From IMG/VR virus record IMGVR_UViG_3300009079_000051, positions 1 to 36,776 of that record: 36,776 nucleotides of DNA, one strand, 5' to 3'. Positions within the stretch are counted from its first letter, which is position 1. The number at the start of each line of letters is the position of its first letter. This stretch comes from a virus. A program made the translations under genes and the position numbers. The notes under the pieces are model-generated. The model was given only the letters and a program-made list of their open reading frames with translations, made no database searches and was not told the DNA's origin. Positions 1 to 36,776 of this stretch are shown here, in pieces.

Positions 1-185
1 CTGGATCAGGTGAAGGAAAATAACAGTTAGAAAAAATATCTTGACCGTAACTTTTGCCTGTTGTAATCTTAATATACCTTTCATGAGGTGTTTAATAGTA
101 ACACCCCCTTTCAAGGGGCTATCGGCTCTTGGCCGAAGGATTTTAAGCGGGGTTGCTTATTACAACCCCTGCTTAATCCCCTGAA
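1..185. repeat. Structured repeat, copy A
   Basis: The first 93 bases are identical to 36077-36169. After a short divergent patch the two copies match again through a run of hairpins. On the + strand these are GGTGTT/AACACC (87-92 with 100-105), a C-rich hairpin closed by CCCC/GGGG (105-118), a CGG/CCG hairpin (123-135) and a long stem with GGGGTTG/CAACCCC at its core (138-179). Differences between copies mostly keep the pairing: in the CGG/CCG stem a C-G pair becomes U-G and a U-G becomes U-A. It lies downstream, on the minus strand, of the HTH gene at 234-419. It could act as an RNA processing, transcription-end or stability element, or as a recombination target. No long T-run follows, so a simple intrinsic terminator is not the best description. 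Confidence 0.8.
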
Positions 186-233
186 TACTTCTATCTGATT
201 TGTTATCTACTTGCAACATGTTTACAGCACCCA

Positions 234-419
234 CTATCTATCTATAATTATTTTTGTACTCTCAATGTATTTGTTTAAATCATCGATATGGTATAAAACA
301 CGGCGGCCTATTTTGTGATAATTTAAACCTTTGCGCTGGTGTCTCCAATTATGTAACGTTTGCTCTGATAACCCTAAATACTTTGCCGCCTCTTTGTTAC
401 TAAGCAATTTCTGTTCCAT
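234..419 (-). CDS. Small helix-turn-helix DNA-binding protein (excisionase/MerR-like HTH)
   Basis: A 61-residue protein. Its N-terminal half has the pattern of the HTH_17/excisionase family: SNKEAAKYLGLSEQTLHNWR, then KIGRRVLYHIDDLNKYI, where the GRR-V-Y-D wing is typical. A longer reading to 455 is possible, but the ATG at 419 has AAGGGGAG at proper distance and fits the family length. The start overlaps the end of the upstream gene by 20 bases, so translation is probably coupled. It could regulate early transcription or act as an excisionase-like factor. No integrase is visible in the window, which leaves its partner unknown. Copy B of the flanking repeat has unrelated genes in the equivalent place. 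Confidence 0.75.
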   Translation of the reverse strand: MEQKLLSNKEAAKYLGLSEQTLHNWRHQRKGLNYHKIGRRVLYHIDDLNKYIESTKIIIDR

Positions 420-645
420 CAACGGTCTCCCCTTTCCAGGAATCGTAATTTTCACCCCGGCACTCTTCAGGCAGTGACTCTATGTATTCGATATGGTCGT
501 TCCAGTGCGGCTTTATCAGCGGGTGGGCATGTTGTAGCGCTCTGTCATAATCACCCCTAAGCAAATGTTCAGTGCAGGAGCCGGGTTTCAGTCCATGGCT
601 GATCCATAAATCGATCGCGCTTGTAATACTGGTACAAACTCGCAT
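400..645 (-). CDS. Hypothetical phage protein, duplicated at the right end of the window
   Basis: An 81-residue protein starting at the ATG at 645, preceded by AAAGGAAAG. An upstream in-frame ATG at 681 lacks a better SD. The C-terminal part, with DHIEYIESLPEECRGENYDS, is matched by the partial gene at 36693-36776 (DHIKYVELISEECRGENFDT). The duplication therefore reaches beyond the structured repeat. The conserved E-E-C-R-G-E-N stretch suggests a real family, but I do not recognise it and no function can be assigned. It sits between a 22-codon ORF and the HTH gene in a coupled leftward unit. Confidence 0.7.
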   Translation of the reverse strand: MRVCTSITSAIDLWISHGLKPGSCTEHLLRGDYDRALQHAHPLIKPHWNDHIEYIESLPEECRGENYDSWKGETVDGTEIA

Positions 646-713
646 TAGCTTTCCTTTAGTTTTGAAACCCCCGTGTAGCAATCTTTGAACTCTTCGGTGT
701 TACAGCATTTCAT
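645..713 (-). CDS. Possible 22-residue Cys-containing peptide
   Basis: A tiny ORF reading MKCCNTEEFKDCYTGVSKLK plus ES. Its stop codon overlaps the next start as TAATG, and AGGGA lies about 10 bases upstream of its ATG. It has three cysteines and no recognisable domain. It may be a real small protein or a leader ORF that couples ribosomes into the 81-residue gene. The evidence is limited to the SD and the stop/start overlap. Confidence 0.35.
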   Translation of the reverse strand: MKCCNTEEFKDCYTGVSKLKES

Positions 714-830
714 AAATGAAAATCCCTAAGTAAAAACTAACTACGTTACGTTCTGCTATCGTTCGTCAAAGTTACCTACCTACAAAAACTTGGGCATCAA
801 TCTACATAGACACCGTGGGGGTCGGACCGG

Positions 831-1166
831 TCAACGTCTAGACGGTACAGCTTCTAAGTTGCTCCGTCTACAATTTAAAGTATTTTTATCTAAATATCTC
901 ACGACTAGTTGATCCGTTGGGTTTAGCTTCAGTATGAAACGGCTCAAATATACACCGTCCCGGCCCCTAACTTGCCAGTAACTTGTTGATCGTTTTCGGT
1001 CAAGAAATGAATGCCAGTCACCATGTGAGCTTACCCGGTCAAAATCTTCAACGTCAATAATAGCAGAACACCTTAATTCAAGCTCTGTTTGCCCTTTCTT
1101 TTTTCTCCCGTAAATGTGAATTAAAACCGTTTCATTTTCTTCGATTAGTTCATAGTCTGTAGCCAT
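831..1166 (-). CDS. HNH-like protein lacking the catalytic histidines
   Basis: A 111-residue protein whose C-terminal half follows the layout of phage HNH homing-type endonucleases: YWQVRGRDGVYLSRFILK, then VVRYLDKNTLNCRRSNLEAV. In active relatives the first segment usually has a His before the Arg (L-H-R) and the second begins with D-H-I-N/D before the N-x-R-x-S-N-L signature. Here those positions are S and V-R-Y-L-D, while the structural N-C-R-R-S-N-L remains. It may keep DNA binding without cleavage, or be a decayed homing nuclease. It stands alone between small leftward genes. Confidence 0.55.
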   Translation of the reverse strand: MATDYELIEENETVLIHIYGRKKKGQTELELRCSAIIDVEDFDRVSSHGDWHSFLDRKRSTSYWQVRGRDGVYLSRFILKLNPTDQLVVRYLDKNTLNCRRSNLEAVPSRR

Positions 1167-1197
1167 CGTTTACCCTTTCATAAAGTGTTAGTTAAAA

Positions 1198-1431
1198 TTA
1201 TGGTTTACTCTGAATGCCTCTTGTTATCAGACAGCCGATCGTTAACACGTCGTCAACGACAACGATCGCTTTTTTATACGTGACGGTTTTTTCAACATAA
1301 CCCCGCGCGTGCATAGAGCCGATATAACGCATAGTGTTTTTGTACGTCTCTCCAAAGACTACTATTGATTCACCTTCTTTTATCGCGGCTATCTTTGATG
1401 CCAGTGAGTATTTATATACTTTTGCTCCCAT
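1198..1431 (-). CDS. Hypothetical protein, 77 residues
   Basis: An unrecognised small protein with a basic N-terminal part and an alternating hydrophobic C-terminal segment (KAIVVVDDVLTIGCLI) that looks like a beta-hairpin. The ATG at 1431 is preceded by AAAAAGGG. It is separated from ssb by the hairpin at 1463-1504, so it may depend on read-through or on a promoter of its own that I cannot identify. Confidence 0.5.
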   Translation of the reverse strand: MGAKVYKYSLASKIAAIKEGESIVVFGETYKNTMRYIGSMHARGYVEKTVTYKKAIVVVDDVLTIGCLITRGIQSKP

Positions 1432-1462
1432 TACTTTTTCCCTTTTTTATTGTCGAAAAATT

Positions 1463-1504
1463 AAAAAAAGGCTAAGCCTTTTTGAATAGGCTAAGCCTTT
1501 TTTT
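1463..1504. terminator. Bidirectional intrinsic terminator downstream of ssb
   Basis: The arms AAAAAAAGGCTAAGCCT and AGGCTAAGCCTTTTTTT form a 17-bp stem with one central A-A mismatch and an 8-base loop. It has a T-run on both strands and lies just after the ssb stop on the minus strand. It probably ends or attenuates leftward transcription of the recombination operon before the genes at 1431 and below. Confidence 0.85.
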
Positions 1505-1518
1505 AAAAAGTATTAAAA

Positions 1519-2019
1519 TTAAAACGGTATATCATCATCCTGGTTTTGTTGATTCTGTTGCCCGTTATTTCGCTGATTAGCGTTAAACCCGTTATTTTGT
1601 TGATTATTTTGGTTGACTGGTGGTTGATTAAACCCCTGTTGTTGTTGCTGTTGCTGAAAACCTTGCTGATTTGATCCTTGATCTTGAGCATCACGACTTC
1701 CCAAAAATTGTATCTGACCTGCTAAAATATCCGAACCATACATAGTTACACCATCTTTCTCGTACTGGTAGTACTGTATTTTCCCTTCAATGTAAACCTG
1801 TTTTCCTTTTGACAGGTATCGCCCAGCGTTTTCAGCCTGTTTATCAAATACCGTTATACGATGCCATTCAGTTTTTTCTTTTTTCTCACCGGTATTTTTA
1901 TCGTTCCACTTTTCAGACGTAGCCAATGAAAATTTTGCGATAGCTACGCCGCCTTGAGTATACGTTACCTCCGGATCTTGCCCTAAATGCCCGATCAACA
2001 TTACTTTGTTCAAACCCAT
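1519..2019 (-). CDS. ssb: Single-stranded DNA-binding protein
   Basis: A 166-residue SSB with an OB fold: NKVMLIGHLGQDPEVTYTQG at the start, FSLATSEKW, TEWHRITVFDKQAENAGRYL and KGKQVYIEGKIQ. A Q/N-rich flexible linker (about residues 110-160) follows, then the acidic tip DDDIPF that binds partner proteins. The open frame extends to 2145, but the ATG at 2019 has AAGGAG at 8 bases and begins exactly where family members do. The length is close to E. coli SSB (178 residues). It should coat ssDNA during phage replication and recombination, together with the YqaJ exonuclease and ERF annealing protein just upstream on the same strand. A hairpin-rich leader lies between ssb and the exonuclease gene. 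Confidence 0.96.
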   Translation of the reverse strand: MGLNKVMLIGHLGQDPEVTYTQGGVAIAKFSLATSEKWNDKNTGEKKEKTEWHRITVFDKQAENAGRYLSKGKQVYIEGKIQYYQYEKDGVTMYGSDILAGQIQFLGSRDAQDQGSNQQGFQQQQQQQGFNQPPVNQNNQQNNGFNANQRNNGQQNQQNQDDDIPF

Positions 2020-2104
2020 AATTTGCTCCTTTTGGTTGACAATTATTTTGTACCAGGATAAAACAATTTTTGATGGTTTACTGGTTGCTCTCCTTTTCGA
2101 TAGC

Positions 2105-2203
2105 TGGGAGGGTAACCGCTTCCCATCTACCTCTATGTAACACAAAGTCGGTTAAACCTTATGGGTAACGCGCCCTCATATCGTTTGTTTAACCGACTTT
2201 TGT
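2105..2203 (-). promoter_or_regulatory. Structured leader between the exonuclease gene and ssb
   Basis: On the minus strand AAAGTCGGTTAAAC pairs perfectly with GTTTAACCGACTTT (14 bp; arms within 2142-2157 and 2187-2203). The loop can itself fold (GGG/CCC). A second hairpin, TGGGA/TCCCA, lies at 2105-2125. No T-run follows the long stem in the leftward direction, so a processing site or translational control element fits better than a terminator. Read rightward, the stem is followed by TGTTTTATAT. Confidence 0.55.
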
Positions 2204-2218
2204 TTTATATCCCAGGCC

Positions 2219-2905
2219 TTACACACCGTGTGAATTTTCAAGGCTTAAAAAGCCGCTTTCCGGAGTCGTAATATAGGCTATATATTCCGGATCGTTTTTC
2301 TTTATATCACTGATAAGATGTTTTACTACAGGTAACCGAGCTTCTAAAGCTGTTGCATAAGTTATATAATCAGGGTCGGTCCGATCGATAAACGTTATAA
2401 ACGGCTCCATTTCAGGGTGATAGCTCATAAAATACCAGCGCTCTACGTCGTCACATAACCACAAACTTGAATAAACCTGCGCTTTATTTTTGGTAGGTAT
2501 AACCTTCTCATAACGTGTTTTTAAAAGCTCACCGGGCATAGGACACTTAATCTCTAAACCAAACTTATTATAGTTTGGGTCTAGGCCGTCAGGTGACGCG
2601 CATAAATAAGGATATTTCGCGTTAACAACTACGCCGACGTTAACAACTTCAAGCCCAGTAATAAAACTAAACCTTCGCTTTGCTTCAGGCTCTAGTGCTA
2701 GTCCCCGTTTCATATGATAACTTTCAAATGTCTCTTCACGTTCTCCGGTCTCAAGTTCAGCAATCTTTTTAAAAACATAGTCTTTAAGTGAACTTGAATT
2801 CTTGCCCGTCGGTGATACTATTTTATCCATTTGTGAAGCTGATAGCTTACCTAATTTTATCGCCCAATATGCTTCACTGTATTGTTCCATTTCGTATACT
2901 TTCAT
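2219..2905 (-). CDS. YqaJ/lambda-type 5'-3' exonuclease (viral recombinase nuclease)
   Basis: 228 residues, almost the length of lambda exonuclease (226). PD-(D/E)XK core: GLALEPEA (E72), CASPDGLD (D106) and LEIKCP (E118-x-K120), followed by the helix containing NKAQVYSSLWL with the motif Gln. This family resects dsDNA to give 3' tails for an annealing protein. Here that partner is the ERF protein encoded just upstream, and SSB is encoded downstream, so the three form a Red-like recombination set. The ATG at 2905 is preceded by GGGGTAAGAAA. Family assignment rests on these motifs; activity is inferred. Confidence 0.93.
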   Translation of the reverse strand: MKVYEMEQYSEAYWAIKLGKLSASQMDKIVSPTGKNSSSLKDYVFKKIAELETGEREETFESYHMKRGLALEPEAKRRFSFITGLEVVNVGVVVNAKYPYLCASPDGLDPNYNKFGLEIKCPMPGELLKTRYEKVIPTKNKAQVYSSLWLCDDVERWYFMSYHPEMEPFITFIDRTDPDYITYATALEARLPVVKHLISDIKKNDPEYIAYITTPESGFLSLENSHGV

Positions 2906-2918
2906 TTTCTTACCCCTT

Positions 2919-3212
2919 TTATGTGCCCCAAATTATATGCAAATCACTATTTACTATCCGTGTACCTTCTATAAAATACTGCCTTATGTCATCCGCTCCC
3001 GTTGATTTAACATAACTGAGCGCTATTTGTTCGAGCATCAATATAGCAAGTATTAACGGACATTTGCATGGAGTGATAAACTCAATATCCTTTGGTTCTG
3101 TTATTTGATTCTGTTTGTCATATGTCCATACATAAGGAAAAACAACCCGTGTATTTTCTGGTATCATTAATGTTTTTTTAACTCCGTCACACCATATACT
3201 CTTTGTTTTCAT
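2919..3212 (-). CDS. Hypothetical protein between the recombination genes
   Basis: 97 residues starting at the ATG at 3212, with AAAAGGGGTACGTA upstream; the frame is open to 3248 but without an SD. A central C-K-C-P and hydrophobic LILAILMLEQIALSYV segment is visible. It is too short and too polar around it to call a membrane protein with certainty. It lies between the ERF and exonuclease genes with 14- and about 58-base gaps, so it is probably co-transcribed with them. No family recognised. Confidence 0.6.
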   Translation of the reverse strand: MKTKSIWCDGVKKTLMIPENTRVVFPYVWTYDKQNQITEPKDIEFITPCKCPLILAILMLEQIALSYVKSTGADDIRQYFIEGTRIVNSDLHIIWGT

Positions 3213-3270
3213 TACGTACCCCTTTTTAAATACCAGACAGCCGATCATTTATACAGCCCGGCGGATTGAC

Positions 3271-3966
3271 TTACGTGTTTTGTATTTTGATCAAACACAT
3301 CTTGAATTCTGCCTCGGTTAACTCCGCAAAATCAGAGATATTAAACTCACTGCAAACTATTGCCGGGTCAATATTTTTCCCTTGTAACTTTACAAGTAAG
3401 GCTGTTTGTTGTTCAGCCGATATTGTTTTTTTTGACAGTTGTTCTGTTTGTCCGTCATTATCAGCTTCGTTTGAAGCTAGGCCAGTGACAGCTAATAATG
3501 TATAACGCTGCAAGTATGATACTGTCGACGCGATTTGTTGGATTTTATTTTTTTTGCCTGAATCATCTGGTGGTGCGATCATTTCGCATGACTCGGAATG
3601 ACCTAGCTCATGCGTTATAATACAAATTACCTTTATTAAATTGCCGTTACCTTGCTTAACATCCCAACTAGCTGATAAGCCATATTTTGTTAGCTCGGAA
3701 TTAATAGCTGACGTTATATTGCCTAAACTAGCATGTTTATAACTCATGCCTGAATGGCTCACTGTTTTATCCTTGATAAGCTCAGGTGGGCTGGTTTTAA
3801 AATCCGCCATTGCCTTATGATAGGCTTTTTTTGCTTGCCGTTCTTCGTTAATTAAATGCAATTCCATTAATTTTTCCAGTTTATCCATATCAGCATTTTT
3901 ATCAATCGCTAATTGAATTAAACGCATCGTCGGCTCTGTACTATTTGCCATTGCTAATTGTGTCAT
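3271..3966 (-). CDS. erf: ERF-superfamily single-strand annealing protein
   Basis: 231 residues, near P22 Erf (204). ERF signatures are present: AYHKAMADFK near residue 50, MSYKHASLGNITSAINSEL, KYGLSASWDV, STVSYLQRYTLLAVTGLAS and the acidic N-E-A-D-N-D-G end of the core, followed by a variable C-terminal domain. ERF proteins form rings that anneal complementary ssDNA during recombination and genome circularisation. Its neighbours, a YqaJ exonuclease and SSB, supply the resection and coating steps. The ATG at 3966 is preceded by AAAGGAAAAGAC. Confidence 0.95.
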   Translation of the reverse strand: MTQLAMANSTEPTMRLIQLAIDKNADMDKLEKLMELHLINEERQAKKAYHKAMADFKTSPPELIKDKTVSHSGMSYKHASLGNITSAINSELTKYGLSASWDVKQGNGNLIKVICIITHELGHSESCEMIAPPDDSGKKNKIQQIASTVSYLQRYTLLAVTGLASNEADNDGQTEQLSKKTISAEQQTALLVKLQGKNIDPAIVCSEFNISDFAELTEAEFKMCLIKIQNT

Positions 3967-3981
3967 TGTCTTTTCCTTTGT

Positions 3982-4395
3982 TTAGTTGATTCTAAAAATA
4001 TAGTATCCTTCAGATTCGTATTCATGCCCGTCATAACTTGCAAAATGGTGGCCGTAACCGTCATTTGAAATATAACCGTCAACCACTCTATCCATCTGTT
4101 TTAAAAGCATTTCACCTAACACTTTATAACATTCATTTGCTTGCGCTTTTTCAACGCATTCTGGACTTATTTCAAGTATACCAGCAATAAACCAAGACTG
4201 AAAACAGCCTAACAAGTAAGTATCAGACGATAACTCTTCTTTCATAATATCGTCAATAGAATCCTCATGAATTATGCGATAGTTACCTGCTTCAAAATCG
4301 GCATTATCTTCCGATACAAGTTTTAATGCTTCTTTTATATCTTCAGTCTCTAGGCCAATGGTCTCAAGTTGTTTTCTAAAATGTTTGTAGTTCAT
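3982..4395 (-). CDS. Hypothetical acidic phage protein with GYGHHFASYDGHE motif
   Basis: 137 residues, acidic in its first half. The C-terminal NDGYGHHFASYDGHEYE segment is of a kind found in small early phage proteins, without a function I can name. Its ATG lies one base after the stop of the preceding gene. The SD is the AGCGAGGTAA that also encodes the last residues (S-E-V-K) of that gene, so translation is tightly coupled. Confidence 0.65.
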   Translation of the reverse strand: MNYKHFRKQLETIGLETEDIKEALKLVSEDNADFEAGNYRIIHEDSIDDIMKEELSSDTYLLGCFQSWFIAGILEISPECVEKAQANECYKVLGEMLLKQMDRVVDGYISNDGYGHHFASYDGHEYESEGYYIFRIN

Positions 4396-4396
4396 G

Positions 4397-4615
4397 TTAT
4401 TTTACCTCGCTATTTTCAAATTGTTTCCATGCTGTTTTTATATATTTTGGATAGCGATAAACAAAACCGTTTGTATAAACTTTGTTTGTCAAATCGCATA
4501 AATTACTTACTGAATGTTTCCTTGACATTGTATAGCCCATAAGTTTCCATGATATATATACAATGTTCCCGACGCGTTCGATTTTATATTTTCTTGTTTT
4601 AGTTTTCTGGTTCAT
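4397..4615 (-). CDS. Hypothetical basic protein, 72 residues
   Basis: A Lys/Arg/Tyr-rich protein (TKTRKYKIERVGNIVYISWK) whose basic, beta-like N-terminus could bind nucleic acid; no family recognised. The ATG at 4615 lies two bases after the stop of the upstream gene and uses the GAGGTATAAAA junction shared by several genes here. Its own 3' end (E-V-K-stop) provides the SD of the 137-residue gene. Confidence 0.6.
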   Translation of the reverse strand: MNQKTKTRKYKIERVGNIVYISWKLMGYTMSRKHSVSNLCDLTNKVYTNGFVYRYPKYIKTAWKQFENSEVK

Positions 4616-4617
4616 TT

Positions 4618-4971
4618 TTATACCTCGCTAATTATTTTGTAAATAGCCGAAATTGTTTCGATCGTCGTTTCGTCGATAATTTTGATATCAGCGTATTCTA
4701 TACGGGTATTAAACCCGGTCCCCTTGAAAAGGACCATTGACGATTTACAAATCAAAACACCTACTATCATTGCTTCATATTTAGGCTTTAAAACGAATTG
4801 ACCATTACTGAATTCAAAAGCCGTTTCCGTTTCAGTCATTTCCGCGCCGTCAATGTTATCAATCTGCTTTTGAAAATGTTTACGCATACCGGGTATATCG
4901 TCAACGCTTATCATTGCTATCCGTTTACACTCGAATTTTTTACCTTTTAAATCTTTCTTTAGTTTTAACAT
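4618..4971 (-). CDS. Hypothetical protein, 117 residues
   Basis: Unrecognised soluble protein with a mixed alpha/beta pattern. It starts at the ATG at 4971 after TGAGGTATAAAA and ends with I-S-E-V-stop. The codons for E-V form the SD of the next gene. A GC-rich hairpin (CCCGG/CCGGG, 4992-5005) lies just upstream, in the gap to the preceding gene. Confidence 0.6.
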   Translation of the reverse strand: MLKLKKDLKGKKFECKRIAMISVDDIPGMRKHFQKQIDNIDGAEMTETETAFEFSNGQFVLKPKYEAMIVGVLICKSSMVLFKGTGFNTRIEYADIKIIDETTIETISAIYKIISEV

Positions 4972-5012
4972 TTTTATACCTCATTTTTATACCCGGCGGA
5001 CCGGGCGTTAAT

Positions 5013-5222
5013 TTAAAGATCAAAACTTAAATAAATTGTATCAACTACCTTTTCAATATACTCTTTATTGAAGGTTGTTCGCGCTTGAATACTATAGACC
5101 ATGGCAGTTTTTAACCATGGTTTATTCTGCCAGTTTTCAACTCCGTGAATAAGAACGTTGACATAGGATATAATTATATTAAAAGCGATTGCTCCCGGAA
5201 TTACAGTTTTACAAGTTTTCAT
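5013..5222 (-). CDS. Hypothetical protein, 69 residues, hydrophobic N-terminus
   Basis: Residues 7-25 (VIPGAIAFNIIISYVNVLI) are hydrophobic after a basic M-K-T-C-K start. They could be a membrane anchor or signal-like segment, but the prediction is weak by eye. The ATG at 5222 follows the stop of the upstream gene by two bases, with GAGGTATAAAA as SD. No family recognised. Confidence 0.55.
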   Translation of the reverse strand: MKTCKTVIPGAIAFNIIISYVNVLIHGVENWQNKPWLKTAMVYSIQARTTFNKEYIEKVVDTIYLSFDL

Positions 5223-5224
5223 TT

Positions 5225-5599
5225 TTATACCTCATTAAATTCTATCGTAAAAATTAAAACAGGAAACTCTTCACTGTCGAGCTGGTCGTCGTTCATATCA
5301 GCAAAACAAAACTCCAGATCTGGAAACGCTATTTTATCATGATCGTTTTTAATATAATCCGCGATCTCTTTTAATTCTGAATTGATTGACTCCATTGCTA
5401 CCTCATAACTAACATCATGATGTTCAGCAGTATATTCAATGTGATCGAACAAAATTGAGATCTCTTGCTTAAGTTGTTCAAGTACTTCTTTTTTTGTCGT
5501 TTTATTGTCAACGGTTAACGGAATCATTACTCCGCTTGTCCCGCCAAAATAATCTGACATCATTACTCCGCGTTCTTGTATTGTTATTTCTTTAGTCAT
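5225..5599 (-). CDS. Hypothetical acidic protein ending in the NEV junction
   Basis: 124 residues from the ATG at 5599. The frame is open to 5686, but the extra N-terminus overlaps the previous gene, and AATGAGGTATAATCAA sits at the right distance for 5599. The protein is strongly acidic (for example FADMNDDQLDSEEF) with a helical centre. It ends F-N-E-V-stop, and those codons are the SD of the following gene. Small acidic early phage proteins are sometimes DNA mimics or anti-defence factors; nothing specific shows that here. Confidence 0.6.
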   Translation of the reverse strand: MTKEITIQERGVMMSDYFGGTSGVMIPLTVDNKTTKKEVLEQLKQEISILFDHIEYTAEHHDVSYEVAMESINSELKEIADYIKNDHDKIAFPDLEFCFADMNDDQLDSEEFPVLIFTIEFNEV

Positions 5600-5603
5600 T
5601 TGA

Positions 5604-6002
5604 TTATACCTCATTATATTGAAAACGGTTAATATTAGCGTTATATTTAAAGCCATTGCCGTAAGTTGTTCCGAAAACGTTTTCATGGCTGTAATAACTA
5701 ATAAGATCTCTGATTTGATCGGTTAACAGTATTTCGCTCCATTCCTGACACGACATCCCCGCGTATTGACAAACAGCGCTAAAATCAGCCCATGCGCATT
5801 CATCAAAAATATCAGTATCAGCATTTAAATCGCTCCAATCAAAAGTTATTGCATCGTTATTATCATCAAAACCAATTGCATAAAAAAACCGGATTTGTGT
5901 TCCACAATCTGACTCAATCCATGCCAAGTTATATTCGAATAAACTTGTTTCAATATTCGCGTCTGGTCCTTCTATTTTGTTCATATTAAACCTTGTTTTC
6001 AT
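5604..6002 (-). CDS. Hypothetical acidic protein, 132 residues
   Basis: Very acidic in the middle (FDDNNDAITFDWSDLNADTD), with four Cys. It ends Y-N-E-V-stop, forming the SD of the next gene. The ATG at 6002 follows AAAGGTAATTAA and overlaps the region just after the previous stop. A second ATG six codons on, with AAGG upstream, is an alternative. The charge pattern would fit a DNA-mimic anti-restriction protein, but this is inference from composition only. Confidence 0.6.
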   Translation of the reverse strand: MKTRFNMNKIEGPDANIETSLFEYNLAWIESDCGTQIRFFYAIGFDDNNDAITFDWSDLNADTDIFDECAWADFSAVCQYAGMSCQEWSEILLTDQIRDLISYYSHENVFGTTYGNGFKYNANINRFQYNEV

Positions 6003-6003
6003 T

Positions 6004-6249
6004 TTAATTACCTTTTGTTTGTATTGTTAACGATGCATGCCCGAACGCCGAGCTTATAGCCATGATATAATTACCGCTTGTAAATTTATCAATATAATGG
6101 CTTGTTGGTAGTTTATCTGTATAGTTGTAGTAGTCGCCAGTATCCCATTGCTTTAAATGGTTGAGCTGGTTTTCAGCGCTCCATGTAAAAAAGTCGTCTG
6201 GTAGGTCGTGTCCTTCTAAGTAAATGATATGCGCGTATTGTTTTTTCAT
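6004..6249 (-). CDS. Hypothetical protein, 81 residues
   Basis: Unrecognised small protein (starts M-K-K-Q-Y-A-H-I-I-Y), rich in aromatic and His residues. The ATG at 6249 is preceded by AAGGGGATAAATAAA. It is the first full-size gene of the leftward operon driven from the promoter at 6385-6413. Confidence 0.6.
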   Translation of the reverse strand: MKKQYAHIIYLEGHDLPDDFFTWSAENQLNHLKQWDTGDYYNYTDKLPTSHYIDKFTSGNYIMAISSAFGHASLTIQTKGN

Positions 6250-6262
6250 TTTATTTATCCCC

Positions 6263-6340
6263 TTATATATAGTTGCAAGTTTTGCCGTAGCAATAAATTG
6301 TTGCGTCGATTAAAAATGTTATTGTTAAAATTGTTATCAT
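6263..6340 (-). CDS. Possible 25-residue hydrophobic leader peptide
   Basis: Reads MITILTITFLIDATIYCYGK then T-C-N-Y-I. The ATG at 6340 follows AACAAAGGGGTTTTGGC, the same SD block that precedes the divergent gene at 6545. Its stop overlaps the SD of the gene at 6249. It is the first ORF after the leftward promoter, so it is either a tiny membrane-type peptide or a translated leader. Confidence 0.45.
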   Translation of the reverse strand: MITILTITFLIDATIYCYGKTCNYI

Positions 6341-6384
6341 GCCAAAACCCCTTTGTTACTTAGTTAATCCCAATTACAGTACCC

Positions 6385-6413
6385 ATGTTACACCATACAA
6401 AACGCAATGTCAA
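6385..6413 (-). promoter_or_regulatory. Leftward sigma70-type promoter
   Basis: On the minus strand TTGACA (6413-6408), a 17-base spacer and TAACAT (6390-6385): a perfect -35 with a good -10. It faces the leftward early operon (6340 down to about 1.5 kb or beyond), which includes the recombination genes. It is divergent to the promoter at 6471-6499. Confidence 0.8.
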
Positions 6414-6443
6414 CCATAATCTTTTTGCCTTGCTTTTTACATT

Positions 6444-6459
6444 GTTGCATTTCGTTGCA
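6444..6459. promoter_or_regulatory. Operator-like GTTGCA direct repeat between divergent promoters
   Basis: GTTGCA occurs at 6444-6449 and 6454-6459, ten bases apart, so both face the same side of the helix. The position midway between two divergent early promoters is typical for a shared regulator site. The protein that would bind is not known; HTH proteins are encoded at 234-419 and 7320-7658. Confidence 0.4.
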
Positions 6460-6470
6460 CAAATTTGCCA

Positions 6471-6499
6471 TTGACAGCATAATTTTACAATGGTATTAT
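6471..6499 (+). promoter_or_regulatory. Rightward sigma70-type promoter
   Basis: TTGACA (6471-6476), a 17-base spacer and TATTAT (6494-6499) match the consensus closely. It precedes the rightward operon 6545-7923 by about 45 bases. Together with the leftward promoter it indicates early expression by host RNA polymerase. Confidence 0.85.
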
Positions 6500-6544
6500 T
6501 AGGTAGATTTAAACGCTTAACAGCATTAACAAAGGGGTTAACAA

Positions 6545-6811
6545 ATGAATGAATTTAAAACAAACGACGCGTCAATGCCGATCATCATAGAGTTTGATAT
6601 TGACGCGCATGATGGCTCCGTCATTATCACAGGCTTTAAAATAGATCGCTCTGAAATTAACGACGATGATATACTTGATATGTTTTCAGATGATATCTTA
6701 GAGCAAGAAAAACAAATCAATGACGACATAAAATTAGAGATCGCGCTCGAACGACTCACGGATATAAAAGCAATGCGGAGTGATAGCACTCGCATCGGCT
6801 GGGATGATTAA
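6545..6811 (+). CDS. Hypothetical acidic protein, 88 residues
   Basis: First gene of the rightward early operon, with AACAAAGGGGTTAACAA before the ATG. About a quarter of the residues are Asp or Glu (for example SEINDDDILDMFSDDILE), with a beta-like N-terminus and helical C-terminus. No family recognised. A small acidic, first-expressed protein is compatible with an inhibitor or DNA mimic role, which remains inference. Confidence 0.65.
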   Translation: MNEFKTNDASMPIIIEFDIDAHDGSVIITGFKIDRSEINDDDILDMFSDDILEQEKQINDDIKLEIALERLTDIKAMRSDSTRIGWDD

Positions 6812-6829
6812 AATAAAAGGAATAAGGCA

Positions 6830-7045
6830 ATGGAAACATACAGAATAATTGAAAAGCAAAATCTTAATTCACTCCGGACTCCAGAAATAAAAAAGTTCAA
6901 AACGTTAACCGCTGCAAAACAATACGCTACACGTAACCAAGTCTGGGTGGGGACGGTTCTTGAGATTCAGAGCGAAAATGGAACGACTCTTTGCTGTAAA
7001 GGTCGTGACGGCTGGCATAATGACGTTGATTATTTGAATTATTAA
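6830..7045 (+). CDS. Hypothetical protein, 71 residues
   Basis: Unrecognised small protein. Pattern: helix-rich N-terminus (KKFKTLTAAKQYATRNQ), then short strands ending W-H-N-D-V-D-Y. AAAAGGAATAAGGCA precedes the ATG. It lies between the acidic gene and a Cys-rich gene in the rightward operon. Confidence 0.6.
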   Translation: METYRIIEKQNLNSLRTPEIKKFKTLTAAKQYATRNQVWVGTVLEIQSENGTTLCCKGRDGWHNDVDYLNY

Positions 7046-7057
7046 AAGGGGGACACA

Positions 7058-7318
7058 ATGGTAGATTATGATGAGTGCTTAACATGCGAGTATATAGAGC
7101 AACCGGACGCATGCCAAGGCTGCAATGAAGCAACCGAACATGGGAGCTGGCAACCTGCTAAGATCTTGACAGACCATTTCGGCGACGACTCAAAATTATA
7201 TACTGATCTTAATTGGAGTTTCTACGGCTGTTTTGGTAGCTATGACGAATTTAATCCGGCATGTGATATTGACGATTGCTCATTATCAGAGCCGTGTAAA
7301 AAAAGAAGGGAACAATAA
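7058..7318 (+). CDS. Cys-rich, probably metal-binding small protein
   Basis: 86 residues with an N-terminal C-L-T-C ... C-Q-G-C pair of CxxC motifs that could hold a zinc ion. Four further Cys lie in the C-terminal half (YGCFGSYDEF, ACDIDDCSLSEPC). AAAAGGGGGACACA precedes the ATG. No family recognised. Confidence 0.6.
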   Translation: MVDYDECLTCEYIEQPDACQGCNEATEHGSWQPAKILTDHFGDDSKLYTDLNWSFYGCFGSYDEFNPACDIDDCSLSEPCKKRREQ

Positions 7319-7319
7319 T

Positions 7320-7658
7320 ATGAAGCCAATAGAATACTTGACTATAAAAGATGTTTGCGAATTGCTACAAGTCCATCGTAACACCATTACTAAATTATGT
7401 AACGATGGCTTGCCGTTTGTTAATATCGGCGGGCGTAAACGATTTATTGCTGAGACTATAAAACAGTGGATTATTGAGCAATCAACTGCTAAACAAGAAC
7501 CGATTGAAAAGCCTGTCAAGCAAAAAGCAAGGCTTAAAACAGTCAAGCTTAAACCTGTTAAGAAACTATCACCAGTTAAAACAGATAGTTCAAGTGATAA
7601 GACGATTGACGATGCTAATCAGGCTTTTGAAGAATGGAAACGCAAACACTATACCTAA
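7320..7658 (+). CDS. Helix-turn-helix DNA-binding protein with basic tail
   Basis: 112 residues starting at the ATG at 7320, with AAGGGAACAATA upstream; the longer open frame overlaps the previous gene. The N-terminal half is an excisionase/MerR-type HTH: YLTIKDVCELLQVHRNTITK, then VNIGGRKRFIAETIKQWI with the G-R-K-R wing. Residues about 58-95 form a Lys/Pro/Val-rich linker with a repeated K-x-V/L-K-P-V pattern, and a short W-K-R-K-H end follows. It is a candidate regulator of the divergent early promoters or of later expression; the target is not shown. Confidence 0.75.
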   Translation: MKPIEYLTIKDVCELLQVHRNTITKLCNDGLPFVNIGGRKRFIAETIKQWIIEQSTAKQEPIEKPVKQKARLKTVKLKPVKKLSPVKTDSSSDKTIDDANQAFEEWKRKHYT

Positions 7659-7668
7659 AAGGAGAAAA

Positions 7669-7923
7669 ATGACCATGGGTCACTTTAATGAAGATGAATG
7701 TAACTGCCCTATTTGCCTGTTTAAAAAGGTATTGAAAGATAATAATCTTGAGACTGATTTTATACTAATAATACCCGACCCTAGCAATATAAAAGATGGT
7801 CTTTTGACCGGGACTATGCCAATCGAGGATGCTTATTTATGTTTAGGGCACGTTAGGGCGCGTATCAAAGAGAAACTAATATCTAATGGCCTCATTGAGG
7901 CAACTAAACAAACAAATCATTAA
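7669..7923 (+). CDS. Hypothetical protein with N-terminal C-x-C-x-x-C
   Basis: 84 residues from the ATG at 7669 after AAAAGGAGAAAA; a longer frame exists but overlaps the HTH gene. It starts MTMGHFNEDECNCPICLFKK, a possible half zinc site, followed by an alpha/beta pattern with Cys and His (LCLGHVRARIKEKL). Last gene of the rightward early operon. Confidence 0.6.
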   Translation: MTMGHFNEDECNCPICLFKKVLKDNNLETDFILIIPDPSNIKDGLLTGTMPIEDAYLCLGHVRARIKEKLISNGLIEATKQTNH

Positions 7924-7932
7924 ACCATTGTA

Positions 7933-7956
7933 ACGGGGACCAGTGACGGTCCCCGT
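7933..7956. terminator. Hairpin between convergent transcription units
   Basis: ACGGGGACC pairs with GGTCCCCGT (9 bp, 6-base loop), placed between the ends of the rightward operon (7923) and the leftward gene at 7961. T-runs are poor on both sides, so termination may be partial. Confidence 0.6.
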
Positions 7957-7960
7957 ACTC

Positions 7961-8317
7961 TTATAAAGTCTTTTCAAAATCCTCGATTACCTTGCCTATT
8001 CCACTTATAAACGTGCTACCCAGCTTGTCAATATCGTCGGTATGGCTCGACGCCAACAAACCAGCGCTATAAGTCATTATAAACAAGGTTACCGCTTTTA
8101 CAGGTATACTATCGCCATACTTTTTAGCCCTTGACTCGCTGAACAACCCCATTAATTGTTTAGTCAATCCAAGGACTCCGACATTAAAGCCTTCGCGATA
8201 GGCCGTATCATGTAACTCTTTTTCGCGATCTATCAATAGCTTTTCGCAATCATAACACTTGGTTGCATCGTTTTCTCTCAACGTCTTATCATTATCTATC
8301 AATGCCCTATCATCCAT
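7961..8317 (-). CDS. Hypothetical protein, 118 residues
   Basis: An acidic N-terminal region with C-Y-D-C-E, a helix, and a more hydrophobic C-terminal half (VKAVTLFIMTYSAGLLASS) that could contact a membrane or form a core helix. The ATG overlaps the end of the upstream gene by 8 bases; AAAGGAGTGATACATG provides the SD. Last gene of the leftward replication operon. Not recognised. Confidence 0.6.
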   Translation of the reverse strand: MDDRALIDNDKTLRENDATKCYDCEKLLIDREKELHDTAYREGFNVGVLGLTKQLMGLFSESRAKKYGDSIPVKAVTLFIMTYSAGLLASSHTDDIDKLGSTFISGIGKVIEDFEKTL

Positions 8318-8561
8318 GTATCACTCCTTTATCATTCCTTTTATTAAACGCTATGGTTGCTATTAGTGAAACAGCCGCGATAATTAAACATTCATACGCC
8401 CTGAAATAGTCAGGTTCAAAGAACTCGTTATACGAATATGGAGTCTTGTCAACGTAACCAATGCAAAGGATACAATAACCCTTTAGAGTCGGCTCATACA
8501 AGCAAGTGACGTTTAAACCGGTCCTATCGGCAATAGCCTTCGCTATTTGTTCAGTTTCCAT
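8310..8561 (-). CDS. Hypothetical small protein with one hydrophobic helix
   Basis: 83 residues. About residues 55-70 (AYECLIIAAVSLIATIAF) look like a membrane segment followed by the basic N-K-R-N-D-K. The N-terminus is soluble (METEQIAKAIADRTGLNV). AAGGATAGAATC precedes the ATG. No family recognised. Confidence 0.55.
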   Translation of the reverse strand: METEQIAKAIADRTGLNVTCLYEPTLKGYCILCIGYVDKTPYSYNEFFEPDYFRAYECLIIAAVSLIATIAFNKRNDKGVIHG

Positions 8562-8568
8562 AATGATT

Positions 8569-8826
8569 CTATCCTTTATTTATTTCACGTTCACACGACC
8601 TATACTCACCATTCTTATGCGACTTGACTATTCTTTTCATGATCATAACAGGTGCGTCTGTATTCTCAAAATTGCTTACGACGATAGTAGATATACGGTC
8701 CCCGCCTTCAATCGGGCAAGCAAGTATTAGTGTAAACTTGACAGGTTGTTCCTCGCCTTTAGTAAGTCCATCTAGTATATCTGCAAAATCAGCTGCCATC
8801 TCTATTAAGTACTTGTCAGTATTCAT
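8569..8826 (-). CDS. Hypothetical protein, 85 residues
   Basis: Small soluble protein: N-terminal helix (IEMAADFADILDGLTKG), a strand region (VKFTLILACPIEGG), then a basic end. Its ATG overlaps the stop of the 421-residue gene as ATGA, so translation is coupled. Not recognised. Confidence 0.6.
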   Translation of the reverse strand: MNTDKYLIEMAADFADILDGLTKGEEQPVKFTLILACPIEGGDRISTIVVSNFENTDAPVMIMKRIVKSHKNGEYRSCEREINKG

Positions 8827-10088
8827 AATAGCTCAATCACTCCAGTCACTGGTATGAACCAGACTTTGATATCAAATTTAATCTTGCTAAACGATCGTTG
8901 AGTCTCTGTTGACGATGTGATACTGTTATCGCTTACTGTCAACTCCGGTTCATTAGTTTGGACTATTCTATCATTGACGGGTATATCTTTATCGTTCAAG
9001 CTCTTTGCAGCTTGCTCAATTTGTTCAAGGGTTAACGGTACGTTCCCTTGTAGGTACGTATCAACGCCGGATTTATCTTTGATTTGACCTATGGGCGTTT
9101 CAGGCTTAGAATCCCAATCGGATAGACTCCGCCTATCTTTAGCTAATTGATCTAATGGTCTTTCAGGTTCTGTCAACACTTCCTTTAGTTCTATACAGGC
9201 CTTTTCACTCATATTGTTGACGATCACGGGTTCTGGGGTTTTGTTATAAACCAGTCTATCACGTTCGATACTAATAGGTTTCAAAGGCATATTCTCAACT
9301 GCTTCATTAAGCCCGGTTGTATCATCATCAAACAGTGACTTCTTATGATGGGGTTTATTGCCATGCGCTCCCTTTATATGCCCGTTTTTCAATGCCATTA
9401 TTTCACTATGCCGTTCCCTAATAAACCGATTAAATTCCTTTTCAGATACTCCCCTATGTTTGGCTAACAGTCTCATTTCACTCAATGCCATTCTAAGTTT
9501 ATCAAAGGATTTCGATATGGCTATATTCCTGAAACGAAATAACAGTTTAGGACCGATACGAAGACCTATGTTAGTAACTTTGTATAGATATACTCCCTTT
9601 GTATCCCGTTTAATAAACAGTGACAGGGTACGAAATTTAGTCCAAGAGTAGGAAAGGTGGTAGGAAAGATTCCCGTGTGTATATTTACTAAGTGTACGCT
9701 TAACCTTCTTATTTTCAGCGTCTAGTAACTCGTGAATATCCTTTGCTGATTTAGCCTTACCGTCACTGCCTATCGCTGGTATGATGGCATCCATGAGTAT
9801 TCCGGTCATCCAGACTTTAGTCAAATATTCCTTATTTTCGTCGTAGTATTTCTGGTATTCCATTTCCTTAATCCTTTCCTTACTATAATTGATGGTTTCT
9901 ATTACCCGCTGTAACTTTCCTGGTTCCTTTGGTTTATTAAAAGCCCTTCCTTTTATACTAGTTTTCTTAAGGGCATGGTGGTCAATATGTTCATTATTAG
10001 GCAACCTGGCAACAGTATCATTTGTATCTCTAAAGTACTTAGTTTGTCCATTTACTGTTATTCCTTTTGGGAGTTTAAGTCGTTCCAT
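8823..10088 (-). CDS. Hypothetical protein, possible winged-helix nucleic-acid-binding region
   Basis: 421 residues and the largest gene of this operon after the initiator. The N-terminal 90 residues are basic and polar. Residues about 90-190 contain IHELLDAENKKVKRTLSKYT, then a region of short strands with many Arg/Lys (SLFIKRDTKGVYLYKVT) that resembles a helix-turn-helix with wing; this is a visual guess. The C-terminal half is low-complexity and polar, ending in a hydrophobic F-I-P-V-T-G-V-I-E-L-L. Position downstream of the initiator suggests a replication accessory role, for example helicase loading, but no loader motif or Walker A is present. Confidence 0.5.
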   Translation of the reverse strand: MERLKLPKGITVNGQTKYFRDTNDTVARLPNNEHIDHHALKKTSIKGRAFNKPKEPGKLQRVIETINYSKERIKEMEYQKYYDENKEYLTKVWMTGILMDAIIPAIGSDGKAKSAKDIHELLDAENKKVKRTLSKYTHGNLSYHLSYSWTKFRTLSLFIKRDTKGVYLYKVTNIGLRIGPKLLFRFRNIAISKSFDKLRMALSEMRLLAKHRGVSEKEFNRFIRERHSEIMALKNGHIKGAHGNKPHHKKSLFDDDTTGLNEAVENMPLKPISIERDRLVYNKTPEPVIVNNMSEKACIELKEVLTEPERPLDQLAKDRRSLSDWDSKPETPIGQIKDKSGVDTYLQGNVPLTLEQIEQAAKSLNDKDIPVNDRIVQTNEPELTVSDNSITSSTETQRSFSKIKFDIKVWFIPVTGVIELL

Positions 10089-10092
10089 ATTA

Positions 10093-10419
10093 TTACTCGC
10101 AAGAGTCTACAAGATTATATTGTTGTGCACTAACAGGCGTGTTTGTGTGTGTAATGCCACCAGTCCACTCTTTTACGACTGCCATATTACTATCGTGTAA
10201 TACCCCGGTTTGCATATCAGCTTGCCAACATAAAAGCCTTGTGAGTTTCAGCAATTGTTCTTTTGATTTTGCTTTTTTATTCCTACTTGTGCCTTCCCTT
10301 AATAGGTCATAATATATGTCAGCAAATTTACTATAGGCGTTTTTGTCTAGAGTCGTTCCGGGAAAATATCCCAGCTCATGATTCATTTCATCCAAGATCA
10401 TTTTTAAAGTTTGGTTCAT
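10093..10419 (-). CDS. Hypothetical protein, 108 residues
   Basis: The ATG at 10419 lies 9 bases after GGAG. An ATG three codons earlier (10428) overlaps the upstream stop as ATGA, but the SD is too close to it. The protein is helical, with a basic middle (SRNKKAKSKEQLLKLTRLL). It sits between the Cys-rich gene and the 421-residue gene in the leftward replication operon. No family recognised. Confidence 0.55.
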   Translation of the reverse strand: MNQTLKMILDEMNHELGYFPGTTLDKNAYSKFADIYYDLLREGTSRNKKAKSKEQLLKLTRLLCWQADMQTGVLHDSNMAVVKEWTGGITHTNTPVSAQQYNLVDSCE

Positions 10420-10424
10420 TGATA

Positions 10425-10946
10425 TCATTCTCCTTTAGTTAATTTATAATCTACCGGACCAATCATCCAATTATAGCCTTTTATAAAATCTTCATGCTCT
10501 TCAGGGATAAAATAACCGAATGAACAAAGGCCTTCTAAACAATCGCCTCTGTGCATCAAATGGTTTCCAAGAGAACAAGAACAGTTAATATCGCAACTAT
10601 GGTTTGAATATAAGCCATCAAAACCATGTTCCAACATATATGCTTCAACTAAGGAAATTATATTCCCATAGCCTGATTTCCCTAATACTTTCTTTGTGCT
10701 ATTTTTTGAGCTTAAGGGTTGGGGTTCTTTATAGACTTTTTCGCCGACCAATACTTGATAAAATGTATGAGAGCTATAGCGGCTTTCATCAGGGCCGTTA
10801 GGAACAATTTGTAAGGAGCCATGAGCGCGATAATTATAACCGTCATCGTTTAGTCCGTTTATTTCCTTTTCAAGGGACTCGGTACTATATCCCTCGATTA
10901 CGAGGTAGACTTGTTTTATCGTTTCTTTTCGGTTAGGCATTCTCAC
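10425..10946 (-). CDS. Cys-rich phage protein, probable metal binder
   Basis: 173 residues. The last third holds EHGFDGLYSNHSCDINCSCS and HRGDCLEGLCSFGYF: a D-G-L-Y motif followed by several Cys and His. This is a layout seen in small phage proteins of unknown function and consistent with zinc binding. The ATG overlaps the end of the preceding gene by about 14 bases. The 3' end (K-G-E-stop) supplies AAAGGAG for the next gene. Confidence 0.6.
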   Translation of the reverse strand: MRMPNRKETIKQVYLVIEGYSTESLEKEINGLNDDGYNYRAHGSLQIVPNGPDESRYSSHTFYQVLVGEKVYKEPQPLSSKNSTKKVLGKSGYGNIISLVEAYMLEHGFDGLYSNHSCDINCSCSLGNHLMHRGDCLEGLCSFGYFIPEEHEDFIKGYNWMIGPVDYKLTKGE

Positions 10947-11355
10947 CCATTCCCGATTGATAATTCTGGATAAAGATGTTTCTATCTTTTTTCCATTGGA
11001 GCTTTAGTCCGTCCAAAACAATCGGACTGATTTTAAGATAGAAATATTTTTCATAGGGTTGAATGATAAAAGAGACGACTCCGGCATTGTGTAGATTCGT
11101 AAAGGTTTTTTGAATAAACAATTTCTTAGATCTATTCTTTGTTCTTCTGTCCAAGTGGATAATTGGTAAGTCAGAATTGATCGTTGCATATTTAAGAATC
11201 CAGAACCCGTCCTTGTCTGCCGGTTTCAATGTACCTTCAAAAATACAGGACGCGACATATTGTAATAAAAGAAACTCACGAATGCCGACCTTGTTCTCTC
11301 TCATTTGATCACCTGTCAACTTTGTTTCGCCTGGGAATATCCCTACCGTTGCCAT
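10933..11355 (-). CDS. Hypothetical protein of the replication operon, winged-helix-like
   Basis: 140 residues, basic. The arrangement of helices followed by KTFTNLHNAGVVSFIIQP and YFYLKISPIVL resembles a winged helix (recognition helix plus two wing strands), which would suit a replication or transcription factor. It follows the initiator gene by 12 bases on the same strand, with AAAGGACA before the ATG. The lambda O-P arrangement makes a helicase-loader role tempting, but nothing in the sequence shows it. Confidence 0.5.
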   Translation of the reverse strand: MATVGIFPGETKLTGDQMRENKVGIREFLLLQYVASCIFEGTLKPADKDGFWILKYATINSDLPIIHLDRRTKNRSKKLFIQKTFTNLHNAGVVSFIIQPYEKYFYLKISPIVLDGLKLQWKKDRNIFIQNYQSGMGENA

Positions 11356-11367
11356 TTTTTTGTCCTT

Positions 11368-12471
11368 TCACCCCGTCTGTTTAAACCCACCCGTCATCTT
11401 TTTGTAGGCGGAATACATTGAAATTTCTATCAGCGTGGGATTTTCACCCTTAACGACAACTTGTTTAGCATAATCGACCAGACTGTCAAAACACTTTTTG
11501 TACAATTCACAGTCCGGTTGTTTCAACATTTCGTGAAACTCGCTGTCATTTCGCCTGTTTTCGTCTTCAGTGAGTCTGTCAATTTTCTTTTTCCCGTCTT
11601 CTTTTTCCTTAAGGGCATTCTCTTCCTGAGTTTTAAATCCTCTGGCTGTCGGTTTCTTTTTTTCCTTCACTTCGTTTTCTACCAGGAACAGGTTTAAGCT
11701 GTCCTTATCGGAGAGCATTTTAGCCAGGTAACGCTTTTCATTGGTAATTTTTTCTATGCCCTTATCGAGCCGCCTTTGCCTCTCAGCTTTCAATCCGGCT
11801 ATCTGTTGGATAACAAAATCACGGGGGCAGCTATGTGTGATTACCAAAGATTGAATTAAATCCATCTGTCCATCTGCTTTTTCTTCAGGGCGCTTTTCTT
11901 GATTGTTGGAAAGATTTTCGCGATTGATTGGAAGACTATCTAGTGGAAGACTATCATCATTATAGGCACCGACCGTGTACGGTCGGTGCTTATTAGCACC
12001 GACCGTGGAAGGTCGGTGGCGTAACGGCGGGGCTTTCGGCGTTTCATTTTTGGTCGGTGCTGTATCTACGGGGTTTTCGTCTTCCTCAAATTGATCATCT
12101 GCCGGGATTTCAATACCTTTCAATTCGAAGTATTTGTTCCAATCAATTTCAAAAAAAACCTGTGTTCCTTTGGTCGTTTTTCTCAGGTGTTTTATTAGAA
12201 GTTTGCCTTCACAAAATTGGTCCATTTTTTTCTTCAGCCTTTTTTCGTTTGCGGCTTCAGATGATTTTTTATAATATGAGTTTAGCAGTCTGAGATTTTT
12301 AGCAAAATGTTTGTAGTTATACAGGATGGCTTCCTGACCATCAAACTTTCTGCGGATAACCCTAGGATGTTTTGAAAAGTCGATCAAATTTAGGTAGATG
12401 TGTACGTCGTTATAGTCAAAGCCTAACTCAAAAAGTGGTTCCGCGTATAATCCTCGAACGTATAGTTCCAT
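11368..12471 (-). CDS. Putative replication initiator (replisome organiser) containing the origin
   Basis: 367 residues in three parts. The N-terminal region (about 1-115) is rich in short helices and strands and looks like a winged helix (KHFAKNLRLLNSYYKKSSEA, then TTKGTQVFFEIDWNKYFEL). The linker (about 120-195) is polar with the repeat HRP(S/Y)TVGA. The C-terminal half is helical and charged. The linker codons carry the inverted iterons at 11966-12060. An origin inside the initiator linker is the arrangement of lambda O and related phage initiators. GGGGGGATAT precedes the ATG at 12471. First gene of the leftward replication operon. The function is inferred from architecture and embedded iterons, not from a recognised motif. 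Confidence 0.6.
   Translation of the reverse strand: MELYVRGLYAEPLFELGFDYNDVHIYLNLIDFSKHPRVIRRKFDGQEAILYNYKHFAKNLRLLNSYYKKSSEAANEKRLKKKMDQFCEGKLLIKHLRKTTKGTQVFFEIDWNKYFELKGIEIPADDQFEEDENPVDTAPTKNETPKAPPLRHRPSTVGANKHRPYTVGAYNDDSLPLDSLPINRENLSNNQEKRPEEKADGQMDLIQSLVITHSCPRDFVIQQIAGLKAERQRRLDKGIEKITNEKRYLAKMLSDKDSLNLFLVENEVKEKKKPTARGFKTQEENALKEKEDGKKKIDRLTEDENRRNDSEFHEMLKQPDCELYKKCFDSLVDYAKQVVVKGENPTLIEISMYSAYKKMTGGFKQTG
11929..12060. other. Candidate replication origin: inverted iterons inside the initiator gene
   Basis: GCACCGACCGT-GT-ACGGTCGGTGC (11966-11989) is a perfect 11-bp inverted repeat. GCACCGACC-GTGGAA-GGTCGGTG (11996-12018) is a second copy exactly 30 bases later. A lone half-site, GGTCGGTGC, lies at 12052-12060. 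Next to them GGAAGACTATC occurs twice (11930-11940, 11945-11955), followed by A/T-richer sequence at about 11885-11930 that could serve for unwinding. The spacing of about three helical turns and the place in the initiator gene match lambdoid origins. Alternatives: an operator, or hairpins in the mRNA. Confidence 0.65.
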
Positions 12472-12510
12472 ATATCCCCCCTGAAAATTAAATTTATCCT
12501 TGATTTTTTC

Positions 12511-12617
12511 TGAAGGGTGCTTTAGAAAGGGCTTACAATGCGATGTAAGGTGTCCTCTGTTGTGTTATGCGCCTTCAAAAATTTACCCGGTAGCTAACAA
12601 CTGCCGGGTTTTTTTTT
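12511..12617 (+). ncRNA. Short structured RNA divergent from the initiator gene (OOP-like)
   Basis: The stretch upstream of the initiator has no convincing gene but ends on the + strand in a textbook terminator. ACCCGGTAG/CTGCCGGGT (12585-12609) is followed by nine T. Upstream are the hairpin CTTACA/TGTAAG and an outer pairing GAAGG (12512-12516) with CCTTC (12572-12576). A promoter-like TTGATT-17-TAGAAA starts near 12500 and would give a transcript of roughly 80 nt. In lambda, OOP RNA is also a short terminated transcript running away from O. Similarity is in geometry only. The transcript and its 5' end are inferred. Confidence 0.5.
12585..12617 (+). terminator. Strong rightward intrinsic terminator
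   Basis: A 9-bp stem with one U-G wobble, 7-base loop and nine T. No rightward gene ends here, which is the reason to suspect a noncoding transcript upstream. Confidence 0.88.
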
Positions 12618-12757
12618 GCTTAAACTTCGCTATTAATACATTTGAGACTTTACTCTGTCAACAGGTTATCAACAGTTTGAACATAAGGCCAATAGAAACC
12701 ACATGTTAAAAGATCTTTCAAGTAAATTTTATAAAATAATATCATCACTTTAGAGCC

Positions 12758-12834
12758 ATAGGGTTATTGCCCTATTTCTTTAGTCGGTTTCCCTATATGA
12801 AAAAACTTGACATGTTGTTCTTGCATATATAGGG
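12758..12834. promoter_or_regulatory. Rightward promoter with ATAGGG/CCCTAT operator-like repeats
   Basis: The hexamer ATAGGG or its complement appears four times: ATAGGG-N6-CCCTAT (12758-12775), CCCTATATG (12791-12799) and CATATATAGGG (12824-12834). TTGACA lies at 12807-12812. The best -10 is TATAGG (12828-12833, 15-base spacer), which overlaps the last repeat, so a protein bound there would block RNA polymerase. A near-match to the DnaA box, TTATCAACA, lies upstream at 12666-12674. The rest of the 12620-12757 stretch shows no gene. The promoter drives the zinc-ribbon gene at 12857. Confidence 0.55.
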
Positions 12835-12856
12835 TTCATGCAACAAGGGAGGAAAG

Positions 12857-13006
12857 ATGGTTTCTGAACACAACAAAAACGAATCCACTGTAGAATGCCC
12901 GAAATGCCATACACCATTGTTGGGGTTCATGCGTCAGAACGGTGTCACCTTCTCTTGCCCGAACAAAGATTGCGGGTACACCCGCTTTGAAGTCTTCCGG
13001 AAATAA
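12857..13006 (+). CDS. Small zinc-ribbon protein
   Basis: 49 residues, with AAGGGAGGAAAG before the ATG. Two Cys pairs, C-P-K-C near residue 14 and C-P-N-K-D-C near residue 34, are separated by a strand-turn segment (GFMRQNGVTFS). This matches zinc ribbons such as the topoisomerase I C-terminal finger or the Mu Com type. It probably binds nucleic acid. Its stop overlaps an ATG of the next frame (TAATG). First gene of a unit that also contains a DIP1984-like gene and a large noncoding RNA. Confidence 0.75.
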   Translation: MVSEHNKNESTVECPKCHTPLLGFMRQNGVTFSCPNKDCGYTRFEVFRK

Positions 13007-13089
13007 TGACAGAAGAAACCCCCGAATGGATAAACCTACAACGTGATTATTTAGGGGTGACCTTCGGCAAAACTGAAAGGGATGGAACT

Positions 13090-13383
13090 ATGAAATTAGC
13101 ACAAGCACTGCTCAGACGAAAAGAACTACATAGCAAAGTTGAACAGATTAGGCCGCTTACAAACAAAGACATTTACGAAGTCAAAGTCCAGCGTAGAAAT
13201 ATCAGTGAGACTATTGATGATATAACAGCAACAGTCCCAAAGGTAGAATTAAAACAGGTCACAGCCGAATTCGATTATTATTCAAGTCAACTCCGGCATG
13301 TTGACGCGGCAATTCAACAGGCCAATTGGACAACAGAGATCAAACCAGAAATAGAAGTAATGAAAAACTATAAAGAAGCGTAG
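13090..13383 (+). CDS. DIP1984-like small helical protein
   Basis: 97 residues from the ATG at 13090. This start has GGG at 8 bases and coincides with the M-K-L-A-x-A-L-x-x-R-K-x-L start typical of the DIP1984/septicolysin-like family. The frame is open to 13006, where a TAATG overlap with the previous stop could give a longer, coupled form of 125 residues. The protein is almost entirely helical (coiled-coil-like: MKLAQALLRRKELHSKVEQI). Its biochemical role is unknown. The large structured RNA region follows its stop directly. Confidence 0.55.
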   Translation: MKLAQALLRRKELHSKVEQIRPLTNKDIYEVKVQRRNISETIDDITATVPKVELKQVTAEFDYYSSQLRHVDAAIQQANWTTEIKPEIEVMKNYKEA

Positions 13384-13938
13384 GACACAACCGGGTTAAT
13401 GATGTCAACAAGGGTGAAAAGTAAAGGCTTGCACGTTTGCCTTAAAAACGCAGGGAAAAGCTTTTTCCGTTTGCAACCTCTGTTTACTCCCCAATGGGAG
13501 TATAGGAAAACCACTGTTAATGGTTTATGGTTCGATTCCATATAGGCTAAGAGTTCAGGCACTCAAAAAACAGCCTGGGTAACTCCGACTATCAGAACTT
13601 TTAATTTTTAACGCCCGATTGACCGACTGTGATTACACCCTATTTCCGAATAAGATACTGACGACTAACCAGCTTTTGACTTGTTGGCATCAGTAACCCG
13701 GTTGCATTAAAGATTAAATTGAATAAGAATTCTGTGATAGAGGCGGCTTTATAGTCCGGCTTGAAAGGGGCAGACCTCCTGAGCTGCCCTTCCACAGATA
13801 AAAACGATGACAAAGTTCCCCGGCAGGGTTTAAATATTACTCCTTACGATTAGCCTCGTCTCCTTGCCGGGGACTTAAAATAGACCTCCCCGTAGTACAA
13901 GGCTTTGCTTTCTTAAAAAGAGCAAAGCCTTTTTTTTT
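13384..13938 (+). ncRNA. Large structured noncoding RNA (GOLLD/ROOL-like in size and setting)
   Basis: About 550 bases with no plausible gene, ended by a strong terminator. Perfect pairings: CAACCGGGTTA (13388-13398) with TAACCCGGTTG (13694-13704), 295 bases apart; 13424-13428/13439-13443; GGAAAA/TTTTCC (13454-13468); TACTCCC-CAAT-GGGAGTA (13485-13502); TATGG-TTCGATT-CCATA (13526-13542), a tRNA-type T-arm; a two-part stem at 13551-13585; ACTGA/TCAGT (13657-13694); TCTGTG/CACAGA (13731-13798) enclosing the GGGGCAG hairpin (13766-13791); and a 12-bp stem with one bulge at 13813-13876. This density and the long-range helix indicate a folded RNA. No acceptor stem pairs with the T-arm, so it is not an ordinary tRNA. 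The class is unproven. It is probably made by read-through from 12807. Confidence 0.6.
13899..13938 (+). terminator. Strong rightward intrinsic terminator
   Basis: AAGGCTTTGCT pairs with AGCAAAGCCTT (11 bp, 11-base loop), followed directly by T-runs to 13938. It ends the zinc-ribbon / DIP1984-like / noncoding RNA unit and insulates it from the late genes. Confidence 0.92.
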
Positions 13939-13981
13939 AGGCATCCTGCTTGATAATCTTCACTCTCAGAATAATTCAATG

Positions 13982-14021
13982 TTGACAAACTGTTGACAAA
14001 ACAACCTGGATTTGCAATTAA
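13982..14021 (+). promoter_or_regulatory. Candidate promoter of the late (structural) operon
   Basis: TTGACA appears twice (13982-13987 and 13993-13998) within the repeated TGTTGACAAA. Seventeen bases after the second is AATTAA, preceded by TG one base before it, as in an extended -10. The -10 is weak, which would suit a late promoter needing an activator. It lies just after the 13938 terminator and before the first late gene at 14082. Confidence 0.5.
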
Positions 14022-14081
14022 ACGAAAGGGATAACGTTCTTTTTCTTTTTTATCACTTCTTTCAGAGGGGATATTGTCAAC

Positions 14082-14264
14082 ATGGGTGGTTGCGGCGGTC
14101 TACCTTCAGGCGTTCCAGGCCTGGACGGATACAACTTTTCATACAACATAATAACGCAAACCATAGTTATTCGGTTCAACCAACAGATGATTGTTGCCGA
14201 CGAGATAATAATCAACGAAGGCGAAGAGTTGCGCATCGAAGGCCAATTAGTCCTAATCGTATAG
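14082..14264 (+). CDS. Hypothetical small Gly-rich protein at the start of the late operon
   Basis: 60 residues: a Gly/Pro-rich start (MGGCGGLPSGVPGLDGYNFS) and a beta-rich remainder (ADEIIINEGEELRIEGQLVL) that looks like part of a fibre-type strand repeat. AGAGGGG precedes the ATG. It directly precedes the tail-fibre-like gene, so an accessory fibre or assembly role is possible. No family recognised. Confidence 0.55.
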   Translation: MGGCGGLPSGVPGLDGYNFSYNIITQTIVIRFNQQMIVADEIIINEGEELRIEGQLVLIV

Positions 14265-14273
14265 GGGTTCAAA

Positions 14274-17069
14274 ATGTCAAGAGCAAGATTCACATACGTT
14301 GCAACGCCTACCGTACCGCCTACTGGTACAGTTTATATCTTTGCAGATTCAGCCGATAACAGCCTTAAAACTATAGATAACGCCGGGACTATCAGGCTTT
14401 TAGATTCAGAAGCGGCCTCAGACCTAGTAAATTTTGCAGATGACGCGGCGTATGTTACGGAATACGGCGGGCCGGACGGTGGTAACATCTATTGGAATAC
14501 AACATTGATGATAATTCGTTACTACAACGGATCTTCATGGGTTTCATTGACCGGCGGTGCGGGCGTTGGATGGATTTCTGAAGTCGCGAACGTTGCGGCA
14601 TTACCACCGGCAACCGGTTCAGGCGACGTTTATTTAGTCTTAGCGTCAACGGATTTCGATTGGAACGAGCAACGCGGGCTATACAGAGATGACGGGACAT
14701 GGAACCGGCTTTCAAACGCTACTTTAAAATCTGATACTTTAGAGTTTGATACTTCACAAGCGAACCCCGCACATTCTGAAGGTCTTGTTTTTTATAACAA
14801 CACGAAAAACGCAGTGTCTTATTTCAATGATGACCCGGACGTAACGGTCAACCTGGGTCAAGAGGTTCTAATACCTGTTTATAATGACAGTGGCTCAACG
14901 ATAACAAACGGGCAAATAGTGTATCCGTCCGGCGTTGATGCCGGTTCAGGCCTTGTAACAATAGCGCTTGCTGACGCGTCAGTAAAAGAAAAATGCCGAC
15001 TTGTTGGCATGGCAACCCATGCTATCGAAAACGCGACAACCGGTTATGTGACACGCATCGGGAGCGTTGGGGGCATTAACACCCTGGGTTTATCAGGTAT
15101 CGTTTATCTTTCTACGACAACCCCCGGCGCGTATACTACGACGTTGCCCACCGGCGGCGGTTATATTACTGCAATCGGTGCGGTAGGAATTGCTGACGCA
15201 ACAACCGGCACAATTGTAGTTGATCCATCTGTGAGTGAATTAACTGTTGAGCTAACCGACACAAACGGCTTTCCTTCTGACCAGAGAGACACAACTACAA
15301 TTTCTTTTGTAGATGGAACGCGAACGTTAACAATCGCATCTACCGGAACAGATTTTCACTATTATCAGACCGGGGACAAATACGAAAAAACAACAAGCCA
15401 AAGCGTTATCATAACTGACGTTGAGGGCGGTCACATAGTCTATTTTGATGAGGAAACACTACTATCAATAGCGAATCCGACAGAAGCCCAAATAGCTGAT
15501 ATCATCAGAACAAAATGCCTTGTATCCTATACGTATTGGAACGCGACAGACAACGAGCATTTGTTTCTTACCGACGAACGGCATGGCATTTCCATGAGTT
15601 CGCACACACACGTATATTTGCATTTTACCCGTGGTTGTCAGTATTTAACAGGGCTTGCACTGAGTGACGTTGTTTCAGACGCGGCAGGAAATGCCGACGT
15701 TGACGCGCAATTCGGGGTGGGTTTCGGGCTTTATACAGACGAAGACCTTTTGACATCTTCCAGCACGATAGCGTCAACAACGGGCCTATCAATTTATTAT
15801 TTAGACGGCGCAAGCGGTGACCTTAGAAAAACAAGTGAAACGGGTTTTTCAGTTTTGACAGATACCACGGCAGGGGTCGGCGTAACGGGGCGTTTAGTCT
15901 ATAACGAATTTACAGGCGCAACATGGCAATTAACAACGATAACAAATAATGCTTTCGTATTATGCCATGTTTTCGCGATCACAGGCGTTTCGGGGACTGA
16001 CCAAACAATAGCAATTGTGGGGCAAGCGGACTATGGAACGATATCATTAGCAAGGGCCGGGGCAGAAACAGAGATATCAAGCCTTCTTTTATTGTTTCCA
16101 TCACCTGAAATCGTTCCAGTCGCGACCCTTATTTTCCAAACAAGTGGCAGTTATTCAAATGCAGTGGCCGCACGCGTCAGAACAACGGACACAGGCGATG
16201 ATTACGTAGACTGGCGGACATCTGAGTTGCAAGCCGGGGCAGCGGCATCAAGTCATAACAATCTTGCTAACCTTGAGCTTGCCGGAACCGGGGTCACATA
16301 CGGCCATATTGACGATCAAGCGCAAACAATAGCAGGTGATAAAACCTTCAGCGATGACCTTCTTATCGGGAACGCAGGGGCAGGCTATACAGCTATTGAC
16401 AAGGACGTTGACGGTCTTTTCCTTACTTCTGGCGAAATGGATACCACAAACAAATACACCACCGGTATCAAGTTCGGCTCAACCGATGCCAATTTCACAA
16501 CCAACAATCCTAAGTTCCTGGCGGGTATCTTTGGAAGGGCAACAGAAGCTTACGCGGGTGATACCGATTCCGGTATGGCGATTGATTTTTTCACTACACT
16601 GACAAATCAGGGCGCGACAACAACCCCTATCCGTCGTATGACAATTGACTTTAATGCAATTACTTTCAATCCTGACAATGCCGATCAAGACTTATACATT
16701 TCGAAGAATACTTCAGGGGTCGCAGTCCAATACAATGCCGGAACTGACGTATTTGTTTTCGGCTGCAATATCACATCAAACAACATTGCAACGTTTAACG
16801 AGCTAAAGACCACAGGCCATATAGACTTTAATGTCAACAATTTAGATAAAAACTTTTATCTCAGAAAGCTAACCAGTGGTTTTGCAATCGTATTCGACGC
16901 GGGCACCGATGACATAACGCTTGGAAGCGATACCACAGCAACAGCAAAATTCTTTATGTCCGGCCTTCCGTCGGGAGCCACGGCAGCGGCAGCGGGTGCC
17001 GCAACAGATGAACTATGGACAACCGTAAGCCATGCGACGTTGCCTGACGGCGTTGTCATGAAAGGATAA
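14274..17069 (+). CDS. Tail-fibre-like structural protein, 931 residues
   Basis: A long, beta-rich, Thr/Asp/Gly-rich and Cys-poor protein typical of phage fibres. The N-terminal half has repeated short modules such as GTVYIFADSADNSLKTID, YWNTTLMIIRYYNGSSWVSL and SGDVYLVLAST. The C-terminal third has GDKTFSDDLLIGNAG and two related units (DQDLYISKNTSGVAVQYNAG and DKNFYLRKLTSGFAIVFDAG), as seen in fibre shafts. The end TLPDGVVMKG is a common terminal style of fibre subunits. AGGGGTTCAAA precedes the ATG. It likely forms a receptor-facing or baseplate-attached fibre; a second receptor protein is encoded at 33306. Confidence 0.65.
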   Translation: MSRARFTYVATPTVPPTGTVYIFADSADNSLKTIDNAGTIRLLDSEAASDLVNFADDAAYVTEYGGPDGGNIYWNTTLMIIRYYNGSSWVSLTGGAGVGWISEVANVAALPPATGSGDVYLVLASTDFDWNEQRGLYRDDGTWNRLSNATLKSDTLEFDTSQANPAHSEGLVFYNNTKNAVSYFNDDPDVTVNLGQEVLIPVYNDSGSTITNGQIVYPSGVDAGSGLVTIALADASVKEKCRLVGMATHAIENATTGYVTRIGSVGGINTLGLSGIVYLSTTTPGAYTTTLPTGGGYITAIGAVGIADATTGTIVVDPSVSELTVELTDTNGFPSDQRDTTTISFVDGTRTLTIASTGTDFHYYQTGDKYEKTTSQSVIITDVEGGHIVYFDEETLLSIANPTEAQIADIIRTKCLVSYTYWNATDNEHLFLTDERHGISMSSHTHVYLHFTRGCQYLTGLALSDVVSDAAGNADVDAQFGVGFGLYTDEDLLTSSSTIASTTGLSIYYLDGASGDLRKTSETGFSVLTDTTAGVGVTGRLVYNEFTGATWQLTTITNNAFVLCHVFAITGVSGTDQTIAIVGQADYGTISLARAGAETEISSLLLLFPSPEIVPVATLIFQTSGSYSNAVAARVRTTDTGDDYVDWRTSELQAGAAASSHNNLANLELAGTGVTYGHIDDQAQTIAGDKTFSDDLLIGNAGAGYTAIDKDVDGLFLTSGEMDTTNKYTTGIKFGSTDANFTTNNPKFLAGIFGRATEAYAGDTDSGMAIDFFTTLTNQGATTTPIRRMTIDFNAITFNPDNADQDLYISKNTSGVAVQYNAGTDVFVFGCNITSNNIATFNELKTTGHIDFNVNNLDKNFYLRKLTSGFAIVFDAGTDDITLGSDTTATAKFFMSGLPSGATAAAAGAATDELWTTVSHATLPDGVVMKG

Positions 17070-17074
17070 AACAA

Positions 17075-17299
17075 ATGGAAAATAAAAAACCCGACCCGGA
17101 TAACATGCCGCATTACAGCTTACCGATTGATATTGAGGATTTTCTCAGGCTGTACCACGAATCATATGATTTGGTTGTCGCAAACTTTATCGATGAAAAA
17201 TCACTTAGAGACAGAATCGAAAGGCGAATATTAGACACGCTTAACGAAGTCTTGGACAACCACGTTTCGAAAATTGTTAGAAAACATCTAAACTATTAA
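17075..17299 (+). CDS. Hypothetical protein, 74 residues
   Basis: Small helical protein with charged residues throughout (RDRIERRILDTLNEVLDNHV). AAAGGATAAAACAA precedes the ATG, five bases after the fibre gene ends. No family recognised. It opens a run of five small genes between the fibre and the terminase. Confidence 0.6.
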   Translation: MENKKPDPDNMPHYSLPIDIEDFLRLYHESYDLVVANFIDEKSLRDRIERRILDTLNEVLDNHVSKIVRKHLNY

Positions 17300-17315
17300 A
17301 GGGGGCAAGTAGAGC

Positions 17316-17531
17316 ATGGATAGAAACGAAATAAAAACGCAAATGTTATCATTTTTGATTAATTCTTTAGCGAAGCTAATGACACCGGCGTTGATCAAGG
17401 ACGCAATTATCGCAGGGCTATCTTTCGTGGAAATGAAAGTTATTGAGTCAGGCCCGGAACTCGACGATAAGCTTATTTTACCAATGATTAAGGCTATCCG
17501 TGAACTCCTGAATATAGAGGAACCTGAGTAA
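17316..17531 (+). CDS. Hypothetical protein, 71 residues
   Basis: Helical protein with an amphipathic, moderately hydrophobic stretch (MLSFLINSLAKLMTPALIKD, then AIIAGLSFVEMKVI). It could be membrane-active, but no clear transmembrane span is visible. AAAGGGGGCAAG precedes the ATG. Its stop overlaps the next ATG (TAATG). Confidence 0.55.
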   Translation: MDRNEIKTQMLSFLINSLAKLMTPALIKDAIIAGLSFVEMKVIESGPELDDKLILPMIKAIRELLNIEEPE

Positions 17532-17881
17532 TGACGTATTGGCTGTCATCTTCAAAAGATGCCTGGAAGCCGTATCGGGGTTTAGAGCTGACGTTAACTT
17601 CAGCGGCTGACAACGACTGGATTATCTTAATGTTGGAAGGCGGCGGGGTTATGTCCCAGGCTGCGACCGTGACCGTCGGTATCGAAATACCAGCGGGCGG
17701 GGGCGAAGGCTATCTTCGTTATACTACAGGCTCGTTTGATTCAATTGTAGCTGATACGGCAATAGGCAAAATATGGTCGCCTGGGAGCGTGACAGAAAGC
17801 GTAGACACTTGTTTCCCGGCTATAACGGGGATTAAACCGACGTGGGTTAGCGGCGAAATAAAGGTGATTATACTACTATGA
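17531..17881 (+). CDS. Hypothetical beta-rich protein, 116 residues
   Basis: Gly/Ser/Thr-rich with alternating strands (AATVTVGIEIPAGGGEGYLR) and no charged clusters, resembling a small virion or fibre-associated domain. It is translationally coupled on both sides: TAATG at the start and ATGA overlap at the end. No family recognised. Confidence 0.55.
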   Translation: MTYWLSSSKDAWKPYRGLELTLTSAADNDWIILMLEGGGVMSQAATVTVGIEIPAGGGEGYLRYTTGSFDSIVADTAIGKIWSPGSVTESVDTCFPAITGIKPTWVSGEIKVIILL

Positions 17882-18129
17882 TGATCATGAAAGTATTCGA
17901 CGTGTTGTTAGCTAAGTATCAAATCCACATATTTATCGTGGTCCTGTATTACGCCTATATGCAATTCAAGATTAATAAGAGGCTGGAAGTCCAGACAGCT
18001 GTTTGCAACGGGCGTTTCAATTTAATCGATCTTAAAATTAAAGAGGCAGAAAAGGATATCGCGAATGGTAGAAAAGAAAGTGAACAAATCAACGGAATTA
18101 GAAGAAAAACTGAACTTTTTGATGATTGA
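17878..18129 (+). CDS. Small protein with N-terminal membrane helix and coiled coil (holin or spanin candidate)
   Basis: 83 residues. About residues 13-30 (YQIHIFIVVLYYAYMQF) are hydrophobic. The rest is charged and helical (KIKEAEKDIANGRKESEQIN) as in an N-in anchored coiled coil. This fits an inner-membrane spanin subunit or a small holin-associated protein. It overlaps the next gene by 65 bases in another frame, an arrangement also used by Rz/Rz1 pairs, although the overlapping product has no lipobox. Several start ATGs lie close together (17878, 17881, 17887). Confidence 0.5.
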   Translation: MMIMKVFDVLLAKYQIHIFIVVLYYAYMQFKINKRLEVQTAVCNGRFNLIDLKIKEAEKDIANGRKESEQINGIRRKTELFDD

Positions 18130-18277
18130 GTACACGCAGCTTAAAAAGCACACAACCAGGCTTGAGCGGGCCTTGGCAAGACACGCACATCAAACCGGTT
18201 CTGACAACATTATGAGGGCTTTCAAGATAGATACGTTTGTACCCAAAAGGGAAAATATGAGCCGTTGGAAAGAATAG
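18065..18277 (+). CDS. Small coiled-coil protein overlapping the membrane-anchored gene
   Basis: 70 residues; the N-terminal half is a coiled coil (TELEEKLNFLMIEYTQLKKH) and the C-terminal half is basic. The ATG at 18065 has AAGGATATCGCG upstream inside the previous gene. No signal peptide or lipobox is visible, so a classical Rz1 role is not supported. It could interact with the coiled coil of the overlapped partner. Confidence 0.55.
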   Translation: MVEKKVNKSTELEEKLNFLMIEYTQLKKHTTRLERALARHAHQTGSDNIMRAFKIDTFVPKRENMSRWKE

Positions 18278-18290
18278 GCGGGGGTAACGG

Positions 18291-18752
18291 ATGGCAGAAC
18301 ATGTAAGGAAAAATCTTGACATACCGAAGTTTATTAAACTGTTGGAAGCCGGATGGACAGACAAGCAGCTTGCAAACTTTTACGACGTTCATATTACGAC
18401 GGTGCAACTTTGGAGACAAAAAGATCCTGAATTTAAAACGCTGGTAGAAAAACACAGAAGGCCCAGCAATCGTCAGGTTGAGCGAACGTTATATGAGCGG
18501 GCAACCGGATACACAATACGTGAACTTAAACGCCACACAGATAGGTTAGGCAACATAGAAACAACAGAGACCATCAAAGAAATACCACCCGATACAACAG
18601 CTATGATTTTTTGGTTAAAAAACCGGGACCGCAAAAGGTGGCAAGACAGGGTGAACCTGGACGGAGACGGTTTGAAAATAACAGTCACCCGGAAACAGTT
18701 TAAAAAGAAAGTTGAAAAGACAAAGCCGGTAAGCAAGAAACCCAAAAAGTAG
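18291..18752 (+). CDS. terS: Terminase small subunit
   Basis: 153 residues. N-terminal HTH (GWTDKQLANFYDVHITTVQL followed by W-R) for recognition of packaging DNA. A central oligomerisation-type region follows, then the motif PPDTTAMIFWLKNRDRKRWQ that marks this TerS family, and a Lys-rich tail. It immediately precedes the large subunit gene. GCGGGGGTAACGG precedes the ATG. It should bind phage DNA and deliver it to TerL and the portal. Confidence 0.88.
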   Translation: MAEHVRKNLDIPKFIKLLEAGWTDKQLANFYDVHITTVQLWRQKDPEFKTLVEKHRRPSNRQVERTLYERATGYTIRELKRHTDRLGNIETTETIKEIPPDTTAMIFWLKNRDRKRWQDRVNLDGDGLKITVTRKQFKKKVEKTKPVSKKPKK

Positions 18753-18761
18753 AGGGGTATT

Positions 18762-20120
18762 TTGGCAGGATATAAAAAAATAGAAATGCCTCATGATTGG
18801 AACCCTCATAACTATCAAATAGATTTGTGGAATTATTTAGATGAGGGAGGAAGACGGGCGGTTGTTGTCTGGCATCGAAGATGCGGTAAAGACTCAACAG
18901 CTCTCAATTACACTGCGACAGAAGCGATAGAAAAGGTCGGTGTCTATTGGCATATGCTTCCGACACAAAAGCAAGCGAGAAAGGTTATATGGGACGGGAT
19001 CGACCGGGCGGGAAGGCGGATCTTAGAACAGGCTTTCCCGAAAGACATTGTCAAGTCAAAGCGCATTCAGGAAATGCAAATGGAACTTAAGAACGGTTCC
19101 ATCTGGCAGCTATGCGGGTCGGATAACTTCGATTCACTCATGGGTGCAAACCCGGTAGGCGTTGTTTTCTCTGAATGGAGTTTGTGCAACCCGGCAGCAT
19201 GGAACTATATCAGGCCGATCCTTGCTGAAAACGGCGGGTGGGCATTGTTTATCTACACCCCAAGGGGCAAGAACCATGGGTTTACAATGGCTGAGATGGC
19301 TCGGAAAAACAAGAAATGGTTCTACTCAAAGCTGACGGTAGAAGACACAAGACGTACAGATGGCAGCCCGATCATAACGCTTGACGCGATCCAGGAAGAC
19401 CGGGAAGCGGGTATGTCTGAAGACATGATCCAGCAAGAATACTATTGCAGCTTCGAAGTTGCGATCCCTGGAGCGTACTTTGCACAGGAAATAGCGACGG
19501 CAAGGGCAGACGATAGGATCTGTTTTATACCGGTCGAAAAGCACTTGAAGACGTTCACCTTCTGGGATCTCGGGATTTCAAAAGGAAACGCGATGGTGAT
19601 CTGGTGGGTGCAGGTTTTAGGCCAGGAAATACGAGTGATCAATCACCATGAGGCAGAGGGCAAAGGGATGTCCTACTTTATAGGTGAGGTTGATTCTTTC
19701 GCGAGGGCGCACGACATCACGTACGAACGGCATTATGCACCACACGACATAGGAGTGCGGGATATGATGACGATGAAAACAAGAGAACAGACAGCCAGAG
19801 AAATGGGAATCATTTTCACGAAGGTTCCGCGAACAACGAACCTGAACGATAGCATTGAGGCTACACGCAAGATCTTTTCACGGTGCTGGTTTGATGAGAC
19901 AAGATGCGAAAACGGCATAAGCGCACTTGCAAGTTATCACAGGGTTTATGACGAAAAGAAAGATGTTTACAAAGATCAACCCGAACACGATTGGGCCAGC
20001 AATAGCGCGGATGCCTTCAGACAAATGGCCCAGGTTTGGGAAACAATTTTCGAACTTAACAAAAGGGTTGAAACTCCAAGGCCGTTTATCGCTGATAGCA
20101 GTTTCAATATTTTCGCATAA
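18762..20120 (+). CDS. terL: Terminase large subunit (packaging ATPase/nuclease)
   Basis: 452 residues. Walker A-like WHRRCGKDS at about 37-45, Walker B GVVFSE at about 133-138, coupling region FIYTPRGKNHG, then the RNase H-like nuclease with FWDLGISKGNA (D269), YAPHDIGVRD (D329) and the C-terminal DWASNSADAFRQM. The start is TTG at 18762, with AGAGGGG 6-8 bases upstream; no ATG fits better. It translocates DNA into the capsid and cuts concatemers. Followed by TAATG overlap with the next gene. Confidence 0.95.
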   Translation: MAGYKKIEMPHDWNPHNYQIDLWNYLDEGGRRAVVVWHRRCGKDSTALNYTATEAIEKVGVYWHMLPTQKQARKVIWDGIDRAGRRILEQAFPKDIVKSKRIQEMQMELKNGSIWQLCGSDNFDSLMGANPVGVVFSEWSLCNPAAWNYIRPILAENGGWALFIYTPRGKNHGFTMAEMARKNKKWFYSKLTVEDTRRTDGSPIITLDAIQEDREAGMSEDMIQQEYYCSFEVAIPGAYFAQEIATARADDRICFIPVEKHLKTFTFWDLGISKGNAMVIWWVQVLGQEIRVINHHEAEGKGMSYFIGEVDSFARAHDITYERHYAPHDIGVRDMMTMKTREQTAREMGIIFTKVPRTTNLNDSIEATRKIFSRCWFDETRCENGISALASYHRVYDEKKDVYKDQPEHDWASNSADAFRQMAQVWETIFELNKRVETPRPFIADSSFNIFA

Positions 20121-20512
20121 TGGACAGGACGATCACTAAGGTCGAAGATTATTATATTGTTTTTACAGATAGTACGCATGATCACTGGTTATTGAAGCGG
20201 CTGCGAAGATCCTTTCAACATGTTTTCGCAGTGAAAAAAAGCCCAGGAGAAAAGTTCTGGATCATCGTTAACCCGCTGGTTGCGTACACAGTGGTTGAGA
20301 CAGTGCCAGTGGCGCAATACCCAGATATCTGGGCGCTGGTTGACCCGAACGCTGTTATCGTACCAGTACTGGCAGAAATAAAAGAGAAAGAAAGACACAC
20401 GGTTTGCGTGTTCAATTGTGTCGAAGTCGTCAAATCCTTACTTGGGATTCGGGACTTTTGGCTTTGGACACCATATCAACTTTACAAGCACTTAAAAAAG
20501 GGGGGGGGATAA
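20120..20512 (+). CDS. Conserved-looking phage protein between terminase and portal
   Basis: 130 residues: HWLLKRLRRSFQHVFAVKKS, then FWIIVNPLVAYTVV, and near the end VFNCVEVVKSLLGIR followed by TPYQLYKHLKKGGG. The layout, with a His early and a Cys at the N-cap of a helix late, vaguely recalls permuted papain-like (NlpC/P60) folds, but no family is proven. It overlaps the terL stop (TAATG) and, through its G-rich end, the next start. It lies in the packaging/head cluster, so a head or packaging role is possible. Confidence 0.6.
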   Translation: MDRTITKVEDYYIVFTDSTHDHWLLKRLRRSFQHVFAVKKSPGEKFWIIVNPLVAYTVVETVPVAQYPDIWALVDPNAVIVPVLAEIKEKERHTVCVFNCVEVVKSLLGIRDFWLWTPYQLYKHLKKGGG

Positions 20513-20805
20513 TGGGCGATACAGTCAAAAGGGGTTTCAAATTTGGTGAAGGTTATAGGATGCTTAAGAAAGCCGACCCCGGCAGGCCAGCACGGAAAGC
20601 GTCAAGACAGCAAGCGGCCTTTATGGAGCAGCAAACAGAAGAGATGGCCCAACAAAGTATGCTTGAAGAGGCCCGCATTGCTGAAGAAGAAGACCGCATA
20701 AAACGTAAGCGTGGGCGTATGCTGACAGGCGGTAGGAGCTTATTGATTTCACCGTCACCAATGGGGACCACTTCAGAGTTAGGCGGGGGGGGCATGTATG
20801 GCTGA
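20512..20805 (+). CDS. Hypothetical head-region protein, 97 residues
   Basis: Starts at the ATG at 20512 after a run of nine G (20500-20508). The longer frame to 20404 overlaps the previous gene. Charged, helical middle (QQTEEMAQQSMLEEARIAEE), then a basic patch and a Gly/Ser end (LTGGRSLLISPSPMG). Similar small proteins often stand before the portal in T7-type podoviruses of this kind; the function is unknown. It ends inside the portal start. Confidence 0.6.
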   Translation: MGDTVKRGFKFGEGYRMLKKADPGRPARKASRQQAAFMEQQTEEMAQQSMLEEARIAEEEDRIKRKRGRMLTGGRSLLISPSPMGTTSELGGGGMYG

Positions 20806-22366
20806 TTTGCCGAAAGGCTTAGGCACCATGAAAGAGCTACTTAACCGAGTGAAGGACGCAAAGAAAACCTGGAATCTCTGGCGGTCAATGTACCAGGAAG
20901 CGTTTGACTTCGCGGCACCAATGCGACAAACGTTCCATCATTACTCGCCAGGACAGCGCAAGAACCGGCATATCTTTGACAGCACAGCGGTTAACGGCTT
21001 AGAACAGTTCGCAAACAGAATACAGCACAGCGTCCTCCCTCCCTGGCGGCAGTGGATGACGTTTGAAGCGGGTTCTAATGTTCCGGAAAAAGAGAAAAAG
21101 GACGCAGATACAAAGCTTCAGAAAACAACCGACACGTTTTTTAAATATTTTAATCATTCAAATTTTGTGACTGAGATCACCCCGGCACTGTCTGACTACG
21201 GAATCGGGACAGGCGCAATCCTGATAGAAGAGGGCGTGTTCGGGCCTGACGAGCCTTTCAAGTTTTCGAATGTCCCGTTAGCTGAATTGTATATCGAGGA
21301 TATAGACAACGTCTGGCGCGAGCAGGAAATCGCTTGTGGTAAAATTCAACAAAATTGGCCGGAGGCTGATATACCGACCAGCATAGCGGATATGGTTAAA
21401 AATGACCCGCTAAAAAAAATCAAGTTGATTAACGGTATGGCGTACGACGCAAAGGAAAAGACCTATTACCATCATATTATATATGAAAAAGAAGAGACGC
21501 TGTTATTTATCCAGGCGTTCAAAACACGGCGGCTAATTCTTTTCAGATGGCATTTAACGCCGGGTGAAGTTTATGGCCGTGGGCCGATACTCCAGGTCAT
21601 GTCAGATATCAGGACGCTGAATAAGGTCAAGGAACTGACGCTACAGAACGCAGCTATCCAAATGGTTGGTTTATATACAGGAATCAACGATGGCATTTTT
21701 AATCCGAATACAGTTCAAATCGTGCCGGGGGCTATTATTCCGGTCGGGCAAAACGGGAACCAGAATCCAAGTTTACAAGCGCTCCCAAGGGCTGGCGATT
21801 TGGGCCTCGGTTCGTTTATCATTGAAGACATGCAGACAAACGTCCGTAAAGCCCTTTTTGTCGAACCTCTTGGGGACATAAGCGACCCTGTGAGATCAGC
21901 AACAGAGATTATGATTCGGAATCAAGAGATGCTTAAACAGGCCGGGGCAGCGTTGGGCCGTTTAAAGACTGAATTAATTGAACCGCTTGTTTCCGCGTGT
22001 GTAGAAATCCTTGGGGTAAGGGGCGTAATCGCTCCGATTGTCCTGGATGGAAAAGAAACGACACTGAAACAAACGTCTCCGTTAGCGGCGGCAGAAGACC
22101 AGGAAGATTTCCAAAACTCACAGGTCTGGTTCAACTCAGTAATGCAGTTAGGCCAGCTATTAGGGCCAGCGGCTGTCCTTGGGACCGTAAAAATAGAAGA
22201 CCTCCCAGGATATTGGGCCAGTAAATTAGGTGTCCCAGAGGATTTGATCAGGTCAAAAGCAGAACGGGACGCACTGGAAGCGGAAGCGAAAGAAGCGGCA
22301 CAAGCACAAATCGGAATGGAGGAAGGCGGTGGAGGACAACAAGCACAACAACAGCAACCCGTTTGA
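20798..22366 (+). CDS. Portal (head-tail connector) protein, T7 gp8 type
   Basis: 522 residues, close to T7 gp8 (536). Family features: an N-terminal helical region (WNLWRSMYQEAFDFAAPMRQ), FDSTAVNGLEQFANRIQHSV followed by LPPWRQWMTF, YGRGPILQVMSDIRTLNKVK in the stem, and EPLGDISDPVRSATEIMIRN in the tunnel/wing region, with a Gln-rich tail. It forms the dodecameric channel for DNA passage. The start overlaps the previous gene by 8 bases. Its 3' end overlaps the next gene by 38. Confidence 0.94.
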   Translation: MADLPKGLGTMKELLNRVKDAKKTWNLWRSMYQEAFDFAAPMRQTFHHYSPGQRKNRHIFDSTAVNGLEQFANRIQHSVLPPWRQWMTFEAGSNVPEKEKKDADTKLQKTTDTFFKYFNHSNFVTEITPALSDYGIGTGAILIEEGVFGPDEPFKFSNVPLAELYIEDIDNVWREQEIACGKIQQNWPEADIPTSIADMVKNDPLKKIKLINGMAYDAKEKTYYHHIIYEKEETLLFIQAFKTRRLILFRWHLTPGEVYGRGPILQVMSDIRTLNKVKELTLQNAAIQMVGLYTGINDGIFNPNTVQIVPGAIIPVGQNGNQNPSLQALPRAGDLGLGSFIIEDMQTNVRKALFVEPLGDISDPVRSATEIMIRNQEMLKQAGAALGRLKTELIEPLVSACVEILGVRGVIAPIVLDGKETTLKQTSPLAAAEDQEDFQNSQVWFNSVMQLGQLLGPAAVLGTVKIEDLPGYWASKLGVPEDLIRSKAERDALEAEAKEAAQAQIGMEEGGGGQQAQQQQPV

Positions 22367-22637
22367 TGACATAGGGTTAGACCTTGACCCTGAAACAATA
22401 AAGAAACATCAGAGTGAACAACAGTCAAGGAATGAACGGCTGGATTTTTTGATACACAAAACGTTTGCACAAACACAGTCAGGCATTGACTTGATGGTCT
22501 TATGGGACGAATCCCTGCGAATGGCTCCAGGTTTACAACCGGGAATGTGTGACAAGGAGGCCGGTATCATCGAAGGGAAAAAAAGTTTTATCAGAAACAT
22601 TATTTTAACTATTAGGAGAATCGAACAAAATGACTGA
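22329..22637 (+). CDS. Bbp19-like small protein in the head cluster
   Basis: 102 residues, GTG start at 22329 with GGAGGAAGGCG upstream, overlapping the portal end. The core FLIHKTFAQTQSGIDLMVLW and the later D-K-E-A-G-I-I-E-G-K-K-S-F-I-R-N-I segment follow the pattern of the Bordetella phage Bbp19 family (short helical proteins encoded between portal and scaffold). Role unknown. It ends inside the scaffold start. Confidence 0.55.
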   Translation: MEDNKHNNSNPFDDIGLDLDPETIKKHQSEQQSRNERLDFLIHKTFAQTQSGIDLMVLWDESLRMAPGLQPGMCDKEAGIIEGKKSFIRNIILTIRRIEQND

Positions 22638-23442
22638 AGCGGATACTAGCACCGATGCTACCCCGACAGACGCAATCGCACCAACAAGCACAGACGATGC
22701 CGCGCAGGTCGCGGAAGCGGTCCAGGATTCAGTGGATAAAACACCCGCAACGTGGAGCCTGGATGATAACGTTCCGGGGCAAGGCGAAGCACCTGAATGG
22801 TTTAAGAGCGAAAAATACAAGACTGTTGCGGAACAGGCAAAAGCGTATAAAGAGTTAGAAGGCAAGTTCGGAGCATTCACCGGCGCACCGGAAGCATATG
22901 ACCCCGTTGACATTAAAGCGGAGCTGAAGGACGCAGGCATAAACATCAACCCTGAAGACCCTATGCTGGCAAAAGCAATGGACTACGCAAAAGAATTAAA
23001 CATGAGCCAGGAAGGGTATTCAAAGCTGGTGAACCTCTACGCTGAAACATTAGCGGCGGAGGAATCAGCGGTTCAGCAATTAAGGGCCGACGAAATAAAA
23101 GCCCTTGGACACAACGCAGAAGAACGGCTATCGAACCTCGGTGCTTGGGCGAGCAAGAACCTTGACACGGAAATGATGGAAGGGTTCCAAGGCCTTGCAA
23201 CGTCCGCTGGAGCCGTTAAGACATTAGAGCGTTTAGTCGCGATGACACGAAGCGCACCGGTTAATCCGTCAAACGCATCACCGGCACCGGGAGTCTCTAA
23301 AGCAGAGATTGAAGAGCTTATGTTCGCAAAGGACGAACACGGCAACCGCAAGATGAGAGACCCTGAGTATGCAAAAATGGTACAACAAAAAATGAATGAA
23401 GTTCATGGCACTGAGCCATATAGAGAGCAAATAGGTGGTTGA
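22630..23442 (+). CDS. Capsid assembly scaffolding protein
   Basis: 270 residues (T7 gp9 is 307). Disordered acidic Ser/Thr/Asp-rich N-terminus, then APEWFKSEKYKTVAEQAKAY and FGAFTGAPEAYDPV, which mark this scaffold family. Helical middle and a C-terminal helix (DPEYAKMVQQKMNEVHG) that would contact the coat protein. AGGAGAATCG precedes the ATG. Directly upstream of the major capsid gene, as expected. Confidence 0.9.
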   Translation: MTEADTSTDATPTDAIAPTSTDDAAQVAEAVQDSVDKTPATWSLDDNVPGQGEAPEWFKSEKYKTVAEQAKAYKELEGKFGAFTGAPEAYDPVDIKAELKDAGININPEDPMLAKAMDYAKELNMSQEGYSKLVNLYAETLAAEESAVQQLRADEIKALGHNAEERLSNLGAWASKNLDTEMMEGFQGLATSAGAVKTLERLVAMTRSAPVNPSNASPAPGVSKAEIEELMFAKDEHGNRKMRDPEYAKMVQQKMNEVHGTEPYREQIGG

Positions 23443-23467
23443 CAATCTGTTTATAAGTTGCTAACAA
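23439..23467 (+). promoter_or_regulatory. Possible internal promoter before the capsid gene
   Basis: TTGACA (23439-23444), a 17-base spacer and a weak TAACAA (23462-23467), overlapping the scaffold stop codon. It could give extra transcription of the highly expressed capsid gene. The -10 is poor, so confidence is limited. Confidence 0.4.
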
Positions 23468-23494
23468 GACAATAGATACAGTCGATACCTCCGA

Positions 23495-23562
23495 TTTTCA
23501 GGAGCCGACACAAGGAACATGGCAATAATTTTTTATTATTTGTTCTTTAGTCGGCCTGAAAA
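23495..23562 (+). promoter_or_regulatory. Long hairpin in the capsid mRNA leader (RNase III-type site)
   Basis: TTTTCAGG pairs with CCTGAAAA, CCGAC with GTCGG, AAGGAAC with GTTCTTT (one G-U), and AATAAT with ATTATT. Together they make an interrupted stem through about 68 bases that ends 42 bases before the capsid start codon. Long interrupted stems of this type are RNase III sites in T7-like late mRNA. Cleavage would leave a structured 5' end that stabilises capsid mRNA. The structure is visible; processing is inferred. Confidence 0.65.
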
Positions 23563-23604
23563 GGCACCCGGCAAAGGGAACCTAAATCAACTGGAGGTAT
23601 AACA

Positions 23605-24468
23605 ATGAGCAAGTACCTAACGAATTCGGCTGTCATTGCCTTTGATAGCGAAGTAAAACACGAATACCAAGGAATGAAAACCCTTAGAAACGCCGTGACC
23701 GTCCGGTCAGGAGTCGTGGGATCATCATATAAATTTGCACGTATCGGTAAAGGGCTAGCAAACCAAAAATCTAGTCAAGCGATAGTTACGCCGATGGACA
23801 TAGAACACGCTAGACAAACAGCGACTATGGCAAACTGGAACGCACCTGAATATACTGATATCTTCGACCAACAGGAAGTTAACTTCGATGAGAAGCAAGA
23901 GCTAGCACAAACGATAGCAAATGCGATCGGTCGTAGGGAAGATCAGATCGTAATCGATGCACTAACAGCGGTGACGTTCGCGGCCACAAATGATGGAGAC
24001 CCAGACACAGGGCGTGTTTTCGATGATTCAGCAACTACTAACTTTACTCTTGACCTCGTTAGATACGCGAAAGGGCATCTTGACGACATCGAATCACCCG
24101 ACGAGGAACGCTATATAGTTCTTAGAGCCTTGGCTCTCCAGAAACTTTTGGAAGACAGCGAAGTTACAAGCTCTGACTATAACACTGTACGTGCGTTAGT
24201 TAACGGTGATCTTGACACTTACATGGGTTTCAAGTTTTTGAAAATTGGATCAAGGGCCGAAGGCGGCCTCCCAGGCGTTGCGGCTGACAGAGTTGCCTAT
24301 GCGTTCCACAAAAGTGCTATCGGACATGCAATCGGACTAGACATGAAAACTACAGTAGATTGGGTCCCAGAGAGAACATCATGGCTATGTAACTGTATAT
24401 ATAAAGCCGGAGCAATAGCACGCGAACCGCAGGCTATTGTTAAGCTTCAGTACGACGAAGGCGTATAA
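23605..24468 (+). CDS. Major capsid protein
   Basis: 287 residues. MSKYLTNSAVIAFDSEVKHE at the N-terminus and ARQTATMANWNAPEYTDIFD followed by QQEVNFDEKQELAQTIANAI match the HK97-fold coat proteins of podoviruses with a T7-like packaging cluster. YMGFKFLKIG and VDWVPERTSWLCN are the later conserved parts. It has the best SD of the window (CTGGAGGTATAAC) and a hairpin leader, as expected for the most abundant protein. It forms the icosahedral shell with the scaffold upstream. Confidence 0.92.
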   Translation: MSKYLTNSAVIAFDSEVKHEYQGMKTLRNAVTVRSGVVGSSYKFARIGKGLANQKSSQAIVTPMDIEHARQTATMANWNAPEYTDIFDQQEVNFDEKQELAQTIANAIGRREDQIVIDALTAVTFAATNDGDPDTGRVFDDSATTNFTLDLVRYAKGHLDDIESPDEERYIVLRALALQKLLEDSEVTSSDYNTVRALVNGDLDTYMGFKFLKIGSRAEGGLPGVAADRVAYAFHKSAIGHAIGLDMKTTVDWVPERTSWLCNCIYKAGAIAREPQAIVKLQYDEGV

Positions 24469-24497
24469 TTACTAGCCAATAAAAGGAGGAAATAAAA

Positions 24498-24749
24498 ATG
24501 GCCTTTGCAGACGGAACTTTGGTAGCATTACAAACAGCAAACAGCGACGCTGGGAAAGTGTGGCTGTACAAAGAAACAGCAACCCTTGCCGCAATCAGGG
24601 CAGCCAACTATTTCAACGATGCCGCAGACACTTGGGGCATGGGGACTGGTGACTTGCTTATCATCCTGGGCAGTGACGGCTTTGGGTTAAACCTAACCAT
24701 CCTTACGGGTGTAAACGTCACTATGGGCGAGGCTCTAACTTCAGCATAA
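24498..24749 (+). CDS. Small structural protein after the capsid gene
   Basis: 83 residues, strand-rich and uncharged (DAGKVWLYKETATLAAIRAA and GMGTGDLLIILGSDGFGLNL). AAAAGGAGGAAATAAAA precedes the ATG, a very strong SD that implies high expression. Small, abundant, capsid-adjacent genes often encode head decoration or fibre proteins; this is inference from context. Confidence 0.55.
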   Translation: MAFADGTLVALQTANSDAGKVWLYKETATLAAIRAANYFNDAADTWGMGTGDLLIILGSDGFGLNLTILTGVNVTMGEALTSA

Positions 24750-24753
24750 TTTA

Positions 24754-24788
24754 AAAGGTGCCACCCTTCCAGTAAAGGTGGCACCTTT
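24754..24788 (+). terminator. Hairpin after capsid genes (partial terminator)
   Basis: AAAGGTGCCACC pairs with GGTGGCACCTTT (12 bp, 11-base loop), followed only by a short T-run. It probably reduces read-through into the tail genes or protects the 3' end of the capsid mRNA, as Tphi does after T7 gene 10. Confidence 0.7.
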
Positions 24789-24801
24789 CTAAGGGGTTGT
24801 T

Positions 24802-25386
24802 ATGACGAGTGCTATCGATATGTCAAGTAACGCATTGCAGCTTTTAGGTGACGATCCTATTTCGTCTTTTGATGATCCTGGGACGGGCGCGCAAGCGGCG
24901 GGGAGCCTCTACCCAGAAACATACAAGGCCATACTTGCGACGTATCCTTGGCATTTTGCGTTAAAGGAGCAATACCTAAGTAGGTTGTCTGCGACACCGG
25001 ACCCCGAAACATACTATCAGTACGCCTTTCAAGTGCCTGTTGACTGCATTCGTATTTGGAAAGTGATGAGCTATAGCCGTTATACAATTGTGGGCCGTTA
25101 TCTCTACAGCAATCAACCATCCCTTTTATGCAGATACATCTATAACGTTGACGAAACAGACCTGCCACCCCATTTGGTTAAAGCGATCGAGTATAAACTC
25201 GCGGCTGAACTTGCGGTGCCAGTTACGGAAGACATGAAAAAAGCTCAGTTTTATGAGCAAAAATATCTTTCACAGATTACACAGGCGCAGACGATTGACA
25301 GCCAAAACCAGCCAATGCAATCGATTATTGACCAGCCGCTTATAGATGTCCGGCTGAGTGGGTCAACTTATGCGTATTTGAGTTAA
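24802..25386 (+). CDS. Tail tubular protein A (gp11-type adaptor)
   Basis: 194 residues, nearly identical in length to T7 gp11 (196). MTSAIDMSSNALQLLGDDPI at the start, LYPETYKAILATYPWHFALK and YQYAFQVPVDCIRIW in the middle, and YKLAAELAVPVTEDMKKAQF near the end are signature blocks. It links the portal ring to the nozzle. AAGGGGTTGTT precedes the ATG. Confidence 0.92.
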   Translation: MTSAIDMSSNALQLLGDDPISSFDDPGTGAQAAGSLYPETYKAILATYPWHFALKEQYLSRLSATPDPETYYQYAFQVPVDCIRIWKVMSYSRYTIVGRYLYSNQPSLLCRYIYNVDETDLPPHLVKAIEYKLAAELAVPVTEDMKKAQFYEQKYLSQITQAQTIDSQNQPMQSIIDQPLIDVRLSGSTYAYLS

Positions 25387-25395
25387 GGGGGGAGC

Positions 25396-27462
25396 ATGGG
25401 TGTTTGGCAGGTACAATCAACGCTAAACCGGGGGGAGTTAGACCCTAAAGTTATAGGCCGGATCGACCTTGAACAATACTATCAAGGGGCTGCAACCGCT
25501 GAGAATGTCGTGTGTATACCACAAGGTGGTCTAACAAAAAGACCGGGACAAGAGTATATCGGGACGGCTCTAGAGGTCGAATATCCCGTAGGTTCAGTCA
25601 GGTTAGAATCCTTTTCTTTCAGCGTGGATGATAACTACCTGTTAGTTTTTACGCCGGGGTACATGCAAGTATATAAAGACGATGTTTTGCAAACGGATAT
25701 CAACGGCACCGGAAACAGTTATTTAGTAACCCCATGGACAGGTTCAGACGTTGGTGAGTTTGATTATATCCAAAGCGCTGATACTATTATAATCACTCAC
25801 CCAGATACAGAGCCACAAAAGATAGTACGGCAAGCTGATAATATCTGGTCACTGAATGACGCATTGATTGAATATGACATACCCTTTTTCGATTATAACG
25901 ATGCGGACAGCCCCGGAACAACAGACGAAGTTCAGACCCTTACTTTTACAAATTTCACCAATGGGGACAGGATAAGGCTTTCATTCAACGGGCTTTTAAC
26001 TGATGAGATTGTATATGATGGTGTAGACCTGGGCGTTTCAACAGCCGCTGACATGAAGAAGGAGCTTGGCCGGTTGCCTAATGTCCAAACTGGATCGGTT
26101 ACTGTTTCCGCTACAACAGCGTTGATTTTTAGAATTACATTTTTAGCGCAGTCCGCAGACGAATGGGAACTGATAAAAGTAACGCCTACATATCTAAAAC
26201 AGGCCACAACATGGACGGTCACGCCAGCAAGGATTCTACCGGCAGGGAAGACAAGACAAGAGCGGGTATGGAGTGCCACAAGGGGCTGGCCCGCCACATG
26301 TACTTTCCACGAGGGGCGCTTGTGGTTCGGTGGTTCGCAGTCGTTACCTAGCACGATTTGGGGCAGCTATGTAAACGATTATTTTAAGTTCGTTCCGGAC
26401 GTTGGGTATGCTGACGAGCCGGTTAGCGCAACACTCCAGACAGACCAGATAAACGCTGTTACGGCGATATACTCAAACCGAAGTTTGCAGATATTCACAG
26501 AGGGTGCGGAATTCTATGTCGCTGAATCACCGATTACGCCTGAAAATATCGCTGTCCAAAGGCAAACGAACCTGGGATCTAAACGGATAAGACCTGTTAC
26601 GATTGACGGTATCACCCTTTTTTTACAACGGACAGGGCGAGCATTATATCAGTTCTTGTTTGTCGATGAAGTACAGGCGAACACAAGTTCTAGCATTTCA
26701 ATCCTGGCCCCCCACTTGATAAAAGATCCTGTTAAAATGGCTGTTAAGCGAGGGAGCGCAACGAATGACGCAAACTATATTTATCTTGCAAACTCCGACG
26801 GGACGATTACTGTTTTTAATACACTGACGAGTGAGGCCGTCGCGGGGTTTACGCAATGGTTTGGGGTTGGTGATGTCCTGAGTATCACAACAGTCGATAA
26901 TATATTATACCTGCTATTGCAACGAACGATTGATGGAAGCCAAGCGCTCCACATAGAAAAAGAAAACCCAGATTATAATCTGGATAGTGTTGTTTATACA
27001 TCCGGAACAGATTTAACAACGATTCCACTCCTTGGGCATCTAGAGGGCGAAACCGTCAAAGTCAAAGCTGACGGGGCGGTCAGAGAAGATGCCGTCGTAT
27101 CTTCTGGATCGATCACAATTGACCCGGCGGCAGACGAAGTCGAGGTCGGACTTGACTACACCCCGCTGATAAAAACAATGCCTATGAATGTTCGGGGGGT
27201 AGAGGGTGGTCCCAGGATTGCCCAGAAGAAACGCATCTTGCGGACGGCTATAAATTTATATGAGAGCAACGGCGTTATTGTTAACGGGCAACGGATACCT
27301 GATAAGACTATCGGCGTAAATCAATTCTCGGCACCGGAACCATACACAGGAATAAAACGAATGTTCCTCCCTGGCTGGAGCATCGAAGCACAACTAACAA
27401 TCACACAAACTACACCCTATGGGTTTACGATTTTAAACATTGCAAACGAGGTGAAAACATAA
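25396..27462 (+). CDS. Tail tubular protein B (gp12-type nozzle)
   Basis: 688 residues (T7 gp12 is 794). N-terminal LNRGELDPKVIGRIDLEQYY and GGLTKRPGQEYIG are diagnostic. The middle has FHEGRLWFGGSQSLPSTIWG and ADEPVSATLQTDQINAVTAI; the beta-propeller-like rest ends in GYGFTILNIANEV-type strands. It forms the distal tube of the short tail. AAGGGGGGAGC precedes the ATG. It ends in TAATG overlap with the next gene. Confidence 0.92.
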   Translation: MGVWQVQSTLNRGELDPKVIGRIDLEQYYQGAATAENVVCIPQGGLTKRPGQEYIGTALEVEYPVGSVRLESFSFSVDDNYLLVFTPGYMQVYKDDVLQTDINGTGNSYLVTPWTGSDVGEFDYIQSADTIIITHPDTEPQKIVRQADNIWSLNDALIEYDIPFFDYNDADSPGTTDEVQTLTFTNFTNGDRIRLSFNGLLTDEIVYDGVDLGVSTAADMKKELGRLPNVQTGSVTVSATTALIFRITFLAQSADEWELIKVTPTYLKQATTWTVTPARILPAGKTRQERVWSATRGWPATCTFHEGRLWFGGSQSLPSTIWGSYVNDYFKFVPDVGYADEPVSATLQTDQINAVTAIYSNRSLQIFTEGAEFYVAESPITPENIAVQRQTNLGSKRIRPVTIDGITLFLQRTGRALYQFLFVDEVQANTSSSISILAPHLIKDPVKMAVKRGSATNDANYIYLANSDGTITVFNTLTSEAVAGFTQWFGVGDVLSITTVDNILYLLLQRTIDGSQALHIEKENPDYNLDSVVYTSGTDLTTIPLLGHLEGETVKVKADGAVREDAVVSSGSITIDPAADEVEVGLDYTPLIKTMPMNVRGVEGGPRIAQKKRILRTAINLYESNGVIVNGQRIPDKTIGVNQFSAPEPYTGIKRMFLPGWSIEAQLTITQTTPYGFTILNIANEVKT

Positions 27463-27995
27463 TGGGAGCCTTAGCAATAGCGAGTATGGGACTAATGGCT
27501 TATTCGGCGGCGGGGCAATACAGCGGAACCAAAGCAGCCGGAGAGATGCAGCGCATGGAATACGAAGCGCAGGCAGAGCTTGAAGAACTGGCAGCGACAC
27601 AGCAAGAGGGGGACCGCAAAGCACGGCTTGCTGAAGCTATGGCGAGTCAGGTTGCGGGTTCCGGAGCTTCTGGCATAGCTGCGTTTCAGGGTTCGCCTCT
27701 TACGATTCTTCAAGCCGACCTCGAAGCGGAACAACGGGCAACCCAGCGGGGCCGGTTCCAGTCTGGGCTTGCGGCTGAAGGCTTCCGAATGAAAGGGAAA
27801 ACCGCAGAGAAGATGGCAGCGCAGCAAGCAAAAATGGGCTTGCTTTCAAACATTTCAAGCATGGCATGGACAGCGGGTAAGGGTTTGAGCCCAAGGGGCG
27901 GCAAGCGCTACAAGGGCAGCTCTGGCGGCAAGGGCTACGGGGCAGGGATAGGCACGACGTATAACCCATATTCACAACAAGGGATGGTGTCTTAA
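27462..27995 (+). CDS. Internal virion protein, gp14-like
   Basis: 177 residues (T7 gp14 is 196). Hydrophobic Ala/Gly-rich start (MGALAIASMGLMAYSAAGQY) followed by a long Ala/Glu/Gln helix and GSGASGIAAFQGSPLTILQA, the typical block of this family in T7-like podoviruses. A Gly/Lys-rich tail follows. Such proteins are ejected and form a channel part in the outer membrane. Coupled by TAATG to neighbours on both sides. Confidence 0.75.
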   Translation: MGALAIASMGLMAYSAAGQYSGTKAAGEMQRMEYEAQAELEELAATQQEGDRKARLAEAMASQVAGSGASGIAAFQGSPLTILQADLEAEQRATQRGRFQSGLAAEGFRMKGKTAEKMAAQQAKMGLLSNISSMAWTAGKGLSPRGGKRYKGSSGGKGYGAGIGTTYNPYSQQGMVS

Positions 27996-29908
27996 TGCCA
28001 ACACAAAAACAGCGGTTCAGAGAGACGGTGCCAATAAAACAGACCGATCTAGGGACGGGGATACCTGAAAGAACTATGTCTCTGGTTGAGAAGCTTCATC
28101 AGTTTGATAACCAGCTCGAAAATTTTGTTGGCAAGGGGTTTGAACTACGAGCGGAAAACGAGGCACAGGCAGGGGCAGAGGAAGCCGAAGCAACCCCACA
28201 GAGAGACGAAGAAGGGAAGTTGCAACAACCACCCTTCAGGGAAGAAGGCATCTTCGACCGACATAGGACAAGAGCTTACAACGCAACGTTAGCCGACGCA
28301 TACAAAGAGTCACAGAAGAACGACAACAGGGAAAATTTAAGCCGTATATTTTTAGAAAATAGCATGGATGTAGCCGGGTACACCGCCTCGGCGGAAGCAT
28401 ATAAGACAGGAGTTTTAAAAAATGTCGACCCGTATATCCAGGCAGATGTGGGCCAGGAATTGGAACGTTCTATCTCTATAGGAAAAACCAAAGTCCAGGA
28501 AAACCAGATGCAAGCGAACCTTAAAACGGCGCAAGGTATTTTCCAGGTAAGCTATCAAAAGAATGCGCTTGAAGCTTCAAGGCTGGCAAGAGAAGGCGAT
28601 ACACTCGGCAGCGGAGAGGCTCTGTTCCAGGCGATTACAAACATAAACAAACTCACAATCGGCAAAGATAAAAAGGAAGAGTTGATTCGTGGAGTCGAAC
28701 GAGAAACCACAGAGCAAACATTCAGATATGCTTTTGACCAGCTACCCATTGAAGAAACAGAAGCGGAAATAAACAAAGTAGAAGATGCCGTTCCAGGAGG
28801 GTGGAAGCCAGACGAATGGGACACGTTTATCAAATCAGCACGAACAGATTTGACGCATAGGAAAACAGTCGAAAGGGCGCAGGCCGGAGTGGTAAGCGAC
28901 GCAGAAGAAGAGAACCTATTTCGCAAACTCGTGAAGAACGAACTGACTGAAACAGACATAGAAACGGCTGCGTTGGACGACCCAGCAAAAAGACTCCGAT
29001 GGTACGGGGTAATGAACCAGAATACAGACAGGGCGAAGGCAGCGCGGAAGGCGGAGAAAGATCTAATCCGTCAAGAAAGGAATGATTTGTACACGATGGA
29101 AACACGGGCAAAGGCGCAGATAGAGTCTGTAGCAGAAGCGGGGATGGATACACTATATTCTAACATGAGCCTAACCATTGACATGATAGACACATCGAAC
29201 GCTAGCACTGCCATGAAAAGAATTTATCGTGACATGGTCAAGAAACAAACCAAAGCCGTAAAAGACAGGGCGATAGAATTAAACACACTAATGCTGGACG
29301 CAGAGATATTAAATAACCTGGGCGGCTGGACGGACCCACAGTTATACGACTTTGTTGACAAGGGGTTGATACCAGATGACGTTTATATCTGGCAGCAACG
29401 CAACAAGGAAACCAAAAACGACCCGAACAATTTTAGGCATGACGTAGTCTATAAGCAGGGCTTAAGAGATTTGCAGAATGCTAAAGAAAACTTGTTGTTT
29501 ATTGGTGGGGGGAACGAGGCCGGAAAAACAGAGAAACAACTCCTGAACAACGACAACCGAAACACCGGGGAGTATCTGAAAGTACTGAGACAATTTGAAA
29601 GGGAATGTTCGCAACCTGGAGCAGATGTCGACGCAATATTGATGAGGCTTAAGAAACCATACCTTGGAAATGTTTCTCAAACCTACATGGAACGTCTGAC
29701 GGAGGGAGCCACGAAAGCGATCACAGAAGCCTGGGATAAAACTGCAAAAAAAACCCCAAAGACGGAGGCTAAACCGAAGGCAGCGGCCAAAGAGAAACGG
29801 GCGGCCCCGACACGGGAAGAGTTTTTGAAGGCTGCAAAGGCGGGGAACAAGGATTATTCAGATCAGGAATTAAATGATTACTACGATAAAGAATATGGTG
29901 GTCAATGA
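27995..29908 (+). CDS. Internal virion (core) protein, gp15-like by position
   Basis: 637 residues (T7 gp15 is 747). Almost entirely helical, rich in Glu, Lys and Gln, with a disordered early region and a Lys/Ala-rich end before a helix (AAKAGNKDYSDQELNDYYDK). Order after gp14-like and before a giant gp16-like gene supports the core role; direct sequence recognition is weak. The stop overlaps the next ATG (ATGA). Confidence 0.65.
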   Translation: MPTQKQRFRETVPIKQTDLGTGIPERTMSLVEKLHQFDNQLENFVGKGFELRAENEAQAGAEEAEATPQRDEEGKLQQPPFREEGIFDRHRTRAYNATLADAYKESQKNDNRENLSRIFLENSMDVAGYTASAEAYKTGVLKNVDPYIQADVGQELERSISIGKTKVQENQMQANLKTAQGIFQVSYQKNALEASRLAREGDTLGSGEALFQAITNINKLTIGKDKKEELIRGVERETTEQTFRYAFDQLPIEETEAEINKVEDAVPGGWKPDEWDTFIKSARTDLTHRKTVERAQAGVVSDAEEENLFRKLVKNELTETDIETAALDDPAKRLRWYGVMNQNTDRAKAARKAEKDLIRQERNDLYTMETRAKAQIESVAEAGMDTLYSNMSLTIDMIDTSNASTAMKRIYRDMVKKQTKAVKDRAIELNTLMLDAEILNNLGGWTDPQLYDFVDKGLIPDDVYIWQQRNKETKNDPNNFRHDVVYKQGLRDLQNAKENLLFIGGGNEAGKTEKQLLNNDNRNTGEYLKVLRQFERECSQPGADVDAILMRLKKPYLGNVSQTYMERLTEGATKAITEAWDKTAKKTPKTEAKPKAAAKEKRAAPTREEFLKAAKAGNKDYSDQELNDYYDKEYGGQ

Positions 29909-32900
29909 TGCCGATATTCGACCCGTTCAAACAAGAAGAACCAGCTGAACAAGAGCCGGTCAAGCGGAAGGCAATCATTGACCCGTTCAAACAAGAAGAA
30001 CCAGCGGAGCGAAAACCAATCGCCGACCCGTTCGCTGACCCTGTTATAGACCAGTATCCGGAAGTCAAAAAAAAAGCTATCGATGCCCTTGTGTATTCAC
30101 AGGAAATGGGGATCGACCCTAAGACAGCTTACGACGCACACGACATAATTACAAAAAAGCTGGCAGAAAGGGGCGTGTCTTTTAACGATAACCCTATCTA
30201 TGAAGCTCAGAAAAAAACCCCTGGTTCGTTTATTGGCCCAGCGCCTAGCAGATCTTTGATAGGAAAAATTGCAGAACGATTCAGAACCAGACCGGAGGTA
30301 TCAAGGGCCAGGGCAGCAAACGTCATGGCGTTATCCGATGCGTATGGAATCACTCCAGCCGAGGCCGAGGATGAATACGACTGGCTTGTTAGAGAAGAAA
30401 ACCTGAGAGGCAACCCCACTGGAAAAGAAATCATAGAGGGGACAGGCGAGGCGGTTGTCAGTTTAGCCACGGGATCTGTTGCAACACTTGCGGGCGGGTT
30501 ATTTTCTGTCCGGTCGTTGTTAGCTGGGAAACCAGAGCAAAGCGAAGAATCAATGCGGCGTGTTTCTGAGTTTTTAACATACCAGCCGAGAGGCGCTATG
30601 GGGCAGATGCTCACTGAAGCGGGGGGCGCACCGTTCACCATGTTCCATTACATGGCCCCTATTGCCGGAGACTATGTTCTTGAAAAAACCGGTTCGCCTA
30701 ATCTGGCAGCAACAACCGCAACCGTTGTGGAGAGCGTCCCCGTCATGGCTATGGCAGCGGGGCCGGGAAAGGCGGCAATGCTGAAGATAAGAAAAACGAA
30801 TCTTTGGAGAAAGGCCACGATAAAAGAACGGGGGGTAGTTGTTCGGGCGTTGGAACAAACAGTATCCAAAAATCCGAGGATGTCAGAAGCCGAAATCTTC
30901 AAGAAGTCGGAAGATTATTTTCAAGAAGTAGTCCAACGACGCGATGCAATTAAAGAAGCCAAAGCAGAATCAGCCGTCGCAGCGGCAGAAGCTATGGAAG
31001 CGGGAGCGCCCCCGGTTGAGATGCCGGACGTTAAAGCTCCAGATGTTCCACTGGCCAGGGCAATAGTGAAGCTGAAAAAAGCGGAGTCGGTCAGGGAAGC
31101 GCACAACATACCCCCTATTAAAAATATGGTCGCAGCAAAGACGGGTCTTACAAACACCTTGAAGAGAGACACCCTGCTTCCAGAGGTGCAGAAACTCCGA
31201 TACATAGACGGCGTGAGACGGGCAAAGAAGCCTGAAGACATGATGGCTATAAGCGATAAAATAATGGATAGCCTGAAGATCGCAGGGAAAAGACGCGACG
31301 TTCAGAACATCATTAGGGCCAAGAAATTGCAGAAGGTTGACAACCTTAGAGAGGCAATGAAATACCCTTCGCCCAAAAAAATGACAGCGGAGCAATTGCA
31401 AAAGTTTGAGACCGAGCTTCAACCCTTTCAGAAAGGGGACGTGTTTTTGTCGCAGAGAATCCTTGAAACTATAGATAGAACAGAACTGAAGGGCGTTAAG
31501 ACTCTAAGGGAAGTAAGAGAGACGTTCGCTAAAAGGACAGGCATTCCGGTTGATATGCGAGGGAAAATCGTGGTCGGGAAGTGGGACCGATGGCTTTCTG
31601 ATACGCCGCTTGCTAAACAAAGCCCGTTTCATCGTGTCATGATTGAAGACTTTCACAAGGTAATTTTAGAAGCCGATGCAAAATTCTATCAGTTTGAGGA
31701 AGTCTCAAACGCACTGGCAACAAAGGCAAGAGCCAGCCGGGAAAGAACGCTATCTGAAAAACTGATACCGACAGATGAACTTATCTTCGATTATCTGTCA
31801 TCCCCTGATAAAAAAGCAATCGCAAAGAGAATGACTCCGGAGGAAATCGACTACGCAATATTCCTGGAGGACAAGTTTGCGGAAGCGTTGACGTATCTTA
31901 TAGAGACAGAGGCGCTTAAAACCGGACGGGAAAATTATATTACAAATCTCCGGAGAGATTTTTTCGAGACGGCAAAAGAGTCAGGGGTTAAACAGGCGTT
32001 TAAAGAAATCTTAGAACAGCAGCGTCTGGATGAGCAAACGTTTTCTGTCAGGGACGAACTATCCGGCGAGATTTTAGGGTTAGATAAATTCTTTAAATTT
32101 GCGATCCCAAGGTCAGGAGAACTGACACCGACAAAGAACGTGGCAAGAGCGGCCTCTACTTATTTCAAAACGCTTGAAAGAAAGAAAGCACTCGACAGTT
32201 ACACGCCGAAGATTATGGCATTTGCAGACGCACTTTCTGAAATGAAAACAAAGAATGATGTACCGGAAATAAACGCAGCACTTAAAACGTTTGTAAAGGA
32301 ATGGATCAACACCAAAAAGGGCAAACCTGCAAAGGGATTTATACCTGTTGGTTCAGCCGTTGATAGGGCTTTCGGGGTTCTTAAAACAGCAACAACGTTG
32401 TTGGATCTGGGCGGTAATATTCCAGTGCAAGTGGCATCCGTCGGAGGCGAAGCCGTCGCGGTTTTTTCTCAAATGGGAGCCAAGGCCAGGGCAACAGCAA
32501 AGCGCAGGTTAAAAACAACGCAAGGCAAAAAGATAATTGAAGAACACAAGAACATTATAGGGAAAACACTCTTTGACGAGCTAACCGACGCGTCAAACTC
32601 CTTTGGAGACAAAGCAGCTACAGCGCTTTTTGGTGGGTTTAAACTGAGCGCGACCCGGTCAAATAAAATCCAGCTTTTAGGCAACCTGACAGAGGCAGAG
32701 TTTAGAACCGGGAAAATCGACCCAGGGCGGCTATCGCAAATCAAGCTTGCCATGGGAGAAACAAGAGCGATCCCAGGGCTGGGATCTATCGTTGGATCGA
32801 CAAGAGAGGCACAGCTTGCCTCGCAATACAAAGGGTTTGCCATCCCCATTCTGAACACATATGGCCCGATCATCAAAAAGCTCGGAGAAAAGGCAGCCAG

Positions 32901-33288
32901 GAAAGGAACGAAGCTGACGGACAAAGAAGCCTTCCAGTTAAGAAATGCAATCTATGTAACGGGTGCCGCTTATGTCGCGCTCCAAATGATTCCGGATGAC
33001 GACACCTCGTTTATGGGCAAGCTAACCGCTAAAGTAAAACGGGAAGCCATGACAATAATAGGAGCCATGGACCCCCAACTCTTTTTCGGTGAGCCTAGGA
33101 CAATCTCTTTTATTAAGGAATTCGGTGAAGTCATAACCGACACGCTCACGCTTTCAGAATATGGCGAAAAATCCAGGAAGAAATTAAGAGGCAAATCAAA
33201 AGCCATTACGAAAACAAAACGGATGCTGACCCCTAGAGCGGTTAAGCAGTTCGAAACAAAGCAAAGGACAAGAGAGCTTAAACGTTAA
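29905..33288 (+). CDS. Large internal virion protein, gp16-like by position and size
   Basis: 1127 residues (T7 gp16 is 1318). The N-terminus has two copies of DPFKQEEPAE and a third partial D-P-F-A-D-P. Then follow a hydrophobic Gly/Ala segment (VVSLATGSVATLAGGLFSV), long helices, and conserved blocks near the end (ATTLLDLGGNIPVQVASVGG, FGGFKLSATRSNKIQLLGNL and IPILNTYGPIIKKLGEKAAR) usual in giant ejected podoviral proteins. No lytic transglycosylase motif was found at the N-terminus, unlike T7 gp16. Probably ejected with DNA. Confidence 0.7.
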   Translation: MMPIFDPFKQEEPAEQEPVKRKAIIDPFKQEEPAERKPIADPFADPVIDQYPEVKKKAIDALVYSQEMGIDPKTAYDAHDIITKKLAERGVSFNDNPIYEAQKKTPGSFIGPAPSRSLIGKIAERFRTRPEVSRARAANVMALSDAYGITPAEAEDEYDWLVREENLRGNPTGKEIIEGTGEAVVSLATGSVATLAGGLFSVRSLLAGKPEQSEESMRRVSEFLTYQPRGAMGQMLTEAGGAPFTMFHYMAPIAGDYVLEKTGSPNLAATTATVVESVPVMAMAAGPGKAAMLKIRKTNLWRKATIKERGVVVRALEQTVSKNPRMSEAEIFKKSEDYFQEVVQRRDAIKEAKAESAVAAAEAMEAGAPPVEMPDVKAPDVPLARAIVKLKKAESVREAHNIPPIKNMVAAKTGLTNTLKRDTLLPEVQKLRYIDGVRRAKKPEDMMAISDKIMDSLKIAGKRRDVQNIIRAKKLQKVDNLREAMKYPSPKKMTAEQLQKFETELQPFQKGDVFLSQRILETIDRTELKGVKTLREVRETFAKRTGIPVDMRGKIVVGKWDRWLSDTPLAKQSPFHRVMIEDFHKVILEADAKFYQFEEVSNALATKARASRERTLSEKLIPTDELIFDYLSSPDKKAIAKRMTPEEIDYAIFLEDKFAEALTYLIETEALKTGRENYITNLRRDFFETAKESGVKQAFKEILEQQRLDEQTFSVRDELSGEILGLDKFFKFAIPRSGELTPTKNVARAASTYFKTLERKKALDSYTPKIMAFADALSEMKTKNDVPEINAALKTFVKEWINTKKGKPAKGFIPVGSAVDRAFGVLKTATTLLDLGGNIPVQVASVGGEAVAVFSQMGAKARATAKRRLKTTQGKKIIEEHKNIIGKTLFDELTDASNSFGDKAATALFGGFKLSATRSNKIQLLGNLTEAEFRTGKIDPGRLSQIKLAMGETRAIPGLGSIVGSTREAQLASQYKGFAIPILNTYGPIIKKLGEKAARKGTKLTDKEAFQLRNAIYVTGAAYVALQMIPDDDTSFMGKLTAKVKREAMTIIGAMDPQLFFGEPRTISFIKEFGEVITDTLTLSEYGEKSRKKLRGKSKAITKTKRMLTPRAVKQFETKQRTRELKR
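29920..30005 (+). repeat. Short in-frame tandem repeat in the internal virion gene
   Basis: A 26-base block beginning GACCCGTTCAAACAAGAAGA occurs at 29920 and again exactly 60 bases later, with a partial third copy near 30024. It encodes DPFKQEEPA twice. Proline/acid repeats like this are common flexible peptides or partner-binding tails. Confidence 0.8.
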
Positions 33289-33305
33289 CACGGGAGAAAC
33301 AGACG

Positions 33306-35582
33306 ATGACAATCACAGCATTGGCAACACGGAACGAATATACTGCGGGCGGTTCGGGCGCAGGCAGCGAGGTTTTTTCATACACGTTTAAAATCTATGA
33401 AGAGACAGACTTAAGCGTTTATCTAACGCCTGTCGGCCAGGAAGCAGACGACGCAAACGACCTTATTACGCCCACTGGTGTGATAGGCGTAGGCGATGAA
33501 GACGGGGGGTCTGTCTTTGTTTTCGGAACAGTAGCCGGCGACAAGGTTACTATCGTTTCAAACATAGCTCAAAAGCGTGTGATTGACTATCAGGTTAACG
33601 GCGATTTTTCCGCGTCCGTAGTCAATACCGATTTTGACCGGACGGTTTCCCTAGTTAAACAGCTATCCGACGAAATCTCTCGAAGCTTAAAATATGAGGA
33701 ATCAGAACAGGGCGTTAGTGGGTTGACATTACCAATGCCCTCAGATGGTCTATATTTGAGATGGCGTTCTGATCTAACTGGCCTTGAAAACACAGGCACC
33801 CCAGCAATAGTTTATACAAAAGACCCTTATGCAAGTATTGCAGATTTGAAAGCGGCAACAAATTTATCAATAAATGATATTGTTGAAACAACGGCTTATT
33901 ATTCTGATTTGATCGGCGGTGGCGCTAAATATTTAATTGTTGCGGCAGGGACAGGGGTTGACGACGGCGGAAGTTATATCGACTTATCTGGTAGCGGCCT
34001 ACAGGCGGAGCTGGTTTATGCCAGTGTTGGGGATGTTTTAGTTTTCGGAGCTAAAGGGGACGATATAAACGATGACACAATACCGATACAGAATGCGTAT
34101 GATTTTTTTGATACAACATATATTCCTGACGGCATCTTTATAACAACGTCAACTATAAATATAGACCGCGAATTTACAAAGATCTATGGTAATGGTTCAA
34201 GCTCTATTATTAAATTTTCACCGACTGTTGATACGGTCTGTTTTAATATCGAGCTTGCAAACGGAACGGGCGTGATTGTTCAAACAGAGGTTTCAGGAAT
34301 AAGTTTTGTTTCTGAGCATTCTGCCTATGCTAAAACAGCGGTTAAATTAGTCGATAGTAGCTCTTGCATTCTGGATAACTTAAGAACCCATACGCCGCAA
34401 TGGGGCGCGATAGATGACGGTTCTATATTCTTGCACATTGCTGGCCGTGAGTTAGGGGCCGTTTCTAATATTGTAGCAATAGCTGATAGGCCATTGCTCA
34501 TTTCACCGATACCGGCCCCCCATGTTGCTAATAATATAGGGATCGATCATTTCAATTTTAATAACCTATATCTTATCAATAGAAGCTCTGTATATCCTGT
34601 TATTGAAATGCAAACGGGGTTACTACTTACACAAACGAGTTTTACAGGTTATCAATCTTGGATTGGTGGTGCCGGGGGTTTATATTGGGTTGATACCACG
34701 ACAACGGGGGTTTCAAATGGTTTATATTTGGGAAACATTCGATCAGAGCTAACAGCGGACGATACACAATATTTGGTCCGCATAGAAAATAATACAAACT
34801 TGCAAGGCCTTGTTATCGATGGCGGCCAGGCCGGGGGCCTTAACGGTTTTTATCTCAGGGATGTTGACAGGGTATCTTTTAAAAACTTTTATTTCACTTC
34901 GGGAACGAAAGAGGCTCTAAACATTGACGGCACTGTTGTCGGTGTATCAGCCACTAATTGTTTTTGGCAATCTGGAAGCACAGCAACTATAGCTGGTCAA
35001 AGGGTGATCTTTGAAAGCCCGAAAAACCCGAACACGGGGGCATTGCCACCAACTTTTTTATACGACGACTCAGCGAATGGTGATATTGATTTTGACATAG
35101 GGGCAAGATTAAATTTAGAGTATGGTCAAATTGTGTTCCCTGCGACCCCAAACCCATCAACAAATGTCAACACTTTAGATCAATATGAAGAGGGGGCTTT
35201 CACCCCAACATGGCTCCCGGCTTCCGGGTCTGGGCAAACTGTGAATAACGCTTATGGAGTTTATACAAAAATAGGGAACCGTGTTATTTTTGACATTTTT
35301 CTGTCTACAAACGGGCATGGCACCGCAAGTGGTGATATCACCATAGGGGGTTTCCCGTATGCTTGCGCTATAACCGGCATTCCTGGCGGTGGGCAGTCTA
35401 TACAAGCAGATAATGCGGCTATAATAGCAGGGGATTCGGCTACACTTGTAATGGTTTCGAATACGGACACGGCATTAGCTAAACTCTTCGATGCTACAAC
35501 AGGAACAACAGCGTTGCAAGCCTCGGAATGGGGGGTTTCAGGTTCGTGGCGGTTTACTGGCGCTTACATGGCAAGCACTTAA
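33306..35582 (+). CDS. Tail spike/fibre with T7 gp17-like N-terminus and beta-helix
   Basis: 758 residues. Residues 1-160 match the T7 gp17-type attachment domain: GSEVFSYTFKIYEETDLSVY, GDKVTIVSNIAQKRVIDYQV and FDRTVSLVKQLSDEISRSLK. From about 240 a pectate-lyase-like right-handed beta-helix follows (FGAKGDDINDDTIPIQNAYD), with repeated short strands. The C-terminus (about 610-758) has YEEGAFTPTWLPASGSGQTV and GNRVIFDIFLSTNGHG, a known C-terminal fibre domain. It probably recognises, and may cleave, a surface glycan. AACGGGAGAAACAG-like SD before the ATG. Confidence 0.88.
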   Translation: MTITALATRNEYTAGGSGAGSEVFSYTFKIYEETDLSVYLTPVGQEADDANDLITPTGVIGVGDEDGGSVFVFGTVAGDKVTIVSNIAQKRVIDYQVNGDFSASVVNTDFDRTVSLVKQLSDEISRSLKYEESEQGVSGLTLPMPSDGLYLRWRSDLTGLENTGTPAIVYTKDPYASIADLKAATNLSINDIVETTAYYSDLIGGGAKYLIVAAGTGVDDGGSYIDLSGSGLQAELVYASVGDVLVFGAKGDDINDDTIPIQNAYDFFDTTYIPDGIFITTSTINIDREFTKIYGNGSSSIIKFSPTVDTVCFNIELANGTGVIVQTEVSGISFVSEHSAYAKTAVKLVDSSSCILDNLRTHTPQWGAIDDGSIFLHIAGRELGAVSNIVAIADRPLLISPIPAPHVANNIGIDHFNFNNLYLINRSSVYPVIEMQTGLLLTQTSFTGYQSWIGGAGGLYWVDTTTTGVSNGLYLGNIRSELTADDTQYLVRIENNTNLQGLVIDGGQAGGLNGFYLRDVDRVSFKNFYFTSGTKEALNIDGTVVGVSATNCFWQSGSTATIAGQRVIFESPKNPNTGALPPTFLYDDSANGDIDFDIGARLNLEYGQIVFPATPNPSTNVNTLDQYEEGAFTPTWLPASGSGQTVNNAYGVYTKIGNRVIFDIFLSTNGHGTASGDITIGGFPYACAITGIPGGGQSIQADNAAIIAGDSATLVMVSNTDTALAKLFDATTGTTALQASEWGVSGSWRFTGAYMAST

Positions 35583-35594
35583 ACCTGTTTTTTT

Positions 35595-35616
35595 GGGGGA
35601 GGGCAAGCCCCCCCCC
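35595..35616. terminator. Very GC-rich hairpin between convergent genes
   Basis: GGGGG-A-GGGC pairs with GCCC-C-CCCCC across a 2-4 base loop with one A-C mismatch. It lies between the end of the spike gene (35582) and the end of the leftward nuclease gene (35624), followed rightward by TATATATTT. It likely separates the two units. The homopolymer runs are also error-prone for sequencing. Confidence 0.6.
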
Positions 35617-35623
35617 TATATAT

Positions 35624-36016
35624 TTACAAATCAAATATCTCACCCTTCATATTTTCCCAGGCATGATTCTTTAATCGAATCCAATACAACGGCAACTCCG
35701 GATATTTGTTCAAGAAGATTGCCCGTTTCAGCTTTGACATAGGGGACGGGAAACCCTTTACGTCAACGACCCGCTGGTTGCCCTGGTTGTCCGTTACCAA
35801 GAAATCAGCGATATAAGAGATCTGTCGCACCGTTTCGCCTCGGATCTTAAACCCGTCCTGGAGAATAAATTTAGGTTGCAACGTGAAATGACGGACAAGC
35901 CCGATCTTCTGTTGAGCCTTAAGCCGCACGTAGTACAGACTTTCTGCCTGAGAATCAAACTTAATGTCGTCGACGATTGTTTTTTTGTTTTTGTATTTAA
36001 GCGGTTTATGTTGCAA
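35624..36016 (-). CDS. DUF1064 family PD-(D/E)XK endonuclease
   Basis: 130 residues. Family pattern: FDSQAES (E25), a strand-rich middle with FTLQPKFIL, YIADFLV (D71) and VVDVKGF (D85-x-K87), which together form the nuclease core. DUF1064 proteins are small phage nucleases found in recombination and replication modules; a junction or flap substrate is plausible but unproven here. The start is TTG at 36016 with AAGGGGCCAC 6-8 bases upstream. It lies alone on the minus strand, downstream of the hairpin at 36037-36060 and repeat copy B. Confidence 0.88.
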   Translation of the reverse strand: MQHKPLKYKNKKTIVDDIKFDSQAESLYYVRLKAQQKIGLVRHFTLQPKFILQDGFKIRGETVRQISYIADFLVTDNQGNQRVVDVKGFPSPMSKLKRAIFLNKYPELPLYWIRLKNHAWENMKGEIFDL

Positions 36017-36036
36017 AGTGGCCCCTTGATGAAAGG

Positions 36037-36060
36037 AGCAAGCCGGTATACCGACTTGCT
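36037..36060. promoter_or_regulatory. Hairpin in the leader of the DUF1064 gene
   Basis: AGCAAG pairs with CTTGCT and the inner CGGTATACCG is self-complementary, with one mismatch between them. It ends 21 bases before the TTG start of the nuclease gene. No T-run follows on either strand. It may control translation or be a protein-binding palindrome. Confidence 0.5.
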
Positions 36061-36076
36061 GTTTCGTTAAGTATTA

Positions 36077-36256
36077 CTGGATCAGGTGAAGGAAAATAAC
36101 AGTTAGAAAAAATATCTTGACCGTAACTTTTGCCTGTTGTAATCTTAATATACCTTTCAGACGGTGTTTAATAGTAACACCCCCTTTCAAGGGGCTATCG
36201 GTTTTTAGCCGACGGATTTTAAGCGGGGTTGTTCTTGCAACCCTGACTTAATCCCC
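36077..36256. repeat. Structured repeat, copy B
   Basis: The first 93 bases are identical to 1-93. The hairpin series GGTGTT/AACACC, CCCC/GGGG, CGG/CCG and GGGTTG/CAACCC is then kept with compensating differences (see copy A). It lies between the genes at 36258-36776 and the DUF1064 gene, in the same orientation as copy A relative to the duplicated small gene. Confidence 0.85.
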
Positions 36257-36257
36257 T

Positions 36258-36446
36258 TTAATCTTCTAACTCATTTCCTGTGTTCTTACAATTGGTTTTT
36301 CTTCCCTTGATAATTTTCCGTAATGCCTTCCAGCGGTGCCAGTATTTTGTTTTCCAAATTAAAACACTGAGACTAAAACAGTACTGCATATCTGACGAAC
36401 GATTATTTATATGGAGTCGCAGCCTGCTAAACTTGAATAATAGCAT
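36258..36446 (-). CDS. Hypothetical basic protein, 62 residues (doubtful)
   Basis: The ATG at 36446 has AGAGGAAAGCTA upstream, the same SD context as the gene starting at 645 near copy A. The product is basic, with several Trp/Tyr/Cys, and no family is recognised. It ends against repeat copy B. The SD match is the main support. Confidence 0.4.
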   Translation of the reverse strand: MLLFKFSRLRLHINNRSSDMQYCFSLSVLIWKTKYWHRWKALRKIIKGRKTNCKNTGNELED

Positions 36447-36456
36447 TAGCTTTCCT

Positions 36457-36693
36457 CTAATCTTCAAAAATTTCAATCAATTCCGTTGGCATTAGTTCTT
36501 TCGCACCATCGGAGCAAAGTACTTCGATGCATTCCTTTTCATGTTCTTTCTTCTGTTTGGTATTATAAAACTTTAAAACCCGGATTGAATCAGGATCAAC
36601 AATGTATACCCTGTCAAGTTCAATGTGATCGTGTATTTCGAATAGACCGTCAGCGGTACTACGTTGTATCAATTTTGCAAGTTGTCTTTGCAT
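36457..36693 (-). CDS. Hypothetical acidic protein, 78 residues
   Basis: Helical start (MQRQLAKLIQRSTADGLFEI), a strand middle (DRVYIVDPDSIRVLKFYN) and an acidic end. The ATG overlaps the stop of the upstream partial gene as TAATG; AAAGGAAATGAAAG supplies an SD. It takes the place that the HTH gene has next to copy A. Not recognised. Confidence 0.6.
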   Translation of the reverse strand: MQRQLAKLIQRSTADGLFEIHDHIELDRVYIVDPDSIRVLKFYNTKQKKEHEKECIEVLCSDGAKELMPTELIEIFED

Positions 36694-36776
36694 TAACTTT
36701 CATTTCCTTTCCAGGTGTCAAAGTTTTCACCACGGCATTCTTCAGAGATTAGTTCAACGTATTTTATGTGATCGGC
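36693..36776 (-). CDS. Partial gene, paralogue of the protein at 400-645
   Basis: Only the last 27 residues lie in the window; the start is beyond the right edge. They read A-DHIKYVELISEECRGENFDT and a short tail, matching the C-terminus of the 400-645 product residue by residue at most positions. This shows that the duplicated block includes coding sequence as well as the structured repeat. Function unknown. Confidence 0.75.
   Translation of the reverse strand, partial: ADHIKYVELISEECRGENFDTWKGNES

Follow-up and report, generated by a model that had tools for sequence, protein, structure and literature searches.

The gene at positions 11368–12471 of the sequence analysed here is probably that of the podophage's replication initiator, and its central repeats probably serve as the binding sites of the initiator and as the core of the phage origin. 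The whole stretch (the window) is a single virus record, IMGVR_UViG_3300009079_000051, of 36,776 bp. A sequence-only reading had placed a replication origin inside an initiator gene at this position. That claim is supported, though not proven, by constraint acting on the DNA, by seven related phages and by iterons in the linker codons of plasmid relatives.

A repeat array within an orphan gene

The gene, its proposed domains and the elements of the array are as follows:

11368–12471, minus strand: putative replication initiator gene; ORF of 367 amino acids with an ATG start, the C-terminus akin to ParA-adjacent plasmid proteins
12109–12471, minus strand: N-terminal domain, residues 1–121; probable winged helix-turn-helix, from the helix/strand order in low-confidence single-sequence models
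11860–12108, minus strand: linker-coding segment, residues about 122–204, carrying the repeat array; flanked by the N-terminal domain and the C-terminal match, predicted to be without regular structure
11392–11859, minus strand: C-terminal domain, residues 205–360; common with Desulfobacterales plasmid proteins (hhalign 94%, pairwise E 1.3e-7)
11966–11989, no strand: palindrome 1, GCACCGACC-GTGTAC-GGTCGGTGC, with perfect 9-bp arms and an N6 centre; putative initiator site
11996–12019, no strand: palindrome 2, GCACCGACC-GTGGAA-GGTCGGTGg, with perfect 8-bp arms, a different loop and the outermost base unpaired
12052–12060, no strand: fifth half-site GGTCGGTGC, perfect; part of a 28-bp direct repeat with 12011–12038
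11929–11940 and 11944–11955, no strand: direct repeat TGGAAGACTATC in two copies, 15-bp pitch

The two palindromes share the core CACCGACC-N6-GGTCGGTG exactly 30 bp apart, and their four half-sites begin at 11966, 11981, 11996 and 12011, in alternating orientation and exactly 15 bp apart. Only two full palindromes are present, a point against the origin reading, and the array lies mid-gene, as do the inverted-repeat sites of the lambda O family. The positions and the 30-base spacing of the two inverted repeats described by the sequence-only reading were exact, except that the second copy is imperfect, with 8-bp arms and its outermost base unpaired; the additional half-site (12052–12060), the direct repeat (11929–11940 and 11944–11955) and the repeated peptide that it had listed were all recovered, the protein over the array reading RHRPSTVGANKHRPYTVGAYNDDSLPLDSLP. 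A 28-bp direct repeat (79%) joins 12011–12038 to 12052–12079 at a spacing of 41 bp, which is no multiple of 3. The half-site at 12052 stands in another reading frame and encodes A-P-T, whereas the same nine bases in the palindromes encode H-R-P; it is thus the DNA that is conserved, not the peptide.

The array was compared with chance expectation at several levels. Allowing up to three mismatches, the palindrome pattern is expected 0.06 times per window and was found twice without mismatch; none of the shuffles gave two matches. When the local peptide was resampled synonymously with the codon usage of left-arm genes, both palindromes were recreated in 0 of 200,000 trials and either one in 0.12%. 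Gene-wide synonymous resampling (n = 2,000) yielded no such inverted repeat in 95% of cases and a maximum of 3 counts versus 8 observed. A general codon-permutation repeat test gave 5/300 for the window gene, the specific palindrome test being far stronger. The repeats are DNA-level features. Tandem duplication of 10 codons in a disordered linker, or plain chance, would account for two units standing 30 bp apart and in frame, but duplication at the protein level cannot make a palindrome within each unit; with the out-of-frame half-site, the 41-bp repeat and the synonymous test also against it, this explanation is strongly disfavoured and receives practically no credence from us.

The exact palindrome was found 3 times in 2.9 million viral contigs and 11 times in 84,980 genomes, at scattered positions mostly in GC-rich genomes, and the four matches that were translated lay in unrelated settings. 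A mobile palindromic element of the REP/RPE type was rejected, as no family of copies occurred in the window, the viral contigs or the genome contigs. Further repeat peaks in the window, at 29876 and 1451, proved to be peptide or terminator repeats. Separately, a perfect 9-bp inverted repeat with a 6-bp loop at 7933–7956 resembles a terminator and closes a block of plus-strand ORFs.

Searches of Pfam, PHROGs, NCBIfam and the PDB assigned the 367-residue protein to no family, a single PHROG match with E = 0.47 being noise. Close relatives of the protein were absent from the viral contigs, the INPHARED phages and 29 virus records of capsid-related podophages. Rfam and tRNA scans gave no matches. 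Structure prediction, which the sequence-only reading had proposed as a check, was run and gave no confident fold: AlphaFold2 single-sequence models were of low confidence (pLDDT 41 and 43), and a Foldseek search returned no result. The order of elements in these models fits a winged helix (residues 1–120), an unstructured linker and a helical C-terminus, and on this basis residues 1–121 are probably a DNA-binding winged helix-turn-helix. For the C-terminal domain we propose a role in recruiting the replisome. The best explanation is an orphan initiator composed of an N-terminal DNA-binding domain, a linker that encodes the origin and a C-terminal recruiting domain.

Plasmid and podophage counterparts

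The sole sequence relatives of the window protein are ParA-adjacent proteins of Desulfobacterales plasmids, which match its C-terminal domain only. A tblastn search of a plasmid collection gave a weak C-terminal match in a Desulfosarcina plasmid protein (E = 0.5). Pairwise blastp against that protein scored 40 bits over 97 columns, the best of 5,000 block shuffles reaching 32.7 bits, and hhalign, run with three plasmid proteins, aligned residues 205–360 of the window protein at 94% probability (pairwise E 1.3e-7). From these alignments, homology of the C-terminus with the plasmid proteins is likely, though not certain. A profile of the C-terminus matched nothing in the viral contigs; among 398 genomes from the phylum that includes a Sphingosinicella genome it gave two weak matches, one within a coiled coil resembling SctL of type III secretion, which we judged to be chance, and another that contains two stops. 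The full Desulfosarcina protein had no match in 398 genomes from the phylum that includes a Hydrogenophaga genome.

All three plasmid relatives (WP_027354714, WP_155326331 and WP_012663291) directly follow a parA-type gene, and on all three plasmids iterons occupy the linker codons on both sides of a central HTH-like domain, a domain assigned by eye, with Pfam giving none for the one protein tested. The gene on the Desulfosarcina BuS5 plasmid has 11-bp iteron units, whereas that on the D. ovata plasmid has iterons mostly at 12-bp steps. In Desulforapulum pHRM2a (L153:1004–2293), 8-bp units GAACAAGT/GAGCAACA run through 29 registers within the ORF, flanking the HTH region on either side, and the peptide repeats every 8 residues because the unit period is 8. 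In the window gene the array is confined to the part after the N-terminal domain, with no central HTH flanked by iterons. The BuS5 plasmid (NZ_CP087953.1) also holds, downstream of the intact copy, a decayed second iteron gene with an 11-bp CCAACGGTATT tandem array (L141:4658–5500).

The position of all three plasmid relatives directly after a parA-type gene raises the alternative of a partition-like (centromere) array bound by a ParB-like protein, the more so as pHRM2a has a separate group of HTH, ATPase and zinc-finger genes that could be its replication module. Rep genes often adjoin parA, though, none of the phage proteins scanned matched ParA, and the initiators of related phages have the same layout; we consider a partition role very improbable.

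A search with the major capsid protein identified podophages whose own copies are as much as 86% identical; they have the structural module in common with the window and mostly not the replication arm; the window initiator matched nothing in the 29 capsid-related records. When these relatives were scanned for local repeats, seven phages stood out in which one gene carries a mid-coding repeat block after the N-terminal domain; as the seven were picked by their repeats, their fraction among all relatives is a biased estimate. The repeat pitch is 11 bp in five of the seven, 21 bp in one, and irregular (12 and 22 bp) in one, and the repeat sequence varies from phage to phage. Codons cannot explain repeats at an 11-bp pitch. 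In codon-permutation controls, the observed amount of repeat exceeded most or all permutations, but the result for one of them, G008, is weak, as 25 of 300 permutations reached the observed amount. Two more relatives have initiator-type genes with weak repeat blocks.

When the proteins of the seven genes were afterwards scanned against PHROGs, five matched replication initiation, O-like or DnaD-like helicase loader families. The sixth matched primosomal proteins (phrog_9327 along nearly its full length, others over its N-terminal half), and the seventh matched solely a family of unknown function. In the seven related phages the repeat scan had singled out genes of initiator type whose proteins are unrelated, and the initiator-type proteins of the related podophages show no significant sequence similarity to the window protein. 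Two oddities of contigs were also noted. A large near-perfect inverted duplication at a contig end (L123:15001–15270) is probably an assembly artefact. The same AATTGN/AHAATTGD peptide-repeat gene appears at both ends of one phage contig (L111:1–250 and L112:16026–16275), which is probably broken inside this gene and may be circular.

The layout in the related phages bears on two further alternatives. The hairpins could act in RNA, with the two palindromes folding strongly on the mRNA and slowing translation between the two domains or regulating the operon; the RNA folding z-score is −5.9, and none of 200 shuffles was as stable. Such folding comes with any palindrome, however, most of the seven phages have mainly direct repeats at the equivalent place, and the fifth half-site stands alone; we attach very little weight to this possibility. 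The protein could instead be a transcription regulator and the palindromes its operator, with autoregulation by an in-gene roadblock and no role at an origin; 24-bp palindromic sites with a 6-bp centre do resemble dimer operators, and an N-terminus of the helix-turn-helix kind is plausible. The usual place of an operator is at a promoter, however, initiators with mid-gene repeats occur in comparable phages, and a protein of 367 amino acids with a long helical C-terminus common to ParA-adjacent plasmid genes suits replication better, which makes a pure regulator quite unlikely.

Proposed initiation and the neighbouring intergenic region

The model that we infer for the window initiator, from its fold and site binding to unwinding, origin function and recruitment of helicase or primase, would run as follows. 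The N-terminal domain, a probable winged helix, would bind the GCACCGACC half-sites, occupying the two palindromes as dimers, and the 15-bp pitch together with the 30-bp repeat would align the bound protein into one nucleoprotein complex. The codons between the domains would specify a flexible linker in which the amino acids are of little importance, leaving the linker DNA free to carry binding sites. The C-terminal domain would then recruit the replicative helicase or primase of the host, which is proposed because no helicase could be recognised in the phage; the phage's own SSB, Erf and YqaJ proteins would come into play after this recruitment. Their genes lie on the strand of the initiator, which we count in favour of the origin reading. 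These genes and two candidate elements upstream of the initiator gene are:

3271–3966, minus strand: Erf-type single-strand annealing protein (PF04404, phrog_155); early gene cluster, initiator's strand
2219–2905, minus strand: YqaJ-type exonuclease (PF09588, phrog_149); early gene cluster, initiator's strand
1519–2145, minus strand: single-strand DNA-binding protein, SSB (PF00436, phrog_44); early gene cluster, initiator's strand
12703–12752, no strand: least stable 50-bp duplex of the whole window, intergenic, upstream of the gene and ~0.7 kb from the array; candidate unwinding element or promoter
12666–12674, plus strand: DnaA-box-like TTATCAACA, weak, with 1 mismatch; one-mismatch 9-mers are expected by chance

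An AT-rich unwinding tract adjoining the array was not found: no 45-mer within ~250 bp on the low-coordinate side exceeds the 80th percentile, and a 98th-percentile 45-mer lies ~245 bp from the array on the high-coordinate side. The origin proper could be sought in the intergenic region 12472–12840, with the in-gene palindromes only loading the initiator or down-regulating the gene. This region is very AT-rich, divides the two transcription arms and contains the DnaA-like box at 12666, several inverted repeats and the least stable 50-mer (12703–12752). Such AT-richness is normal for divergent promoter regions, however, the palindrome sequence is absent from the region, and the repeats of related phages also lie in the gene; an intergenic origin of this kind is unlikely in our judgement. 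A combined arrangement, in which the initiator binds within its gene and the DNA unwinds in the intergenic region, is possible. Cumulative GC skew, another check that had been proposed, has its minimum at 11,796, near both the array and the divergent switch in transcription. It is uninformative here and was not counted as evidence, because skew follows the direction of transcription, as a positive stretch at 6500–7950 inside the negative arm also suggests.

Several other features were noted in and beyond this region. At 12758–12834, four ATAGGG/CCCTAT half-sites surround a TTGACA promoter-like element (ATAGGG-N6-CCCTAT at 12758–12775, CCCTATAT at 12791–12798 and ATATAGGG at 12827–12834), likely a repressor operator region between the two transcription arms. 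To the right of the divergent promoter region, 13006–13383 encodes a protein of the DIP1984/DUF6847 family, of unknown function. It is followed by ~900 bp (13384–14273) with no convincing gene and no Rfam or tRNA match, in which there are several hairpins (13817–13873 and the terminator-like 13899–13931) and an 11-bp repeat, TGTTGACAAA, at 13980–14000.

Relation to known initiators

An origin inside the initiator gene has published precedent in repC (PMC3155836), and the mid-gene iterons of lambda O are imperfect inverted repeats (PMC7466680). The comparison with lambda O made by the sequence-only reading holds for the layout and fails for homology, since no O or DnaD family was matched. The lambdoid O-type initiators (phrog_345, phrog_678 and phrog_18020, 'replication initiation O-like') further resemble the window in having recombination genes in the same arm. 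The window protein, in contrast, has no sequence or profile match to O families in Pfam, PHROGs or NCBIfam; its array consists of two palindromes and one half-site at a 15/30-bp pitch versus the four iterons of lambda, and no AT-rich tract lies directly beside it. The DnaD-like helicase loaders and primosomal proteins of the related podophages (phrog_2514 and phrog_9327) are alike in their mid-gene repeats, and the structural module is common to these phages and the window.

In pSK41 Rep, a RepA_N protein, the origin encodes linker residues 121–199, and the protein can do without them (PMC5703833). With an NTD of about 120 amino acids, an origin-coded linker of about 80 and a CTD, it has nearly the three-part dimensions predicted for the window protein, the domain borders of which come from low-confidence models. 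The window protein differs in having no PF06970 match, in belonging to a phage rather than a Firmicute plasmid, and in its unrelated sites. The best explanation is that the window initiator works like lambda O or RepA_N while being a member of neither.

The Desulfobacterales plasmid proteins are alike in the C-terminal domain and in having iterons in linker codons beside an HTH-like domain, but there the HTH is in the middle, with iterons on both sides that are short direct repeats at an 8–12-bp pitch, and the N-terminal parts cannot be aligned with that of the window protein. In pPR9 the NTD and origin were exchanged and the CTD retained (PMC5703833), and an exchange of this type would account for a similarity between the window protein and the plasmid proteins that is confined to the C-terminus. 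We tentatively suggest, as a proposal more doubtful than probable, that these proteins form an undescribed superfamily of modular initiators common to phages and plasmids, in which a DNA-binding domain and its own sites make up one contiguous in-gene cassette that is swapped as a unit before a conserved C-terminal recruiting domain. If this were true, each element would gain a private origin in one recombination step.

The layout itself is classical and known from phage lambda; what is new is a putative initiator that falls in no listed family, with a site array of its own. The plasmid relatives widen the pattern to uncharacterised genes of Desulfobacterales plasmids. A phage lineage with an orphan replication gene thereby gains a testable candidate origin and initiator, and the results suggest that mid-gene repeats constrained at the DNA level may locate initiators and origins where homology fails.
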